From Xanthobacter aminoxidans (lineage in GTDB: Bacteria; Pseudomonadota; Alphaproteobacteria; Rhizobiales; Xanthobacteraceae), in the NCBI RefSeq assembly GCF_023571765.1, contig NZ_JAMJXC010000021.1, positions 1 to 64,000 on the forward strand: a stretch of DNA of 64,000 nucleotides, written 5' to 3'. The notes under the pieces are model-generated. The model had not been told where the DNA came from and made no database searches. It saw nothing but the letters and a program-made list of their open reading frames with translations. The position numbers and the translations under genes were made by a program. Numbering within the stretch: position 1 is the stretch's first letter; each line of letters opens with the position of its first letter. Below are positions 1 to 64,000 of the stretch, one piece after another.

Positions 1-101
1 CCGCAGGAAAACCACCAAAGCTCGCACTCGTCGCCATCGCCAGACGCATCGTCGTCACCGCAAACGCCCTCCTACGCGACAACGTCACCTTCCAAACCTG
101 A
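1..101 (+). CDS. IS110-family transposase, 3' end (partial)
   Basis: Reading from base 3, this frame encodes 32 residues (AGKPPKLALVAIARR, then IVVTANALLRDNVTFQT) and a TGA at 99-101. The GKP-K-ALVA-RR...NALLRD pattern is the usual C-terminus of IS110/IS116/IS902-type transposases, which act as DEDD-type recombinases. The rest of the gene lies left of the window, so it cannot be told whether the element is complete. It stops 79 bases before the phnE-type permease, so the insertion or a deletion end sits inside or next to the phosphonate transport operon. IS110 elements usually lack clear terminal inverted repeats, and none is seen in 102-180. Confidence 0.82.
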   Translation, partial: AGKPPKLALVAIARRIVVTANALLRDNVTFQT

Positions 102-180
102 CCAGCCCTCAACACAGTTGCCGGCTCTCCTTCCACTGCGCTCCCGCTCCGTTCCAGTCGGCCGGGGCGCGAGGGAGAAC

Positions 181-1071
181 ATGGTCTTGTCCCACGCCAT
201 CACCCGGCTGCCCGACGAGCAGATCGCCCCGCTGATCGCCCATTACGATGCGGCGGTGCGGGCGCGGCGGCGGCATACGCTGATCATGTTCGGCGTGATC
301 GCCGTGTGCACCGTGCTCGCCGCCTGGATGGGCGAGGTGAAGCCGGACGTGTTCTTCGCCCACGCGGACCGGTTGCCCAACTATTTCTGGAGCATCACGC
401 CGGTCCTGCACTGGAACACCCTCGGCGCCGATCTGTCCGAGTGGTACTGGAACCTCGACCACTGGCTGAAGCTGCTGCTGGATACGATCCTGATCGCCTA
501 TCTCGGCACGCTCATCGGCGCCATCGGCGGCTTCTGCCTGTGCTTCCTCGCCAGCGCCAATCTGGTGAAGAGCCCGTGGATCCGCCTCGGCGCCCGCCGC
601 TTCCTGGAATTCTGCCGCACGGTGCCGGAGCTGGTGTTCGCGCTGCTGTTCGTGGTCGCCTTCGGGCTCGGCCCGCTGCCGGGCGTGCTGGCGCTGGCCA
701 TCCACACCATGGGCGCGCTGGGCAAGCTGTTCGCCGAGGTGGTGGAGAACATCGACATGAAGCCGGTGGAAGGCGCCACCGCCTCCGGCGCCTCCTGGCT
801 CACCACCGTGCGCTTCGCCGTGGTGCCGCAGGTGCTCTCCAACTTCGCCTCCTACGGCCTGCTGCGCTTCGAGATCAACGTGCGCGAAGCCTCCATCATG
901 GGCTTCGTCGGTGCCGGCGGCATCGGACAGGACCTCGTGGAGGCCATCCGCAAGTTCTATTACTCCGATGTCTCCGCCATCCTCCTCCTCATCATCGCGG
1001 CGGTGATGATCATCGATCTCGTCACCGAGCAGGTCCGCCACCGCCTCCTCGGCTTCGGAGCGCAGCGATGA
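181..1071 (+). CDS. phnE: Phosphonate ABC transporter permease, PhnE type (first copy)
   Basis: This is an inner-membrane permease of a phosphonate importer, 296 residues. A hydrophobic segment lies near residues 35-52. The core has several membrane spans and a permease-ATPase coupling loop of the EGATASGAS...PQVL type, followed by the GFVGAGGIGQ stretch typical of PhnE. The ATG at 181 has a GAGGGA ribosome-binding site and gives a family-length protein. The stop overlaps the next start (ATGA). The usual partners phnC (ATPase) and phnD (binding protein) are not in the window. They should lie upstream, where the IS110 element now ends, so the copy may be cut off from them or from its promoter. 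Confidence 0.88.
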   Translation: MVLSHAITRLPDEQIAPLIAHYDAAVRARRRHTLIMFGVIAVCTVLAAWMGEVKPDVFFAHADRLPNYFWSITPVLHWNTLGADLSEWYWNLDHWLKLLLDTILIAYLGTLIGAIGGFCLCFLASANLVKSPWIRLGARRFLEFCRTVPELVFALLFVVAFGLGPLPGVLALAIHTMGALGKLFAEVVENIDMKPVEGATASGASWLTTVRFAVVPQVLSNFASYGLLRFEINVREASIMGFVGAGGIGQDLVEAIRKFYYSDVSAILLLIIAAVMIIDLVTEQVRHRLLGFGAQR

Positions 1072-1928
1072 GCCGGGCCCGCATCCACCTTTCCGGAGAC
1101 GAGCGCGCACGCCTTGCCGCCGCCCATCCGCACCTCGTCGCGCCGCCCATCAACACGCGGGTCCGCGTCGGCATGATCATCGCGGTGTTCGCCGGCATCG
1201 CGGCCTTCGGCTTCTGGCAGCTCGGCTTCAATTTCGATCGGCTTGGCAGCGGCATCGCGCAGCTCGCGCATTTCGTCACGCTGATGATGCCGCCCGATCC
1301 CGGCACGCAGCTGCCGCTCTACATGCACGCGCTCGGCGAGACGCTGGCCATCGCCTTCCTCGGCACGCTGGGCGGCGCCATCGTCGCCTTTCCCTTCGGC
1401 TTCCTCGCCGCGAAGAACGTCATTCCCAACATCTTCGCCCATTTCGCCGTCCGCCGCGTGCTGGACACCGTGCGCGGCGTGGACCGGCTGATCTGGGCGC
1501 TGATCTATGTGACGGTGGTGGGCCTCGGCCCATTCGCCGGCATCCTCGCCATCGCCACCGCGAGCTTCGCCGAGCTGGGCAAATTGTTCTCGGAGGCCGT
1601 GGAGGCGCTGGACCGGAAGCCCGTGGAGGGCGTCGTCTCCACCGGCGGCTCACCCGTGGAGGCGGTGCGCTTCGGCATGCTGCCGCAGGTGCTGCCGGTG
1701 CTGGCGAGCCAGCTGCTCTATTACTTCGAATCCAACGCCCGCCAGTCCACCATCGTCGGCATCGTCGGCGCCGGCGGCCTCGGCCTGCACCTCGCCGAGC
1801 AGATCCGCGTGCTGGAATGGCAGAAGGTGTCGTTCCTCGTCCTGATGATGCTCATCATGGTGGCGGTGATCGACTTCATCTCCTCCCGCCTGCGCTTCGC
1901 CATCATCGGCAAATCCCGCATCGGGTGA
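1068..1928 (+). CDS. phnE: Phosphonate ABC transporter permease, PhnE type (second copy)
   Basis: A second PhnE-family permease of 286 residues, translationally coupled to the first (ATG at 1068 overlaps TGA at 1069-1071). It has the same architecture: a cytoplasmic N-terminus, a first span near residues 33-50, the coupling loop EGVVSTGGSPVEAVRFG and the IVGIVGAGGLG motif. Paired phnE1/phnE2 genes are common in alphaproteobacterial phnCDE loci and probably form a heterodimeric channel. A palindromic repeat pair follows the stop, facing the convergent flavoprotein gene. Confidence 0.88.
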   Translation: MSRARIHLSGDERARLAAAHPHLVAPPINTRVRVGMIIAVFAGIAAFGFWQLGFNFDRLGSGIAQLAHFVTLMMPPDPGTQLPLYMHALGETLAIAFLGTLGGAIVAFPFGFLAAKNVIPNIFAHFAVRRVLDTVRGVDRLIWALIYVTVVGLGPFAGILAIATASFAELGKLFSEAVEALDRKPVEGVVSTGGSPVEAVRFGMLPQVLPVLASQLLYYFESNARQSTIVGIVGAGGLGLHLAEQIRVLEWQKVSFLVLMMLIMVAVIDFISSRLRFAIIGKSRIG

Positions 1929-1994
1929 ACGCGCGGGCAGATCGCCTTGGGACGGACCCGGGCCCTTTGCTCCGCTCCCCCGCCCTCTCCGCAG

Positions 1995-2103
1995 TCATCC
2001 CCCGCCTTGTGCGGGGGATCCACTTTGCAGCCGAAGCGGTGTGCGGTTGTTCAGACACCCGGCTCGGCGGAGGGGTGGATGCCCCGGACAAGCCGGGGCA
2101 TGA
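1995..2103. repeat. REP-like inverted repeat pair between convergent genes
   Basis: Two arms form an inverted pair. The arm at 1995-2022 reads TCATCCCCCGCC, TTG, then TGCGGGGGATCCA. The arm at 2075-2103 reads GTGGATGCCCCGG, ACAAG, then CCGGGGCATGA. Each arm is itself palindromic around a TTGT/ACAA centre, and the two arms are reverse complements of one consensus. The same element occurs at 12426-12532. It sits at the convergent end of phnE and the flavoprotein gene, so it may also end transcription from both sides. Confidence 0.7.
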
Positions 2104-2128
2104 CAACCTGACAAGAAGCGGCGGCGCC

Positions 2129-2770
2129 TCAGTACAGAATCTCCCGATAGCGCGCGACCATCTGCTCCTGGCTCTCCGGCGCCTCAATTGCGAAGGACGA
2201 GGCGGCGCCGGCGGCGTCCTTGGCGGCGATCTGGTCGCGCAGCATCTCGCCCATGGTGGGCAGTTGGGTGCGCTCCACCTGCGCCTCCGGCTCCCACAGG
2301 CGCGAGCGCATGAAGGCCTTGGCGCAGTGCAGATAGGCCTCCTTCACCTCCACCCGCAGCACCGTGCGCGGCGCCTTGCCGCCGACGGTGAAGAGGCGCG
2401 TCAGCTCCTCGTCGTCATGGATGAAGGCATTGCCGTTCACCCGCAGCGTCTCGTCCACGCCGGGAATGAGGAAGAGCAGGCCGACCTGCCCGGTGGCGAG
2501 GATGTTGGTGAGGGAATCCAGCCGGTTGTTGCCCGGCCGGTCGGGAATGAGCAGGTCGCGCTCGCGCGCCGCCACGAAGCCCGGCACATCGCCGCGCGGC
2601 GAGACATCGGCAGCGCCGGAGGCATCGGCCGTAGCGATGAGCACGAACGGGCTCAGCGAGATGAAGTGCCGGCAGTGCCGGTCCAGCCGGTCCAGCTGCT
2701 TGGCGACGCTGCGTCCGGCAGCAGCACCATAGAGACGGCGCAGGGCAGCTTCATCGGCGACGACGGCCAT
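2129..2770 (-). CDS. PPOX-type FMN-binding flavoprotein (MSMEG_1061-like)
   Basis: A 213-residue split-barrel protein of the pyridoxamine 5'-phosphate oxidase superfamily. Family-like segments are the ADASGAADVSPRGD stretch, IPDRPGNNRLDSLTNIL, and VGLLFLIPGVDETLRVNG, which together form the FMN-binding barrel. The ATG at 2770 has a strong AAGGAGG box 9 bases upstream, so longer versions were rejected. It lies downstream of phnF, 60 bases away on the same strand, and is probably co-transcribed with it. The substrate is unknown; a role in phosphonate metabolism is suggested only by position. Confidence 0.72.
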   Translation of the reverse strand: MAVVADEAALRRLYGAAAGRSVAKQLDRLDRHCRHFISLSPFVLIATADASGAADVSPRGDVPGFVAARERDLLIPDRPGNNRLDSLTNILATGQVGLLFLIPGVDETLRVNGNAFIHDDEELTRLFTVGGKAPRTVLRVEVKEAYLHCAKAFMRSRLWEPEAQVERTQLPTMGEMLRDQIAAKDAAGAASSFAIEAPESQEQMVARYREILY

Positions 2771-2830
2771 GGGGCAGAACCTCCTTCGGATACCTATTTC
2801 TCGCGCAAACGATTGGGCTGACGCAAGCAC

Positions 2831-3628
2831 CTAGGGCTTGAAAACCAGCTGCACCCGGTCGGCGGCGAAGGAGGAACGGCCCCATTGCAGCGGCGCGCCG
2901 TTGGCCTCCACGTCGAGCCGCTCCAGCACCATCACCGCGCGTCCGGGGGCGAGGGAGAGAATGTCCATCTCGCGCGGATTGGCGGGGCGGGCGGTGATGC
3001 GGGTCTCGCGGCGGCGGAAATCCTCGATGCCCAGTGTCGCCAGCGCCCGCGTCAGCGATCCGGTGGCTTCATAGATGAGATCGAGGTCGCGGCAGCGGGC
3101 GGCGGGAAACCAGGCCGAGCCGCAGGAGATGGGCACGCCGTCCGCCTCGTGGGTGGTCTCGATGCGCAGCACCGGCGTGCCGATGGCGAGCTGCAGCTCG
3201 CGCGCCACGTCCGCATCCGCCGCCTCCACCGTGGAGCCGCGGAACCGGCCGGACGGCTCGCGCCCGCCCGCCGCCACGATCTCGGAGAAGCGGGTGCGCG
3301 CGCCGATGGGATAGCGCAGCGGCGGCTCCTTCACGAAGGTGCCCCGCCCCGCCGTCGCCTCGATGAGCCCGGCCTCGGAGAGATGGGAGAGCGCGCGGCG
3401 CAGGGTGTGGCGATTGACGCCGAAGCGCTCGGCCAGCTCGGCCTCCACCGGCAGGCGCACGCCGGGCGCGAGCGTGCCGGCGAGGATGTCCGCCTCCAGC
3501 TTCTCGGCGATCTGCCGCCACAAAGTGACTCCGCTGCCCCGCGCGACCGAGGGCACGGCTGGCGATGCCTCGTCCTCCGTCATCGGGCTGTGACCATCGG
3601 CGGCGAGACTGCGCGGCGCACCAGACAT
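2831..3628 (-). CDS. phnF: Phosphonate utilisation repressor, GntR/HutC family
   Basis: A GntR-family regulator of 265 residues. The N-terminal winged helix covers about residues 30-100 (LWRQIAEKLEADI, PVEAELAERFGVNRHTLRRAL, GRGTFV). It is followed by a HutC/UTRA effector-binding domain (FSEIVAAGG through VMVLERLDVEANG) that would sense a phosphonate or related ligand. The start at 3628 has a GGAGAGG box; an upstream in-frame ATG at 3688 lies inside the operator and is less likely. The gene diverges from phnGHIJKLMN and shares a 24-bp palindrome with it, so it probably represses both directions. Confidence 0.88.
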   Translation of the reverse strand: MSGAPRSLAADGHSPMTEDEASPAVPSVARGSGVTLWRQIAEKLEADILAGTLAPGVRLPVEAELAERFGVNRHTLRRALSHLSEAGLIEATAGRGTFVKEPPLRYPIGARTRFSEIVAAGGREPSGRFRGSTVEAADADVARELQLAIGTPVLRIETTHEADGVPISCGSAWFPAARCRDLDLIYEATGSLTRALATLGIEDFRRRETRITARPANPREMDILSLAPGRAVMVLERLDVEANGAPLQWGRSSFAADRVQLVFKP

Positions 3629-3686
3629 TCCTGCCTCTCCACGTCCGCCCCAGGAAGTCACCGAGGGCGCAGATACCTTCTTGCGC

Positions 3687-3710
3687 ATTTGTATAGACTA
3701 TTATACAAAT
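3687..3710. promoter_or_regulatory. Probable PhnF operator
   Basis: A perfect 9-bp inverted repeat, ATTTGTATA and TATACAAAT, is separated by 6 bases (GACTAT). It lies in the space between the chosen phnF start (3628) and phnG start (3781). AT-rich palindromes of this form are typical GntR/HutC operators and stand out in this GC-rich DNA. The link to PhnF is inferred from position. Confidence 0.75.
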
Positions 3711-3780
3711 CATGTCCAGCAAGGCCCCGCGGCAGGGTTCGCCCGTTTGCGCCAGGGTCAGGGACATCTGGAGACCGCCC

Positions 3781-4281
3781 GTGAGGTCCGAACCGCCGCA
3801 CATCACCGAGCCGCAAATCGCCGCCGTTCCCGACCCCGCCGCCGAGCAGGCCGCGCGGGAGGTGATGATGGGCCTTTATGCCCGCGCCACCCGCGCCGAG
3901 CTTCAGGCCGCCGTGGAGCGCTTCCAGCCGTTGCCGCAGCTGAAAAGGCTGCGCCCGGCGGAGGCCGGCCTCATCATGGTGCAGGGCCGTACCGGCGGCG
4001 ACGGCGCCCCCTTCAATCTGGGCGAGGCGACCGTGACGCGTGCCGCCGTGCAGCTCGCGGGCGGTGCCACCGGCGTCTCCTATCTGCTCGGCCGCGACCC
4101 GGCGAAGGCGGAGGCCGCCGCCATCCTCGACGCTTTGTGGCAGGACGCGGCGCTGCGCCTCGCCGTCACCGACGCGCTTACCCCCGTGCGGCGCCGCCTC
4201 GCGGTGGAAGCGGCGCGGGCGGCGGAGGAGACGGAGGCCACCAAGGTCAATTTCTTCACCATGGCGCGGGGAGAAGACTGA
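3781..4281 (+). CDS. phnG: C-P lyase complex subunit PhnG
   Basis: The small subunit of the carbon-phosphorus lyase core, which with PhnH, PhnI and PhnJ forms the (PhnGHIJ)2 complex. The GTG at 3781 follows a GGAG box and gives 166 residues, near the usual 150. An upstream ATG at 3712 would place the start against the operator and add an unusual arginine-rich leader. Family features include RLRPAEAGLIMVQGRTGG, the FNLGEATVTRAAVQL segment and a C-terminal KVNFFTMARGED tail. The stop overlaps the phnH start by one base. Confidence 0.87.
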   Translation: MRSEPPHITEPQIAAVPDPAAEQAAREVMMGLYARATRAELQAAVERFQPLPQLKRLRPAEAGLIMVQGRTGGDGAPFNLGEATVTRAAVQLAGGATGVSYLLGRDPAKAEAAAILDALWQDAALRLAVTDALTPVRRRLAVEAARAAEETEATKVNFFTMARGED

Positions 4282-4895
4282 TGGCCATCCCTGCCCTCGC
4301 CGTCCCCGCCCTCGCCGCCGGCTTCGCCGATCCGGTGCACGACGCCCAGCGCAGCTTTGCGGCCGTGATGCGCGCCATGTCCGAGCCGGGCCTTCCCGTG
4401 CCGCTGGCGAGCGACCTCGACCCGCCCGCGCCGCTCTCCCGCGAGGCCGCCGCCTGCGCCCTCGCGCTGCTCGATTACGAGACGCCCGTCTTCCTTGACG
4501 CGGCGCTCTCCGCCGCGCCGGCCGTGGCCGCCTTCCTGCGCTTCCACACCGGCGCGCCGGTGGTGGATGACCCCGCCGCCGCCCGCTTCGCGTTCATCGC
4601 CGACGCGGCGGCGCTGCCCGATTTCGGCGCCTTCGCGCAGGGCGAACCGGACTATCCCGATCGCTCGGCGACGCTCATCGTGCAGGTCAGCGATTTCGGC
4701 ACCGGCGCGATCGTCCTCGAAGGCCCCGGCATCAAGGGCCGCCGGAGCTTTTCCGCTGCGCCGCTGCCGTCCGACCTGCCGGCGCGGCTTGCCGCCAACC
4801 GGGCGCTGTACCCGCTCGGCATCGACCTCATCCTCACTGCGCCGGGGGGCGTTCTGGGCCTGCCGCGCACGGTGAAGCCCGTGATGGAGGACTGA
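4281..4895 (+). CDS. phnH: C-P lyase complex subunit PhnH
   Basis: PhnH, 204 residues, is a pyridoxal-phosphate-transferase-like fold that dimerises at the centre of the C-P lyase core without known catalytic residues. Recognisable parts are GFADPVHDAQRSFAAVMRAMSEPG near the N-terminus, the LALLDYETPVFLD segment, IVLEGPGIKG, and NRALYPLGIDLILTA near the C-terminus. The start overlaps the phnG stop. Three bases separate it from phnI. Confidence 0.9.
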   Translation: MAIPALAVPALAAGFADPVHDAQRSFAAVMRAMSEPGLPVPLASDLDPPAPLSREAAACALALLDYETPVFLDAALSAAPAVAAFLRFHTGAPVVDDPAAARFAFIADAAALPDFGAFAQGEPDYPDRSATLIVQVSDFGTGAIVLEGPGIKGRRSFSAAPLPSDLPARLAANRALYPLGIDLILTAPGGVLGLPRTVKPVMED

Positions 4896-4898
4896 TCC

Positions 4899-6053
4899 AT
4901 GTACGTGGCCGTCAAGGGCGGCGAGGCCGCCATCCGCAATGCCCACGCATTGCTCGCCAAGAAGCGGCGCGGCGAGGAAAGCGTGCCGGAGATCGGGCTC
5001 GACCAGATCGCCGGCCAGCTCTCCCTCGCCGTGGACCGGGTGATGGCCGAGGGCTCCCTCTATGACCGGGAGCTGGCGGCCCTCGCCATCAAGCAGGCGC
5101 GGGGCGACCTGATCGAGGCCATCTTCCTCGCCCGCGCCTTCCGCACCACCCTGCCCCGCTTCGGCGCTTCGGTGCCGGTGGATACGGGCGCCATGCGCAT
5201 CGAACGGCGCATCTCCGCCACCTTCAAGGACCTGCCCGGCGGGCAGGTGCTCGGCCCCACCTTCGACTACACCCACCGCCTGATGGACGAGCGGCTGGCG
5301 ACACACGCGAGCGATGCCGACGCGCCGCGCCAGCTCGCCCCCTCTCCCCGCGCGGGAGAGGGCTGGGGTAAGGGGGAGGAGCGCCGGGAAGCCGACGCCA
5401 CTCCGGCCGCTCCCATGCCCCGCGTCACCGATCTGCTCGGCGGCGAAGGCCTCATCGAGCCCTCCCCGGCCGATGACGGCACGCCCCCGCGCGACCTCAC
5501 CCGCGAGCCGCTCTCCTTCCCCGCCGACCGGCCGCTGCGCCTGCAGGCGCTGGCGCGGGGCGACGAGGGTTTCCTGCTGGCGCTCGGCTATTCCACCCAG
5601 CGCGGCTATGCCCGCACCCATCCCTTCGTGGGCGAGATCCGCTTCGGCACGGTGGAGGTGAGCCTTCCCGTGGAAGAGCTGGGCTTTGCGGTGCCGCTGG
5701 GTGACATCGCCGTCACCGAGTGCCAGAGCGTGAACCAGTTCAAGGGCTCGGCCACCGAGCCGCCCCAGTTCACCCGCGGCTATGGCCTCGTGTTCGGCCA
5801 GTCCGAGCGCAAGGCCATGTCCATGGCGCTGGTGGACCGCGCGCTGCGCTTCAAGGAGCTGGGCGAGGAGAAGAGCGCCCCGTCGCAGGACGAGGAATTC
5901 GTCCTCTCCCATTGCGACAACGTGCAGGCCACCGGCTTCGTGGAGCACCTGAAGCTGCCCCACTACGTGGACTTCCAGGCCGAACTCGACCTCATCCGCC
6001 GCATGCGCGCGGAGGCCGAAGCCCCTGACGAGATGAAGGAGGCCGCCGAATGA
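4899..6053 (+). CDS. phnI: C-P lyase complex subunit PhnI
   Basis: PhnI, 384 residues, is the nucleosidase-like subunit that with the other core subunits links ATP and phosphonate to give ribose 1-phosphonate 5-triphosphate. The N-terminus (MYVAVKGGEAAIRNAHALLAKK-like), the RRISATFKDLPGGQVLGPTFDYTHRL region and the HCDNVQATGFVEHLKLPHYVDFQ region match the family. It is about 30 residues longer than the E. coli protein. The excess lies at about residues 147-168, where an intergenic-type palindrome is read in frame. It overlaps phnJ by 4 bases. Confidence 0.92.
   Translation: MYVAVKGGEAAIRNAHALLAKKRRGEESVPEIGLDQIAGQLSLAVDRVMAEGSLYDRELAALAIKQARGDLIEAIFLARAFRTTLPRFGASVPVDTGAMRIERRISATFKDLPGGQVLGPTFDYTHRLMDERLATHASDADAPRQLAPSPRAGEGWGKGEERREADATPAAPMPRVTDLLGGEGLIEPSPADDGTPPRDLTREPLSFPADRPLRLQALARGDEGFLLALGYSTQRGYARTHPFVGEIRFGTVEVSLPVEELGFAVPLGDIAVTECQSVNQFKGSATEPPQFTRGYGLVFGQSERKAMSMALVDRALRFKELGEEKSAPSQDEEFVLSHCDNVQATGFVEHLKLPHYVDFQAELDLIRRMRAEAEAPDEMKEAAE
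5338..5380. repeat. Palindromic dispersed repeat inside phnI
   Basis: The palindrome CCCTCTCCC...GGGAGAGGG is followed by CTGGGGTAAGGGGGAG. This matches a dispersed repeat type widespread between genes in high-GC proteobacteria. Here it is in frame within phnI and encodes APSPRAGEGWGKGEE, where other PhnI proteins have no such segment. It probably forms a surface loop. Confidence 0.65.
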
Positions 6054-6958
6054 ACGCGCCCGTCACCGCCTCTTCCATGCCGGCCATCACCTACAATTTC
6101 GCCTATCTCGACGAGCAGACGAAACGGATGATCCGCCGGGCCATCCTGAAGGCCATCGCCATTCCCGGCTATCAGGTGCCCTTCGCCTCGCGCGAGATGC
6201 CCATGCCCTACGGCTGGGGCACCGGCGGCGTGCAGGTGACGGCGGCCATCCTCGGCGCGGACGACGTGCTGAAGGTGATCGACCAGGGCTCGGACGACAC
6301 CACCAATGCGGTGGCCATCCGCACCTTCTTCGAGACCACGGCCGGCGTCGCCACCACCACGCGCACGCAGGACGCCACCATCATCCAGACCCGCCACCGC
6401 ATCCCGGAGGCGGAGCTGAAGGCGGGGCAGACCATCGTCTTCCAGGTGCCCATCCCCGAGCCGCTGCGCTATTTGGAGCCGCGAGAGACCGAGACGCGCC
6501 GCCTGCATGCGCTGGCCGATTACGGCCTGATGCAGGTGAAGCTCTACGAGGACATCGCCCGCCACGGCCACATCGCCACCACCTATGCCTATCCGGTGAA
6601 GGTGGAGGGCCGCTACGTGATGGACCCCTCCCCCATCCCGAAGTTCGACAATCCCAAGATGAACGACAGCCCGGCCCTGCAATTGTTCGGCGCCGGGCGC
6701 GAGAAGCGCATCTATGCCATCCCGCCCCACACGCAGGTGGTCTCGCTGGATTTCGAGGACCATCCCTTCAAGGTGCAGGCCTTCAAGGAACCCTGCGCCT
6801 TGTGCGGGGCAACCGGCGTCTATCTCGACGAGGTGATCCTCGACGACAAGGGCGGGCGCATGTTCGTCTGCTCCGACACCGACCATTGCTCCACCCGGCA
6901 GGCGGAAGGGCACACGGGGACCATGAGCGCGCCTTACCAGGAGGCTGCCCATGACTGA
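6050..6958 (+). CDS. phnJ: Carbon-phosphorus lyase catalytic subunit PhnJ
   Basis: PhnJ, 302 residues, is the radical-SAM enzyme that cleaves the C-P bond of ribose 1-phosphonate 5-phosphate. The conserved cysteines are all present: C249 and C252 (EPCALCGA), then C274 after 21 residues, and C280 (CSDTDHC). This is the C-X2-C-X21-C pattern of PhnJ, with the additional downstream cysteine that is the candidate for the thiyl radical. The N-terminus YNFAYLDEQTKRMIRRA is also typical. It overlaps phnI by 4 bases and phnK by 8. Confidence 0.95.
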   Translation: MNAPVTASSMPAITYNFAYLDEQTKRMIRRAILKAIAIPGYQVPFASREMPMPYGWGTGGVQVTAAILGADDVLKVIDQGSDDTTNAVAIRTFFETTAGVATTTRTQDATIIQTRHRIPEAELKAGQTIVFQVPIPEPLRYLEPRETETRRLHALADYGLMQVKLYEDIARHGHIATTYAYPVKVEGRYVMDPSPIPKFDNPKMNDSPALQLFGAGREKRIYAIPPHTQVVSLDFEDHPFKVQAFKEPCALCGATGVYLDEVILDDKGGRMFVCSDTDHCSTRQAEGHTGTMSAPYQEAAHD

Positions 6959-7727
6959 CGCGCCGCTTCTCACCGCCCGCGGCCTCGCCAAATATTACGG
7001 CCACCGCCTCGGCTGCCGCGACGTGGACCTGACCCTGCACGAGGGCGAGGTGCTCGCCATCGTCGGGGAAAGCGGCTCCGGCAAGTCCACCCTGCTCGGC
7101 CTCCTCTCCACCGAGCTGGCCCCCTCCGCCGGCAGCGTCACCTACCGGATGCGGGACGGCGCCACGCGTGATCTCGCCTCCCTCTCGGAGGCCGAGCGCC
7201 GGCTGCTGCTGCGCACCGACTGGGGCTTCGTGCGCCAGCATGCCGAGCAGGGGCTGCGCATGGCGGTCTCGGCCGGCGGAAACGTGGGCGAGCGGCTGAT
7301 GGCCGTGGGCTGGCGCCATTATGAGAACATCCGCAGCGAGGCCACCGACTGGCTTTCGCGCGTGGAAATCGCCGCCGAGCGCATCGACGACGACCCGCGC
7401 ACCTTCTCCGGCGGCATGCGCCAGCGCCTGCAGATCGCCCGCAACCTCGTCACCCGCCCCCGCCTCGTCTTCATGGACGAGCCGACCTCGGGCCTCGACG
7501 TCTCGGTGCAGGCGCGCCTGCTCGATCTCATTCGCCAGCTGGTGGAGGAATTCGGCCTCGCGGTGGTCATCGTCACCCATGATCTCGCGGTGGCGCGGCT
7601 GCTCTCCCACCGCATCATGGTGATGAAGTCCGGCCGCGTGATCGAACAGGGCCTCACCGACCAGGTGCTCGACGACCCGCGCGAGCCCTACACCCAGCTC
7701 CTCGTCTCCTCGGTGCTTGCGGCATGA
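6951..7727 (+). CDS. phnK: C-P lyase ABC-type ATPase PhnK
   Basis: An ABC ATPase of 258 residues that docks on the C-P lyase core rather than on a membrane permease. Walker A is GESGSGKST (about residues 40-48), the signature is FSGGMRQRLQIARNL, Walker B is LVFMDEPTSGLD, and the H-loop is VTHDLAVAR. The RTDWGFVRQHAEQGLRMAVSAGGN segment is typical of PhnK. The start overlaps phnJ by 8 bases and the stop overlaps phnL (ATGATGA). Confidence 0.92.
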   Translation: MTDAPLLTARGLAKYYGHRLGCRDVDLTLHEGEVLAIVGESGSGKSTLLGLLSTELAPSAGSVTYRMRDGATRDLASLSEAERRLLLRTDWGFVRQHAEQGLRMAVSAGGNVGERLMAVGWRHYENIRSEATDWLSRVEIAAERIDDDPRTFSGGMRQRLQIARNLVTRPRLVFMDEPTSGLDVSVQARLLDLIRQLVEEFGLAVVIVTHDLAVARLLSHRIMVMKSGRVIEQGLTDQVLDDPREPYTQLLVSSVLAA

Positions 7728-8611
7728 TGAACGAGACTTCCGTGTCCCGGCCAAGTGCAGCGCCACCTGTGGCGCGGAACGCGAGCCGAGACCCAGCGCA
7801 ACATTCCGCCGAAGGCGCTTCCATGCCAACCACCGCTCAAGCTTTGCCTGCTGCGCAGGAGTCCTGCGCTGGGTCCCGGCTCGGCGCTCCGGCTACGCCG
7901 TCGCTGGTCCGGGACACGCAGGACCTCCTCCTCCGCGTCGAAAACCTCGCCAAGAGCTTCACCCTGCACCTGCGCGGCGGGCTCACCCTTCCCGTGGTCT
8001 CCGGCGTCACCTTCGACGTCCACGCCGGCGAGTGCGTGGCGCTGGGCGGGCCATCGGGGGCGGGGAAAAGCTCCATCCTCAAGATGGTCTATGGCAATTA
8101 CCGCATCGACACCGGCTCCGTGCGCATCGCCGATGGCGACGCGTTCGCCGAGGTGGCCGACGCCGCGCCGCGACAGATGCTGGCACTCCGGCGTGCCCGC
8201 GTCGGCTATGTCAGCCAGTTCCTGCGGGTCATCCCCCGCGTCCCCACCCTCGACGTGGTGGCGGCGCCCCTGCGGGCCGAGGGCGTGGACGAAGAGACCG
8301 CCAAGGCCCGTGCCGGCACGCTCCTCGCCCGCCTGAACCTGCCGGAGCGCCTGTGGTCGCTGCCGCCGGCCACCTTCTCCGGCGGCGAGCAGCAGCGCGT
8401 GAACGTGGCGCGCGGCTTCATCGGCTCCCAGCCGCTTCTGCTGCTGGACGAGCCCACCGCCTCGCTGGACGCCGCCAACCGGCAGGTGGTCATCGACCTC
8501 ATCCGCGAGAAGAAGGCGGCGGGCGTTGGCCTGCTCGGCATTTTCCACGATGCCGAGACCCGCGAGGCCGTCGCCGACCGGGTGGTGGACGTCACCCGCT
8601 TCGAAGCCTGA
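7724..8611 (+). CDS. phnL: C-P lyase ABC-type ATPase PhnL with repeat-derived N-terminal extension
   Basis: PhnL is the second ABC ATPase of the C-P lyase system. Walker A is GGPSGAGKSS, the signature is FSGGEQQRVNVARGF, and Walker B is LLLLDEPTASLD. The family body begins about residue 67 (LLLRVENLAKSFTLHLRGG). The protein is 295 residues against about 226 in E. coli. The first 65 residues are low in conserved features and are encoded by an inverted repeat at 7742-7917. The ATG at 7724 overlaps the phnK stop; an ATG at 7823 is the only good internal alternative and lacks a clear ribosome-binding site. Confidence 0.9.
   Translation: MMNETSVSRPSAAPPVARNASRDPAQHSAEGASMPTTAQALPAAQESCAGSRLGAPATPSLVRDTQDLLLRVENLAKSFTLHLRGGLTLPVVSGVTFDVHAGECVALGGPSGAGKSSILKMVYGNYRIDTGSVRIADGDAFAEVADAAPRQMLALRRARVGYVSQFLRVIPRVPTLDVVAAPLRAEGVDEETAKARAGTLLARLNLPERLWSLPPATFSGGEQQRVNVARGFIGSQPLLLLDEPTASLDAANRQVVIDLIREKKAAGVGLLGIFHDAETREAVADRVVDVTRFEA
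7742..7917. repeat. Inverted repeat element within the 5' part of phnL
   Basis: The left arm begins GTGTCCCGGCCA and ends GAGCCGAGACCCAGCGCA (near 7742-7800). The right arm begins TGCGCTGGGTCCCGGCTC and ends GTCCGGGACAC (near 7864-7917). Read as reverse complements, both arms have the same order of blocks (GTGTCCCGG, GCG-rich middle, GAGCCG-GACCCAGCGCA). About 60 bases of loop lie between them. The element is translated as part of phnL. Confidence 0.6.
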
Positions 8612-8720
8612 TCCACACGCCCGCGAGCCCGGCTCGCGGGTCGAGCCCGCGCGGCGCCTGAGCGCCCCCTCGGCGCCGGTCCAAGACCGGGGCCGCTGGA
8701 CTGATCCCGGAGCCCCTTTC
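8612..8720 (+). other. phnL-phnM spacer with stem-loops
   Basis: This 109-base gap interrupts an otherwise overlapping operon. It holds a hairpin (CGCGAGCCCGGCTCGCG near 8622-8638) and further GC-rich complementary stretches around GCGCC and CCGG. No T-run follows, so it is more likely an RNA-processing, stabilising or repeat-derived segment than a terminator. Confidence 0.4.
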
Positions 8721-9857
8721 ATGAGACAGGTTTTCGCCAACGCCCGCCTCGTCCTCGCCGACGAGATCGTGTCCGGCCACGTGAGTGTCACGGACGGCGT
8801 CATCTCCGCCATCGGAAGCGGCGTGGTGCCGGCCGGCGCCGAGGACATGGAGGGCGACTATCTCCTCCCCGGCCTCGTGGAGCTGCACACGGACCATGTG
8901 GAGGGCCACCTCGCCCCCCGCCCCAAGGTGCGCTGGAACCCCCTTGCCGCCATGCTGGCCCACGACGCGCAGATCGCCGCCTCGGGCATCACCACCGTGT
9001 TCGACTCGCTGCGGGTGTGGCCGGACAAGAAGGCGGTGGGCATGGACGGCGACGCGCCGCTCCTCATCGCCGCCCTGGAGGCGGCCCGCGCCGCCGATGC
9101 GCTGCGCGCAGACCATTTCATCCACCTCAGGTGCGAGGTGCCCACCGACACGGTGGTTCAGGACGCCGAAGCGATCCTGAAGAAGACGCCCGTGCACCTG
9201 ATCTCGCTCATGGACCACACGCCGGGCCAGCGGCAGTTTGCGACCATCGACCAGTTCCGCTCCTATTACATGAAGAAGAGCGGCATCAGCGCCGAGGAGA
9301 TGGACGTGATCGTCTCATCACGGCTCGACTTCCACGAACGCTACGCCCGCGAGAACCGCGCGGGTCTGGTGGCCCTCGCCCACGCCCACCGCTGCGTGGT
9401 CGCAAGCCATGATGACGGCACCCCCGAGCATGTGGCCGAGGCCGTCGGCGACGGCGTCGCCATCGCCGAATTCCCCACCACCGAGGAAGCCGCGCGCCTC
9501 TCCCACGAAGCCGGCATCCGCGTGCTGATGGGCGCGCCGAACCTGGTGCGCGGCGGCTCCCACACCGGCAACGTCTCGGCGGAATCGCTGGCGCGGGGCG
9601 GGCGGCTGGATATCCTCTCGTCGGACTATGTGCCCTCGTCCCTTCTCTGGGCGGCGTTCGACCTCACCCGCCGGGTGCCCTCCATCCAATTGCCCGAAGC
9701 GGTGCGGATGATCACCAAGACCCCGGCCGAGGTGGCGGGCCTTGCCGATCGCGGCGAGATCACGGCTGGCCGCCGCGCCGACCTCGTGCGGGTGGCGCTG
9801 GCCGGCGAGATGCCGGTGGTGAAGGGCGTGTGGCGGGAAGGGCGGCGCGTGGCATGA
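8721..9857 (+). CDS. phnM: Alpha-D-ribose 1-methylphosphonate 5-triphosphate diphosphatase
   Basis: PhnM, 378 residues (the same length as in E. coli), belongs to the amidohydrolase superfamily and removes pyrophosphate from the ribose 1-phosphonate triphosphate made by PhnGHIL. Metal-binding features are LPGLVELHTDHVEGH near residue 52, the HFIHLRCEV histidine, and VVASHDDGTPEHV. The C-terminal TKTPAEVAGLADRGEITAGRRADLV block is the amidohydrolase ending. The ATG at 8721 follows a GGAG box. The stop overlaps phnN. Confidence 0.92.
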   Translation: MRQVFANARLVLADEIVSGHVSVTDGVISAIGSGVVPAGAEDMEGDYLLPGLVELHTDHVEGHLAPRPKVRWNPLAAMLAHDAQIAASGITTVFDSLRVWPDKKAVGMDGDAPLLIAALEAARAADALRADHFIHLRCEVPTDTVVQDAEAILKKTPVHLISLMDHTPGQRQFATIDQFRSYYMKKSGISAEEMDVIVSSRLDFHERYARENRAGLVALAHAHRCVVASHDDGTPEHVAEAVGDGVAIAEFPTTEEAARLSHEAGIRVLMGAPNLVRGGSHTGNVSAESLARGGRLDILSSDYVPSSLLWAAFDLTRRVPSIQLPEAVRMITKTPAEVAGLADRGEITAGRRADLVRVALAGEMPVVKGVWREGRRVA

Positions 9858-10447
9858 CGAAAGATGCGGCCGGCGCAAAGGCTGGCGACACATTCGGCCC
9901 CGGCACCCTGCTCCTCGTGGTCGGCCCCTCCGGCGCCGGCAAGGACACCCTCATCGACATCGCCCGCGCGCGCTTTTCCAGCGACCCGCGGGTGCTGTTC
10001 GCCCGCCGCCTCGTCACCCGGCCTTCGGGCACGGGAGAGGCGCACGGCACGCTGTCGGAAGCCGAGTTCGACGCGCTGCTCGCCGAGGGGCGCTTTCCCC
10101 TGTTCTGGCGGGCGCACGGCCTTTCCTATGCGCTCGGCCCGGAGGTGGCGGAGGTGATCGCCCAGGGCGGCGTCGTGGTGGCCAACGGCTCCCGCGCCAC
10201 CTTGCCGGAAGCCCGCCGCCGCTTCGCGCGGGTCAGGGTGGTGCATGTGACGGCGCCGGTGCCGGTGCGCGCCGCCCGCCTCGCCATGCGCGGACGCGAA
10301 AGCGCCGACGACATCGCCGAACGCCTCGCCCGCGCGCCGGAACTGGACGTGGCCCCTGACCTCAGCATCGACAATGTGGGCACGCCCGCCGAGGGTGGGG
10401 CGCGCCTCGTGGACTTCATCGCCGAGGAGCTTGCCGCGGTCGCCTGA
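9854..10447 (+). CDS. phnN: Ribose 1,5-bisphosphate phosphokinase
   Basis: PhnN, 197 residues, makes PRPP from ribose 1,5-bisphosphate, so it returns the C-P lyase sugar product to central metabolism. The P-loop is VGPSGAGKDTLID (about residues 27-39), and the guanylate-kinase-like FARRLVTRP segment follows. It overlaps the phnM stop by 4 bases and ends the phn run. No phnP (cyclic phosphodiesterase) or phnO follows in the window. Confidence 0.9.
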   Translation: MTKDAAGAKAGDTFGPGTLLLVVGPSGAGKDTLIDIARARFSSDPRVLFARRLVTRPSGTGEAHGTLSEAEFDALLAEGRFPLFWRAHGLSYALGPEVAEVIAQGGVVVANGSRATLPEARRRFARVRVVHVTAPVPVRAARLAMRGRESADDIAERLARAPELDVAPDLSIDNVGTPAEGGARLVDFIAEELAAVA

Positions 10448-10462
10448 CCGCGGCCGACTTCC

Positions 10463-11161
10463 TCACCGCCGCTCGCCGGCCGGCAGATAGGGCTGGAGCG
10501 CGTGGGCGAGCTTGGACGGGGTGAGCGACTGGAGCCACACCGTGCCGGGGCCGGCAAGGCGGGCGAGGAAGAGGCCATCGCCTCCGAACAGCATGTTCTT
10601 CACGCCCCGCACGGTGGTGATCTCGAAGGAAACGCTGTCCTCGAACATGCCCACATGGCCGGGATGCACCAGAAGATCCTGCCCCGGCTGCAGCGTGTAG
10701 CTGACGATCTCCCCGCCCAGCTCGATGAAGGCCGAGCCCTCGCCCGTGAGGTGCTGCAGGATGAAGCCATCGCCGCCGAACACGCCGGCCCCCAGCGTCT
10801 GCTGCACCCCGACGCCGAGGGAGAGCGTCGGCGCCCCGGCGAGGAAACCGTGGCGGTGGACGAGATAGCCGCGCCCCGGCGCCACCTGCATCTCGAAGAT
10901 GCTGCCGGGCACCGTGGCGGCGAACGCCACCAGCGCCTCCCCGCCCTCGGCCGTGAACTCCGTCATGAACAGCCCGCCGCCGCCCAATGCGCGGCCGATG
11001 GCACCGAAGAAGCCGGTGGAGCCGCCGGTGGCCGTGGTGGTGCGCATGGCGACGTTGGACGTCATCCAGGAGAGGCGGTCCGTCTCGGCCAGCACGGTCT
11101 CGCCCGGCGCCAGCGTGAAGGTGAGCACGGGCAGCGTTGTTCCGGAAATCTCGTGGCGCAT
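10463..11161 (-). CDS. AIM24/TIGR00266 family protein
   Basis: A 232-residue all-beta protein of the AIM24 family (TRAP-like beta-sandwich). It shows the usual start (VLTFTLAPGETVLAETDRLSWMTSN), the glycine-rich FFGAIGRALGGGGLFMTEF segment, and the repeated GDGFILQHLTGEGSAFIELGG pattern. No signal peptide or membrane span is seen. Its biochemical function is not established in bacteria. It converges with phnN at a 15-base gap. Confidence 0.75.
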   Translation of the reverse strand: MRHEISGTTLPVLTFTLAPGETVLAETDRLSWMTSNVAMRTTTATGGSTGFFGAIGRALGGGGLFMTEFTAEGGEALVAFAATVPGSIFEMQVAPGRGYLVHRHGFLAGAPTLSLGVGVQQTLGAGVFGGDGFILQHLTGEGSAFIELGGEIVSYTLQPGQDLLVHPGHVGMFEDSVSFEITTVRGVKNMLFGGDGLFLARLAGPGTVWLQSLTPSKLAHALQPYLPAGERR

Positions 11162-11259
11162 GTTATCTCTCCCGGTAAGGCCGCACCGAGATTAGGGTGA
11201 GGAAAGGCCCACGCAAGCAAGCCTTCCGGCCAAGCCTGAAACAAGCTGAGGAAAAGCCC

Positions 11260-12303
11260 ATGCGCGCCGCAACGCTCCTTCTCCTCTCGCTGATTGCGAC
11301 CCCCGCTCTCGCGCAGCAGCCCGCCGTCCTGCCCTATCTGAACGCCCCGGCCGAGGGCGCGCCCATCCTGCGCCCGCCGACGCTCTCGCTCTCCATCAAT
11401 GGCGGGCCGGCGCGCCGCGCGATCATGGATACCGGCTCCACCGGCGTGGTGGTCTCGGCCAGCGCCATCCCCGGCTTCGACCAGCTGACGCCCCTCGGCC
11501 CGGGCGAACTCACCTACACCTCCTCCGGCCGCATCATGCGCGGGGTGAACGTGATGGTGCCGGTGACGGTGGCCGGGGCGGACGGCACCAGCGTCACCAC
11601 CCAGCCCATCCCGGTGCTGGCGGTGACGCGGATCGACTGCCTGCGCAATGCCCGCAGATGCCGGCCCATGGATGCGCCGCGCCGCGTCTCCATGCTCGGC
11701 ATCGGCTTCGCCCGCGCCAAGGACCGCCAGCCGGGCGCGGGGCCGGGGCGCAACCCCTTCCTCAACGTGACCGGCATGGGGCAGGCAGGGATGGGCACGG
11801 CCGATTTCAAGCGCGGCTATGTGGTGACGCGGCGCGGCGTGCAGGTGGGGCTGGCGAAGGACACCGGCGCGGGCTTTCAGAAGGTGAAGCTCGCCAGCGA
11901 CCCCGCCACCGGCGACTGGCAGCCCATCACCGCCTGTCTCGCCCTCAACGCCCGCGCCCCCGCCGCCTGCGGCACGCTGCTGCTCGATACCGGGGTGTCC
12001 ATCATGTACCTGACCCTGCCGCCGGCGCAGACGGACGGCCTCGCCGTGCCGGGCCTGCGCGGCGGGCGCGTGGTGGCGGACGGCGCCAGCCTCGCCATCT
12101 CCCCCGGCACGGGCCAGCCGGCCCCGGCCTACAGCTTCACGGTGGGGGATCGCGGCAATCCGGTGACGCCGGAACGCGTCATCCTCGTCGGCCGCGGCGA
12201 CCGTCCGCCCTTCGTCAACACCACCGTGCGGGCGCTGAACGCCTTCGACTATCTCTTCGATGCAGACGCCGGGGAGGCCGGGTTCCGGACGGTCGGGCGA
12301 TAG
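11260..12303 (+). CDS. Exported pepsin-like protein with two DTG motifs
   Basis: A 347-residue protein with a clear signal peptide (MRAATLLLLSLIATPALA-QQ). Two aspartic-protease-type motifs are present: IMDTGSTG with D57, and LLLDTGVS with D243. The spacing of about 186 residues and hydrophobic residues before each DTG match a two-lobed pepsin-type protease more than a single-lobe retropepsin. Four cysteines (LRNARRCRP region and ACLALNARAPAAC region) may form disulfides in the periplasm. The ATG at 11260 has a GAGG box. Protease activity is inferred; the second motif has V where family A1 often has T or S. Confidence 0.6.
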   Translation: MRAATLLLLSLIATPALAQQPAVLPYLNAPAEGAPILRPPTLSLSINGGPARRAIMDTGSTGVVVSASAIPGFDQLTPLGPGELTYTSSGRIMRGVNVMVPVTVAGADGTSVTTQPIPVLAVTRIDCLRNARRCRPMDAPRRVSMLGIGFARAKDRQPGAGPGRNPFLNVTGMGQAGMGTADFKRGYVVTRRGVQVGLAKDTGAGFQKVKLASDPATGDWQPITACLALNARAPAACGTLLLDTGVSIMYLTLPPAQTDGLAVPGLRGGRVVADGASLAISPGTGQPAPAYSFTVGDRGNPVTPERVILVGRGDRPPFVNTTVRALNAFDYLFDADAGEAGFRTVGR

Positions 12304-12672
12304 GGGAGCGAACAAAGCCGGAAGACCGGGCGGCGTCCGATTCGGTCACGCCCTGTTCGTGCTGTGTGCGCGGGGTGGGATATCGATCGTCCGATTCTGG
12401 GACACATGCACGCGCCGTATCACCGTCATGGCCGGGCTTGTCCCGGCCATCCACGTCGGGCCGAGAGGACACCGTGCGAAGGCAGGTTCCCAGCCGCTCC
12501 ACGTGGATGCCCGGGACAAGCCCGGGCATGACGGCCTGCAAAGTCAGGAGGTGACAGCCAGCACAGAAAGGGACGAACAAATCCCGAAAACCGGCCGCTG
12601 CCTGATTCGGTCATGGCCCGTTCCCGCTCCATCCCTGCCCCGCCGGACGCCCCGTCCCGTTCCGGGACAGGC
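12304..12672. other. Intergenic repeat region between convergent genes
   Basis: No gene is seen in these 369 bases. Near-copies of a 50-base unit lie at about 12302-12350 and 12568-12616, sharing GCGAACAAA or ACGAACAAA, a CCGG-rich middle, and GATTCGGTCA. Between them lies the palindromic pair listed at 12426-12532. This nested layout suggests mobile palindromic repeats rather than coding DNA. Confidence 0.55.
12426..12532. repeat. REP-like inverted repeat pair, second copy
   Basis: One arm at 12426-12456 reads TCATGGCCGGGC, TTG, TCCCGGCCATCCACGT. The other at 12501-12532 reads ACGTGGATGCCCGGG, ACAAG, CCCGGGCATGA. The arms are reverse complements with few mismatches and match the pair at 1995-2103. 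Both pairs sit between convergent genes. Confidence 0.75.
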
Positions 12673-13413
12673 TCACGGCTTCAGATAGAGCGCGAGCCGC
12701 GTGGCGGCGTTGCGCAGGTGCTCCTCGGCGGCCGCGCGGGCGGCGGGGGCGTCCTGCCGCTCGATGGCGGAGAAGATGGCCACGTGCTCGTCCTGAACCG
12801 CCTGGGCGAGGCCGCCGAGGCGGGCGGTGTTGGCGCGGGCGGTGCGGATGAAATGGCGCACCCGGTGGTCGAGGAACTGGGACAGGTCGCGGAAATAGGG
12901 ATTGCCCGTGGCCTCCACGATGGCGCGGTGGAAGGCCATGTCCTCGTCCACCCCCGGCTCGCCGCGAAACACCGCCGCCTGCATGGCGTCGAGCTGGGTC
13001 TGGATGCGGCCGAGGTCTTCCTTCGTGCGGCGCACGGCGGCGTGGGCGGTGGCGTTGGCCTCCACCGCCATCAGCAGCTCCACGATGGCACTCATCTCTG
13101 CACGGTCGCTGAGATCGGCGATTTCCAGCCGGAAGGAGGAGGCGGCGCCGGGATCGGCGACGAAGGCCCCCGCCCCCTGCCGGCTGGTCACGAGGCCGTC
13201 GTGCTTCAGCCGGCCCACCGCCTCGCGGACGATGGGGCGGCTGACGCCATAGGTCTCGGACATCTTGTGCTCGGTGGGCAGCTTCTCGCCGGGCTGGAGA
13301 CGGCCGGAGGCGATTTCCTCGCGCAGGCGCTGGGCCAGCGTGTCGGCGAGCGAGGGCGCGCGGCCGAGAATGTCGCGGGGCATCGCGCGGGGCGTTTCGC
13401 GGGGGTCCGCCAT
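12673..13413 (-). CDS. GntR family regulator, FadR subfamily (FCD domain)
   Basis: A 246-residue regulator. The N-terminal winged helix spans about residues 20-85 (LADTLAQRLREEIASGRLQPGEKLPTE, SRPIVREAVGRLKHDGLV). The C-terminal FCD domain has the acidic and histidine ligand set (MAFHRAIVEATGNPYF, EHVAIFSAIERQD, AEEHLR), which in relatives binds a metal and an organic acid. It is the only regulator in the catabolic island and probably senses its substrate or an intermediate. A fitting operator candidate lies at 16126-16136. Confidence 0.85.
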   Translation of the reverse strand: MADPRETPRAMPRDILGRAPSLADTLAQRLREEIASGRLQPGEKLPTEHKMSETYGVSRPIVREAVGRLKHDGLVTSRQGAGAFVADPGAASSFRLEIADLSDRAEMSAIVELLMAVEANATAHAAVRRTKEDLGRIQTQLDAMQAAVFRGEPGVDEDMAFHRAIVEATGNPYFRDLSQFLDHRVRHFIRTARANTARLGGLAQAVQDEHVAIFSAIERQDAPAARAAAEEHLRNAATRLALYLKP

Positions 13414-13481
13414 CCTGTGTTCCTCACCTCCGGCGGCCGTGTGTTGTTGTTGCGCCCGCTGCTGGTGCGGCGCCCCACGGC

Positions 13482-14222
13482 TCAGCTAGCAATATAAAGA
13501 CCACCGTTCACATGCACTGTCTCGCCTGTGACGAAGCTCGCCCAATCGGACGCGAGAAAGGCGACGACCCGCGCCACCTCCTCCGCCGTGCCCAGCCGCT
13601 TCAGCGGCGTACTGGCGAGCAGCGCCCCGCCATTGGCCGCCATCAGCGGGCGCACCATGGGCGTGTCGATGAGGCCGGGCGACACTGCATTCACCCGCAC
13701 CTTCGGCGCCAGCTCCTGGGCCAGCGTGCGCGAGAAATTCAGCACCGCGCCCTTGGCCGCCGCATAGTCCGCGTGGCCGACGCTGCCCCTGTGCCCGGCC
13801 ATGGAGGCGACGTTGACGATGGACGCCCCCTCGGCGAAATGCGGGATGGCGGCGCGGCAGGTGTAGAACACCCCGTCCAGATTCACCGCGATGCCGGTCC
13901 GCCAATAGTCGTCCGTCATCTCCGCCACCCGCCGCTCGCGGTAGAGGCCGGCCGAGGTGACGAGCACGTCCAGCGTGCCGAACTTTTCCGCCAGCGCCTT
14001 GAGCGCGGCATCCGCCTCCTCGGGCTTCGCCGCGTCCTGCCGGAGCGGGAGGACGCGGGCGCCGGTGGGGTCCAGCTCCGCCGCGAAGGCGGAGACGCCC
14101 GCATGGTCGAGATCGGTGAGCACGCAATTGGCGCCGAGGTCGAAGAACACCCGCGCGATGGCGCGGGAGATGCCGCCGTTGGCGCCGGTCATCAGCAGGG
14201 TCTTGCCGGTGAAGTCGATCAT
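13482..14222 (-). CDS. SDR-family oxidoreductase
   Basis: A short-chain dehydrogenase of 246 residues. The cofactor motif is TGANGGISRA, where the usual final glycine of GxxxGxG is serine, and an acidic DLD at the end of strand 2 suggests NAD. The catalytic set is N (VNLDGVF), S (NVASMAG) and YAAAK. The NGGLYIAS end is typical. The ATG at 14222 is 8 bases after the stop of the next upstream SDR, so the two form an operon with the quinone oxidoreductase. The substrate is unknown. Confidence 0.83.
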   Translation of the reverse strand: MIDFTGKTLLMTGANGGISRAIARVFFDLGANCVLTDLDHAGVSAFAAELDPTGARVLPLRQDAAKPEEADAALKALAEKFGTLDVLVTSAGLYRERRVAEMTDDYWRTGIAVNLDGVFYTCRAAIPHFAEGASIVNVASMAGHRGSVGHADYAAAKGAVLNFSRTLAQELAPKVRVNAVSPGLIDTPMVRPLMAANGGALLASTPLKRLGTAEEVARVVAFLASDWASFVTGETVHVNGGLYIAS

Positions 14223-14230
14223 CACGCGCC

Positions 14231-14992
14231 TCAGGTCATCAGCCAGCCGCCGGCCACGTCCACCACCTGCCCGGTGACGAAAGCGGAGGCGTCGGAGGTG
14301 AGGAACACGCAGGTCGCCGCCACCTCCTCCGGCTGGCCGAGACGGCGCAGCGGGGTGGAGAGACGCACCGCCTCGTTGGCGGTGGAGGCGGTGCCGCGCA
14401 TCATGGGCGTGTCGATGCGCCCGGGGGCGATGGCGTTCACCGTGATGCCGTAGGGGCCGAGCTCGCCCGCCAGATGCTTGGTGAAGCCGATGAGGGCGGC
14501 CTTGGAGGCGGCATAGTGGACGCCCACGATGTCGCAATAGGTGCGCCCCGCCACCGAGGCGATGTTGACGATGCGGCCCCGCCCCTGCGCCTTCATGCCG
14601 GGCGAGAGCGCCCGCACGCAGTTGAAGGCGCCGGTGAGGTTCACGTCGATCACCCGCCGCCATTCCTCCGGCGGCATCTCCCAGGCTTCGGAGCGGCGGC
14701 CGTCCGCCCCGCTCTTGGGCGAGATGCCGGCATTGTTCACCAGCACCTCCACCGGCCCGAGCGCCGCAGTTGCGGCCTCGGCGGCGGCCGCGACGGCGGC
14801 ATAGTCGGAGACATCGGCGGCAAGGCCGATGGCGGCGATGCCGCGAGCGACGGCGGCTTCCGCGGCCTCGTTCGCCAGCGCCGCATCATGGTCCACATAG
14901 GCGACGGCGAGGCCCGCATCGGCCAGCGCATCCGCCTGGGCGCGGCCGATCCCTCGGCCGGCGCCCGTGACGAAAGCAACCCGCGCGCTCAC
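14231..14992 (-). CDS. SDR-family oxidoreductase
   Basis: A short-chain dehydrogenase of 253 residues with TGAGRGIGRA, an acidic VDHD stretch that favours NAD, VNNAGIS, NIASVAG and the catalytic YAASK. The loop KSGADGRRSEAWEMPPEEW resembles 3-oxoacyl reductase-like catabolic SDRs. It starts at GTG 14992, which overlaps the TGA of the quinone oxidoreductase (GTGA). The substrate is unknown. Confidence 0.83.
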   Translation of the reverse strand: MSARVAFVTGAGRGIGRAQADALADAGLAVAYVDHDAALANEAAEAAVARGIAAIGLAADVSDYAAVAAAAEAATAALGPVEVLVNNAGISPKSGADGRRSEAWEMPPEEWRRVIDVNLTGAFNCVRALSPGMKAQGRGRIVNIASVAGRTYCDIVGVHYAASKAALIGFTKHLAGELGPYGITVNAIAPGRIDTPMMRGTASTANEAVRLSTPLRRLGQPEEVAATCVFLTSDASAFVTGQVVDVAGGWLMT

Positions 14993-15993
14993 CGGCCGGT
15001 CTCCAGCATGATCTTGCCGAGATGCGCGCTCGATTCCATCAGCGCATGGGCCTCGCGCGCCTGCTCCAGCGGGAAGGTGGCGTGGATGAAGGGCTTCACC
15101 TTGCCCGCGTCCAGCAGCGGCCATACGTCCCGCATGAGGGCGTCGGCGATGGCCTTCTTCAGCGCCACCGGGCGGGCGCGGAGCGTGGAGCCGGTGAAGG
15201 TCAGGCGCTTCAGCATGACAGGCATGAGGTCGATGGTGACTTCGCTCGGCTGGAGGAAGGCGATCTGCACGAGGCGCCCTTCCACCGCGAGGGCCTGGAG
15301 GTTGCGCGCCACATAGGGGCCGCCCACCATGTCGAGGATTTCCTCGACGCCCTTGCCGTCGGTGAGCGCCTTCACCTCGGCGACGAAATCCGTGTCGCGA
15401 TAGTTGATGGCCGCGTCGGCCCCCAGCGAGAGGCAGAAGTCGCACTTCTCCTTGGAGCCCGCGGTGGCGATGACGCGCGCGCCGGCATGGTGCGCGAGCT
15501 GGATGGCGGTGGAACCGATGCCGCTCGATCCGCCATGGATGAGGATGGTCTCACCCGCCTTCAGCCCGCCGCGGGTGAAGACGTTGTCGTAGACGGTGTA
15601 ATAGTTCTCCGGCAGTCCGGCGGCTTCCAGAAGCGACAGTGGCTTCGGGATCGGCAGGCAGAGCGGCGCTTCGGCGATGCAGTATTCCGCATAGCCGCCG
15701 GAGATCACCAGCGCGCAGATCTCGTCGCCGATCTTCGGCGAGGTGACGCCCTCGCCCAGCGCAACCACGCGGCCCGCGATCTCAAGGCCGGGCACGTCAG
15801 TGGCACCGGGGGGCGGGGGATAATTGCCGGCGCGCTGCAGGCAGTCGGGGCGATTCACGCCCGCCGCCACCACTTCCACCAGCACCTGCCCGGGGCCGGG
15901 ACGCGGCACGTCCGCCGTCTCGACCGTCACCACCTCGGGACCGCCAGCGCCCGCAAAACGGACCTGTCGCATGGTCTTGGAAATCTCTGCCAC
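14989..15993 (-). CDS. Zinc-free NAD(P)H quinone oxidoreductase (PIG3 type)
   Basis: A medium-chain reductase of 334 residues. The N-terminal GroES-like part has AAGVNRPDCLQRAGNYPPPPG and GLEIAGRVVALGEGV; the Rossmann motif is IHGGSSGIGSTAIQLA. The GGYAEYC and PENYYTVYDNVF segments are typical of the TP53I3/PIG3 group of quinone reductases. Structural zinc cysteines are lacking. The GTG at 15993 has an excellent GGGAGGAA box. It diverges from the ABC transporter operon. Confidence 0.82.
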   Translation of the reverse strand: MAEISKTMRQVRFAGAGGPEVVTVETADVPRPGPGQVLVEVVAAGVNRPDCLQRAGNYPPPPGATDVPGLEIAGRVVALGEGVTSPKIGDEICALVISGGYAEYCIAEAPLCLPIPKPLSLLEAAGLPENYYTVYDNVFTRGGLKAGETILIHGGSSGIGSTAIQLAHHAGARVIATAGSKEKCDFCLSLGADAAINYRDTDFVAEVKALTDGKGVEEILDMVGGPYVARNLQALAVEGRLVQIAFLQPSEVTIDLMPVMLKRLTFTGSTLRARPVALKKAIADALMRDVWPLLDAGKVKPFIHATFPLEQAREAHALMESSAHLGKIMLETGR

Positions 15994-16272
15994 CGGCTTC
16001 CTCCCTTGCGCCTTCTGCGAGGCTTTCCGGCACCTGTCGGCGGCGGTCCTTGCGGCCGCGCCCGGTCCCGGCGGCGCCCTCATCACGGCGCGTTCTGGTC
16101 GGCGAGGAAAATACATAGGTCGTACTTGTCAGGCAACTTGGTTATCTGCATTATCCGCCTCGCCAGACGGACCGGCCACCACGCCGGACCGCAGCCGAAG
16201 GGCACGAAAACCGTGCCCGAGCAACGGTTTGAATCGCCCGGCCCGAACCGGGGTCGGCGGAGGGAGGAAACC
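15994..16272. promoter_or_regulatory. Divergent promoter region of the catabolic island
   Basis: This 279-base gap separates the minus-strand oxidoreductase operon from the plus-strand transporter operon. On the plus strand, TTGTCA (16126-16131) and CATTAT (16149-16154) are 17 bases apart and fit a housekeeping promoter. The palindrome-like TTGTCAGGCAA (16126-16136) resembles FadR-subfamily GntR operators and overlaps the -35 box. Binding by the 12673-13413 regulator is inferred. Confidence 0.45.
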
Positions 16273-17502
16273 ATGAAGTTGTTTGCGCGGGCGGCGATCG
16301 CCGCCGCAATGCTTGCTGCCGTGCCGCTGGCTGCGACCCAGCCCGCAGCGGCCCAGGGCACCGTGAAGTTCGGCGCTCTCTATCCCTTCTCCGGCACCCT
16401 CGCGCTGCTCGGCGACGAGAGCTTCCGCGGCTTCGAGCTGGCGGTGGAAGAGCGCAACGCGGCCGGCGGCCTCAACGGCCAGAAGATCGAGTTCATCAAG
16501 GGCGACGCGGTTGATCCCAACCAGGCGGTCGGCGAGGCGCGGCGCCTCACCTCGGTGGACAAGGTCTCGGCCATCTTCGGCACCTATTCCTCGTCTTTGT
16601 CGCTGGCGGCGACGCAGGTGACGGAACTCGCCAACATTCCCTATTTCGAGCTGGGCGCGATCTCCGATCCCATCACCGAGCGCGGCTTCAAGTACGTGTT
16701 CCGCACCAACGCCACGGCGCGCGACTTCGCCAACCGCATGGTCGATTCGATCATCGAGGCCATCGCCCCGGCACTCAACACCAAGCCCGGCGATCTCAAG
16801 ATCGGCATCATCCACGAGGACAGCCTCTACGGCCAGACCGTCTCCGGCTATCAGAAGGCCCGCGCCAAGGAGAAGGGCCTCAACGTGGTCGAGGTGCTGC
16901 CCTATTCGGCGAAGTCGGTGGACCTCACCCCGGTCATCCTGCGCCTGAAGTCCGCGGGTGCCGACGTGGTGCTCCAGACCTCCTACCAGAACGACACCGT
17001 GCTGTTCTTCCGCCAGATGAAGGACCAGGGCTACAAGCCCAAGGCGGTGATGGGCGCCGGCGGCGGCTATTCCACCCGTGACACCATGCAGGCCGTGGGC
17101 GCGGAGAACATGGAAGGCGCCCTCGACGTGGACTTCACCCAGTACAACACCAACCCCAAGGCGGCGCCCGGCATCACCGAGTTCGCGGCGAAGTACAAGG
17201 CCAAGTACGGCATCGATCCGCGCTCCGGCCACTCGCTCGCCAACTACATGGGCGCCAAGGTGTTCTTCGACGCCATCGCCAGCGCCAAGAGCACGGATGC
17301 CGACAAGGTGCGCGCCGCCGTCCTCGCGGTGGACATCCCGGTGGGCCAGACCGCGACCGGCTGGGGCGCCAAGTTCTCCGAGCAGGGCCAGAACACCCGC
17401 GCCGTGCCCTTCCTGATGCAGTGGCAGGGCGGCAACCTCGTCACCGTGTTCCCGACCGACGCCGCTGTCGCCAAGATGAAGACCGGCATCGGCGCCAACT
17501 GA
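16273..17502 (+). CDS. ABC transporter substrate-binding protein, branched-chain amino acid type
   Basis: A periplasmic binding protein of 409 residues. A signal peptide (MKLFARAAIAAAMLAAVPLAA...AAAQG) precedes a type-1 fold with KFGALYPFSGTLALLGDESFRG, AVEERNAAGGLNG and SVDKVSAIFGTYSS. This is the LivJ/LivK class, which in catabolic loci often binds aromatic acids, amides or polyols rather than leucine. An AGGGAGGAAA box precedes the ATG at 16273. The ligand is unknown. Confidence 0.85.
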   Translation: MKLFARAAIAAAMLAAVPLAATQPAAAQGTVKFGALYPFSGTLALLGDESFRGFELAVEERNAAGGLNGQKIEFIKGDAVDPNQAVGEARRLTSVDKVSAIFGTYSSSLSLAATQVTELANIPYFELGAISDPITERGFKYVFRTNATARDFANRMVDSIIEAIAPALNTKPGDLKIGIIHEDSLYGQTVSGYQKARAKEKGLNVVEVLPYSAKSVDLTPVILRLKSAGADVVLQTSYQNDTVLFFRQMKDQGYKPKAVMGAGGGYSTRDTMQAVGAENMEGALDVDFTQYNTNPKAAPGITEFAAKYKAKYGIDPRSGHSLANYMGAKVFFDAIASAKSTDADKVRAAVLAVDIPVGQTATGWGAKFSEQGQNTRAVPFLMQWQGGNLVTVFPTDAAVAKMKTGIGAN

Positions 17503-17540
17503 GCATCAAACTGAGGCGGCGGACCTCCCGCGCCGCCCTG

Positions 17541-17567
17541 CCCCGCCCGGTCTGGCTCCGGGCGGGG
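17541..17567 (+). terminator. GC-rich stem-loop after the binding-protein gene
   Basis: Arms CCCCGCCCGG (17541-17550) and CCGGGCGGGG (17558-17567) close a 7-base loop 38 bases after the stop. No T-run follows. It probably acts as a 3' stabiliser or partial attenuator that lets the binding protein be made in excess over the membrane subunits. Confidence 0.5.
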
Positions 17568-17695
17568 CCCTTCGACACCGGACCGGCGCAGCCCGCTGCG
17601 CCCTCGGCCGAAGCCGCGCCCCTGCCCCGGCGCGGCGCCGGTTCGCTGCGCCCCGACGGCACGCCTCACCCACCTGCGCACTGGAGCCAAGCGCG

Positions 17696-18568
17696 ATGGA
17701 CGTTCTTATCCAGCTGGTGCTCAACGGCATATTGCTCGGCAGCATGTATGCCATCATCAGCGTCGGCCTCACCCTGATCTTCGGCATCGTGCGGGTGGTG
17801 AACTTCGCCCATGGCGAGTTCCTGATGGTGGGCATGTATGCCGCCTATCTGCTGGCCGCGAAGTTCGGCCTGCACCCCTATGCCGCCGCGGTGCCCATCG
17901 TGATCCTGCTGTTCGCCATCGGCGCGGCGGTGCAGCGTTTCCTCATCCAGCCGCTGCTGGGGGCCGAGGAGCACATCCAGATCTTCGCCACCGTCGGCCT
18001 CTCCACCGCGCTGGTGAACCTCGCGCTGCTGGTGTTCGGCGCCGACCTCTATTCCATCCCCCCGTCGGCCGCGCAGGGCTCGGTGATGGTAGGCGGCTTC
18101 TCCCTGGTGAAGGGACAGCTCGTGATGTTCGTGTGCGCCCTGGCGCTGGTCGCCGGGCTGCACCTGTTCATGCAGTCCACCGCGCTCGGCCGCGCCATCC
18201 GCGCCACCGCGCAGAACCGCAATGCGGCGCTGCTGATGGGCGTGAAGGTGGACCAGATCTACGTCATCGCCTTCGGCATCGGCGCCGGCTGCGTGGGCCT
18301 CGCCGCGGCGCTGGTGATGCCGCTCTATCCGGTGACGCCCACCATCGGCACCTACTTCGTGCTCACCGCCTTCGTGGTGGTGGTGCTGGGCGGCATGCGG
18401 TCCATGTACGGCGCCTTCTTCGGCGCCATGATCATCGGCCTCGTGGACAGCCTCTCCGGCTACTACATCGCCCCCGACCTGAAGGAAGTCGTCTATTTCG
18501 CGCTCTTCCTCGCCATTCTCATCTTCAAGCCCACCGGCCTGTTCGGCCTCGGCCGCGGCACGGAGTGA
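17696..18568 (+). CDS. Branched-chain-type ABC transporter permease, LivH family
   Basis: An inner-membrane permease of 290 residues with about eight hydrophobic segments. The N-terminus (LIQLVLNGILLGSMYAIISVGLTLIFGI) and VVNFAHGEFLMVGMYAAY are hallmarks of LivH. ALGRAIRATAQNRNAALLMGV is the ATPase coupling loop. It lies 4 bases before the fused permease-ATPase gene. Confidence 0.87.
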   Translation: MDVLIQLVLNGILLGSMYAIISVGLTLIFGIVRVVNFAHGEFLMVGMYAAYLLAAKFGLHPYAAAVPIVILLFAIGAAVQRFLIQPLLGAEEHIQIFATVGLSTALVNLALLVFGADLYSIPPSAAQGSVMVGGFSLVKGQLVMFVCALALVAGLHLFMQSTALGRAIRATAQNRNAALLMGVKVDQIYVIAFGIGAGCVGLAAALVMPLYPVTPTIGTYFVLTAFVVVVLGGMRSMYGAFFGAMIIGLVDSLSGYYIAPDLKEVVYFALFLAILIFKPTGLFGLGRGTE

Positions 18569-18572
18569 TCCG

Positions 18573-20412
<1,840 letters not shown>

Positions 20413-20429
<17 letters not shown>

Positions 20430-21117
20430 CGTGACCGCCGGCTACGGCCGGACCGTCATCCTCCAGGGCCTCTCGCTGAACGTGGGGCGGGGCGAGGTGG
20501 TCACCATCATCGGCTCCAACGGCGCCGGCAAGACGACGCTCCTGCGCACCATCTCCGGCCTGGTGAAGCCCACCTCCGGCTCCATCGAGTTCGACGGCAA
20601 GCGCATCGACCGCATGAGCCCGGACGAGATCGTCGGCTCCGGCCTCATCATGGTGCCGGAGGCGCGCCAGCTCTTCCCTGTCATGACCGTGCGCGACAAC
20701 GTGCTGATGGGCGGCTACCACCCGAACGTCCGCGCCGGGATGATGGAGCGCTTCGAGGAAGTGTTGGACATCTTCCCCCGCGTCCGCGAGCGCCTCTCCC
20801 AGCTCGCCGGCTCCCTCTCCGGCGGCGAGCAGCAGATGGTGGCCATCGCCCGCGGGCTGATGGCGAAGCCGAAGCTCCTGATGCTGGACGAGCCCTCCCT
20901 CGGCCTCGCGCCCATCATCGTCGGGCAGATGTTCGACGTCATCGACCGCATCTGCAAGAGCGGCACCACGGTTCTCCTCGTGGAGCAGAAGGCGTTCCAC
21001 GCGCTGAAGATCGCCGACCGCGCCTATGTGATCGAGAACGGCGAGATCGCCATCGAGAACACCGGCGCGGGCCTGCTCGCCGACCCGCACATCAAGACCG
21101 CCTATCTCGGCATCTGA
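20413..21117 (+). CDS. Branched-chain-type ABC transporter ATPase, LivF family
   Basis: An ABC ATPase of 234 residues. Walker A is GSNGAGKTT, the signature is LSGGEQQMVAIARGL, and Walker B is LLMLDEPSLGLAP, the last being typical of LivF. It overlaps the preceding fusion gene by 17 bases. Together with the fused LivG half it supplies the two ATPase domains of the importer. Confidence 0.9.
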
Positions 21118-21133
21118 GACCGGACCTTTGCCC

Positions 21134-21988
21134 ATGACCGCGTCGACCACCGCCCCGACATCCCGCGAGATTTCCGGCCTCACCAAGGTCTACGGCATCC
21201 TCGCGGACCCCATCCATCACGTGAAGACACCGCAGATGCTCAACGCGCTCATGGCGCGCGAGGGCCGCGACGGCGTGATGGTGCCGTTCCACGTCTCCTC
21301 CGAGGAACTGCCCCGCCTCGTGGACGGGCTGAAGGCCATGAAGAGCCTCGGCGGCTTCGTGGTGACGGTGCCGCACAAGACCGCCATCGTGGACCTTCTG
21401 GACGAGGTCTCCGACAGCGCCCGCCGCATCGGCGCCTGCAACGTGGTGCGCCGGGAGGAAGACGGGCGGCTCATCGGCGACATGCTGGACGGCAAGGGCT
21501 TCGTCGGCGGGCTCATCGCGGCCGGTATCGATCCGAAGGGCAAGAGCGTCTATCTCGCCGGCGCCGGCGGGGCGGCCAATGCCATCGCCTTCGCCTTCGT
21601 GGAAGCCGGCGTCGCCCGCCTCACCATCGCCAACCGTACGCGGGCGAAGGCGGAAGACCTCGCCCAGCGCCTCGCCGAGGCCTTCCCAGGCGCCCCGGTG
21701 GAGATCGGCACCGCCGACCCCTCGGGTCACGACATCGTCGCCAACGCCACCTCGCTGGGGCTGAAGGCGGGCGATGCCCTGCCCCTTGATGCGTCCCGGC
21801 TGACGAGCGACCAGATCGTCGCCGAGGTCATCATGCAGCCGGAGGAAACCGCCATCCTCGCCGCCGCCAAAGCGAAGGGCTGCCGCACCCATCCCGGCAA
21901 GCCCATGCTGGTGTGCCAGCTCGATCTGATGGCCGACTTCCTCGGCATGCGCGCGCTCATCTCGCATTCCTCGGGAGCAGCCTCGTGA
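21134..21988 (+). CDS. Shikimate dehydrogenase-like NAD(P)-dependent oxidoreductase
   Basis: An AroE-family protein of 284 residues. The catalytic lysine is in VTVPHKTAIVDLLD, the aspartate in DMLDGKGFVGGL, and the cofactor loop is AGAGGAANAIAFAF followed by ANRTRAKAEDLAQRL. The two serines that hold the shikimate carboxylate in AroE (HSxSP) are replaced (HHVKTP), and NTDG is MLDG. These changes and its place in a catabolic operon suggest a different substrate. It starts at ATG 21134, 16 bases after livF, and overlaps the next gene (GTGA). Confidence 0.78.
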   Translation: MTASTTAPTSREISGLTKVYGILADPIHHVKTPQMLNALMAREGRDGVMVPFHVSSEELPRLVDGLKAMKSLGGFVVTVPHKTAIVDLLDEVSDSARRIGACNVVRREEDGRLIGDMLDGKGFVGGLIAAGIDPKGKSVYLAGAGGAANAIAFAFVEAGVARLTIANRTRAKAEDLAQRLAEAFPGAPVEIGTADPSGHDIVANATSLGLKAGDALPLDASRLTSDQIVAEVIMQPEETAILAAAKAKGCRTHPGKPMLVCQLDLMADFLGMRALISHSSGAAS

Positions 21989-22737
21989 CCGGCGCGCTGG
22001 CGGGCCGCTGTGCCCTCATCACCGGCGGCGCCTCGGGCATCGGCCTTGCCGTGGCGCGGGCCTTCCGGGCGGAGGGCGCCTCCCTCGTATTGCTCGACCT
22101 CGATCCCGCCGCCGCGTCCGTCGCGGAAGAGCTGGGCGAGACCCTCGCCGTCAAGGGCTCGGTGACGCGCAAGGCCGATATCGTGGCCGCTTTCGACGCC
22201 GCCGAGGTGCGGTTCGGGCCGGTGGACATCTGCCTCGCCAATGCCGGCGTCTCGCAGAATGCCCCCACCCTCTCGGTGAGCGAGGAGGAGTGGGAGCGGG
22301 TCATCTCCATCAACCTCACCGGCGTGTTCCTCACCGCGCAGGAAGCTGGCCGGCGGATGATCGCCCAGGGCGGCGGCTCGCTGCTGCTCATGGCCTCCAT
22401 GTACGGCATCGTCGCCGCGCCGGAGCGCATCGGCTACTGCGCCTCCAAGGCCGGCGTTGCCATGATGGCCAAGGCGCTCTCCTGCGAATGGGCACGCGAG
22501 GGCGTGCGGGTGAATGCCCTCGCCCCCGGCTACGTGCGCACCCCCTTCCTCGACGACCTCGCGCAGCGCGGCCGCCTCGACCTCGACAGGCTCAAGGCTC
22601 GCACCCCCATGGGCCGGCTGATCGAGACCGAGGAGGTGGCCCGCATGGCCGTTTTCCTCGCCTCTGACCAGGCAAGCGCCGTGACCGGTCAGGTCATGGC
22701 CGTCGATGGCGGCTGGACCGCCTACGGCTACCTCTGA
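21985..22737 (+). CDS. SDR-family oxidoreductase
   Basis: A short-chain dehydrogenase of 250 residues with TGGASGIGLA, acidic LLDLD for NAD, ANAGVS, a serine in LLMASMYG and catalytic YCASK. The VDGGWTAYGYL ending is typical. The GTG at 21985 overlaps the stop of the AroE-like gene. It is the third SDR of the island, so the substrate probably carries several hydroxyl groups oxidised in sequence. Confidence 0.83.
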   Translation: MTGALAGRCALITGGASGIGLAVARAFRAEGASLVLLDLDPAAASVAEELGETLAVKGSVTRKADIVAAFDAAEVRFGPVDICLANAGVSQNAPTLSVSEEEWERVISINLTGVFLTAQEAGRRMIAQGGGSLLLMASMYGIVAAPERIGYCASKAGVAMMAKALSCEWAREGVRVNALAPGYVRTPFLDDLAQRGRLDLDRLKARTPMGRLIETEEVARMAVFLASDQASAVTGQVMAVDGGWTAYGYL

Positions 22738-22874
22738 ACACGTCTGCGGCGGGTGCCGCAGGCGTACTGAACACAGCTCCCGGCAGGTGCCGGAAGCATC
22801 GAAATGAAACGTTTTAATTGACGGTCCCGACGCCACTCCGAGCGCAGGAGGACGCCGCGGCACGGAGACAAGAT

Positions 22875-25076
22875 ATGCCCGAGACCATTGCCCTTCATCC
22901 CGCCGCGCCCTGGGTCGAACTGAAGTCCACGGAGGCCGATTGGGCCGCCGCCGACCCGGCTTTGCTGAAGGAGCTGCTGGCACAGATGGCGCTCATCCGC
23001 GCCTTCGAGGAGAAGGTGCTTGAGCTGGCCGGCGAAGGCCTCGTGCACGGCCCGGCCCATTCCTCCATCGGCCAGGAGGGCGGCGCGGCCGGCTCCATCG
23101 TGGGCCTGCGCCCCACCGATCAGGTCAACGGCTCCCATCGCGGCCATCACCAGTTCCTCGCCAAGGCGCTTGCTTATGTGGCGCCCGGGCTCGATCCCAC
23201 CGCGCCGCTCAGCGACGACACCCACGCCCTGTTCCACCGCTCGCTCGCCGAGATCCTCGGCCTCGAGCCCGGCTTCGGCCACGGGCGCGGCGGCTCCATG
23301 CATCTGCGCTGGGGTGAGGCGGGGGCCATCGGCACCAATGCCATCGTCGGCGGCGGCGTGCCGCTGGCGGCGGGTGCCGCCTTCGCCCACAAGCGCGCGG
23401 GCACGGGGGATGTGGCCATCTCCTATTTCGGCGACGGCGCGGTGAACATCGGCGCGGTTCTGGAGACCATGAATCTCGCCGCCGCGTGGGATTTGCCGCT
23501 GCTCTTCTTCATCGAGAACAACGGCTACGCGGTCGCCACCACCGTGGAGGAGGCGACCCGCGAGACGCGCCTCTCCGGTCGCGGCACCGGCTTCGGCATT
23601 CCCTCCTGGAAGGTGGACGGCATGGACCCGCTGGCGGTCCATCTCGCCACGCAGGAAGCGCTGAAGATCATGCGCGCGGGCAAGGGCCCGGCGGTGATCG
23701 AGGCAGACGTCTACCGCTATTTCCACCAGAACGGCGCCTTGCCCGGCTCCGCCTTCGGCTATCGCACCAAGGAGGAAGAGGCTTCCTGGCGCGCCCGCGA
23801 TCCCATCAAGCGCACCGGCGCGGCGCTGGTGGCGCGCGGCGTGCTCACGCAGGATGATCTCGACGCCCTCACCGAACGCGCGCAGGCCGCCATGGCGGAC
23901 GCCGCCGCGCAGCTCGTCGAGACCGTGGGCAACAAGCGCCGGGTGATGCCCGGCATGTGGCCGGACGTGTCCTTCGTGGACGAGGGCATCCGCGGTGATC
24001 TCTCCGAACTCTCGGGCAAGCGCGCCGAGGAGGAGGCGACCTATCGCGGCCGCCTTTCCGAGCGCAAGTTCGTGGACGCCATCGCCGACGTGCTCCACCG
24101 CCGCTTCGAGACGGACGAGCGCTTCGTCATCATGGGCGAGGACATCCACAAGCTGAAGGGCGGCACCAACGGCGCCACGCGCGGCCTCGCCGCCGCCTTC
24201 CCGGACCGCTGCCTCGGCACGCCCATCTCCGAAGGCGCGTTCGCGGGCCTTGCCGGCGGCATCGCCATGGACCGGCGCTACCGGCCCATCATCGAGTTCA
24301 TGTATCCCGACTTCATGTGGGTCGCCGCCGACCCGGTGTTCAACCAGATCGGCAAGGCGCGGCACATGTTCGGGGCAGATGTTCCGGTGCCGCTGGTGCT
24401 GCGCACCAAGATCGCCATGGGCACGGGCTACGGCTCCCAGCATTCGCTGGACCCGGCGGGCGTGTTCGCCACCTCCCCCGGCTGGCGCATCGTGGCGCCC
24501 TCCACCCCGTTTGACTACGTGGGCCTGATGAATGCCGCGCTGACCTGCGAGGACCCCGTGCTCGTGATCGAGCATGTGGACCTCTACCAGACCTCCGGCG
24601 CCATTCCCGACGGCGACCTCGACTACATCATCCCCTTCGGCAAGGCGAAGGTGGTGCGGCCCGGGGCCGAACTCACCATCCTCACCTATTCCGCCATGGT
24701 CCACCGCAGCCGCGAGGCGGTGGAGGAACTGGGGCTCGACGCCGAGATCATCGACCTGCGCTCTCTCGACCGGGCCGGGCTCGACTGGGACACCATCGGC
24801 GAGAGCATCCGCAAAACCAACAACGTGCTGATCGTGGAGCAGGGCTCCCTCTCCACCTCCTACGGCGGCTTCCTCTCCGACGAGATCCAGCGCCGCTATC
24901 TCGACTGGCTTGACCAGCCGGTGCAGCGCGTGACCGGCAAGATCGCCTCGCCCACCATCTCCAAGGTGCTTGAGCGCGCCGCCTTCGCCGGCAAGGAAGA
25001 GGTCATCGCGGGCCTCGCCGTCACCATGGCCGCGAAAGGCACGCCGCTGCCGGGGATGCCCGGCGCCGCCCTCTAG
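22875..25076 (+). CDS. Fused E1 alpha-beta 2-oxoacid/acetoin dehydrogenase component
   Basis: A 733-residue thiamine-diphosphate enzyme. Residues about 30-340 are the E1 alpha half, with HRGHHQFLAKAL, GHGRGGSMHL and the ThDP motif GDGAVN...ENN. Residues about 395-733 are the E1 beta half (MGEDIHKLKGGTNGAT, PISEGAFAGLAGGIAMDRRYRPIIEFMYPDF). It resembles acetoin or branched-chain 2-oxoacid E1 enzymes. No E2 or E3 gene lies beside it, so it may borrow partners or act as a ThDP-dependent decarboxylase or lyase. The ATG at 22875 follows a GGAG box. Confidence 0.82.
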   Translation: MPETIALHPAAPWVELKSTEADWAAADPALLKELLAQMALIRAFEEKVLELAGEGLVHGPAHSSIGQEGGAAGSIVGLRPTDQVNGSHRGHHQFLAKALAYVAPGLDPTAPLSDDTHALFHRSLAEILGLEPGFGHGRGGSMHLRWGEAGAIGTNAIVGGGVPLAAGAAFAHKRAGTGDVAISYFGDGAVNIGAVLETMNLAAAWDLPLLFFIENNGYAVATTVEEATRETRLSGRGTGFGIPSWKVDGMDPLAVHLATQEALKIMRAGKGPAVIEADVYRYFHQNGALPGSAFGYRTKEEEASWRARDPIKRTGAALVARGVLTQDDLDALTERAQAAMADAAAQLVETVGNKRRVMPGMWPDVSFVDEGIRGDLSELSGKRAEEEATYRGRLSERKFVDAIADVLHRRFETDERFVIMGEDIHKLKGGTNGATRGLAAAFPDRCLGTPISEGAFAGLAGGIAMDRRYRPIIEFMYPDFMWVAADPVFNQIGKARHMFGADVPVPLVLRTKIAMGTGYGSQHSLDPAGVFATSPGWRIVAPSTPFDYVGLMNAALTCEDPVLVIEHVDLYQTSGAIPDGDLDYIIPFGKAKVVRPGAELTILTYSAMVHRSREAVEELGLDAEIIDLRSLDRAGLDWDTIGESIRKTNNVLIVEQGSLSTSYGGFLSDEIQRRYLDWLDQPVQRVTGKIASPTISKVLERAAFAGKEEVIAGLAVTMAAKGTPLPGMPGAAL

Positions 25077-25096
25077 TCCCATTCGGATCGAAGACG

Positions 25097-26701
25097 ATGG
25101 ACAGTTTCGATTACATCGTGGTGGGTGGCGGCACCGCAGGGTGCATCCTCGCCGCCCGGCTCTCGGAAGACCCGCGCCGGCGCGTGCTGCTGCTGGAGGC
25201 GGGCGGCACGGACAAGGGCTTCTGGGTGCCCATCCCGGCCGGCTTCTCCAAGCTTTTGTCGGGCAGCGCCTTCAACTGGCGCTTCAACACCGAGCCCGAG
25301 CCCAACACCTACGACCGCCCCATCGTGGTGCCGCGCGGCAAGGGGCTCGGCGGCTCCACGCTCATCAACGGCATGATTTTCGTGCGCGGGCAGAAGCAGG
25401 ATTTCGACGGCTGGGCCCAGCGCGGCGCCACCGGCTGGGGCTATGACGACGTCCTGCCCTATTTCAAGAAGTTCGAGCGCTTCGACGAGCCGGATGCGGA
25501 CCCCAGCGTGCGCGGCACGGACGGCCCCATCAGCATCGTGCGCGTGACGGAGCGGCCGGTGCTCTCCGAGGCCTTCCTCTCGGCGGCTGAAGAGGCCGGC
25601 TTTCCCCGCAATCCCGATTACAACGGGAAGGATCAGGAAGGCTTCGGCTATTATCAGGTGAACCAGCGCGGCGGCCGGCGCTGGACCGTGGTGGACGGCT
25701 ATCTGCGTCCTGCCCTCTCCCGCCCCAACCTCAAGGTCGTCACCCACGCGCAGGCCCTGCGGCTGGTGCTGGACGGCCGACGGGTGACGGGGGTGGTGTA
25801 TCGGCGAAATGGGAAGGAAGAGACGGCGTTCACGGCCGGCGAGGTGCTGCTCACCGCAGGCGCGGTGCAGTCACCCCATCTCATGGAACTCTCCGGCATC
25901 GGCCATCCGGACGTGCTGAAGGCAGCGGGCATCCCCGTGGTCCATGCGCTGCCGGGCGTCGGCAACAATTATCAGGACCATTTCGCCACCCGCATGAACT
26001 GGCGGGTGAAGGAGCCCATCACCCTCAACGAGCAGACGCGCGGCATCGCCCTCGCCAAGGCGGTGGCGCAGTATTTCCTCACCCGCAAGGGCATCCTCAC
26101 GCTGGGCACAGGCCTCGCCCATGGCTTCGTGAAGACCCGGCCGGGCCTCGCCGGGCCGGACGTGCAGTACTTCTTCATGCACGCGAGCTACGCCAACGCC
26201 GCCGACCGGGCGCTGGACCATCTGCCGGGCATGACCATCGGCGTCACCCAGTTGCGGCCCCACTCGGTGGGCTCGATCCATGCGAAGAGCGCCGACCCGC
26301 TGACGCCGCCGGCCATCCGGCCGAACTTCCTCGCCGTGGAGGAAGACCGCGCCTGTCTTGCCGCAGGCATGCGGATCGCCCGCGACATCGTCGGGCAGAC
26401 GGCGATGGACCCTTACCGCGCCTTCGAGATGAACCCCGGGCCGGACTGCCGGAGCGACGCCGACTTCGTGGAGTTCGCCCGCCGCACCGGGCAGACCATC
26501 TACCATCCCGTCGGCACCTGCAGCATGGGCACCGGGCCGCAGGCGGTGGTGGACCCGCACCTGCGCGTCGTCGGCCTTTCCGGCCTGCGCGTGGTGGACG
26601 CCTCGGTGATGCCGACGCTGGTCTCCGCCAACACGGCGGCGGCGGTGATGATGGTCGCGGAGAAGGCGGCCGATCTCATCAAGGCCGACGGCAGGGCCTA
26701 G
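25097..26701 (+). CDS. GMC-family FAD oxidoreductase (choline dehydrogenase-like)
   Basis: A flavoenzyme of 534 residues. The FAD motif DYIVVGGGTAGCILAARLSED is at the N-terminus. GKGLGGSTLINGMIFVRGQ is the first GMC signature, and GAVQSPHLMELSGIG the second. The catalytic His-Asn end is YHPVGTCSMG and SANTAAAVMM. GMC enzymes oxidise primary or secondary alcohols and pass electrons to oxygen or a quinone. It is last in the operon; a hairpin follows at 26732-26759. Confidence 0.87.
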   Translation: MDSFDYIVVGGGTAGCILAARLSEDPRRRVLLLEAGGTDKGFWVPIPAGFSKLLSGSAFNWRFNTEPEPNTYDRPIVVPRGKGLGGSTLINGMIFVRGQKQDFDGWAQRGATGWGYDDVLPYFKKFERFDEPDADPSVRGTDGPISIVRVTERPVLSEAFLSAAEEAGFPRNPDYNGKDQEGFGYYQVNQRGGRRWTVVDGYLRPALSRPNLKVVTHAQALRLVLDGRRVTGVVYRRNGKEETAFTAGEVLLTAGAVQSPHLMELSGIGHPDVLKAAGIPVVHALPGVGNNYQDHFATRMNWRVKEPITLNEQTRGIALAKAVAQYFLTRKGILTLGTGLAHGFVKTRPGLAGPDVQYFFMHASYANAADRALDHLPGMTIGVTQLRPHSVGSIHAKSADPLTPPAIRPNFLAVEEDRACLAAGMRIARDIVGQTAMDPYRAFEMNPGPDCRSDADFVEFARRTGQTIYHPVGTCSMGTGPQAVVDPHLRVVGLSGLRVVDASVMPTLVSANTAAAVMMVAEKAADLIKADGRA

Positions 26702-26731
26702 TCAGCGGCTGCGCTACGTCAAACGCCAAAA

Positions 26732-26759
26732 GCCGGCGCGGGGATTTTCCCCGGCCGGC
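26732..26759. terminator. Bidirectional stem-loop between GMC gene and infA
   Basis: GCCGGCGCGGGGA and TCCCCGGCCGGC are complementary with one bulge and a short T-rich loop. It lies between convergent genes, 30 bases after the GMC stop and 30 bases after the infA stop on the other strand. An AAAA tract to its left would act as a U-tract for the minus strand. Confidence 0.6.
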
Positions 26760-26789
26760 GCCGAACGCCCTGTCCGCGATCCCGAGGGA

Positions 26790-27065
26790 TCAGCGGCGGC
26801 GGAAATTCTGCTGACGGCGTGCGCCGGGCGGCGGGGCGTTGCCCTCGGCCTTGTGGCGGAAGTTGATCCGGCCGCGATCGAGATCGTAAGGCGACATCTC
26901 CACCACCACGCGGTCGCCCTCGATGGTGCGGATGCGGTTCTTCTTCATCTTGCCGGCCGCATAGGCCAGGATCTGGTGGTCGTTGTCGAGCCGGACCCGG
27001 AAATTGCCGTCCGGCAGCACTTCGGTCACAGTCCCCTCGAACTCCAGCAGTTCTTCCTTCGCCAT
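26790..27065 (-). CDS. infA: Translation initiation factor IF-1, C-terminally extended paralogue
   Basis: An S1/OB-fold protein of 91 residues that binds the ribosomal A site during initiation. The core [44 protein letters not shown] and [17 protein letters not shown] matches IF-1. It has 17 or so extra residues ([17 protein letters not shown]), whereas standard IF-1 is about 72. The divergence and the basic tail suggest a second copy beside a standard infA elsewhere. It lies downstream of the RhlE-like helicase gene on the same strand. Confidence 0.85.
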
Positions 27066-27145
27066 ATAGTCGTCTCCAGCTGTCCCGCGACGCGGGACGA
27101 ATTTGGCGGGCTTATCTCACAAAATCGCCCGATTTCCCATAGGTG

Positions 27146-27181
27146 GGACACGCCGGCCCGGGAAAAAGACCCGGCGTGTCC
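27146..27181. terminator. Stem-loop between rhlE-like gene and infA
   Basis: Arms GGACACGCCGG (27146-27156) and CCGGCGTGTCC (27171-27181) are perfect complements around a 14-base loop containing GGGAAAAAGA. It sits 33 bases after the helicase stop on the minus strand, upstream of infA. No clear U-tract follows, so partial termination or RNA stabilisation is likely. Confidence 0.55.
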
Positions 27182-27213
27182 TGTTCAACGCAGTGTGACG
27201 CGCGAGCGGATGC

Positions 27214-28929
27214 TCAGTTCACAGGCCGCTTGGCACCGGCGGGGCGGCCCGCAGGACGCTCGCCCCGGTTGGACACCGCTTTCATGAAGCCGAGGCCGCC
27301 GAGATCGTTGCCGGGACGCGAACCACGCTCACCGCCACGATCGCCCGCCCGCTCGCCGCCACGGCCTTCGCCCTGGGGACGCGCGCCACGGCCTTCACCG
27401 CTGCGGTTCTGGCCGTCGCGACGGCCGGCGCCGTTGCCGGCTCCCTGGGCGTTGCGATGACCCTCGGCGGCACGCTCGGCACGCGGCTGGGCGGCACGGG
27501 CCGGACGGCCCTCGCCGGCCGGACGCTCACCGCGCGGCTCACGCTGCTCGCGACCTTCGGCGCGCTGGCCCTGGCCACGACCGCCCTCGGGACGCGGACC
27601 GCGCGAACGCTGGGGACCACGCTGGCCGGGACGGCCGCCGCGACCACCGATGAAATCGTTGCGCTCGGCGGTCTCGTCACGCTCCTCCAGCTCGATCGGC
27701 GGCGCATCGGGAATGTTGAAGCGCATGCCTGCGCCACGACGGTCGGTGGCCGGGATCTGCAGCTTGATGAGCCGCTCGATGGACTTGAGATACGCCCTCT
27801 CCTCGTGATCGCAGAAGGAGATGGCGATGCCCTCGCGGCCGGCGCGCGCGGTGCGGCCGATGCGGTGCACGTAGCTCTCGGGCACGTTGGGCAGGTCGTA
27901 ATTGATGACGTGGCTGACGCCGGTCACGTCGATGCCGCGGGCGGCGATGTCCGTGGCGATCAGGGTGCGGATCTTGCCTTCGCGGAAGGCGAGGAGCACG
28001 CGGTCGCGCTGGTTCTGCGACTTGTTGCCGTGGATCGCCTCGGCGGCGATGCCGCACTTGGCGAGCACGCGCACCACCTTGTCCGCGCCGTGCTTGGTGC
28101 GGGCGAAGACGAGGGCGCGGTCGATATCCTCGGTGGACAGCACCTCGGCGAGAAGCTGGCCCTTGTTGGGCTTGTCCACGTGGATGACGCGCTGCTCCAC
28201 CCGGTCGGCGGTCTTGGCCACCGGGGTGACGGCGACGCGCACGGGATCATGCAGCATGCCGCCCGCCAGCTCGGCGATGGCCGGCGGCATGGTGGCGGAG
28301 AAGAACAGCGAGTGCCGCTTGTGCGGCAGCCGGCGCACGATGGCGCGGATGGCATGGACGAAGCCCATGTCCAGCATCTGGTCGGCCTCGTCGAGGACGA
28401 GCACCTCGACCTGATCCAGCTTCACCGCGTGGTTTTCCACGAGGTCCATGAGCCGGCCGGGGGTGGCCACAAGCACGTCGACGCCGCGGGCGAGGGCCCG
28501 GATCTGCCGGCCCATGGGCACGCCGCCGATGGCGAGCGTGACCGAGATGTTGGCGTGGCGGCCGAACTTCTCGAAATTGTCCACGATCTGGCCGGACAAT
28601 TCGCGGGTCGGCGAGAGCACCAGCGCACGGACGGACTTGGGGTCCGGACGGCGGGGATGGCGTACGAGGCGATCGAGGATGGGAAGGGCGAAGGCAGCGG
28701 TCTTGCCGGTGCCGGTCTGGGCGATGCCGATCAGGTCGCGGCCGTTGAGGACCTGCGGGATGGCTTCAGCCTGGATGGGGGTGGGAGTGACGTGATTCGC
28801 TTCGGTAAGGGCGCGAACGATGGGCTCGGCAAGGCCGAGGCTCGAAAAAGAGGTCAAGCTCTGACTTTCATATGCGAGCGGCACCGGCGCAGCCTTTTGG
28901 GCGCGGCGCGGCTCGCGGGATTTCGACAT
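27214..28929 (-). CDS. rhlE: DEAD-box RNA helicase, RhlE type, with long RG-rich tail
   Basis: A 571-residue ATP-dependent RNA helicase. Motifs in order are a Q motif (PTPIQAEAIP), AQTGTGKT, VLSPTRELSGQ, VATPGRLMD, VLDEADQMLDMGF, FSATMP, LIATDIAARGIDV, and HRIGRTARAGREG. The last 150 or so residues are rich in G, R, P, Q and E (GRGGRPGQRGPQRSRGPRP and similar) and likely disordered and RNA-binding. The ATG at 28929 fits the family; a longer in-frame version to 29106 lacks conserved residues. With infA downstream it hints at a translation or cold-adaptation unit. Confidence 0.88.
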   Translation of the reverse strand: MSKSREPRRAQKAAPVPLAYESQSLTSFSSLGLAEPIVRALTEANHVTPTPIQAEAIPQVLNGRDLIGIAQTGTGKTAAFALPILDRLVRHPRRPDPKSVRALVLSPTRELSGQIVDNFEKFGRHANISVTLAIGGVPMGRQIRALARGVDVLVATPGRLMDLVENHAVKLDQVEVLVLDEADQMLDMGFVHAIRAIVRRLPHKRHSLFFSATMPPAIAELAGGMLHDPVRVAVTPVAKTADRVEQRVIHVDKPNKGQLLAEVLSTEDIDRALVFARTKHGADKVVRVLAKCGIAAEAIHGNKSQNQRDRVLLAFREGKIRTLIATDIAARGIDVTGVSHVINYDLPNVPESYVHRIGRTARAGREGIAISFCDHEERAYLKSIERLIKLQIPATDRRGAGMRFNIPDAPPIELEERDETAERNDFIGGRGGRPGQRGPQRSRGPRPEGGRGQGQRAEGREQREPRGERPAGEGRPARAAQPRAERAAEGHRNAQGAGNGAGRRDGQNRSGEGRGARPQGEGRGGERAGDRGGERGSRPGNDLGGLGFMKAVSNRGERPAGRPAGAKRPVN

Positions 28930-29308
28930 CCCGCGTGGCCAGGGGTGTCCAGGGCAAAAGATGATATCGGGCAAAGCCGCTTGCGATGCCTCACCGACGA
29001 AACGCCATGTCACGGCGTCGTCCAGATCGAAGCTCCAGCGGTCTCCGCTACGCGGCCCGAGCGCGCTAAGGGGAGGAAAGCAACTGCCTCCATCGGCGCG
29101 ATGCACCGCATATGGACGAGACCCGTGACGATTTCAAGGCGAATGGTTGGGCAGGCGCAGCTTTGTCGGCTGCCGGATGCGCCCCGTGGCGCCATTTCGC
29201 CCGAATGTGCGTCCAGAAGGTAAGGAACCAGCAGGCGCCGCGGGAGTAGAATGCGGCGGGGCCTTGGGCCCGGAAGCCGCGACACCGATCCTTGCGGCAG
29301 GAGAAGAC

Positions 29309-29833
29309 ATGTTCGATCTGTCCGCCATCGTCGCCACCACCACCGCCTTCGTCGAGCAGCACCATTATCTCGCGCCGGCCGTGGTGTTCGGGCTCGCCTT
29401 CGGGGAATCGCTGGCGCTGATCTCCTTCTTCATTCCCGCCACCGTTCTGCTGCTCGCCATCGGCGCGCTGATCGAGGCCGCGGGGCTGCACTTCTTCCCC
29501 ATCTGGCTCGCCGCCGCCGCAGGCGCGGCGCTGGGCGACGCGGTCTCCTACTGGTTCGGCTTCCACTACAAGGAGCGTGCGAAGGACTTCTGGCCGCTCT
29601 CGCGCCGGCCGGACCTCGTGGCCCGCGCCGAGGACTTCTTCCAGCGTTTCGGCATTTGGGGCGTCGCCATCGGCCGCTTCTTCGGCCCCCTGCGCGCCGT
29701 GGTGCCGCTGATCGCGGGCGTGCTGGCCATGCGCCAGACCCACTTCCAGGTGGCCAACGTCGCGAGCGCCGGCCTGTGGGCCTTCGCCATGCTCGCACCC
29801 GGCGCCGCCGCGCTGAAGCTGATGGGCTTCTGA
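29309..29833 (+). CDS. DedA-family membrane protein
   Basis: An inner-membrane protein of 174 residues of the DedA/SNARE-associated family (linked to undecaprenyl-phosphate or lipid flipping). It has the GESLALISFFIPATVLL segment, the GAALGDAVSYWFGFHYKE motif, and the RFFGPLRAVVPLIAGVLAM motif that carries conserved arginines. The ATG at 29309 follows a GGAGAAG box. It is slightly shorter than typical DedA proteins. Confidence 0.83.
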   Translation: MFDLSAIVATTTAFVEQHHYLAPAVVFGLAFGESLALISFFIPATVLLLAIGALIEAAGLHFFPIWLAAAAGAALGDAVSYWFGFHYKERAKDFWPLSRRPDLVARAEDFFQRFGIWGVAIGRFFGPLRAVVPLIAGVLAMRQTHFQVANVASAGLWAFAMLAPGAAALKLMGF

Positions 29834-29974
29834 GCGCGCCACGGCCTGTGCGCGGCTTCATGCCGCACTGCAGCAAAGACGATCCCACGCCAGCGCCTTG
29901 GCGGTATCCGGAACCGCTTTCGGCCCGTAGGTGCCCCTTCGGGAGGGGCGAGCCTATTGTCTCGCAGCGGCATC

Positions 29975-29999
29975 CTGTATATCGATGGACATATCACAG
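29975..29999. promoter_or_regulatory. Possible ModE-type site upstream of modA
   Basis: CTGTATAT and ATATCACAG form an imperfect inverted repeat (one extra base) around CGATGGAC. ModE boxes in proteobacteria are TATA-rich inverted repeats upstream of modA. The site ends 24 bases before the modA start. Assignment rests on position and AT content. Confidence 0.4.
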
Positions 30000-30023
30000 G
30001 CCCATTGCCGAGGTGCCATTGCC

Positions 30024-30821
30024 ATGTCCGGATTTCCCGCCTCCTTTCTTGCCTCCCGCCGCCTGATCGTTGGTCTCGTCCTCTCGGCGTTTGCCGCCGC
30101 GCCGCTGCCCGCGGCCGCGCAGGAGACCGTGACCGTGTTCGCCGCCGCGAGCCTCACCAACGCGATGCAGGACATCGCCAAGGCCTATGAGGCCAAGGGC
30201 AGCAAGGACGCCATCAAGTTCTCCTTCGCCGCCTCCTCGGCGCTGGCCAAGCAGATGGAGGCCGGCGCGCCCGCCAACATCTTCGCCTCTGCCGACTTGA
30301 AGTGGATGGACTATACCGACGGCAAGGGCCTGACCCTGCCCGCCACCCGCGTGAAGCTGCTCGGCAACGAGCTGGTGCTGGTCGCCCCCGCCGACAAGGC
30401 AAAGCCGGTGACCATCTCCAAGAGCCTCGACGTGGACGCCCTCCTCGGCCCCAACGGCCGCATCGCCACCGGCCTCACCGACAGCGTCCCGGTGGGCGTC
30501 TACACCAAGCAGGCCTTCACCAATCTCGGCCTGTGGGACAAGATCGCCCCTCGCATCGTCGGTGCCGAGAGCGTGCGCGCGGCGCTGGCGCTGGTGGAGC
30601 GCGGCGAGGTGCCCTACGGCGTCGTCTATGCCACCGATGCCGCCATCGCCAAGAACGTGAAGGTGGTCGCGACCTTCCCGGCCGACAGCTATCCGCCCGT
30701 CGATTACCCCTTCGCCCTCGTGAAGGGCCAGGACACCCCCGCCGCCAAGGCCTTCTTCGCCTTCATCCAGAGCCCCGAGGCCAAGGCCATCTTCAAGAAG
30801 TACGGCTTCTCGGTGAACTGA
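30024..30821 (+). CDS. modA: Molybdate ABC transporter, periplasmic binding protein
   Basis: A 265-residue molybdate-binding protein. The signal peptide ends at about residue 33 (PLPAAAQE). The family features VFAAASLTNAMQDIAKAYE, SFAASSALAKQMEAGAPANIFASAD and GLTDSVPVGVYTKQAF build the oxyanion pocket. It starts the modABC unit. A further in-frame ATG lies 39 bases upstream, but 30024 gives the better signal peptide. Confidence 0.9.
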   Translation: MSGFPASFLASRRLIVGLVLSAFAAAPLPAAAQETVTVFAAASLTNAMQDIAKAYEAKGSKDAIKFSFAASSALAKQMEAGAPANIFASADLKWMDYTDGKGLTLPATRVKLLGNELVLVAPADKAKPVTISKSLDVDALLGPNGRIATGLTDSVPVGVYTKQAFTNLGLWDKIAPRIVGAESVRAALALVERGEVPYGVVYATDAAIAKNVKVVATFPADSYPPVDYPFALVKGQDTPAAKAFFAFIQSPEAKAIFKKYGFSVN

Positions 30822-30932
30822 TCCGCCCGGCGCGCGGCAGCGCGCAGCGGAACGGGAATTGCTTATTGGGGGCAAAAGACCGAGCCTGATCTGGAGCGAG
30901 GCGAGGCCTTTTCGCAGGCGGATTTGTTCGAG

Positions 30933-31625
30933 ATGTTGCTCACTCCCGAAGAATGGACGGCCGTGCGGCTGAGCCTGGAGGTGGCCTTCTGGGCCACCCT
31001 CTGCAGCCTGCCGCCGGCCATTCTCATTGGCTGGGTGCTCGCCCGGTTCGAATTCCCCGGCAAGGGCATCTTCGACGGCATCGTTCATTTGCCCCTCGTG
31101 CTGCCCAAGGTGGTGGTGGGCTATCTGCTGCTCATCGTCCTCGGCAATCGCGGCTATCTCGGCCAGTATCTCCACGAGTGGTTCGGCATCTCGCTGATCT
31201 TCTCCACCGCCGGCGCCACCGTGGCGGCGGCGGTGGTGAGCTTCCCGCTCACGGTCAACGCCATCCGCCTCGCCATCGGCGGCATCGACAAGGGCATCGA
31301 GACCGCGGCGCGCACGCTGGGCGCCACCAGGCTCGATGCCTTCTTCACCGTGACCTTGCCGCTGATGATGCCCGGCGTGCTCTCCGGCTGCCTGATCTCG
31401 CTGGCCTCGGCACTGGGCGAGTTCGGCGCCACCATCACCTTCGTCTCCAATGTGGAAGGCCAGACGCGGACCATCCCGCTCGCCATCTACAGCGCCACCC
31501 ACATGCCCGACGGCGACGCCATGGCCCTGCGCCTCACCGTGGTGTCGGTGATCCTCGCCCTCGGCTCCCTCATGCTGGCGGAGATGGCGGACAAGCGCAT
31601 CCGCGTGGCGCTGGGCCAGATATGA
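30933..31625 (+). CDS. modB: Molybdate ABC transporter permease
   Basis: A 230-residue inner-membrane permease. The N-terminal WTAVRLSLEVAFWATL, LPLVLPKVVVGYLLL and the coupling loop EtaARTLGATRLDAFFTVTLPLMMPGV are typical ModB. The ATG at 30933 was chosen; a TTG three codons earlier is possible. It overlaps modC (ATGA). Confidence 0.9.
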   Translation: MLLTPEEWTAVRLSLEVAFWATLCSLPPAILIGWVLARFEFPGKGIFDGIVHLPLVLPKVVVGYLLLIVLGNRGYLGQYLHEWFGISLIFSTAGATVAAAVVSFPLTVNAIRLAIGGIDKGIETAARTLGATRLDAFFTVTLPLMMPGVLSGCLISLASALGEFGATITFVSNVEGQTRTIPLAIYSATHMPDGDAMALRLTVVSVILALGSLMLAEMADKRIRVALGQI

Positions 31626-32836
31626 TCGAGATCGACGTTTCCCTCGCCCGCTCCACCGGCTTTCACCTGAAGGCGGATCTCCGGGCGCCCGAGAGGGGCG
31701 TGACGGCCCTCTTCGGCCGCTCCGGCTGTGGCAAGACCACGATCATCCAGATGGTCGCCGGCTCGCTGACGCCGGACAGCGGGCACATCCGCGTCGGCGA
31801 CACGGTGTTCTACGACCGGCAGGCGGGCATCAACCTGCCCATGGAGCAGCGCGCAGTCGGCTACGTGTTCCAGGACGCGCGGCTGTTCCCGCACATGACC
31901 ATCGAGAACAACCTGCGCTACGGCGAGCGCCGCACCCGGCGGCCGCGCACCATCCAGTTCGATGCCGTGGTGGAGATGCTGGGCGTCGGCCACCTGCTGA
32001 AGCGCCGGCCGCACACCCTCTCCGGCGGCGAGAAGCAGCGCATCGCCATCGGCCGCGCGCTCCTGTCCCAGCCCCGCCTCCTGCTGATGGACGAGCCCCT
32101 CGCCTCGCTGGACGAGATGCGCAAGGGCGAGATCCTGCCCTATCTGGAGCGGCTTCGGGACGAGCTGAACCTGCCCATCCTCTATGTCAGCCACTCCATC
32201 GAGGAGGTGCTGCGCCTCGCGGACGCGGTGGCGGCGCTTTCGGACGGCAAGGTCATCGCCTGCGGCCCCCTCGCCGACGTGCTGTCGCGGCCCGAGCTGC
32301 TGCCGGTGATCGGCCGCTTCGACATCGGCACCATCCTCGACTGCACGGTGACGGCGCACGACCCCGACCTCGGCCTCTCCACCGTCTCGTTCGCCGATGG
32401 TGAATTGCGGGTGCCGCTGGTGGGCCGCCCGGTGGGGGCACCGGCGCGGGCGCGCATCCGCTCCCGTGACGTGTCCCTGTCCCTGTCGCGGCCCATGGAC
32501 GTGTCGGTGACGAACCGGATTTCCGGCACCATCTCCGCCATCACCCGGGCGGAAGGCCCGTTCTCCGAGGTGGAACTGGCGCTGTCCGCCGGCCGCCTCA
32601 GCTCGCTGGTGACGCAGGAAAGCGTGCTGCGCCTTGGCCTTGAGCCCGGCATGCAGGTATGGGCGATGATCAAGGCGGTGACGGTGGATAGCCGGCCGAT
32701 GGGCTTCCACTCACCGGGCGCGGAGATCGTCAGCCCGCCTGCTTCACGGCCGGCCCGGCCAGCGGCGAATCCGCCTCAGGATCCCCCGGCTCTGCGTCTG
32801 ATTTCGGGTGGTAATCCGCCGCAAGTGCAGACGTAA
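31622..32836 (+). CDS. modC: Molybdate ABC transporter ATPase
   Basis: A 404-residue ATPase. Walker A is GRSGCGKTT, the signature is LSGGEKQRIAIGRAL, and Walker B is LLLMDEPLASLD. A C-terminal molybdate-binding (TOBE/MOP-like) domain follows at about 290-360 (RIRSRDVSLSLSRP, NRISGTI). About 40 extra residues rich in P and A follow the MOP region and overlap the convergent ModE-like gene by 107 bases. The extension may be a run-on product with no function. Confidence 0.9.
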   Translation: MIEIDVSLARSTGFHLKADLRAPERGVTALFGRSGCGKTTIIQMVAGSLTPDSGHIRVGDTVFYDRQAGINLPMEQRAVGYVFQDARLFPHMTIENNLRYGERRTRRPRTIQFDAVVEMLGVGHLLKRRPHTLSGGEKQRIAIGRALLSQPRLLLMDEPLASLDEMRKGEILPYLERLRDELNLPILYVSHSIEEVLRLADAVAALSDGKVIACGPLADVLSRPELLPVIGRFDIGTILDCTVTAHDPDLGLSTVSFADGELRVPLVGRPVGAPARARIRSRDVSLSLSRPMDVSVTNRISGTISAITRAEGPFSEVELALSAGRLSSLVTQESVLRLGLEPGMQVWAMIKAVTVDSRPMGFHSPGAEIVSPPASRPARPAANPPQDPPALRLISGGNPPQVQT

Positions 32837-33206
32837 GCTCGTCGAGCGCCCCGCTGGTGGCCTTCGCCGCCTGCCGCTCCATGGCGCGATAGAGCGCGAT
32901 CACCCGCTCGCCGAAGGCCGTGACCTCGGTGCCGGCGCCCCGGCGACCAGGGAAGGTGACGATCACGCGCTGCTCGAACATGCGGTCCAGTTCGTCCACC
33001 AGCAGCCAGGCGCGACGATAGCTCATGCCGATGGCCTTGGCGGCGGCCAGGATAGAGTGGTGCTCGCGGATCGCCTCCAGCAGCTTGATCTTGCCCGGCC
33101 CGAGGCGCCGGCCGTCGGCGAAGTCCACGCGCAGGAACAGGCGGGTGCCGTCACGCCCCTGTCCGGCCTTGGCGCGGCTTTCCTTGCTGCTCGTTCCGCC
33201 GCTCAT
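32730..33206 (-). CDS. ModE-like winged-helix regulator without molybdate-binding domains
   Basis: A 158-residue regulator. The helix-turn-helix part (LGPGKIKLLEAIREHHSILAAAKAIGMSYRRAWLLVDELDRMF) and GRRGAGTEVTAFGERVIALYRAME match the N-terminal domain of ModE. The two MOP domains of full ModE are missing, as in short ModE-type proteins of other alphaproteobacteria. The ATG at 33206 has a GAGGAG box. It converges with modC and probably regulates molybdate uptake. Confidence 0.78.
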   Translation of the reverse strand: MSGGTSSKESRAKAGQGRDGTRLFLRVDFADGRRLGPGKIKLLEAIREHHSILAAAKAIGMSYRRAWLLVDELDRMFEQRVIVTFPGRRGAGTEVTAFGERVIALYRAMERQAAKATSGALDELTSALAADYHPKSDAEPGDPEADSPLAGPAVKQAG

Positions 33207-33338
33207 GTGCTTCTCCTCGGATGCCGCCCGGCGTTCCGCCTGCGCCGCGTGTCCCGGAGCCCGGAACATCGCGCGTCAGCATACCGGAAGCCGGAGACCG
33301 CGGAAACGCCGGCGGGCACCGGAAAGCGCGTCGAGCAC

Positions 33339-34205
33339 TCAGGCGCGGGAAACGTGGCCGCCGGCCGAGCGGCCGGCGCTCTGGCGGCGCGGAGCCGACG
33401 CGAGGCGGCCGTTGACGATGGCCGACAGGCCGAGGATGACCGCCACCGTCGCCACATAGGCGATCACCTGCATGCCCGTGGGCTCGGCGCGGTAACCGAT
33501 GAGCGTGCGCAGCACGCGGCCCAGCGCGCTGTCGTCCGCCAGCAGCCAGCTCGAATTCCACACCGGCTCCGCCAGCGACTGGATGAAGCCGGCATCCTGC
33601 AGGATGCCCACCACCTGCGCGGCAAGGCCGGCGGCGAGAAGCGTGATGAGGACGGACGTGACCTTGAACAGATGCTTGAGCGGGATCGCCACGAGGCCGC
33701 GATAGAGCAGCAGCGAGAGGGCAGCACCCGCCGCCAGACCGCCAAGACCGCCGAGCACGATCGCACCGGGCGAATCGGCGCCCGTGCTGGCGATGCCATA
33801 GAGGAAGAGCACGATCTCCACGCCCTCGCGCAGCACGGCCATGCCGACGACGATGGCCAGCGCGGCGAGCGGCTTGCGCCCCTCCTTCACGTCGCGGCCG
33901 ACCTCCCGCATCTCCATGACCATGTGCTTGCCGTGGCTCGCCATCCAGACGACCGTCCACACCAGCATGACCACCGCGACGGAAAGGATGGCGGCATTCA
34001 GGATGTCCTGCCCGGAGCCGTCGAAGGTGGAGGCGATGGTATCGGCGAAGAGGGCGAGGACCGCAGAGCCGGCGATGCCGCCGAGAATGCCGAGGCTGAT
34101 CCACAGGCCGCGATGGCGGATGCCCTCGGAGGCGGCGAGCACCACGCCGGTGACGATGCCGGCCTCGAGGACTTCACGAAAAACGATCAGAAGCGCGGCA
34201 ATCAT
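33339..34205 (-). CDS. Ftr1/EfeU-family high-affinity iron permease
   Basis: A 288-residue inner-membrane permease with about seven hydrophobic segments. Both iron-binding REXXE motifs are present: REVLE in IVFREVLEAGIVTG near residue 10 and REGVE in VLREGVEIVLFLYG. In yeast, Ftr1 takes Fe(III) passed from a multicopper ferroxidase; a ferroxidase gene lies in the facing operon here. The ATG at 34205 gives a family-like N-terminus. The C-terminus is basic. Confidence 0.88.
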   Translation of the reverse strand: MIAALLIVFREVLEAGIVTGVVLAASEGIRHRGLWISLGILGGIAGSAVLALFADTIASTFDGSGQDILNAAILSVAVVMLVWTVVWMASHGKHMVMEMREVGRDVKEGRKPLAALAIVVGMAVLREGVEIVLFLYGIASTGADSPGAIVLGGLGGLAAGAALSLLLYRGLVAIPLKHLFKVTSVLITLLAAGLAAQVVGILQDAGFIQSLAEPVWNSSWLLADDSALGRVLRTLIGYRAEPTGMQVIAYVATVAVILGLSAIVNGRLASAPRRQSAGRSAGGHVSRA

Positions 34206-34378
34206 CGCGGCCTGTCCTTTTTGTCCCCGACGGCCGCTGCCGGCACGCACGAGCGGGCATAAACGCTGCCCTCGTGGCCTTCGCCCTTCGGGAGAGATCG
34301 CCGTCGGCGACGAAAACCAATTGAATATGACGAAACCTTATCACCCGCCGGCAGGCCCTGTCACCGCAACGGCAGAGG

Positions 34379-34395
34379 TTTGGAATTGTTCAAAT
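34379..34395. promoter_or_regulatory. Irr box (iron-control element), site 1
   Basis: TTTGGAATTGTTCAAAT matches the remembered iron-control element TTTRGAAYNRTTCYAAA at 15 of 17 positions, including the full GAAYNRTTC core. Irr is the haem-responsive Fur-family regulator of Hyphomicrobiales. It lies between the divergent iron genes. Confidence 0.65.
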
Positions 34396-34601
34396 GAAAA
34401 GCTGGGCGCCCGCTCGGTGGCCCTTGAGACTATAGTTCAAGGGCGTCGGCATCCGGCCCGCGAGCCCGTCGTGTCCAGCGTTTGCAGCCGGGCGCGACGA
34501 AACGGCCCGAGGACGCACGGATACAGAGTGACGTAACGTCTTCTACTAAGGGGTGCGTCGCTTTGACTTGGGAGAGACAAGTCGAGGCCCCGCACTCTGG
34601 A

Positions 34602-34618
34602 CATGGAACAATTCCATT
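34602..34618. promoter_or_regulatory. Irr box (iron-control element), site 2
   Basis: The core TGGAACAATTCCA (34604-34616) is a perfect palindrome with the GAAYNRTTC pattern and flanking TR and YA. Outer bases are less well matched than in site 1. It lies about 105 bases before the imelysin start. Confidence 0.6.
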
Positions 34619-34720
34619 ATTGTCTCAAGCGCTTGCCCGCCATCGGCCCGGCTCATACTCTCCGCCGCGATGGGGCAATGGCCCCGGTTCCGGTTTTCGA
34701 ATTTCAAGGAGAGAAGGTCG

Positions 34721-35995
34721 ATGCGCGCGCATTTTCTCGGCGCCGTCATCGCGTCAGTCGCAGCCTTCGCGAGCCCCGTGCTCGCGGATGCGCCGAAGCC
34801 GCGTGATGTGATTGTCCACTACGCCGACCTCGCCGAGGTGATGTACGGCTCGTCCGCCGCCACGGCCAAGGACATGCAGAAGGCCATCGACGCCTTCCTC
34901 GCCGCCCCCAGCGCCGACAGCCTGGGCAAGGCGCGCGATGCGTGGAAGGCGGCCCGCGTCTACTACCAGCAGACCGAGGCCTTCCGCTTCGGCAACAAGA
35001 TCATCGACGAATGGGAAGGCAATGTGAATGCCTGGCCGCTCGACGAAGGCCTCATCGATTACGTGGACAAGAAGAGCTACGGCGAGAAGTCCGACGAGAA
35101 CCCGCTCTACACCGCCAATGTGATCGCCTCAAAGTCCATCCGCATCGGCAAGAAGACGGTGGACGTCACCAAGATCACGCCCAAGCTGCTGCACGAGCTG
35201 AATTCGGCCGGCGGCGTCGAGGCGAACGTGGGCTCCGGCTGGCACGCCATCGAATTCCTGCTGTGGGGCCAGAACCTCCACAATGCGACGCCCAGCCAGG
35301 GCCAGCGCCCCTACACCGACTATGACCTGAAGAACTGCACCAACGGCAATTGTGACCGACGCGGCGAGTATCTCAAGGTCGCCACCCAGACGCTGGTCGC
35401 CGATCTCGACGAGATGACCGGCCTGTGGGGCGCCAAGGGCAAGGCCCGCGCCGCGCTCATCAAGAAGAACGACAAGGCCGGCCTTGCCACCATCTTCACC
35501 GGCCTCGGCTCCCTCTCCTACGGCGAGCTCGCCGGCGAGCGCATGAAGCTCGGCCTCATCCTCCATGATCCGGAGGAGGCGCACGACTGCTTCTCCAACA
35601 ACACCCAGAACGCGCACTATTACGACGAAGTGGGCATCCGCGACGTCTATTACGGCACCTTCGTGAAGCCGGACGGCTCCAAGGTCACCGGCCCCTCGGT
35701 CGCCGACCTCATCCGCGCCGCCGACCCGAAGATCGCCGACGAGATCGACGCCAAGTCGGATGCCGCCCTCGCCGCTCTCAAGGCCCTGAAGGACGTGGCG
35801 GATTCCGGCGAGATCACCTACGACAAGATGCTGGAAGAGGGGAATACCAAGGGCGCCAAGCTGATCCAGGACGGCGTGGACGCCCTCGTGGCCCAGGCCC
35901 ACGCCATCGAGCGCGGCGTCTCGGCCCTCAAGCTCCAGATCAAGATGGAAGGCTCCAAGAGCCTGGACGACCCGAAGAACGTGAAGAAGAAGTGA
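34721..35995 (+). CDS. Imelysin-family periplasmic iron-uptake protein (IrpA/EfeO-like)
   Basis: A 424-residue protein with a signal peptide (MRAHFLGAVIASVAAFASPVLA). The imelysin core has the GxHxxE motif as G173-W-H175-A-I-E178. The KNCTNGNCDRRGEYL and EEAHDCFSNNTQNAHYYDEVGI segments are shared with iron-regulated imelysins. These proteins are periplasmic or lipid-anchored and assist iron uptake; no protease activity is assumed. It heads the operon behind two Irr-type sites. Confidence 0.88.
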   Translation: MRAHFLGAVIASVAAFASPVLADAPKPRDVIVHYADLAEVMYGSSAATAKDMQKAIDAFLAAPSADSLGKARDAWKAARVYYQQTEAFRFGNKIIDEWEGNVNAWPLDEGLIDYVDKKSYGEKSDENPLYTANVIASKSIRIGKKTVDVTKITPKLLHELNSAGGVEANVGSGWHAIEFLLWGQNLHNATPSQGQRPYTDYDLKNCTNGNCDRRGEYLKVATQTLVADLDEMTGLWGAKGKARAALIKKNDKAGLATIFTGLGSLSYGELAGERMKLGLILHDPEEAHDCFSNNTQNAHYYDEVGIRDVYYGTFVKPDGSKVTGPSVADLIRAADPKIADEIDAKSDAALAALKALKDVADSGEITYDKMLEEGNTKGAKLIQDGVDALVAQAHAIERGVSALKLQIKMEGSKSLDDPKNVKKK

Positions 35996-36019
35996 GACCA
36001 TGACGATGGGACGGACGCG

Positions 36020-37507
36020 ATGATCTCGCGTCGGGCGCTGCTGGCCGGCGCGGCGGCTGCGGGGGCGGTGGGGTTCGCCCCCTCCGCCCTCGGCCGCGTG
36101 CCGGCCTCCGTGGACACCCTGCCGAAGAGCGCGCCGGTGCGCCGGCTCGCCCTCTCGGCGGCGGAAATGGAAATGCCGCTGCTGGGGCCGGGCAAGCCGG
36201 TGACGAAGGGCTTCTGCGCCTATAACGGCACGCCCTTCCTCACCCTGCGCGCGCCGGTGGGCACGCGGCTGATGGTGGATTTCGAGAACCGCCTGCCGGA
36301 CCTCACCACCGTCCACTGGCACGGCGTGCGCGTGCCCTATCTCTCGGATGGCGTCTCGCCCATCACCCAGGCGCCGATCCCCGCGGGCAGCACCTTCACC
36401 TACAATGTGCCGCTGCCCGATCCGGGCTTCTATTTCTTCCATCCCCATTGCGACGAGACGGGCCAGGTGGGCCGCGGGCTCGTCGGCCTGCTCGTGGTGG
36501 ATGATCCGGCCGAGGCGAAGCTCGGCTTCGATGCCGAGCATTTCATCGTGGTCAAGGACTGGCGGCTCGACGAGACCGACGGCCGCTGGCTGGAGATGTT
36601 TACCGATGAGGGCGCCTCCACCGCCGGCACCTTCGGCACGGTGCGCGCCACCAACGGCTCCATCATACCGCCCCGCGTCGAGGCGCCGGCCTATGGGGAC
36701 GTGCGGCTCAGGGTGATCGTCGCCGATTCCACCCGCACCATCGATTTCGGCTGCGAGACGGAAGATGCGGCCATCATCGCCATCGACGGTCAGGCGCTGA
36801 CACCCCTCCCCTTCTCCAAGCTGCCGAACGAAATCTGGCGCATGGGCCCGGCCATGCGGATCGACGTGCATGTGCGCATGCCCGGTCCCGGCGAGGAGGT
36901 GAAGGTCTACGACTATCGCACCGCCGAGCCCTATCTGCTCACCACCTTGGTCGGCGTGGACGCTCCCGGGAGCAAGCCGGGCCGCAAGAAGACCGCCTTC
37001 CGCCCCAAGGCGCTGCCCCCCGCCAAGGTGCCGCTGCCGGACGTGAAGCGCGCCAGCCGCATCGACTATCTCGTGCAGACCGCCGCCGGCCCCATCGTAA
37101 GCGGCGATCCCCTGCCGCCGGACGATCCGCTGGCCAAGGCGCTGATCGCTTCCGCCTGCGTCGGCAGCAAGACCTTCTGGGCCATCAACCGCAATTCCTG
37201 GGGCGCCGGCGCGGACCTACGCTTGCCGCCGCCGCTGGCGACGCTGAAGGACGGGGCGAGCTACATCGTCTCCATCACCAACGTCACCAAGCACGTCCAC
37301 CCCATGCACCTGCACGGGCACGTCTTCCGCGTGCTGTCCTCCTCCAAGAAGAAGGACATCCCGCCCTATCTCGCCGACACGGTCATGACCGAGCCCAACG
37401 AGACGGTGGAGATCGCCTTCCGCGCCACCAGCGGCGACTGGGTGTTCCACTGCCACATCCTGGAGCACATGGATTCCGGTCTCATGGGCTGGATCAGGGT
37501 GGTGTGA
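36020..37507 (+). CDS. Multicopper oxidase, probable periplasmic ferroxidase
   Basis: A 495-residue protein. The N-terminal SRRALLAGAAAAG resembles a twin-arginine signal. All four copper motifs are present: HWHG at 99-102, HPH at 141-143, HPMHLHG from 427, and HCHILEHMDSGLM from 477 (HCHxxxHxxxxM). The methionine gives the type-1 copper its axial ligand. Location in an iron operon with an Ftr1 permease suggests Fe(II) oxidation, though phenol or copper oxidation is possible. Confidence 0.87.
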   Translation: MISRRALLAGAAAAGAVGFAPSALGRVPASVDTLPKSAPVRRLALSAAEMEMPLLGPGKPVTKGFCAYNGTPFLTLRAPVGTRLMVDFENRLPDLTTVHWHGVRVPYLSDGVSPITQAPIPAGSTFTYNVPLPDPGFYFFHPHCDETGQVGRGLVGLLVVDDPAEAKLGFDAEHFIVVKDWRLDETDGRWLEMFTDEGASTAGTFGTVRATNGSIIPPRVEAPAYGDVRLRVIVADSTRTIDFGCETEDAAIIAIDGQALTPLPFSKLPNEIWRMGPAMRIDVHVRMPGPGEEVKVYDYRTAEPYLLTTLVGVDAPGSKPGRKKTAFRPKALPPAKVPLPDVKRASRIDYLVQTAAGPIVSGDPLPPDDPLAKALIASACVGSKTFWAINRNSWGAGADLRLPPPLATLKDGASYIVSITNVTKHVHPMHLHGHVFRVLSSSKKKDIPPYLADTVMTEPNETVEIAFRATSGDWVFHCHILEHMDSGLMGWIRVV

Positions 37508-37509
37508 GG

Positions 37510-38754
37510 ATGCGCGTGCGTCTTCTCCTCGCGCTGCTCGCCGCCCTCTCCGCGACGCCGGCCGCTGCCGAGCCCCTGGACAAGCTGGACCTCGCCATCG
37601 GCAAGGCCCTGTTCAAGCGCCCCTGGGTGCCCGCCCCCGCCTCGACGCGTGGCGATGACGGTCTTGGCCCCCTGTTCGATGCCCGCTCCTGCGCCACCTG
37701 CCACCCCGCCGACCGCCGCGCCCCCGCGCGTCTGGAGAACGGCACGGCGGAGCGCGGCTTCGTGCTGATGATCGGACGGCCGGACGGCAGCGGTGATCCC
37801 GTCTATGGCCGCCGGTTCCAGATCGATGCGGTGCCCGGCATTCCCAGCGAGGGCATGATCGGCGTCACCGACACCCCGCTGCCGGACGGACGCATCGCCC
37901 GCAAGCCCCACCCCGAGGCGCTGGGCTATGGCCCGCTCGATCCCGCGAGCGGCCTGTCTCTCCGCGTCGGGCCGGACCTCAAGGGCCGCGGGGCGCTCGC
38001 CGCCGTGCCCGATGCCGCCATCCTCGCGGTGGAGCGGGAACAGGCGAAGGGCAAAGACGGCGTGAAGGGCATGGCGCGGCGTGTGGCGCAGGCCGACGGC
38101 AGCAAAGCCATCGGCCGCTTCGGCTGGAAGGCCTCGCAGCCGACCCTCGCCGGCCAGTCGGCGGAGGCCTTCTTCCTCGATCTCGGCCTCTCCAACCGCT
38201 TCCATCCCGAGCCGTGGGGCGATTGCACGCCCACCCAGACCGCCTGCCGGCAGGCCCTCCACGGCAATGCCAATGCCACCTCCGGGGATGCGGACGACGA
38301 ACTGGAAATCGGCTCGGCGGTGCTCGACCGGGTGGTGGCCTATGTCGCCTCCCTGCCCCAGCCCGAGCCCGAAGACCTGCCCAGGGCCGAGGCCAAGCGC
38401 GGCGCGGCGCTCTTCACCTCCACCGGCTGCGCCCAGTGCCACCGGCCGTCTTTGCCCACTGCCGACGGCGAAGCGCGCATGTACACCGATCTTCTGCTGC
38501 ACGAGATGGGGCCGGACCTCAGCGATACCATGCCGGAGCCCGGTGTGGGCGCCTCGCAATGGCGCACTGCGCCCCTCGCCGGCCTCTCCGATGCGCTCGC
38601 CGCCAACACCGGCCTGCTGCACGATGGCCGCGCGCGGACGGTGGAGGAGGCGATTGCCTGGCACGGCGGCGAGGCGGCCACCGCGCAGCGGCGCTTCGGC
38701 GCGCTTCCGCCCAAGGACAGGGCGGCGCTGGTGCGGTACGTTTCGTCCCTGTGA
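37510..38754 (+). CDS. Di-heme c-type oxidoreductase (DUF1111 family)
   Basis: An exported 414-residue protein (signal MRVRLLLALLAALSATPAAA). Two c-heme sites are present: CATCH at 61-65 and CAQCH at 307-311. Shared family parts include DGLGPLFDARSCATCHPADRRAP, FGWKASQPTLAGQSAEAFFLDLGLSN and TAPLAGLSDALAANTGLLHDGRA. DUF1111 proteins are found next to imelysin genes in many proteobacteria. It may pass electrons to or from the copper oxidase. It starts 2 bases after the oxidase stop. Confidence 0.85.
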   Translation: MRVRLLLALLAALSATPAAAEPLDKLDLAIGKALFKRPWVPAPASTRGDDGLGPLFDARSCATCHPADRRAPARLENGTAERGFVLMIGRPDGSGDPVYGRRFQIDAVPGIPSEGMIGVTDTPLPDGRIARKPHPEALGYGPLDPASGLSLRVGPDLKGRGALAAVPDAAILAVEREQAKGKDGVKGMARRVAQADGSKAIGRFGWKASQPTLAGQSAEAFFLDLGLSNRFHPEPWGDCTPTQTACRQALHGNANATSGDADDELEIGSAVLDRVVAYVASLPQPEPEDLPRAEAKRGAALFTSTGCAQCHRPSLPTADGEARMYTDLLLHEMGPDLSDTMPEPGVGASQWRTAPLAGLSDALAANTGLLHDGRARTVEEAIAWHGGEAATAQRRFGALPPKDRAALVRYVSSL

Positions 38755-38802
38755 TTTTTGCCGGCCGCAGCCGGTGTGGGCCTGATATTGCGGATCGACG
38801 TC

Positions 38803-39894
38803 ATGATTGAAGCCACGCGCCGTTCTTCCTTCCGCCTTGCTGGCGCGGCCCTCGCCGCCATGCTCGCTTTTGGGACAGGCCCGGCCGTTGCGGCCGATCC
38901 GAAGCTCGATCCCGTGCCGCTCATCGAGGGCTGGCTTTTGCCGCGCTACGATGCGCTCGCCGCCGCCACCGCCGCGCAGGCGAAGGCCTGGGCCGCCTTC
39001 TGCCCCGCCCCCTCGGCGGCCGGCGTGGCGCCGCTCAAGGAGGCCTACGGCAAGGCCGCAGATGCGTGGAACGCGGTGGAGTTTGTCACCTTCGGCCCCA
39101 TCACCCTGTCGCTCCGGGCCGACCGCATCTCCTTCTTCCCGGACCGGCGCAACGGCATCAGCCGCGGGCTGTCCGAGATCATCGCCGACAGCGATCCCGC
39201 CCGCCTCGCGCCCGAGCGCTTCATGCAGTCGAGCGCGGCAGTGCAGGGCCTGCCGGCGCTGGAGCGGCTGCTCTATGAGGAAGGCGCCGCCGAGGCGCTG
39301 GTCGCAGGCCCCGAGGCGGCACGGCGCTGCGCGCTCGGCACCGCCATCGCCAACAATCTCGCCACCATCACGGGCGAAATCCGCACCGCTTGGGGCGACA
39401 CATCCACGGGCGCGCTGGGCGCCATCGTCTCCGGCAAGGGCGATCCCGCCCTGTTCCCGGATGTGGGCGCCCTGCCCGGCATGATCCTCACCGACCTGTC
39501 CGGCGCCTACCAGCGCGTGACCGACACCAAGCTGCTGCCTGTGCTCGGCGCCGGCCCTGCGGACGCCAAGCCGACGGTCGCAGACAGCTGGCGCTCCGGC
39601 CGTTCCGGCCGCGTCGCCGCGAACATGATCCACAGCGCCGACGCCCTCCTCGTCGCCGTGGGCACGCAGATGCCGAGCCGGCCGCAATTCGTGGTCAACA
39701 AAGCCGCCACCGCCGCCGATGCCGCCGCCGACAAGCTGCCTGCCGACATCGGCGCCGCAGCCGCCACCGCATCGGGCGCGCAGGGCATCCACGCGACCAT
39801 CAAGACCTTCAAGGCGGCGCAGCTCGCCGTCTACAAGCCCATCGCTTCCTATTTCGGCATCTCGCTGGGCTTCAACGCCCTCGATGGCGACTGA
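38803..39894 (+). CDS. Second imelysin-family protein, lacking the GxHxxE histidine
   Basis: A 363-residue exported protein (signal MIEATRRSSFRLAGAALAAMLAFGTG... ends near AVAADP). The imelysin-type helical repeat is visible (DAWNAVEFVTFGP, GLPALERLLYE). At the position of the metal motif it has GLPALE, so the histidine is proline. It may act with the first imelysin as a structural or iron-handling partner. Confidence 0.8.
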   Translation: MIEATRRSSFRLAGAALAAMLAFGTGPAVAADPKLDPVPLIEGWLLPRYDALAAATAAQAKAWAAFCPAPSAAGVAPLKEAYGKAADAWNAVEFVTFGPITLSLRADRISFFPDRRNGISRGLSEIIADSDPARLAPERFMQSSAAVQGLPALERLLYEEGAAEALVAGPEAARRCALGTAIANNLATITGEIRTAWGDTSTGALGAIVSGKGDPALFPDVGALPGMILTDLSGAYQRVTDTKLLPVLGAGPADAKPTVADSWRSGRSGRVAANMIHSADALLVAVGTQMPSRPQFVVNKAATAADAAADKLPADIGAAAATASGAQGIHATIKTFKAAQLAVYKPIASYFGISLGFNALDGD

Positions 39895-39898
39895 GGCC

Positions 39899-41044
39899 AT
39901 GGCGACGAACATGCGCGCCCGCCTCGACCATCCCCCGCTCATCGGCCGGCGCGGCCTGCTGCTCGGCGGCGCCGCGCTCCTCGCCGCCTCCGCCTTGCCG
40001 GGCGGCCTGCGCGCCGCCGAACTGGATGAGGGCTGGCTGGCGACCGCGGGCGTGGGCGAGGGCTTCGCCGCAGTCGGCCTCGACACCAGCTTCGCGGCCA
40101 CACCGGAGGCCCCCTCCGACGCCCGGCTGCATGGCATCGAGGCGAGCCCCGTCGGCCTGCTCGCGGTGGCGGTGGGGCGGCGGCCGGGGCGCATCGCCCT
40201 CGTGTTCGACCGCCGCAAGGGCGGCGTGGTCGCGCGCTTTGGGCCGGGCGAGGGCCGCGTCTTCTCCGGCCATGGCCGCTTCACGGCGGACGGCCGGCTG
40301 CTCCTGACCAACGAGATCGAGCATCCCGCGGACGGCGTTCGCGCCATGGGCCGGGGCGTTGTCGCCGTGCGCGCGGTGGATGGCGGCTTTGCCATCCGCG
40401 ACGAATGGCCGAGCGGCGGCGACGGCCCGCATGATCTCATGCGCTCGGGCGCTGCCCTGGTCATCGCCAATGGCGGCATCGAGCCCAACACGCCGGAGGC
40501 GCGCGACGCCGAGGTGACGGGCTCCGGCGTCACCCTCGTCGATCCCACAACCGGCGCGGTGCGCGGCGAAGGCAAGCTCTCCGCCGACCTCGCCAGCCTG
40601 TCGCTCCGCCACCTCGCCCGCGATGGCAATGGCGGCACGGTAGTGGCGGCGCAGGACCTCTTGAAGGACGGCGAGGCCCGCCCCCTCCTCTTCCGCATCG
40701 CCGCCGATGGCGCGCTCACCCCCTTCGACGCGCCGGACGAGGCGTGGCGGGCGCTGCGCGGCTATGTGGGATCGGTGGCCTATGACCCCTCCGGCCGCTT
40801 CGTCGCCTGCGCCACCCCGCGCGGCAACCAGGTCGCCGTCTGGCAGGCGGACGGCCGCTATATCGGCGCGGTGCCCCTCACCGATGGCTGCGGCCTCGCG
40901 GCCGGAGCGGAGGCGGGGACGTTCGTGGCTGCGTCCGGCTATGGCGAAGTGATCGTGGTGAAGGCCGCGCCCGAGGGCGTCGCCATCACCGCGCGGCGCA
41001 CCGGCGGGCCGCGCTACGACAACCACATGGTGCGGATCAGCTGA
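39899..41044 (+). CDS. DUF1513 beta-propeller-like exported protein
   Basis: A 381-residue protein with a twin-arginine-like leader (LIGRRGLLLGGAALLAASALPGG). The body has repeated blade-like strands (RVFSGHGRFTADGRLLLTNEIE; YVGSVAYDPSGRFVACATPRGNQVAVW), which fits the DUF1513 family. It closes the imelysin-oxidase-di-heme operon, as in related loci. Function is not established. An ATG 15 bases upstream, overlapping the preceding gene, is also possible. Confidence 0.78.
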   Translation: MATNMRARLDHPPLIGRRGLLLGGAALLAASALPGGLRAAELDEGWLATAGVGEGFAAVGLDTSFAATPEAPSDARLHGIEASPVGLLAVAVGRRPGRIALVFDRRKGGVVARFGPGEGRVFSGHGRFTADGRLLLTNEIEHPADGVRAMGRGVVAVRAVDGGFAIRDEWPSGGDGPHDLMRSGAALVIANGGIEPNTPEARDAEVTGSGVTLVDPTTGAVRGEGKLSADLASLSLRHLARDGNGGTVVAAQDLLKDGEARPLLFRIAADGALTPFDAPDEAWRALRGYVGSVAYDPSGRFVACATPRGNQVAVWQADGRYIGAVPLTDGCGLAAGAEAGTFVAASGYGEVIVVKAAPEGVAITARRTGGPRYDNHMVRIS

Positions 41045-41138
41045 ATTTCACCGGTGGTTTTCACCTGGGCTCACGCAACCTTCCCGGTTTTGCGCCATTA
41101 TCCCCGGCGAGCCCATGGCGGGCAGCGGGAGAATGGCG

Positions 41139-41699
41139 ATGAACTGGGTCGTGCTTGTCGGCAGCGTTCGCAAGGGGTCCCTCAATGCCGCGCTCGCCCG
41201 CGCACTGGCCGGCATCGCGCCGGAGGGGACGACGCTCACGATTCTGCCCTCCATCGCGGAATTCCCCATCTATGACGGGGACATCGAGGCGGAAGGCTTT
41301 CCCGCCCAGGTGACGGCCATGGGGGAGACGGTGGCTGCGGCGGATGCGCTGGTGATCGTCACGCCGGAATACAATTACTCGGTTCCGGGCGGCCTCAAGA
41401 ATGCGATCGACTGGCTCTCGCGCCTGAAGCCGCAGCCGCTCGCCGGCAAGCCCACCCTCATCATGTCGGCCTCGCCCAGCACCATGGGCGGAGGGCGCGC
41501 GCAATATCACCTGCGGCAGGTGCTGGTGGCGCTCAACGCCCACGTCATGAACGTGCCGGAGGTGATGGTCGCCCAGGCCCACACCAAGATCGCCGACGGC
41601 ATCGTCACCGACCAGGGCACGCTGGACTTCGTGAAGAAGCAGCTTGCCGCCTTCGCGACCTTCGTGAAGAAGGCGCAGGCGGGGGATGCGGCGGGCTGA
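41139..41699 (+). CDS. NADPH-dependent FMN reductase
   Basis: A 186-residue flavodoxin-fold reductase. VLVGSVRKGSLNAALARAL holds the phosphate loop and PEYNYSVPGGLKNAIDWLSR the flavin-contact segment typical of FMN/azo/quinone reductases. Two closely spaced in-frame ATGs exist; the one at 41139 has a GGGAGA box at good distance. It stands alone between the iron operon and the convergent queDE genes. Confidence 0.85.
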   Translation: MNWVVLVGSVRKGSLNAALARALAGIAPEGTTLTILPSIAEFPIYDGDIEAEGFPAQVTAMGETVAAADALVIVTPEYNYSVPGGLKNAIDWLSRLKPQPLAGKPTLIMSASPSTMGGGRAQYHLRQVLVALNAHVMNVPEVMVAQAHTKIADGIVTDQGTLDFVKKQLAAFATFVKKAQAGDAAG

Positions 41700-41706
41700 G
41701 GCCCGC

Positions 41707-42102
41707 TCAGCCCTCCGAATATTCCGCGTAGGACATGGGCGTCTCGTAGACCCGCACGGACGCGAGCGTGGGCAGGAGCGGCTTCATCCGCGTCCAGATC
41801 CACGCCGCGATGATCTCGGCGGTGGGATTTTCCAGCCCTTCGACGTCGTTGAGGCAATAATGGTCCAGCTGCTTCAGCAGCGGGCCGAAGGCGTTCTCCA
41901 CATCGAAGAAGTCCACCACGAAGCCGGTCACGGGGTCCACCGGCCCCTCCAGCGCGAGGTCCACGCGATAGGAATGGCCGTGCACGCGCCGGCAGCGGTG
42001 GGTTTCCGGCACGTTGGGCAGAAAGTGCGCGGCCTCGAAGGTGAAGCCCTGGGTGATCCGCACGCGGCCGGGCAGCGCCGCCGGGGTGTCAGGGGTGGTC
42101 AT
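41707..42102 (-). CDS. queD: 6-carboxy-5,6,7,8-tetrahydropterin synthase
   Basis: QueD, 131 residues, acts in queuosine and 7-deazaguanine synthesis. The zinc histidines are in FEAAHFLPNV and RVHGHSY, the catalytic cysteine in THRCRRVHGH, and the acid in VVDFFDVENAF. The ending ASVRVYETPMSYAEY is typical. The ATG at 42102 overlaps the queE stop by 4 bases. Confidence 0.92.
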   Translation of the reverse strand: MTTPDTPAALPGRVRITQGFTFEAAHFLPNVPETHRCRRVHGHSYRVDLALEGPVDPVTGFVVDFFDVENAFGPLLKQLDHYCLNDVEGLENPTAEIIAAWIWTRMKPLLPTLASVRVYETPMSYAEYSEG

Positions 42103-42734
42103 GGAATTCCGATCATCTTGTGGGTCTGGACGGACAGGCGCCAGCGCGGATTGGCGAGGCAATAGGCCACCGCCGCATCGGTGTTCGCGCGGCGATCCGG
42201 CCCGTCCATGGGCTGGAGGAAGAAATTGGCGAAGGGGAGGCCCGCAACCTCGGCGGGATCGAGCCCGGCCTGCGGGAAGACGAGCTTCAGCTCGTGCCCG
42301 GCGCGCTGCTTCAGCTCGGTGCCGGCCTTGGGGCTGACGCAGATCCAGTCGAGCCCCTCCGGCGCGGCAACCGTGCCGTTGGTCTCGACGGCGATCTCGA
42401 AGCCCCGCGCATGCACCGCCGCGATGGCCGCGGGGTCGAGCTGAAGCAATGGCTCCCCACCGGTGAAGACGACGAACCGGCGCTCGGCGCCGGCCTGCCC
42501 CCACACGGAAGCGATGGCGTCCGCAAGGGCCGCGGCATCGGCAAAGCGGCCACCGCCCTCGCCATCCAGGCCGACGAAATCCGTGTCGCAGAAACGGCAT
42601 TGGGCGGCGGCGCGATCCTCCTCCCGCCCGGACCACAGGTTGCACCCCGCGAACCGGCAGAAGACGGCAGCACGCCCCGCCTGCGCCCCCTCCCCCTGCA
42701 GGGTGAGGAACATTTCCTTGACTGAATAGGCCAT
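42099..42734 (-). CDS. queE: 7-carboxy-7-deazaguanine synthase
   Basis: QueE, 211 residues, is a radical-SAM enzyme acting after QueD. The cluster motif is the QueE-type C-X14-C-X2-C (CNLW...QCRFC), with FTGGEPLLQLD downstream and ETNGT for SAM binding. MFLTLQGEG at the N-terminus is conserved. Upstream and convergent neighbours are unrelated; queC and queF are not in the window. Confidence 0.92.
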   Translation of the reverse strand: MAYSVKEMFLTLQGEGAQAGRAAVFCRFAGCNLWSGREEDRAAAQCRFCDTDFVGLDGEGGGRFADAAALADAIASVWGQAGAERRFVVFTGGEPLLQLDPAAIAAVHARGFEIAVETNGTVAAPEGLDWICVSPKAGTELKQRAGHELKLVFPQAGLDPAEVAGLPFANFFLQPMDGPDRRANTDAAVAYCLANPRWRLSVQTHKMIGIP

Positions 42735-42819
42735 GAGGCGACGCCTTTAGACCGAACGCGCCCGCGAGGGAAGCGCCGGCCCGGCATGGCACATCCGCGA
42801 AAGGCTCGCCGGCCTGGCC

Positions 42820-43986
42820 CTATTGCGCCGGGGCAGGGGCCGGCTGGGCGGTGGCCGGCAGCGCAGGGCCGGCCGACTGTGCTGCCCGCGCCGGATCGAG
42901 CCCGGTGATGCGCACGCCCTGCAATTGCACGGTATCGGCGGTCGCGGTGCCCTTGGCGCCGGCAATGGCGCTCTGCAACTGCGGCGCCATCGCCGCGAGT
43001 TGCGCGAACTTGCCGTGGTTGAAGCTGTCGAGTGCCTCCACGTTGGTCATGTCCACCACGACGGCGCCCAGACCAACGAGCTCGGTGTCGTTAGCGTATT
43101 CGCCGAGCCGCGGCTTCTTGCCGGCGAGGAAGTCGGAAAAGCCGAGCGCCTTGTCGTCTCGGGAGACGACGACGACGAACGGCTTCGGCGGCTTGCCGAA
43201 GCGCCGGAGCTGGGTCTTGAACACGTCCACATCGATGTCCGGCGCGGCGAGGATGATGTCGCCGATCTTGTTGAGCGGCAGGGTCTTGCCGGAGATGCGG
43301 ATCTGGCGGAGGGCCTCCACCGTCAGCCAGTTGCCCATGGAATGGGCGAGGATGCTCACCTGTTCCGCGCCGCTGCCGAAGGCGAGGCGGATGGTCTCTT
43401 CCAGCTGGTCGCGGGCGGCGGTGGCGCTGTTGTTGTCATAGACATAGCCCTCGGTGGTCGCCCGCGAGGCCCAGGTGAAGAGGACGGGAACGGCCGACGC
43501 ATCGGAATCCGTCGCCATCTGCGCGAGGCGGTAGAGCGCCTCGGAGAACATGGTGTTGTAGCCATGCACGAAGATGAAGACCTTGCGCTTGCCGGCAGGC
43601 CGGCGGGCCAGCTCGCTCTTCAGGTCGCGCAGGAACTCGCCTTGCGTGTCGCGATAGACGGCCTCCCGCACCACCATGTCGGTGGCGGGATTGCCGAGGC
43701 CGTTCTTGGGCCACTCGATCTCACCCGGCTTGTGCGTGGGCGGAACCGAGAGGTCGATCTTCGCGAAATTGAGCTGGGCGGAGCGCTCGCCGTTGAAGAA
43801 GACGCCGGGCCGCGGATCGCGCTCGCGGGTGGAGGCGACGAGGATCACCTGCTCGCGCGCGCCCTCAGCCAGCGGAGCGGAGACCGGGATGAGCGCATCG
43901 ATACCGGGGCGGTCGGAGCAGCCGGCGACGAGCATCACCACCGTCGCAGCCGCCACGAGGCGCAGAACCAGATTGCGCTGCGTCAT
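42820..43986 (-). CDS. Alpha/beta hydrolase lipoprotein (DUF900)
   Basis: A 388-residue lipoprotein (LVAGC lipobox near residue 22). The DUF900 hydrolase core has VFIFVHGYNTMFSEALYRLAQ and the nucleophile elbow ILAHSMGNW. A proline- and alanine-rich tail ends the protein. Members are likely esterases or lipases of unknown substrate in the cell envelope. The ATG at 43986 was chosen; one three codons earlier is possible. Confidence 0.8.
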   Translation of the reverse strand: MTQRNLVLRLVAAATVVMLVAGCSDRPGIDALIPVSAPLAEGAREQVILVASTRERDPRPGVFFNGERSAQLNFAKIDLSVPPTHKPGEIEWPKNGLGNPATDMVVREAVYRDTQGEFLRDLKSELARRPAGKRKVFIFVHGYNTMFSEALYRLAQMATDSDASAVPVLFTWASRATTEGYVYDNNSATAARDQLEETIRLAFGSGAEQVSILAHSMGNWLTVEALRQIRISGKTLPLNKIGDIILAAPDIDVDVFKTQLRRFGKPPKPFVVVVSRDDKALGFSDFLAGKKPRLGEYANDTELVGLGAVVVDMTNVEALDSFNHGKFAQLAAMAPQLQSAIAGAKGTATADTVQLQGVRITGLDPARAAQSAGPALPATAQPAPAPAQ

Positions 43987-44294
43987 GCGCCACATCCCCC
44001 GAAATCTGCCGCTCGCAAGTGCATGCCCCCCGCATGGAGGACTTTCTTGGCACAAACAATGAGGCGGATGAACGGCGATCTCGGGAAATGCTGAACACCG
44101 GTGAAATGGTGCCATCGCGGCCACGCTCCCGGTTACCACAAATTGCATGAGAGAGGCGACCGAGCCCTATTCCATCCAATCGACTTGCAAATTGGCAAGC
44201 CCAGATTGCGCCCGTGGTTCTCGTACCGGAGCGGCTGTCCGCCTATCTCTGGCGCCAGACAGATACGAGGCTCCGCACGCCGGAGGAGGACACC
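43987..44294. promoter_or_regulatory. Divergent promoter gap with a 16-bp palindrome
   Basis: No gene is seen in these 308 bases. The palindrome CTTGCAAATTGGCAAG lies at 44184-44199 (one mismatched pair) about 95 bases before the VOC dioxygenase start. It resembles operators of MarR- or HxlR-type regulators, which often control ring-cleaving VOC proteins, but no regulator gene is next to it. Confidence 0.45.
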
Positions 44295-45260
44295 ATGCAG
44301 AACACCACCGAGACCACCGGGCCGCTCACCGGACTTCACCACGTCACGGCTATCACGGCCGACGCGCCCTACAACCATCGCTTCTACACCCAGACGCTCG
44401 GCATGCGCCTCGCGAAGAAGACGGTGAATCAGGACGACGTGTCCGCCTATCACCTCTTCTATGCCGATGGGGAAGCCAACCCCGGCACCGACCTTACCTT
44501 CTTCGACTGGCCGGTGCCGCGCGAGCGCCGGGGCAGCCATGCGGCCGTGCGCACCTCGCTGCGGGTGCGGGACGAGGCGGCGCTGGAATACTGGGCCGCG
44601 CGCCTCACCGACGCGGGCGTTTCCCATGCCGGCATCGAGACCCGCGACGACCGCCACCAGCTTCCGTTCGAGGACCGCGAAGGCCAGCGCCTCGCCTTGA
44701 TCGTGGATGACGGCAAGGGGCCGGGCGTGCCCTGGGCGAAGAGCCCGGTGCCTGAGGCGCACCAGATCCGTGGCCTCGGCCCGATCCTGATCTCGGTGCC
44801 AGACCTTGCGCCCACCGCCGCCGTGCTTCTCCACGTGATGGGCATGAAGGAAGTGCGCACCTACGCCGCCGAGGACGGCCGCGCCATCCATGTGTTCGAG
44901 ATGGGCGCGGGCGGCCCCGCCGCCGAGGTGCATGTGAAGGTGGAGCCGGGCCTGTCCCCCGCGGGGCAGGGCGCGGGCGCGGTGCACCATGTGGCTTTCC
45001 GCGTCACCACCTTCGACCAGTACGAGGAATGGGCGCGGCGGCTGAAGGAGCTGCGCATCCCCAACAGCGGCATGGTGGATCGCTTCTACTTCCGCTCGCT
45101 CTATTTCCGCGAGCCCAACGGTGTGCTGTTCGAACTGGCCACCGACGGTCCGGGATTTGCCGCCGACGAAGACGCCGCCCATCTGGGCGAACGCCTCGCC
45201 CTGCCGCCCTTCCTGGAAGGCCGCCGCAGCGCCATCGAGGCCGGCCTCAAGCCGCTCTGA
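44295..45260 (+). CDS. VOC-family ring-cleaving dioxygenase (MhqO-like)
   Basis: A 321-residue protein of two vicinal-oxygen-chelate modules. Metal-binding candidates are H15 or H16 in GLHHVTAI, the second-module histidine in AVHHVAFRV, and the glutamate in VLFELATDG. Length and segments such as [30 protein letters not shown] match MhqO/LinE-type hydroquinone dioxygenase-like proteins. A GGAGGA box precedes the ATG. Confidence 0.83.
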
Positions 45261-45276
45261 GGGCAGCTCCAAACGC

Positions 45277-45322
45277 AAAAAAGGCCGGCCGGACGGGGAG
45301 ATCCCGTCCGGCCGGCCTTTTG
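45277..45322. terminator. Strong bidirectional Rho-independent terminator
   Basis: A perfect 15-bp stem, GGCCGGCCGGACGGG (45283-45297) and its complement (45303-45317), closes a 5-base loop (GAGAT). A-rich sequence on the left and TTTTG on the right give a U-tract on either strand. It separates the convergent VOC and GcvT-family genes. Confidence 0.92.
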
Positions 45323-45341
45323 TTTGCGTCTCAGGCGGGCG

Positions 45342-46472
45342 TCAGGCCCGCTCTTCCAGCGGGTGCGTGCGCAGCCGCATGGGATCGTAGAAGGGGGTGC
45401 GCACCACGTTGGCCTCGAAGCTCTCGTCCCCGTCCACCACGGTGAGCGCGGTGCCGAGCGCGGTGACGTCGGGCCGCAGCGAGACCAGCGCCAGCGACTT
45501 CATGAGGTGGCGGCTGTAGGTGGTGGAATTCACCACGCCCACCTCGGCGCCATCCTTGAAGATCTTCGCGCCGGGCGTGATCGCCTTGGCCGCCAGCACC
45601 TCGAGGCCGGCCTGGTGGGTGCGCTCCGTGCCCTTGCGGGCGAGGAGGGCCGCCTTGCCGCGGAAGTCCGGCTTGGAGAGGTCCACGGACCAGTCCATCA
45701 GCACCTCGAAGGGCGTGGTGTCCTTGTGCGGCATGTCGAAGGGGAAGAACAGCAGGGAGCCTTCCACCCGCACGATGTCGAGGCAATCCCACGACACGGG
45801 CATGGCGCCGAAGGGCTTTCCGACCTCGAGGATCTTGTCCCAGAGGAACACCGCATCCTTCGCCGCGCAGAAGACTTCATAGCCGCGCTCGGCCGAGTAG
45901 CCGCCGCGCGCCAGCGACACCGGGATGCCGAACAGGGTGGTCTTGCCATGCCCGAAATAGGGCAGGTCCTTCAGCACCATGGGGGTGTGGGGGGAGAGGA
46001 TGTCGAGGGCGAGGGGGCCCTGCAGGGAGAGGATGTGGACGTCGTTGTCGCGGGAGAACGTGACATCAAAGCCCTGCGCCACCACCGGCAGCGCCTCTTC
46101 CAGCGCGCCGCCGCCGTGGGAGAGGCGGAACTTGCCGTCGCCGTCCACATAGACGAGCACGTCGTCGATAAGCCCGCCTTCATCGTCGACGATGGACGAG
46201 ATCATGGAGCGGCCGGCCGGGATCTTGGAGATATCGGCGGTGAGAAGCTTGTTGAGGAAGGCGAGAGAGTCCGGCCCCGAGAGGTCGATGATCTTCAGCG
46301 CGGACACATCGAAGAGGCCGGCGCGGGTCCGCACCGTCTCCGTCTCCATATAGGGATCGGTCGCGTAGTGCTGGGGGATCGCCATGTCGTTCCAGGATTC
46401 CTCGAGCTTGGAGCCGAGTTCCCGGTGACGGTCGTTGAGGATCGATTGGCGCAGAATGGTCGCGCTGGTCAT
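45342..46472 (-). CDS. GcvT-family aminomethyltransferase/demethylase
   Basis: A tetrahydrofolate-binding protein of 376 residues. GLFDVSALKIIDLSGPDSLAFLNKLLTADISK, YVDGDGKFRLSH, RGGYSAERGYEVFC and the C-terminal barrel (VVNSTTYSRHLMKSLALVSL) place it in the GcvT/DmdA/YgfZ superfamily. It is not part of a gcvTHP operon. Its position across from the TMAO and dimethylamine genes suggests THF-dependent capture of a methyl or formaldehyde unit. A DmdA- or DmmD-like role is possible but cannot be fixed by reading. Confidence 0.75.
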   Translation of the reverse strand: MTSATILRQSILNDRHRELGSKLEESWNDMAIPQHYATDPYMETETVRTRAGLFDVSALKIIDLSGPDSLAFLNKLLTADISKIPAGRSMISSIVDDEGGLIDDVLVYVDGDGKFRLSHGGGALEEALPVVAQGFDVTFSRDNDVHILSLQGPLALDILSPHTPMVLKDLPYFGHGKTTLFGIPVSLARGGYSAERGYEVFCAAKDAVFLWDKILEVGKPFGAMPVSWDCLDIVRVEGSLLFFPFDMPHKDTTPFEVLMDWSVDLSKPDFRGKAALLARKGTERTHQAGLEVLAAKAITPGAKIFKDGAEVGVVNSTTYSRHLMKSLALVSLRPDVTALGTALTVVDGDESFEANVVRTPFYDPMRLRTHPLEERA

Positions 46473-46872
46473 GTGCCCTCTCTTGAAGGATGCCGGCCCG
46501 TAGCCGGGCCCGTCGTTAAGGCGGGCGGCTCAGGCGGCCTCAAGGCCAGCCATGCGCGCCGCGACGACCGCATCCTGATGGCGGGCCAACACTCCTGTCA
46601 ATTACTTTTCCTCAGAAGAAATTTCTTTGGTAGCATGGCGCGAAAGGCGGCAAAGGAAAGCGAGGTGGACCCATGCGTCGCCCAGATCGTGGTCATCCTG
46701 CGGGCCTCAAACGCCCAACTAATGGGCTTGCACCAAAACTGGCCCGTGGCACTCTCGTTTCTACCGCGTCAAAAAAGTTCACTGAGGGGAACAGGCGCGC
46801 CACCGCGTGATCGCAAATGGCAGGGACGGCCGCGGGGACTGCCCGCGCGCCGGCCCGGGCGGAGCTTGAGAC
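46473..46872. promoter_or_regulatory. Divergent promoter region of the methylated-amine island
   Basis: These 400 bases hold no supported gene. AT-rich patches occur near 46600-46640 (including the palindrome AGAAATTTCT) and near 46765-46785 (CAAAAAAGTT). The second 10-mer recurs before the permease gene at 51386-51395. The region should carry the start sites of the GcvT-family gene and of the plus-strand monooxygenase operon. Confidence 0.4.
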
Positions 46873-48276
46873 ATGTCCGAGACGAAGATGTGGGGCAAGG
46901 AAGAGTTCTGGGGGCTCGGCTTCGAGTGGGACCCCCAGTGGCTGCTGAGCGCCGAGCAGAAGGATCTGCAGGCAAAGCTCATCGCCTTGTGCGAGACCAC
47001 GCTGCGCGCGAACGCCGTGGAGAGCGATGCCAACTACATCTACCCCCGCAAGAATTTCGAGGCGCTGGCCACCCTCGGCCTGCTCTCGCTGAACGTGCCG
47101 AAGGAATTGGGCGGCCTCGGCCAGAACCATGTCTGCGCCGCCATGGTCGTGGAGACCATCGCCCGCTACGGCTGCCCCTCCACCGCCATGTGCTACACCA
47201 TGCACCTTGGCGCCGTGGCCGCCGCGCTGCTGCGGCACCACGACAATCCGCTGCTCACCGACATCCTGAAGCGGCTGGACAAGGACGTGCTCATCGGCAC
47301 CCTCTCCTATTCCGATCCCGAGACCGGCTCGCACTTCTGGTATCCCATCTCCTCCAAGGCCGAGGCCCATGGAGAAGGCTGGAAGGTCACCAAGAAGGCC
47401 TCCTGGACCACCTCCGGCGGCTTCGCCGACTGGTACATCGTCCAGACCACCAGCCCCGGCTTCTCCGGCGATTATTCCGACCTCTCCTGCTTCCTCGTCA
47501 CCAAGGACGAGGTGAAGGCCAACCCCTCCGAGTGGGACGGCCTCGGCCTGCGCGGCAACCAGTCCGGCCCCATCGTGGTGGAGAATGCGGTGCTGCCGAA
47601 GGAGGCCCTCGTCGGCCCCATCGGCGACGGCGCCAAGTCCAACGACGAGGTGGTGGACCCCTTCTTCCTCACCTGCTCGTCGGCCTGCTGGAACGGCATC
47701 TCGCTGGCGGTCATCGACATCGCCAAGCGCCACACCACCCGCAAGACCCACAATGACGTGGGCATGCGCGTCGCCGACTACCCCACCATCCAGGACTATG
47801 TGGGCGAGGCGATCATGGACACCAATTCCTGCCGCGCCTTCGACTACCAGATGGCGCAGGCGCTGGATTCGGTGACCAACAATTGCGACTGGTCGATCCA
47901 CAAGGACATCGATGCCCTGCCCCGTTCCTCCCTGCTCCACTGGCTGTGGCAGGTGAAGTTCGAGGCGGCCAAGAACGTCGCCCACGTGGTGGACAAGATG
48001 CTCCACGCCACCGGCGGCACGGGCTTCCGCCCAGCGCTCCAGATCGAGCGCTATCTGCGCGACGGCAAGGCCGGCTGGGTGATGGGCCCCACCAACGAGG
48101 TGCTGCGCCAGTTCGTGGGCAAGGCCGCGCTGCTCGGCTTCGGCTCGCTGGACTACTGGAACAAGTCGATCAACGAGCGCGTGCTCAACAACGAGATCAA
48201 GAAGATGGACGAGGCGGAGAAGCGCGCCTTCGCCGAAAAGCTGCTGGCCGAGCTTCAGCCGGCCAAGGTGGCGTGA
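46873..48276 (+). CDS. Acyl-CoA-dehydrogenase-fold flavoprotein, probable monooxygenase
   Basis: A 467-residue protein with the ACAD fold (LGLLSLNVPKELGGLGQNH; WTTSGGFADWYIV; ATGGTGFRPALQIERYLRDGKAG). Where dehydrogenases have the YEGT-type catalytic glutamate loop it reads VMGPTNEVLR, so the acid is absent at that place. A flavin reductase gene follows. This pairing fits group D two-component flavin monooxygenases (DszC/SfnC-like) more than fatty-acid oxidation. The substrate may be a methylated amine or sulfur compound. The ATG at 46873 was chosen by family start. Confidence 0.72.
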   Translation: MSETKMWGKEEFWGLGFEWDPQWLLSAEQKDLQAKLIALCETTLRANAVESDANYIYPRKNFEALATLGLLSLNVPKELGGLGQNHVCAAMVVETIARYGCPSTAMCYTMHLGAVAAALLRHHDNPLLTDILKRLDKDVLIGTLSYSDPETGSHFWYPISSKAEAHGEGWKVTKKASWTTSGGFADWYIVQTTSPGFSGDYSDLSCFLVTKDEVKANPSEWDGLGLRGNQSGPIVVENAVLPKEALVGPIGDGAKSNDEVVDPFFLTCSSACWNGISLAVIDIAKRHTTRKTHNDVGMRVADYPTIQDYVGEAIMDTNSCRAFDYQMAQALDSVTNNCDWSIHKDIDALPRSSLLHWLWQVKFEAAKNVAHVVDKMLHATGGTGFRPALQIERYLRDGKAGWVMGPTNEVLRQFVGKAALLGFGSLDYWNKSINERVLNNEIKKMDEAEKRAFAEKLLAELQPAKVA

Positions 48277-48297
48277 AGCGGGACGCCACCACGCGGA

Positions 48298-48337
48298 GCC
48301 TTCGTCCCTCTCCGTCGCTCAGGAGAGGGGCGAAGGC
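48298..48337 (+). terminator. Stem-loop between monooxygenase and flavin reductase genes
   Basis: GCCTTCG-CCCTCTCC and GGAGAGGG-CGAAGGC are complementary around an 8-base loop, with one unpaired position. No U-tract follows. It may be a dispersed palindromic repeat (the CCCTCTCC core recalls the one inside phnI) and may lower or stabilise expression downstream. Confidence 0.5.
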
Positions 48338-48402
48338 CCGCGCGCCCGCCATCGAAGGGGATTATCATGGACGGGCTGTCGCATTTCAGGAAGTACCTTG
48401 CC

Positions 48403-48915
48403 ATGACGACCATTGATCTCGACGCCCGTTTTGATCCGCGCGAACTGCGCAACGCCCTCGGCCGCTTCGCCACCGGCATCGCCGTGGTGATGGCGCAGGA
48501 CGAGGACGGCCCCATCGGCGTGACGGTGAATTCCTTCTCCTCCGTCTCGCTGGACCCGCCACTGATTCTCTTCTCCATGGCCCGCTCGCTGCACTCGCTG
48601 GCGCGGCTGGAGAAGGCCAAGGCCTATTCGGTCAACATCCTCATGGAGAGCCAGCAGGACATCTCCAACCGCTTCGCCCGTGCCGGCGAGGACAAGTTCT
48701 CCGCCACGCCCTGGGAGGTCGGTCCCTCCGGTGCGCCGCGCCTCGTGCCTGCCCATGCCACCTTTGAATGCGTGCCCTATGCCCATTACGACGGCGGCGA
48801 CCATGTGATCTTCGTCGGCCGCGTGGTGCACCTGCACGCCGAGGGCGAGGGCGATCCGCTGCTTTATTACCGCGGCAGCTACCGTCTGCTCGCCTCCATC
48901 GCTCAAGAGGGGTGA
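48403..48915 (+). CDS. Flavin reductase (HpaC/RutF family)
   Basis: A 170-residue split-barrel flavin reductase. LRNALGRFATGIAVVMAQDEDGPIGVTVNSFSSVSLDPPLILFSMAR is the family core, with the GDHVIFVGRVVHLHA strand near the end. It would supply reduced FMN or FAD to the neighbouring monooxygenase. An ATG at 48367 is possible, but 48403 matches the family N-terminus. The stop touches the tdm start. Confidence 0.85.
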   Translation: MTTIDLDARFDPRELRNALGRFATGIAVVMAQDEDGPIGVTVNSFSSVSLDPPLILFSMARSLHSLARLEKAKAYSVNILMESQQDISNRFARAGEDKFSATPWEVGPSGAPRLVPAHATFECVPYAHYDGGDHVIFVGRVVHLHAEGEGDPLLYYRGSYRLLASIAQEG

Positions 48916-51210
48916 ATGGACGCCTCCCTGCTTCCGCCCGGTCCTTCCCCGACCACCGCCGCCCGAGAGCGGGTGGTGGTGCGCGGCGGCGGCATGGCCG
49001 CCGTCACGCTCGGCGCCGGGGACCGGCTGACCGTGCTGGACCCGGAAGGGCTCCAGCCGGCGCTGGTCTTCGTCACCGATGGAGATGCGGTGGAGGATTG
49101 GGAGGGCGCCGGCGTGGAGACGCTGCCGGCGTTGCTGGACCAGGGGGGAGAGGGCAGCGCAGAGGTCGCCCGGCTGCTGGCGGAAAACGGCTGCGCGCCG
49201 GCCTCGCTGGCGGGACGGGCGTTGCTGTCGCGGGACGGCGGCGCGGGCGCGACGGCGGAGATCGCGGCGCGGGCCGATGTGCTCGTGGTGGTCGCAGCCC
49301 CCGGCGGCCCCATGTCGCCGGATGCGCAGGACGCACCCACCGACCTCATCGTGACTGTGACCCGCGCCCGGGGCCGCGGCCGGCCCCTTCCCGCCCCGCT
49401 CGCGCCGCCGAAGCTCGATGTGCGCGTGCCCGCGGCCGAGGCCCGCGCCTATACGGTGAAGGCGGGCGACTACATCCAGATCATCGACGTGGACGGCCGC
49501 CAGTGCGCGGACTTCCTCGCCTTCGACGCCGCCGCGCTCGAGGCCGGCGAGGAGTTCGGCCTCGACGCCACCACCACCCGCACCCTCATGGGCGCCGCCT
49601 ATCCGGGGCCGGGGCTCCATTCCAAATATTACGACGAGCGCCAGCTGCCGCTGGTGGAGGTGATCCGCGACACGGTGGGCCGCCACGACACCTTCGCCCT
49701 CGCCTGCTCGGCGAAATATTACGAGGACATGGGCTATCCCGGCCACGCCAATTGCACGGACAATTTCAACGCCGTGCTCTCACCTTACGGCATAAGGGAG
49801 CGGGCCGGCTGGCCGGCCATCAATTTCTTCTACAATACGGCCGTGGACCACACCAACGCGATCACCATGGACGAGCCATGGTCGCGGCCCGGCGACTATG
49901 TGCTGCTGCGGGCGCTCACCGATCTCGTATGCGCCACGTCCTCCTGCGCCGACGACATCGACCCCGCCAATGGCTGGGAGCCCACCGACATCCATGTGCG
50001 CGTCTATGACGGTGCCGAAAACTTCTCCAAGGGGATCGCGTTCCGCATGAGTGCCGACGCCGAACCGCGCCTGACGCGCGAGAGCGCCTTCCACCAGAGC
50101 CTTGCCGCCCACACGCGCAACGTCGTGGAGTATCGCGGCTTCTGGCTGCCCACCTGCTTCACCGGCGAGGGGCCGATTGCCGAATACTGGGCCTGCCGCG
50201 AAAAGGCGGCAGTGATGGACCTGTCTCCCCTGCGCAAGTTCGAGGTGACAGGGCCGGACGCCGAGATCCTGCTCCAGCGCACGGTGACGCGCGACATGCG
50301 CAAGCTGGCGGTGGGCCAGGTGGTCTATACCGCGCTCTGCTACGACCACGGCGGCATGATCGACGATGCCACCATCTTCCGCCTGTCGCCGACCAATTTC
50401 CGGGTGGTGTGCGGCGAGGAATTCACCGGCGCCTGGCTGCGCACCAAGGCGGCGGAGTGGGGCCTCAACGTGCATGTGCGATCGTCCACGGACCAGTTGC
50501 ACAACATCGCCGTGCAGGGGCCGCTGTCGCGGGAGATTCTCGCCGAGGTGATCTGGACCGGGGCCACCCAGCCCGCCATCACCGAGCTGAAGTGGTTCCG
50601 CTTCGCGGTCGCGCGCCTCGGGGGGCCGACCGGGCCGGCGCTGGTCGTCTCGCGAACCGGCTATACGGGCGAACTGGGTTTCGAGATCTGGTGCCATCCC
50701 AAGGATGGAAAGGCGCTGTTTGATGCGGTGTGGGCGGCGGGCGCGCCAAAGGGCATGAAGCCGCTCGGGCTTTCCGCGCTGGACATGCTGCGCATCGAGG
50801 CCGGGCTGGTCTTCGCCGGCTACGACTTCTGCGACCAGACCGACCCCTTTGAGGCCGGCATCGGCTTCGCCGTGGCGGAAAAGGACGAGGATTTCGTGGG
50901 GAAGGCGGCGCTGGCGCGGCGCAAGGCGAACCCGGCGCGGAAGCTCGTGGGGCTCGTGATCGAGGGCAACGACGCGGTGGGCCATGGCGACCCGCTCTTC
51001 GTCGGCCGGGCGCAGGTGGGTGTCGTCACCAGCGCCACGCGCTCGCCCATCCTGAAAGCCCAGATCGCCCTTGCCCGCATCGATGTCGCCCATGCCGCGA
51101 CCGGCACGGGCATCGAGATCGGCAAGCTGGACGGGCACAGGAAGCGCATCGGCGCCGAGATCGTGCCCTTCCCCCATTTCGACCCGCAGAAGACGAGGGT
51201 GAGAGCCTGA
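48916..51210 (+). CDS. tdm: Trimethylamine N-oxide demethylase (Tdm), DUF1989 plus GcvT-like
   Basis: A 764-residue fusion. Residues about 165-375 are DUF1989 (GDYIQIIDVDGRQCADFLAFDA), with a likely zinc site of H277 and C280 (GHANCTDNFN), C339 and C344 (DLVCATSSCADD). Residues about 405-764 are a GcvT-type THF domain (AVMDLSPLRKFEVTGPDAEILLQRTVTRDM; SRTGYTGELGFEIW). This layout is that of bacterial Tdm, which splits TMAO to dimethylamine and formaldehyde; the THF domain may trap the formaldehyde. dmmABC, which use dimethylamine, lie downstream. Confidence 0.88.
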   Translation: MDASLLPPGPSPTTAARERVVVRGGGMAAVTLGAGDRLTVLDPEGLQPALVFVTDGDAVEDWEGAGVETLPALLDQGGEGSAEVARLLAENGCAPASLAGRALLSRDGGAGATAEIAARADVLVVVAAPGGPMSPDAQDAPTDLIVTVTRARGRGRPLPAPLAPPKLDVRVPAAEARAYTVKAGDYIQIIDVDGRQCADFLAFDAAALEAGEEFGLDATTTRTLMGAAYPGPGLHSKYYDERQLPLVEVIRDTVGRHDTFALACSAKYYEDMGYPGHANCTDNFNAVLSPYGIRERAGWPAINFFYNTAVDHTNAITMDEPWSRPGDYVLLRALTDLVCATSSCADDIDPANGWEPTDIHVRVYDGAENFSKGIAFRMSADAEPRLTRESAFHQSLAAHTRNVVEYRGFWLPTCFTGEGPIAEYWACREKAAVMDLSPLRKFEVTGPDAEILLQRTVTRDMRKLAVGQVVYTALCYDHGGMIDDATIFRLSPTNFRVVCGEEFTGAWLRTKAAEWGLNVHVRSSTDQLHNIAVQGPLSREILAEVIWTGATQPAITELKWFRFAVARLGGPTGPALVVSRTGYTGELGFEIWCHPKDGKALFDAVWAAGAPKGMKPLGLSALDMLRIEAGLVFAGYDFCDQTDPFEAGIGFAVAEKDEDFVGKAALARRKANPARKLVGLVIEGNDAVGHGDPLFVGRAQVGVVTSATRSPILKAQIALARIDVAHAATGTGIEIGKLDGHRKRIGAEIVPFPHFDPQKTRVRA

Positions 51211-51410
51211 CCTGTCATCGCCCTGCGATGGCGCCTTGGTCCTTGTAGAAACAGCCCGGCCCCGCGCGTTGCGCCGCGGGGCCGAAGGCATTTCTTTCCC
51301 TAACGACAGAATGCTCATGCATTGGGCGGGGGATGCGTGCAAATTGAGCCGCTTTTACCGTCCAGTCGGCCAATTTATACATTGACAAAAAAGTTTCTTC
51401 TCCGGAAACT

Positions 51411-51429
51411 CCCCTCATAATTCGAGGGG
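51411..51429 (+). promoter_or_regulatory. Hairpin covering the permease ribosome-binding site
   Basis: CCCCTC (51411-51416) pairs with GAGGGG (51424-51429) over a 7-base loop. GAGGGG is the Shine-Dalgarno box of the permease start at 51437. Pairing would hide it, so translation could depend on unfolding or a bound factor. Confidence 0.45.
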
Positions 51430-51436
51430 AAAAACA

Positions 51437-53119
51437 ATGAGTATCGCAGCAACCAACGAGGCGGTCGCCGCGCCTGAGGCCGGCTCGCTTCAACGCAAGA
51501 TCAGCTGGACCGGCGCCTTCTGGATCGCGAGCGGCGTGCCCGCCCTCGTGCTCTTCTCCATCGGCGCCATCGGAGCCACCGTGGGCGCGCCGGCCTGGTT
51601 CGTGTGGATCCTGTCCATCATCTTCGGTTTCATCCAGGCCTTTTCCTACGCCGAAATCGCCGGCCTGTTCCCGCACAAGTCGGGCGGCGCCTCGGTCTAT
51701 GGAGCCATCGCCTGGGTGCGCTACGGCAAGCTGCTCGCGCCGTTCTCGGTGTGGTGCAACTGGCTGGCGTGGTCGCCGGTGCTGTCCATCGGCTCCGGCC
51801 TCGCGGCGGGCTACGTGCTCTCCATCCTTTTCGCGCCGGATGCCGCCATCAACACCTGGCAGCTCACGCTGGTGGATCTCGGCTGGCTGAAGGCGGGCCT
51901 CGCGCTGCGCATCAACGCCACCTTCGTCCTCGGCGCCGTGCTGCTGCTCATCGCCTTCGCCATCCAGCATCGCGGCATCAGCCAGACCGCCAAGGTGCAG
52001 GTCATCCTCGGTGTCGTGGCGCTGCTGCCGCTGATCCTCATCGGCCTCGTGCCGCTGTTCACCGGCGACGTGCTCGCCGCCCATCTCGGGCCGTTTGCCC
52101 CGCTCGCCAAGGACGAGGCCGGCCGGGTGATCGCCGGCGAATGGAACATGGCGGGCCTCACCCTGATGGCCGGCGGCCTGTTCATCGCCGCGTGGTCCAC
52201 CTACGGCTTCGAGACCGCCGTCTGCTACACGCGCGAGTTCCGCGACCCGAAGAAGGATACCTTCAAGGCCATCCTCTATTCCGGGCTCCTGTGCATCTTC
52301 GTCTTCACCATCGTGCCCATCTCCTTCCAGGGCGTGCTCGGCCTCGGCCAGCTCGTGACCCCGGCGGTGGTGGACGCCTCCGGCACCGTGACCACGCCGG
52401 CGGTCTACGACGGCATCCTCTCCGCCGACATCTATTCCGGCATGGGCGTCGCCAGCGCCATGGCGGGTATGCTCAAGGGCGGCCCGCTGGTGCACAACAT
52501 CATCGTGGTGATGCTGATCCTCGCGCTCATGCTCGCCATCATCACCTCCATGGCCGGCTCCTCGCGCACGCTCTACCAGGCCTCGGTGGACGGCTGGTTG
52601 CCCAAGTACCTCAGCCACGTGAACGAGAACGGCGCCCCCACCCGCGCCATGTGGACGGACCTTGGCTTCAACCTCATCCTGCTGATGATGTCGGACTATG
52701 TGTTCATCCTCGCCATCTCCAACGTCTGCTACATCCTCTTCAACTTCCTGAACCTCAATTCCGCCTGGATGCACCGCATCGACCGTCCGGCCTGGGATCG
52801 CCCCTTCAAGGCCCCCATCTGGCTCATCGGCATGGGTACGGTGCTGGCCTACGTGAACCTGTTCCTGCTCGGCATGGGTGCCGACATCTGGGGCGCGGGC
52901 ACGCTGGTCACCGGGCTCATCGTATCGGCCGCCATCATCCCGGTGTTCCTGTTCCGGCACTATGTGACGGACAAGGGTCAGTTCCCGGCGGCGATGATGG
53001 AGGACATGCACCTCAAGGCCGAACCCGGTGCCGGCACGCGAGCGGGGATGCTGCCCTACCTCGCTCTCGTGCTTGGCGCCGTTGTCATCATCGTGGCCCG
53101 CAGCATTGCGGTCTATTGA
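51437..53119 (+). CDS. APC-family amino acid/amine permease
   Basis: A 560-residue membrane protein with about twelve hydrophobic segments of the amino acid-polyamine-organocation superfamily (SWTGAFWIASGVPALVLFSIGAIGA; SYAEIAGLFPHKSGGASVYGAIAWVRYG; STYGFETAVCYTREFRDPKKDTF). It lies between tdm and dmmABC, so it likely imports or exchanges a methylated amine such as TMAO, dimethylamine or a related compound. Substrate is inferred from position. The ATG at 51437 has a GAGGGG box. Confidence 0.82.
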   Translation: MSIAATNEAVAAPEAGSLQRKISWTGAFWIASGVPALVLFSIGAIGATVGAPAWFVWILSIIFGFIQAFSYAEIAGLFPHKSGGASVYGAIAWVRYGKLLAPFSVWCNWLAWSPVLSIGSGLAAGYVLSILFAPDAAINTWQLTLVDLGWLKAGLALRINATFVLGAVLLLIAFAIQHRGISQTAKVQVILGVVALLPLILIGLVPLFTGDVLAAHLGPFAPLAKDEAGRVIAGEWNMAGLTLMAGGLFIAAWSTYGFETAVCYTREFRDPKKDTFKAILYSGLLCIFVFTIVPISFQGVLGLGQLVTPAVVDASGTVTTPAVYDGILSADIYSGMGVASAMAGMLKGGPLVHNIIVVMLILALMLAIITSMAGSSRTLYQASVDGWLPKYLSHVNENGAPTRAMWTDLGFNLILLMMSDYVFILAISNVCYILFNFLNLNSAWMHRIDRPAWDRPFKAPIWLIGMGTVLAYVNLFLLGMGADIWGAGTLVTGLIVSAAIIPVFLFRHYVTDKGQFPAAMMEDMHLKAEPGAGTRAGMLPYLALVLGAVVIIVARSIAVY

Positions 53120-53130
53120 ACGGAGACGAA

Positions 53131-53718
53131 ATGAGCGACCAGGGTATGAAGAGCCGCCCGACGTACGCCCCGCTGGCCCCGGACCCGTCCGGACGGCACC
53201 ACCTGCTGGTGGTCGAGGCGGCCGAGGTTCCGGCTGAGGCACTGGCGGAGGGGGTTGTCCCCTCCGCCTTCGAGGTCTGGACGGTGGCCCGGCGCAGCGC
53301 CGTGCCCTCCGCCCCGGCCATGGAGGAGGCGCCGGGCAGCGTCGCCATCTTCCGGTCCGTGACGCACCTCTTCTCCGCGCTGGAGGAGCGGCTCGCCCGC
53401 GAGACCATGGGGCTGCGCCTCTATGCGGCGGGTGCCGAGCCGTTCCTGTGGGACGTGTGGGGCCGCGCCGAGAAGGCCGGCCTCAGCCGGCAGGAGACGG
53501 CGTTCGCCGAGGTCGGCCCGAAGGCGCGGCGCATTTATTGCGTCCACTGCCGGACGGTGACCGAGGGTGTCACCACCTCCATCTTCACCTGCCCGGGCTG
53601 CGGCGCATCCTTGTTCGTGCGCGATCATTTCTCACGGCGGCTCGCCGCCTTCATGGGCGTCCAGGTGGATGCCGAGGTGCCGGGTGAGGTGCCTGAGGCC
53701 GAGGAGCTCTACGCATGA
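53131..53718 (+). CDS. dmmA: Dimethylamine monooxygenase subunit DmmA
   Basis: A 195-residue protein matching the small subunit of dimethylamine monooxygenase. The C-terminal half has a zinc-ribbon-like CVHC...CPGC motif (IYCVHCRTVTEG; FTCPGCGASLFVRDHFSRRLAAFMGVQ). The N-terminal half is a less conserved RossmanN-type flavodoxin-like stretch. It overlaps dmmB by 4 bases. Assignment depends on the DmmBC neighbours. Confidence 0.82.
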   Translation: MSDQGMKSRPTYAPLAPDPSGRHHLLVVEAAEVPAEALAEGVVPSAFEVWTVARRSAVPSAPAMEEAPGSVAIFRSVTHLFSALEERLARETMGLRLYAAGAEPFLWDVWGRAEKAGLSRQETAFAEVGPKARRIYCVHCRTVTEGVTTSIFTCPGCGASLFVRDHFSRRLAAFMGVQVDAEVPGEVPEAEELYA

Positions 53719-54671
53719 CCGCCGCCCAGCCCTTCAATGTGCGCGTGCGCGAAATCGTCGAGCTCGCGCCGAGCCTCAAGCGCTTCTCCTTCGAGCCCGT
53801 CCATGGCGGCGTGTTCCCCACCCCGCCGGCGGGCGGGCATGTCCTCCTCACCCTGCGCGACGGCGCCCGGGTGATGAAGAACGCCTATTCCCTCGTCTCC
53901 CCGCCCTCCGAGCGGAGCCGCTACGACATCATCGTGCGCCTCGTCGCCCAGTCGCGCGGCGGCTCCTCCCATCTCCACCGCAAGGTCGCCCCCGGCGACG
54001 TGCTGGAGATGGCCAATCCGGTGAGCCTCTTCCCGCTCATTTCCACCGCGAAGAAGCACCTGCTCATCGGCGGCGGCATCGGCATCACGCCGATGCTCTC
54101 CTTCCTGCCGGAGCTGAAGGCGCGCGGGGCCCGCTTCGAGCTGCACCAGCTTGCGACGCTGGAGGAAGTCCCGGTGTTCGAGCGCCTGCTCGCGCCTTAT
54201 GCGGCGGGTGAGGAAATCCGCGTGCATGGCGGCGGTCGAGCCGCCTTCGATCTCGCCGGCCTGCTGGCGCGCCAGCCGCTCGGCACCCATGTCTATGTCT
54301 GCGGGCCGCACAGCCTGATGGAGGCGGTCGCCTCCACCGCCGCGGCCCTCGGCTGGCCCAAGACCAAGGTGCACAAGGAGAGCTTCGGCGGTGACATCAC
54401 CGGCCTGCCCTTCCGCGCCGTGCTCCGCAAGTCCGGCATCGAGGTGGAAGTGGGCGAGAGCCAGAGCCTGCTCGAGGCCATCGAGGCGGCCGGCGTCGAG
54501 GCCCCGTGCCTGTGCCGTGGCGGAGCCTGCGGCCAGTGCGCCACCCCCCTCGTCGAGGGCGAGGCGGAACACCGCGACGACTTCCTCTCCGCGGAGGAGA
54601 AGGCGGCCGGCACCCTCATCATGACCTGCGTGTCGCGCGCCCGCGGCCCGCGCATCGTCATCGACCTGTGA
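53715..54671 (+). CDS. dmmB: Dimethylamine monooxygenase reductase subunit DmmB
   Basis: A 318-residue ferredoxin reductase of the phthalate-dioxygenase-reductase/VanB type. An FMN/FAD barrel (KNAYSLVSPPSERSRYDIIV) is followed by the NAD-binding GGGIGITPMLSFL and a C-terminal plant-type 2Fe-2S domain with APCLCRGGACGQCATPL and a late CVS. It would pass electrons from NAD(P)H to the heme subunit DmmC. Confidence 0.88.
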   Translation: MTAAQPFNVRVREIVELAPSLKRFSFEPVHGGVFPTPPAGGHVLLTLRDGARVMKNAYSLVSPPSERSRYDIIVRLVAQSRGGSSHLHRKVAPGDVLEMANPVSLFPLISTAKKHLLIGGGIGITPMLSFLPELKARGARFELHQLATLEEVPVFERLLAPYAAGEEIRVHGGGRAAFDLAGLLARQPLGTHVYVCGPHSLMEAVASTAAALGWPKTKVHKESFGGDITGLPFRAVLRKSGIEVEVGESQSLLEAIEAAGVEAPCLCRGGACGQCATPLVEGEAEHRDDFLSAEEKAAGTLIMTCVSRARGPRIVIDL

Positions 54672-54685
54672 TCCCGGGAGGTCCC

Positions 54686-55747
54686 ATGACCGTTCAGTTC
54701 AAGCCCGCAGAGACCTTCCGCGACACCTTCACCTACAAGAAGTCGCCCGAGGATCTCCTGCGCTTCCCCTTCCCGTTCCCCGAAGACAGCTACATGTACT
54801 CGGTGAACATCGAGCCGCACGTGCGCGGTGGCCCCACGGCCGCCTTCCAGGCGCAGTTCGACGTCGACGAGCACTATATCGCCGAATGCAAGGAGCGCGC
54901 CCGCATCCTCGCCGAGGACCCCAAGCGCTGTCAGGTGCTGCCGCACATGATGACGGCGGAGTGGGACAGCCTCGAGATGATCATGGAGAACCTCGCGGCC
55001 GACTATCCCGAGCACTTCACCCTGTCGAAGGACGGCGACGCCTGGACCTGGGTGAACCGGCCGCTCGGCATCCAGCAGAGCTTCATCTTCGGCAAGGCGG
55101 AGACGCTGCCCTGCGGGCCGTTCGAGTACATCACCCGGCAGGCGCAGGGAGATTTCACCCTTCAGGACCAGCGCGAGGACAACCTCTTCGTGGACGGCGG
55201 CATGGTAACGAGCCAGGCCGACTGGTCGCTGGAATTCGATATCGGCATGAGCTTCCAGGAGTGGCACGGCCCGGTGCCGCTGGCGCATGAGAAGGGCGTG
55301 TTCGACCGCGCCCTGAAGTATCTCCTGCGCCTCCAGTACGGCCAGCCGGTGCGCCGCCTCAACTGGACCATGACGGTGAACCCACGCCTCGACACCTCGC
55401 CGGAGAATTATCCCGTGTGGGGGCCGGACAAGGCGTCGGTGACGCCCGAGAACGTGGCGGAGAAGGTGCATCTGCGCGTGGAGCTGCAGACGCTCTATCG
55501 CCTGCCCCGCTCCAACGCCATCCTGTTCGGCATCCGCTGCTATCTCACCAGCGTCGCCGACATCGCCAAGGTGCCGAAGTGGCGCCGGCGGCTGCACCGG
55601 GTGCTGCGCGACCTGCATCCGGACATCGCCGCCTACAAGGGCATCCCGCGCTATCAGCAGATGGTGGTGGACTATCTGGCGCCGCTGGATGACGGCTCGG
55701 CCACCTCGCCCGGCATCGCCCCGGATATGGAGAAGATCGAGGCCTGA
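54686..55747 (+). CDS. dmmC: Dimethylamine monooxygenase, heme-dependent subunit DmmC
   Basis: A 353-residue protein of the DUF3445 / heme-dependent oxidative N-demethylase family. Family parts include the NRPLGIQQSFIFG-like region, LLRLQYGQPVRRLNWTMTVNPRLDTSPENYPVWGP, and RVELQTLYRLPRSNAILFGIRCYLTS. It would oxidise dimethylamine to monomethylamine and formaldehyde. A GGGAGG box precedes the ATG at 54686. Confidence 0.87.
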   Translation: MTVQFKPAETFRDTFTYKKSPEDLLRFPFPFPEDSYMYSVNIEPHVRGGPTAAFQAQFDVDEHYIAECKERARILAEDPKRCQVLPHMMTAEWDSLEMIMENLAADYPEHFTLSKDGDAWTWVNRPLGIQQSFIFGKAETLPCGPFEYITRQAQGDFTLQDQREDNLFVDGGMVTSQADWSLEFDIGMSFQEWHGPVPLAHEKGVFDRALKYLLRLQYGQPVRRLNWTMTVNPRLDTSPENYPVWGPDKASVTPENVAEKVHLRVELQTLYRLPRSNAILFGIRCYLTSVADIAKVPKWRRRLHRVLRDLHPDIAAYKGIPRYQQMVVDYLAPLDDGSATSPGIAPDMEKIEA

Positions 55748-55770
55748 TCCTCAGGCCCCGCGACAACCAG

Positions 55771-55797
55771 CCTGCCGCCGCTCAGATCGGCGGCAGG
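55771..55797. terminator. Stem-loop between dmmC and marC
   Basis: CCTGCCGCC (55771-55779) and GGCGGCAGG (55789-55797) form a perfect stem with a 9-base loop. The right arm lies inside the 3' end of the marC-family gene. It follows the dmmC stop by 23 bases and probably ends the methylamine operon. Confidence 0.65.
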
Positions 55798-56417
55798 TTG
55801 AGCCATTTCTGGAAGGCGTTGAGCACCAGATTGACCGAGAAGGCGGCGAGCAGGATGCCCATGATCCGCCGCAGCAGGCTCGCTCCGCCCTCCCCCAGCA
55901 CCTTGGCGATGTAGTCGCCCAGCCAGAAGATGACGAACAGCACCAGCGACATCAGCACCAGCACGCTCACCGTGACGAGGTGCTGGGACAGCGGCGCGCC
56001 GCGGTTGTTGTCGGAGAACAGCACCATGGCGAGGATCGCGCCCGGCCCGGCCACGATGGGCGTCGCGATGGGATAGACCGCGATATGGACCAGCCGCCGC
56101 TCGGGATCGGGCGTCACGGCATGCTGCGTCATCGCCCCGAAGATCATGGTCATCGAGAAATAGAACAGGATGATGCCGCCGGATATCTGGAAGGCGAGGA
56201 TGGAGATGCCCATCGCCTCCAGCAGCATCCGGCCGAGGAGCGTGAACACCACCAGGATGAGGAAGGCGAAGGCGGTGCCCATCGCCGCCACCTTGTGGCG
56301 CTCCTGCCGGTCGAGGTGGGAGGTGGTGGCGAGGAACATGCTGAGATGGCTCAGCGGCTCCAGCACGACCCAGAGCGTGACCAGCTGGCTCGCGAACAGG
56401 TTCAGATCATCGATCAT
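55782..56417 (-). CDS. MarC-family integral membrane protein
   Basis: A 211-residue protein with six hydrophobic segments of the MarC/UPF0056 family. LVTLWVVLEPLSHLSMFLATT, ISGGIILFYFSMTMIFG, and YPIATPIVAGPGAILAMVLFS are typical. Despite the name, no drug-resistance role is established. It stands alone. Confidence 0.87.
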   Translation of the reverse strand: MIDDLNLFASQLVTLWVVLEPLSHLSMFLATTSHLDRQERHKVAAMGTAFAFLILVVFTLLGRMLLEAMGISILAFQISGGIILFYFSMTMIFGAMTQHAVTPDPERRLVHIAVYPIATPIVAGPGAILAMVLFSDNNRGAPLSQHLVTVSVLVLMSLVLFVIFWLGDYIAKVLGEGGASLLRRIMGILLAAFSVNLVLNAFQKWLNLPPI

Positions 56418-56554
56418 GGGCGCTCCCTTGCGCCCCTTATTACCTCAAGGGAAAGGGCTGGCAACCGGCAGGCGGGAACGACGAGCCTTGACATGACGCA
56501 ACGACAAGCTGAAGCCTTCGGGTACCTTGATCTTGTGTCAGGAGGAAACGCCAA

Positions 56555-57394
56555 ATGGTGCAGAACATAAAAAGCGTGCTCATCGGCATGACGGAGGAGG
56601 GCGTGGACGAGCCGTCCTCCGCGCTCGCCTACGGCCTGTCGCTGGCGCAGCAATCGGGTGCCCACGCGACCATCCAGGCTGCCTCGCTCAAGGTGGTGAT
56701 GGGCAACACCTTCGTCAGCAATGTCGCGACCGGCCTCGTCGCCGCCCACAACCGGCGGCTGAAGCAGCTGGCGCAGGACGTGGCGGAGCGGGCGCGGGGC
56801 GATGCCGCCGCCGCCGGCGTCGCCGCCTCGGTGGAGACGCCGCAGCTCGGCTATGGCCAGCTGGTGGAGCTGTTCGTCGCCCAGGCGCGGGTGCACGACA
56901 TCGCCGTGCTGGATGCCGAGGTCGCCACCGTCAATGCCGACCGGGGGCTCATCGAGGCGCTGCTGTTCGAGAGCGGCCGGCCGGTGATCGTGGTGCCGCC
57001 GGGGGTGGAGACCTTCAGGCACGACCGCGTTCTCATCGCCTGGGATGCGAGCGTACGGGCCACCCGCGCCGTCAACGACGCCATGGGCATCCTGAAGTCC
57101 GCCGCCTCGGTGGAAGTGCTCGCCATCGGCTCGGAGAAGGAGCTGGCGCATGAAATTCCCGGCGCCGAGCTGGCCCCGCACCTTGCCCGCCACGGCGTCC
57201 ATGTGGAGGTGAAGAATTTGGTGGTGAGCCCGGACGGCGTCGCCGAGACCCTGCGCGAGCAGGCCGGGCTGATCGGCGCGGACCTCATCGTGATGGGCGC
57301 CTTCAACCACTCGCGCATTCGCGAATGGGTGCTGGGCGGCGTCACCGAGTCGCTGCTGGAGGACTGCAAGGTCCCCCTGCTGATGTCCTACTGA
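56555..57394 (+). CDS. Universal stress protein, tandem UspA domains
   Basis: A 279-residue protein with two USP units, about residues 5-145 and 155-279. The second unit ends with the ATP-binding-like pattern GAFNHSRIREWVLGGVTESLLE. The first is divergent. These proteins bind ATP and help survival in stress. An AGGAGG box precedes the ATG. Confidence 0.85.
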   Translation: MVQNIKSVLIGMTEEGVDEPSSALAYGLSLAQQSGAHATIQAASLKVVMGNTFVSNVATGLVAAHNRRLKQLAQDVAERARGDAAAAGVAASVETPQLGYGQLVELFVAQARVHDIAVLDAEVATVNADRGLIEALLFESGRPVIVVPPGVETFRHDRVLIAWDASVRATRAVNDAMGILKSAASVEVLAIGSEKELAHEIPGAELAPHLARHGVHVEVKNLVVSPDGVAETLREQAGLIGADLIVMGAFNHSRIREWVLGGVTESLLEDCKVPLLMSY

Positions 57395-57511
57395 GGCCAG
57401 CCAGCGCGGCGCGCCTCAGGCCGCCTCGCGTCGCTTGTCCAAATCACCCCACGAAGCCACGCCCCCGCTTTGCGCCCGCACCGCCTCAGGCGGCGGGCCG
57501 TCCACCGGCGC

Positions 57512-57949
57512 TCAGCTCACCGGCTGCCAGCGGCCCTCCGCCGTGCGGCAGGCGGCGCCGCGGGCGATCTGGGGGCGGTTGTCGATATAGATGGTGTGGG
57601 AATAGTCGCGGCAGCTCTGGTAGCCGGCGCGGTTGTAGGGCGGGCCGGCGATGACCGTGCCGCGCGCAGTGCCGTCGCCCTTCCAGCCGATGGGATAGCC
57701 GGGGCCGCCCGTCTCCAGCGCGGAAATCTCGGCGTCGTAGGCGCGCTGGCGGTCGGCGTCGTCGAGCCCGTTGCCGATGCCACCGCTGATGAGGCCGCCG
57801 GAGACCGTGCCCGACATGACAGGCGCCGTGGGCAGGGCCGCGAGGGCCGCCGTCGCCTTGGTCCCGGTCGTGTCGGTCGCGCACCCGCCCAGCGCAAGGG
57901 CGAGGACCGCTGCGGATGCGGGAGAAACGCGGAACACGCGGACGGACAT
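57512..57949 (-). CDS. Small outer-membrane lipoprotein (17-kDa antigen-like)
   Basis: A 145-residue lipoprotein (lipobox LALGGC near residue 23). A glycine-rich GTVSGGLISGGIGNGLDDADRQRAYDAE segment resembles the glycine-zipper of rickettsial 17-kDa antigen-like proteins. The C-terminus has CRDYSHTIYIDNRPQIARGAACRTAEGRWQPV. It would sit in the outer membrane; function is unknown. Confidence 0.75.
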   Translation of the reverse strand: MSVRVFRVSPASAAVLALALGGCATDTTGTKATAALAALPTAPVMSGTVSGGLISGGIGNGLDDADRQRAYDAEISALETGGPGYPIGWKGDGTARGTVIAGPPYNRAGYQSCRDYSHTIYIDNRPQIARGAACRTAEGRWQPVS

Positions 57950-58173
57950 GAACGGGCCTCAGGCAAAACAGCGGGGCGACGCAGCGGCCATCTGCCTTTG
58001 CGGGCAAATTGCCGTGCACGTCATCAACGATCGGGCCACCACATCGGATCACCGAATGGGGCGACGGAGAGGCTGACGGCCTCTCTTAGGCGCCGCAAGC
58101 CTCAGTGTGAAGACGGTTTGCCGCAGGCTGTGGCGCCACGGTGTCACCCCCTGCCCCGCGTCATCCCGAAGCG

Positions 58174-59598
58174 TCAGGTGGTCGGGGGCGGCGCCGCGGC
58201 GGCGGGCAGCACCAGCTCGGTCCGGAGGCCGCCGATGGGGGCGGAGCTCAGCTCGAACCGCCCGCCATAGAGCAGGGCCAGTTCGTGGACGATGGAGAGG
58301 CCGAGGCCGGAGCCGGGCTTGGATTCATCCAGCCGCCGCCCGCGCCGCCCCACATCCACCCGCCGGGCGGGATCGAGGCCCGGGCCGTCATCGTCGATGC
58401 TGACATGGAAATAGACCCGGTCTCCCGGCGTGCGCGGCCGCTCCACCAGCACCTCCACCTCCACGCGGGAGGAGGCCCATTTGCAGGCATTGTCGATGAG
58501 ATTGCCGAACATCTCCTCGAGATCCTGCTGCTCCCCACGGAAGTGCACGTCTTCCGGGATGCGCACGTCGATGGCGAGGTCCTTGGTGCGGTGGATCTTC
58601 TCCATGGTGCGGGCGAGCGAGGTGATGACCGGCGTAACCTCGCACACGCTCGCCACCACCGAGATGCGGGCCGCCATGCGGGCGCGTTCCAGATGGTGGG
58701 CCACCTGGTCCCGCATCACGCCGGCCTGGTCGCGCACGCGCACGGCGAGCGGGTCGTCGCGGGTGCCGGCCTCGTTCATCAGCACGGAAAGGGGAGTTTT
58801 GAGGGCGTGGGCGAGGTTGCCCACGTGGGTGCGGGCGCGTTCCACGATCTCGTGGTTGGCATCGATGAGGGCATTCACCTCGCGCACCAGCGGCACGATC
58901 TCGATGGGATAGGTGCCTTCCAGGCGCTCGGCCTTGCCGGAGCGCACGTCCGACAGCGCCTCCGAGATGCGCGTGAGCGGCTTCAGCCCGAACCGCACCT
59001 GCACGATGACCACCAGCAGGAAGGCGCAGGCCAGCACCACCAGCGTGGCCGCGAGCGAGAAGTTGAAGGCGGATATCTCCGCCTCAAGGTCGGACGCCAC
59101 CGCCGCCACCGAGACCACGTATCGGGCATCGGCCCCGAGGTCCACGTCGCGCTCGACGATGCGCAGGGCGACGCCGCCCGGGCCGGTCGCGTAGCCCTGT
59201 CGCATCAAACCGGGGCGACCTCGGATGCCCTGCTCCGCGAGCAGCGGGAGGCTGGCGCCCACCAGCGAGCGGGACGTGCGCCGCTCCAGCTTTTCGCCTG
59301 AATTGAGGGCAATCTGCCAGTACCAGCCGGAATTGGGGAAGGCGAAGAGCGGGTCGGACAGCGCCTCCGGCTCGGGCAGGCGCTCGGACGCATTGGCGAC
59401 GTCGGCGACGATGATCTTCAGATAGATGTCGAGCTGCCGGTCGAACGCGCGCTCGGCGGAGCTGCGGTAGAGGGAGGCGAGCACGAAGCCCACCACCAGC
59501 AGCACCACGACCGTGATGGCCATGGCCGAGAGCACGAGGCGGAAGGCGAGGGAGCCGGGCGTGTATTCCGGCGGGCGTCGCGCTGCGTCCATGGCCAT
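58174..59598 (-). CDS. feuQ: Sensor histidine kinase, FeuQ-like
   Basis: A 474-residue membrane sensor. Spans are at about 21-43 and 181-203, flanking a periplasmic sensing part. A HAMP-like linker and the phosphorylated H264 (NLAHALKTPLSVL) follow, then N box NLIDNA and G box GSGLGLSIVHE. The partner response regulator lies upstream on the same strand. FeuQ in rhizobia affects osmotic adaptation and iron uptake genes; the name is given by similarity of the pair. Confidence 0.83.
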   Translation of the reverse strand: MAMDAARRPPEYTPGSLAFRLVLSAMAITVVVLLVVGFVLASLYRSSAERAFDRQLDIYLKIIVADVANASERLPEPEALSDPLFAFPNSGWYWQIALNSGEKLERRTSRSLVGASLPLLAEQGIRGRPGLMRQGYATGPGGVALRIVERDVDLGADARYVVSVAAVASDLEAEISAFNFSLAATLVVLACAFLLVVIVQVRFGLKPLTRISEALSDVRSGKAERLEGTYPIEIVPLVREVNALIDANHEIVERARTHVGNLAHALKTPLSVLMNEAGTRDDPLAVRVRDQAGVMRDQVAHHLERARMAARISVVASVCEVTPVITSLARTMEKIHRTKDLAIDVRIPEDVHFRGEQQDLEEMFGNLIDNACKWASSRVEVEVLVERPRTPGDRVYFHVSIDDDGPGLDPARRVDVGRRGRRLDESKPGSGLGLSIVHELALLYGGRFELSSAPIGGLRTELVLPAAAAPPPTT

Positions 59599-59631
59599 GT
59601 CAGGCGGCCGGCATGTCAGGAGGTCGCCATC

Positions 59632-60303
59632 TCAGCGCGGCTCCTCGGGGGCGGCGAGCAGATAGCCGAGGCCGCGCACGGTCTGGATCACGTCGCAGTC
59701 GAGCTTCTTGCGCAGGCGGCCGACGAACACCTCGATGGTGTTGGAATCGCGGTCGAAATCCTGATCGTAGAGGTGCTCCACCAGCTCTCCGCGTGACACC
59801 ACCCGCCCCGCATGGTGCATGAGGTAGGAGAGCAGGCGATATTCGTGCGACGTGAGCTTGACCGGATTGCCGTCCACCGTGACGCGGCCGGAGCGGGTGT
59901 CGAGCCGCACCGGGCCGCAGGACATCTCGCTGGACGCATGTCCGGTGGCCCGCCGCAGCAAGGCGCGCAGGCGGGCCAGCACCTCCTCCATATGGAAGGG
60001 CTTGGCGACATAATCGTCGGCGCCGGCATCGAAGCCCTGCACCTTGTCGCTCCAGCGGTCGCGGGCGGTGAGGATGAGGACCGGGGTGGTCTTGCCCGCC
60101 CGCCGCCAGCTTTCCAGCACGGAGATGCCGTCGAGCTTGGGCAGGCCGATGTCGAGCACGATGGCGTCGTAAGGCTCGGTCTCGCCGAGGAACTGCCCCT
60201 CAACGCCGTCATAGGCGCGATCCACGGCATAGCCGGCATCGCCGAGCGCCTCGACGAGCTGTCGGTTCAGCTCGGGATCGTCCTCGATCACCAACAAGCG
60301 CAC
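59632..60303 (-). CDS. feuP: OmpR-type response regulator, FeuP-like
   Basis: A 223-residue regulator. The receiver domain has D51 (VLDIGLPKLDG) and the K in AKPF; the C-terminal winged helix runs from about 130 (LTSHEYRLLSYLMHH; YDQDFDRDSNTIEVFVGRLRKKL). The GTG at 60303 has a GGAGGGG box. The segment DRWSDKVQGFDAGADDYVAKPFH is strongly FeuP-like. It is followed by its kinase gene 33 bases downstream. Confidence 0.87.
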   Translation of the reverse strand: MRLLVIEDDPELNRQLVEALGDAGYAVDRAYDGVEGQFLGETEPYDAIVLDIGLPKLDGISVLESWRRAGKTTPVLILTARDRWSDKVQGFDAGADDYVAKPFHMEEVLARLRALLRRATGHASSEMSCGPVRLDTRSGRVTVDGNPVKLTSHEYRLLSYLMHHAGRVVSRGELVEHLYDQDFDRDSNTIEVFVGRLRKKLDCDVIQTVRGLGYLLAAPEEPR

Positions 60304-60421
60304 GGTGCCCCTCCGCCTTCGCCACAACCTCCTTAAGCGAGAGAGACAAAGAATGACAGAGCCTTGCGCGCCTGTCAGCGATGACGGGAGGCCGCACCGT
60401 GAGCTTTGCTGGTCCTTCGGG

Positions 60422-60643
60422 TCACCGCCAGCCGCACAGCCGCCGCCCCACCGCATTAGCGGCCTTGGCCTGGCGGATGGTCTCGTCGGTGTCGGAGAGC
60501 GACCAGCGGATGGGCGCGGCGGCGCCGCAATAGACCCTAGTCGCGCCGGAACCCGTCGTCGTCGCGCAGCCGGCGAGCATCGCCGTCGCGGCGAGCGGCA
60601 GCATCCCGCGCAGACCGCGCGGCAGAAAGGCTCTTCGAGACAT
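60422..60643 (-). CDS. Probable o-spanin-type phage lipoprotein
   Basis: A 73-residue lipoprotein with a clear lipobox (MLAGC at residues 22-26). After cleavage it has a short body, YCGAAAPIRWSLSDTDETIR then QAKAANAVGRRLCGWR, which resembles small lysis lipoproteins of Rhizobiales phages. Its first 107 bases lie within the 3' end of the preceding gene in another frame, the classic Rz/Rz1 layout. It would join the outer membrane to the i-spanin during phage release. Confidence 0.68.
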   Translation of the reverse strand: MSRRAFLPRGLRGMLPLAATAMLAGCATTTGSGATRVYCGAAAPIRWSLSDTDETIRQAKAANAVGRRLCGWR

Positions 60644-60857
60644 CGCGTTCTCCTTCCTTCAGCGCGCGGTCATAGCCACGCTGGGCGGCGCGCCGGGTGA
60701 CGAGCACGAGAGCGAGGACAGCGGCGGCGATCCCCGCCGCCCGCACACCGAACAAACGCAGCAGAACCGCCACGGCGAGGGCGCCGGGAATGCCCCAGGC
60801 CCACCACGGCACGGCATAGCCGAGGACACCGGCCACCGCGTCGAGCGCCCCGCTCAC
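60537..60857 (-). CDS. Probable i-spanin/Rz-like membrane protein
   Basis: A 106-residue protein with one or two hydrophobic segments near residues 10-55 (AVPWWAWGIPGALAVAVLLRLFGVRAAGIAAAVLALVLVT-like) and then a charged, probably helical region rich in R, D, E and A. This fits an inner-membrane spanin with a periplasmic coil. The GTG at 60857 overlaps the stop of the muramidase gene (GTGA) and follows a GGAGG box. A holin-like role is an alternative. Confidence 0.6.
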   Translation of the reverse strand: MSGALDAVAGVLGYAVPWWAWGIPGALAVAVLLRLFGVRAAGIAAAVLALVLVTRRAAQRGYDRALKEGERDVSKSLSAARSARDAAARRDGDARRLRDDDGFRRD

Positions 60858-61714
60858 GGCTTCGCCTCCCCGGCCACGCCGATGCCGAGGTCCAGCACCT
60901 CGGCCCGCTTCGCACCGGCATGCGCGCTCCACCAGACCCAGGCGAGGCCGGCGAGGGTGGCGGCGAGGCCGAGGAGGGTGAGGGCGGCGAACACATTGGC
61001 CAGCAAAGGCGAGCCGGCGGCATGGGGCTCGATCTGCCGCGCCGCCTCGGCCACGGTGGAGGCAACAGGGCCGCCGGCCACGGCGCCCGCCCCCGCCTCG
61101 GGCCGGGGCGCCGGCCGGGCGCTGGCAAGCGCGCCCTTGGCCCCCTCCCCGTCCTTCGCGGGCACGGCGACGGAGGACGTCCGCCCCCCGGTCGCCCAGG
61201 ATTTGCCGAGCTTGCGCACGTCGGCCACGCGCCGGCCCCAGCCCTTGCCGAATACCGGCCAGGTGCGCAGCGCCTGCAACATGGCGAGGCGACGGTCGCA
61301 GATCTCGTCCACGAGGCGAGCCGGCGCGTGCTCGGCGGCGGCGCGGGCAGCGGCGAGCGTCACCTCCCCCACCTGCCCGTCGGCGGAGAGGCCAAGCGCG
61401 CGCTGGAGCCATTTGGCGGATTGGGCGGGGCCGGAATTCACCGCGCCGTCGAACACCACATAGTCGATGCCGGCGGGCAGCTCGTCGGCCCGCACCGCGT
61501 CCCAATACTGGCGGCGATAGATCTCCTTCAGCTCGGTGTCCTCGATCTCGCGGACCGGGCGCTCGGGAAGCCCCTTGGAGCGGCGCCAGGCGTCGTAGAC
61601 GCGCTGGATGATGCCCTTCATGGTCGGGCCGCCGGGATCGTCGGGATGGTTGGAATAGCCGCCCTCGTGGCGGAGCACGGCGGCAAGCGCCGGCGCGAAG
61701 CTTTCGGCAGCCAT
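60854..61714 (-). CDS. Phage endolysin: GH108 muramidase with C-terminal membrane segment
   Basis: A 286-residue protein. Residues about 5-90 hold the GH108 active-site region with catalytic E in LRHEGGYSNHPDDPGGPTMKGI; the C-terminal part of the enzyme domain (YVVFDGAVNSGPAQSAKWLQRALG) includes a peptidoglycan-binding repeat. After a P/A/G-rich linker there is a hydrophobic helix near residues 235-260 (LLANVFAALTLLGLAATLAGLAWVWW). A membrane-bound form might be released in the manner of signal-arrest endolysins, but at the C-terminus. Confidence 0.82.
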   Translation of the reverse strand: MAAESFAPALAAVLRHEGGYSNHPDDPGGPTMKGIIQRVYDAWRRSKGLPERPVREIEDTELKEIYRRQYWDAVRADELPAGIDYVVFDGAVNSGPAQSAKWLQRALGLSADGQVGEVTLAAARAAAEHAPARLVDEICDRRLAMLQALRTWPVFGKGWGRRVADVRKLGKSWATGGRTSSVAVPAKDGEGAKGALASARPAPRPEAGAGAVAGGPVASTVAEAARQIEPHAAGSPLLANVFAALTLLGLAATLAGLAWVWWSAHAGAKRAEVLDLGIGVAGEAKP

Positions 61715-61751
61715 GGCAAGGCTCTCCTGAAAAAGGCTCTCGACAGAAACG

Positions 61752-61783
61752 AAAAAAAGCGGAGGCGCCGGAGCGCCCCCGCC
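61752..61783 (-). terminator. Rho-independent terminator after the tail protein gene
   Basis: On the minus strand, GCGGGGGCGC and GGCGCCTCCGC pair (with one G-T) around a short loop and are followed by seven T. It ends the tail gene (61800-63200) and precedes the muramidase start at 61714. Confidence 0.8.
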
Positions 61784-61799
61784 TCGTCGATGGCCTGCG

Positions 61800-63200
61800 T
61801 CAGGCGACCAGCGGCAGCATCTCGTTGGCGTAGGCCGAGGCCATGCGCCGGGCGAGGTACATGGTGCCCTTGTCCACCGGGTGCGTGTTGTCGCCGCCGA
61901 TGTATTCGCCGATGGTGCTGAACGACGTGAAGTTGGTGTTGTTGTGCGAGCCGATGAAGACCGGCGGCACGGAGGTGACCAGGGACTTGTAAAAGATGTT
62001 GCTGTTCGGCCGGGCCGCCACGGCCGCAGCGATGGCCGCGTCCACCGCCTGGATGCCGGAATAGCTGCCCGACAGCGGCGCCGGCCCGAACCAGAACACC
62101 GGCGCCGTGGTGCCGGCCCGGATGGCGTCGAGGAAGGCCAGCGCCTCCATGTTCACCTGCGACTGGGTGTAGCTCGCGTCATTGGTGGAGCCCTGGACGA
62201 AGATCACGGTGGGGCTCTGCGCGAGCACCTGCGGCAGGCGCTCCCGATAGGTGTAGGAGGAGGACGAACCCGGATTGAGGAGCCCGGTGCCGCCGGTGCC
62301 GAAGCGCCACATATTGTCGATGCCGATCAGGCGGCCGACATGCAGGGACAGCGTGTTCCCGTGCAGGAAGGGCCCGTAGCTGGAGCCCGCCAGGTAGCTG
62401 TCCCCGATGAAGGCGCCCACCAGCGGAACGGCGGACGGCGCGGGCCAGATCTGGGCCGAAGCCGGGATCGCGATATTGTAGAAATAGCTCTGGGCCTGCG
62501 GGAAGAAGATTTCCCAGAACCGTTCCTTTCGCTTGCCGAAGGAGATCGTGTTGTAATAGGCGCCGGCTTGGCCCGACCCGATGGCCGACATGGTCACGGG
62601 GCGTCCATCGACATAGACGCGGATGCCCTGCACGCCAGTGGGAACCTGAACTGCCAGGCCGGCGGCGTCACACATGAACGCAAGACTGCATCCGCCCGAA
62701 ACGGTGGTGCCGCTCTTGCTGTCGAAGGTGCTCAGGATGATGCCGCTGCCCGAGCTGACGTGCTGGGTCACGGTGGCGCCACGGACCGTCAGCAGTTGCC
62801 GGTTGGCCCACGGGCTGAAGTTGACGTACCCGGCCGGGACGCTAGTGCTGCCGGTCGGGGTGAAGGTCGGCGCCGCCGCGTCGTCCACGTCCTCCCAGTC
62901 CGCCGAGCTGCCGAGGTGCGTCCACAGAACGCGGGCACCGGCGGAGCCGTCCCACACGGCGGAGCCATTGGTTTGGGCCGGCTCGGTGGCACCGCACACG
63001 CCGTCGATCGCGATGGCAACATACCACTGCGCAGGCGTCGCGGAATTCTTGCGCACCTCGCCCACCTGGACGGTCTGGCCCGAGGTCCAGGCGGTGGGGG
63101 CGATCCACGGACGCGCCCAGAGCGGGCGGCCGGCGGCCAGCGCCTGCTGGAGGCGGATCTTCAGCGCAGCGGTGCTCTGGTTCCAGTTTCGAGAAGACAT
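61800..63200 (-). CDS. Phage tail-tip protein with SGNH/GDSL hydrolase domain
   Basis: A 466-residue protein. The N-terminal 200 residues are beta-rich (WARPWIAPTAWTSGQTVQVGEVRKNSATPAQW), like a baseplate or fibre attachment part. The C-terminal part is an SGNH hydrolase: the serine in VGAFIGDSYLAG, asparagine in VFVQGSTND, and the D-N-T-H in GGDNTHPVDKG. Such enzymes deacetylate or cleave surface polysaccharides. The ATG at 63200 has a GGAG box. Confidence 0.75.
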   Translation of the reverse strand: MSSRNWNQSTAALKIRLQQALAAGRPLWARPWIAPTAWTSGQTVQVGEVRKNSATPAQWYVAIAIDGVCGATEPAQTNGSAVWDGSAGARVLWTHLGSSADWEDVDDAAAPTFTPTGSTSVPAGYVNFSPWANRQLLTVRGATVTQHVSSGSGIILSTFDSKSGTTVSGGCSLAFMCDAAGLAVQVPTGVQGIRVYVDGRPVTMSAIGSGQAGAYYNTISFGKRKERFWEIFFPQAQSYFYNIAIPASAQIWPAPSAVPLVGAFIGDSYLAGSSYGPFLHGNTLSLHVGRLIGIDNMWRFGTGGTGLLNPGSSSSYTYRERLPQVLAQSPTVIFVQGSTNDASYTQSQVNMEALAFLDAIRAGTTAPVFWFGPAPLSGSYSGIQAVDAAIAAAVAARPNSNIFYKSLVTSVPPVFIGSHNNTNFTSFSTIGEYIGGDNTHPVDKGTMYLARRMASAYANEMLPLVA

Positions 63201-63307
63201 GAAACAACTCCTTTTGGGGAACGCGAAGACACGCCCGCGCCGGGGGCTCCGGCACGGGCGATCGGGGAATGACGAGAGGGGATGGAGCGGCGGCCGGCGG
63301 CGGCGGC

Positions 63308-63451
63308 TCAGATGCGCTCGATGAGGCGCGCGCCGTCCGCGTCGGTCAGCGGCGTGCCATCGGCATCGACGAGAAAGATGAAGCCGCGCGGGGGACGGCG
63401 GCCGCGCCGGCCGTGCAGGACCGCGCCCGCGAAGAGGGAGAGGGACAGCAT
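63308..63451 (-). CDS. Small phage-like protein, unknown function
   Basis: A 47-residue frame: a hydrophobic start (MLSLSLFAGAVLHG), an arginine patch (RRGRRPPRG), and FIFLVDADGTPLTDADGARLIERI. It lies between the two tail genes, 14 bases after the 106-residue gene. No homologue is recognised; it is kept because of its place and good start context. Confidence 0.5.
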   Translation of the reverse strand: MLSLSLFAGAVLHGRRGRRPPRGFIFLVDADGTPLTDADGARLIERI

Positions 63452-63465
63452 CGCCGCCGCTCCGC

Positions 63466-63786
63466 TCAGCGGTCGAACAGAGCGTAGATGTCGATGCCCG
63501 CGCTGGTGCCGGTGGCCCATACCCGGCGCACCTGGCACGGCGGCAAGGGCTGAAGGCCCGGCAAGGCGCGCACGTCGATGCGGGTGGCATCGTCGGCGCC
63601 GACAGGGGTGAGGCGCACCGTGGCGACGCCGCCGGACACCTCTTCGGGCACGAACACCCAAAGGGCCTTGGCGTAGACGGGAAGCTCGTCGCTGTCGGAG
63701 GGGGTGACGCGGCTCATCAGCCGCGTCGGCGAGGAGAGCGAGGCGGCGAGCCCGCGCAGCGGGTCTCGGCCGGAATCATAGGACAT
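63466..63786 (-). CDS. Phage tail-associated protein, unknown function
   Basis: A 106-residue protein with a GGAG box before its ATG. It has no cysteine-rich or membrane parts except one C. The body (ALWVFVPEEVSGGVATVRLTPVGADDATRIDVRALPGL) looks like a small beta-fold tail or capsid decoration protein. The ending GTSAGIDIYALFDR is common in small phage proteins of this module. Function is not known. Confidence 0.6.
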   Translation of the reverse strand: MSYDSGRDPLRGLAASLSSPTRLMSRVTPSDSDELPVYAKALWVFVPEEVSGGVATVRLTPVGADDATRIDVRALPGLQPLPPCQVRRVWATGTSAGIDIYALFDR

Positions 63787-63820
63787 GGGAAGGCTCCGAA
63801 AGGCGGGCGCGAGGCGCGGG

Positions 63821-64000
63821 TCACGCGCCGGGAATGGCGAGGAGGAGGAGGTGCAGGCCGACACGCACCGTGCCGCCGCCGAAGCTGCCGCCAATGGCGG
63901 TGAGGCGGACCGGCGTCGGCGCGTAGAAGGCGGTGGGGCCGATGACCCCCATGTTCGTGGCGCCCGCCGCGACACCGAGGCTGCCGCCGAACTTCGCCTG
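63821..64000 (-). CDS. Phage tail protein, C-terminal fragment at the window edge
   Basis: The last 59 codons and a TGA are present. The peptide (QAKFGGSLGVAAGATNMGVIG, then TAFYAPTPVRLTAI, GGSFGGGTVRVGLHLLLLAIPGA) resembles the ends of phage tail or spike proteins. The frame stays open to base 64000, so the N-terminus lies outside the window. Confidence 0.6.
   Translation of the reverse strand, partial: QAKFGGSLGVAAGATNMGVIGPTAFYAPTPVRLTAIGGSFGGGTVRVGLHLLLLAIPGA

Follow-up and report, generated by a model that had tools for sequence, protein, structure and literature searches.

The window, by which we mean the whole 64,000-nucleotide stretch of Xanthobacter aminoxidans DNA analysed here, carries two forward-strand genes directly upstream of tdm. 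The first (positions 46873–48276) encodes a 467-residue protein of the acyl-CoA dehydrogenase (ACAD) fold, which its Pfam domains, AlphaFold model and clade membership mark as the predicted oxygenase component of a trimethylamine (TMA) N-monooxygenase; the second (48367–48915) encodes a 182-residue, HpaC/HsaB-like NADH:flavin reductase, assigned by Pfam and NCBIfam as the predicted reductase component. The reductase gene stops at 48915 and tdm starts at 48916, so that the two abut. Tdm, the trimethylamine N-oxide (TMAO) demethylase (48916–51210, forward strand), has both the DUF1989 + GcvT architecture and a score above the NCBIfam cut-off (NF053776, 1292.8 bits; cut-off 1100). Further along the same strand lie a TMAO permease (51437–53119; NF053774, 847.8 bits; cut-off 690), a DmmA-like subunit of dimethylamine monooxygenase (53122–53718; PF22289/PF22290 and NF041259 above cut-off), a DmmB-like reductase subunit (53715–54671; Fer2, FAD and NAD domains, located between DmmA and DmmC) and a DmmC-like, HODM_asu-like haem subunit (54683–55747; PF11927, 252 bits). 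By its Pfam domains, DmmABC is intact in this ACAD–reductase–tdm cluster. On the reverse strand, a GcvT-family protein with GCV_T and GCV_T_C domains (45342–46472; GCV_T 201 bits), probably a DmmD-like tetrahydrofolate C1 acceptor, is encoded divergently from the ACAD gene across 400 bp of intergenic sequence (46473–46872) that presumably serves as a shared regulatory region. These coordinates and Pfam domains agree with the initial annotation, which had described an ACAD-fold protein followed by a flavin reductase and a divergent GcvT gene, and the "TMAO island" in which it placed them is real, as the Tdm and permease scores and the DmmA-like and HODM-alpha-like domains indicate.

Close relatives of the ACAD protein form a clade of 86 rows, the window protein included, that extends from Proteobacteria to cyanobacteria. 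We examined the DNA around the loci of the best 80 of 115 relatives and observed Tdm at 60 of them; where it was not seen, 11 of the 20 loci lie on contigs shorter than 9 kb. Tmm and Tdm were tested in 50 of the 80 ACAD-selected genomes, picked mainly for long contigs. Tdm was present in 49 of these 50, in every case at E ≤ 1e-230, compared with a background of 34 of 385 genomes of the class and 27 of 398 of the phylum (E ≤ 1e-200); the ACAD-selected set and the class sample are not independent, because at least two genomes occur in both (G603 = G360 and G617 = G533, identical in coordinates). Frequent neighbours of the ACAD gene in other phyla are a copper amine oxidase, an ammonium transporter and glutamate-synthase-like domains, which fit methylamine use. 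Paralogues of 47–64% identity (L123–L127; G484, G360, G533 and G457) were rejected as members, falling outside the 86-row clade. No Tdm match above 300 bits was present at the five paralogue loci; at one of them, L200, a match of 89 bits is truncated where the sequence ends. Residues F264, F265, S269, S270, W273, H287, M106 and C107 are conserved in the core clade and differ in all five paralogues; if the function proposed below is correct, they are candidates for the TMA pocket.

The initial annotation had seen no Tmm in the DNA that it covered, and this holds for the whole host genome: a Tmm protein query against its 77 contigs returned nothing at E ≤ 1e-60, and a search for PF00743, the FMO-like domain, gave a single match of 26.6 bits. 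In the Pfam scan of the ACAD protein, PF00743 does not appear. We then compared the two enzymes across 55 sampled Tdm-bearing genomes, which include the window's own genome, not drawn blindly. Tmm was found in 41 and a core-clade ACAD in 6, of which the window's genome is one, and no genome had both (one-sided Fisher test, p = 1e-4 by genome, 9e-4 by genus and 0.015 by family; without the own genome, p = 4e-4, 0.003 and 0.054, respectively). Counted by family, the exclusion is weak. Genome G484 has only a paralogue and was therefore removed from the ACAD-bearing set; counting it (7/55 instead of 6/55) gives p = 1.7e-5 by genome. Another 8 of the 55 genomes, 3 of them less than 90% complete, contain neither Tmm nor core ACAD, and Tdm is therefore not strictly dependent on either. 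Among the 50 ACAD-selected genomes, 5 encode Tmm, and in two of the five Tmm and ACAD lie in the same cluster. The operon of one genome (L176) reads permease–DmmA–DmmB–DmmC–Tmm–Tdm–GcvT, and Zoogloeaceae loci read permease–DmmA–DmmB–DmmC–ACAD–reductase–Tdm. The ACAD and reductase genes thus occupy the Tmm slot, an in-place operon swap.

Taken together, Tdm linkage across phyla, near-exclusion of Tmm and the operon swap suggest that the ACAD protein and the reductase are probably a two-component (group D) flavin monooxygenase that would convert TMA to TMAO as a non-orthologous replacement of Tmm. The idea of a two-component ACAD-fold alternative entry to the TMAO pathway is thereby strengthened, and, because of the same three lines of evidence, TMA N-oxygenation is favoured over the broader "methylated N or S compound" of the initial annotation, of which the oxygenation is supported and the substrate range is narrowed. 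The pair might instead oxygenate N or S in some other methylated substrate, be it DMS, a tertiary amine other than TMA or a precursor, its link to Tdm reflecting a shared C1/nitrogen economy. In Acinetobacter baylyi, group D (ACAD-fold) monooxygenases with a flavin reductase do oxidise DMS and DMSO (PMC13352529); in addition, the genes next to ACAD at the Rhodospirillaceae locus L082 encode an M24 peptidase and an APH-type kinase and not DmmABC, and the five genomes noted above retain both Tmm and ACAD. However, a different substrate predicts neither the exclusion of Tmm, with both enzymes in 0 of 55 genomes, nor its in-place replacement within one operon, and we consider this alternative unlikely.

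Next, we asked what the protein itself says about its chemistry. It carries the Pfam domains Acyl-CoA_dh_N/M/1, and its AlphaFold model (pLDDT 81.5) adopts the ACAD fold, with a best Z of 37.6 over 335 residues (rmsd 2.1) among the structural matches listed. The best 50 of 524 Foldseek and of 690 VIA-align matches are mostly acyl-CoA dehydrogenases, with few monooxygenases: the 50 VIA-align matches listed are all acyl-CoA dehydrogenases or oxidases, and those from Foldseek include DszC (3x0x, 20% identical) and a "flavin-containing monooxygenase" (5z8t, 25%). The best NCBIfam score is 204 bits, to Rv1679/FadE16 (NF049984; cut-off 600). The fold is unable to separate a dehydrogenase from a monooxygenase, and the case therefore rests on the missing catalytic base and on genomic context. 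In acyl-CoA dehydrogenases, the glutamate of the YEGT loop is the catalytic base. The window protein reads GWVMGPTNEV at residues 401–410 where solved acyl-CoA dehydrogenases read IYEGTN, which aligns G405 opposite the glutamate, and glycine occupies position 405 in all 86 core relatives and all five paralogues; the absence of the glutamate was noted in the initial annotation for this one protein. F264 and F265, phenylalanine in 86 and 85 of the 86 core relatives, lie at or beside what we take to be the alternative base position in helix G, equivalent to Glu254 of isovaleryl-CoA dehydrogenase. With the glutamate absent from both the YEGT loop and the helix-G position, acyl-CoA oxidation is unlikely. 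Residues 383–406, the loop containing the GWVMGPTNEV motif, are modelled with low confidence, and for this reason no pocket was derived.

The downstream gene is, as first annotated, an HpaC-type flavin reductase (Pfam Flavin_Reduct, 143.8 bits), with NCBIfam scores of 162 and 151 bits to the HPA hydroxylase reductase and HsaB, both under cut-off; it is the predicted partner of the ACAD oxygenase. A reductase accompanies ACAD at 38 of the 80 loci at the phmmer threshold, and at one more by Pfam. Within the DNA around each locus, none was detected at the other 42 at the phmmer threshold used, and it is absent from all 23 cyanobacterial loci and from that of a close relative, Aquabacter spiritensis (L016). 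Small proteins encoded beside tdm in two cyanobacteria (L085 and L059) and an armatimonad (L077) have no Pfam match. These 42 loci, together with a fold and a nearest named family that are both those of acyl-CoA dehydrogenases, would suit a true acyl-CoA or amine dehydrogenase feeding ETF, with the reductase belonging elsewhere. Yet the core clade has no glutamate at either base position, and no beta-oxidation or ETF gene appears among the few frequent neighbour clusters annotated, one representative each, which makes a dehydrogenase highly improbable. That the pair oxidises dimethylamine (DMA), or contributes an additional subunit to the demethylation steps, agrees with its place beside tdm and dmmABC in a single operon, as several lineages show, but hardly with an intact DmmABC and a missing step that is that of Tmm, and we consider it very unlikely.

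For a TMA monooxygenase, both the substrate and the flavin chemistry are inferred, and the following scheme can be proposed. The reductase would reduce flavin using NADH; the oxygenase would bind the reduced flavin and, with O2, form a C4a-(hydro)peroxyflavin, from which one oxygen would pass to the TMA nitrogen to give TMAO. Tdm would then split TMAO into DMA and formaldehyde, and DmmABC would remove a methyl group from DMA to leave methylamine. C1 units may be handed to tetrahydrofolate by the GcvT protein. The window GcvT protein shares 57% identity with the GcvT protein encoded downstream of tdm in a tmm-type operon and is therefore more likely tied to TMAO/DMA demethylation than to ACAD. 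The initial suggestion that it captures one-carbon units released by the pair is accordingly modified: the divergent arrangement stands, and the role more likely lies in the demethylation steps.

More broadly, we lean towards the view that ACAD-fold two-component TMA monooxygenases are a multi-phylum family providing a second, independently evolved aerobic entry from TMA through TMAO to DMA. The family reaches cyanobacteria, Betaproteobacteria and Alphaproteobacteria, and, on the evidence of one or a few metagenome-assembled genomes, also Acidobacteriota, Gemmatimonadota and Armatimonadota. In the literature searched, we found no earlier description of an ACAD-fold TMA monooxygenase and, on alternative or missing Tmm, nothing related except a Tmm paper on DMS. 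If this view is correct, TMA oxidation arose on two or more occasions, on folds that are not related; it would account for how organisms with tdm but no tmm could use TMA; and the conserved clade, for which the nearest named model describes only a putative acyl-CoA dehydrogenase, would gain a function. Metagenome surveys have used tmm counts to gauge aerobic TMA use (for example PMC5520151); such surveys would overlook TMA oxidation in tmm-less bacteria, cyanobacteria included. As to phenotypes, Starkeya novella is scored negative on TMA and methylamine in a published account (PMC3570799).

Several known systems resemble the proposed enzyme. Tmm is a one-component, NADPH/FAD-dependent enzyme that shares the proposed reaction, TMA to TMAO, and the same tdm/dmm operon slot but differs in fold and family from the window protein, which combines an ACAD fold with a separate reductase. 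Trimethylamine dehydrogenase (Tmd), a dehydrogenase of the old yellow enzyme family, also takes a methyl group off TMA, giving DMA directly without TMAO. A Tmd homologue is encoded on another contig of the host genome (1270 bits to PDB 1djn), and a second route from TMA to DMA is therefore probable in this strain. In the ACAD-bearing genome of Xanthobacter autotrophicus DSM 432 (G581), searches revealed neither Tmm nor Tmd. Rv1679/FadE16, a putative acyl-CoA dehydrogenase, is the nearest named family, yet the window protein scores far under its cut-off. No group D monooxygenase acting on TMA was found reported in the literature searched, and we know of none. Tmm itself belongs to the class B flavin monooxygenases (PMC13352529). 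A further parallel is with group D, represented by DszC, HpaB and the A. baylyi DMS monooxygenases, in which an ACAD-fold oxygenase works alongside a distinct flavin reductase; the window has the same features, namely an ACAD fold, no catalytic glutamate and an adjacent flavin reductase gene encoding the predicted partner.

By open-reading-frame reading, the minus strand carries a GcvT-family gene (45342-46472), and the plus strand an acyl-CoA-dehydrogenase-fold (ACAD) gene (46873-48276) with a flavin reductase gene behind it (48367-48915). The plus strand continues with tdm, encoding the trimethylamine N-oxide (TMAO) demethylase (48916-51210; 1292.8 bits, cut-off 1100), a TMAO permease gene (51437-53119; 847.8 bits, cut-off 690) and, from domain and family matches, genes for DmmA-, DmmB- and DmmC-like subunits of dimethylamine monooxygenase (53122-55747). 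The tdm start at 48916 directly abuts the reductase stop codon, whose last base is 48915, and given this spacing the two genes are very probably co-transcribed. The simplest account is that ACAD and reductase would form a two-component flavin monooxygenase, turning trimethylamine (TMA) into TMAO in place of the usual monooxygenase Tmm. The ACAD shares 95% identity with its X. tagetidis counterpart, a sequence match that places the host near Xanthobacter. Just beyond the island, a glyoxalase/ring-cleaving-dioxygenase-like protein (44214-45260, plus) is kept nearby in five Xanthobacter loci.

The best 80 of 115 ACAD relatives from a scan of named genomes (68-95% identity) belong to Pseudomonadota, Cyanobacteriota, Acidobacteriota, Gemmatimonadota, Latescibacterota, Armatimonadota and others, many being metagenome-assembled. 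Counted with bit thresholds of our own setting over the sequence available around each locus, Tdm occurred in 60 of the 80 loci (at most 1 kb from the ACAD frame in 45), a flavin reductase in 38 (within about 500 bp in 29) and a DmmC relative in 25. Contigs shorter than 9 kb made up 11 of the 20 Tdm-less loci. Whole-genome search of 50 genomes out of the 80 found Tdm in 49, 30 of them above the curated cut-off, against a background of 34/385 genomes of the class and 27/398 of the phylum. The sole Tdm-less genome, Leptolyngbya sp. BC1307 (locus L064), gave no match at E <= 1e-120; Tdm frames close to its intact ACAD are only fragmentary (L064:13389-14155). One cyanobacterial Tdm that we checked has a DUF1989 plus GcvT architecture (L085:5595-7508), and cyanobacteria apparently use TMA or TMAO, to judge from sequence. 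Tdm-like proteins lie near ACAD in cyanobacterial loci L085:5595-7508, L059, L073, L074 and others, and several cyanobacterial ACAD loci hold genes for a copper amine oxidase or an ammonium transporter. In the close relative Aquabacter spiritensis (L016:9719-11211 onwards), the reductase gene between ACAD and tdm is seemingly missing.

In genomes G034 and G117, Tdm is immediately preceded by Tmm, the slot occupied by ACAD and reductase in the window. G001, from the host's order, carries permease, DmmA, DmmB, DmmC, Tmm, Tdm and GcvT as a one-strand row (L176), and Zoogloeaceae (e.g. L030, L037, L050, L055) carry a one-strand row of permease, DmmA, DmmB, DmmC, ACAD, reductase and Tdm. The GcvT of the window is 57% identical to that behind Tdm in G001.

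The relation between ACAD and Tmm was analyzed in 55 Tdm-bearing genomes, the window's own included (all such genomes of a class sample, 34, and of a phylum sample, 27, six common to both). The ACAD protein query (E <= 1e-40) matched 7 of the 34 class-sample genomes and none of the other 21. Of these seven, G484 (61% identity) lay outside the core clade of close relatives and was dropped, leaving six. Tmm was present in 41/55 genomes, all without ACAD, while 6 had ACAD only, 8 neither and 0 both. One-sided Fisher tests gave 1e-4 by genome, 9e-4 by genus (34 genera; 5 with ACAD, 24 with Tmm) and 0.015 by family (25 families; 3 with ACAD, 18 with Tmm), or 4e-4, 0.003 and 0.054, respectively, with the own genome removed. 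Among the 50 genomes picked for ACAD, 5 had Tmm: three Labrys, with Tmm positioned apart from the ACAD cluster, and two others, one a metagenome-assembled proteobacterium and one a strain of Rhodospirillaceae, in which Tmm, Tdm and ACAD stand within one cluster. The exclusion, though strong, thus has exceptions, and its family-level p value, the fairer one because related genomes are not independent, is weak. Paracoccus aminophilus has two redundant tmm genes, according to PMC4543880, and redundancy at the TMA oxidation step therefore does occur.

Across all contigs of the own genome, PF00743 had a single match of 26.6 bits, and a Tmm reference protein, which scores 608-782 bits against 13 solved bacterial FMO/Tmm sequences (the best score beyond these is 193), had no match at E <= 1e-60. 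Outside the window, contig C67 encodes a 735-aa trimethylamine dehydrogenase homologue (L182:328-2535, minus strand; 1270 bits to the solved enzyme, PDB 1djn), and with it the strain may have two ways of attacking TMA, the second possibly leading from TMA to dimethylamine. A trimethylamine dehydrogenase match above 60% identity occurred in 1 of the 50 ACAD-bearing named genomes, Zoogloea dura (G591). Near two trimethylamine-dehydrogenase-like genes at L198 (G484:C56) sits an ACAD paralogue of 61% identity that falls outside the core clade; other methylated amines may therefore be substrates of the wider family.

Profile alignment with the solved acyl-CoA dehydrogenases 3pfd, 8i4p and 7w0j set VMGPTN of the ACAD opposite their IYEGTN loop, so that G405 replaces the catalytic Glu; this position is G in 86/86 core-clade members and 5/5 paralogues. 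F264 and F265 (F in 86/86 and 85/86 core-clade members) lie at or beside the alternative base position, Glu254 of isovaleryl-CoA dehydrogenase. Modelled with AlphaFold (mean pLDDT 81.5), the protein adopts the ACAD fold, with dehydrogenases as top matches; in Foldseek a flavin monooxygenase (5z8t) came second and DszC (3x0x) ranked 44th. Since both enzyme types are among the matches, the modelled fold alone leaves the chemistry unsettled. A maximum-likelihood tree of 91 rows put 86 in one supported clade (100/99), in which cyanobacteria and an armatimonad split from the remainder, and five paralogues outside. M106, C107, F264, F265, S269, S270, W273 and H287 are among the residues that reach 98% conservation or more in the core and differ in 5/5 paralogues. 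The stretch F264-W273 belongs to the helix carrying the alternative base in other ACADs, a location that makes its residues candidates for the TMA pocket.

Neighbourhood ORFs were clustered, with one representative annotated for some frequent clusters. Ammonium transporter (13 loci), copper amine oxidase (11), glutamine-synthetase-like (11) and glutamate-synthase-type, GXGXG and amidotransferase clusters (4-5 each) would fit the gamma-glutamylmethylamide/N-methylglutamate route, as given in PMC5520151, and amine oxidation of methylamine, other amines being possible too. A divergent Rhodospirillaceae branch has different neighbours, an M24 peptidase and APH-type kinase (L082) or an APH-type kinase (L086), making its substrate less certain. 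A roughly 170-aa protein at L074:10949-11476 has no Pfam or NCBIfam match; its relatives occur in 12 Tdm-holding loci, 11 cyanobacterial and one armatimonad.

Among the matches listed for ACAD-type, two-component and alternative TMA monooxygenases and for cyanobacterial TMAO demethylase, in the PMC library, which carries no subscription papers or preprints, this ACAD family was not described; an earlier description elsewhere is possible. PMC13390433, which dates from 2026 and treats TMA regulation, uses neither acyl-CoA nor flavin reductase as a term in its main text. A close precedent for the proposed pair is the group D system of Acinetobacter baylyi, in which ACAD-fold two-component flavin monooxygenases and one flavin reductase oxidise DMS and DMSO (PMC13352529). 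One reductase can serve several oxygenases there, which by analogy may explain the reductase-less ACAD loci. The oxygenase type is known, as is the reaction; the pairing of both would be new.
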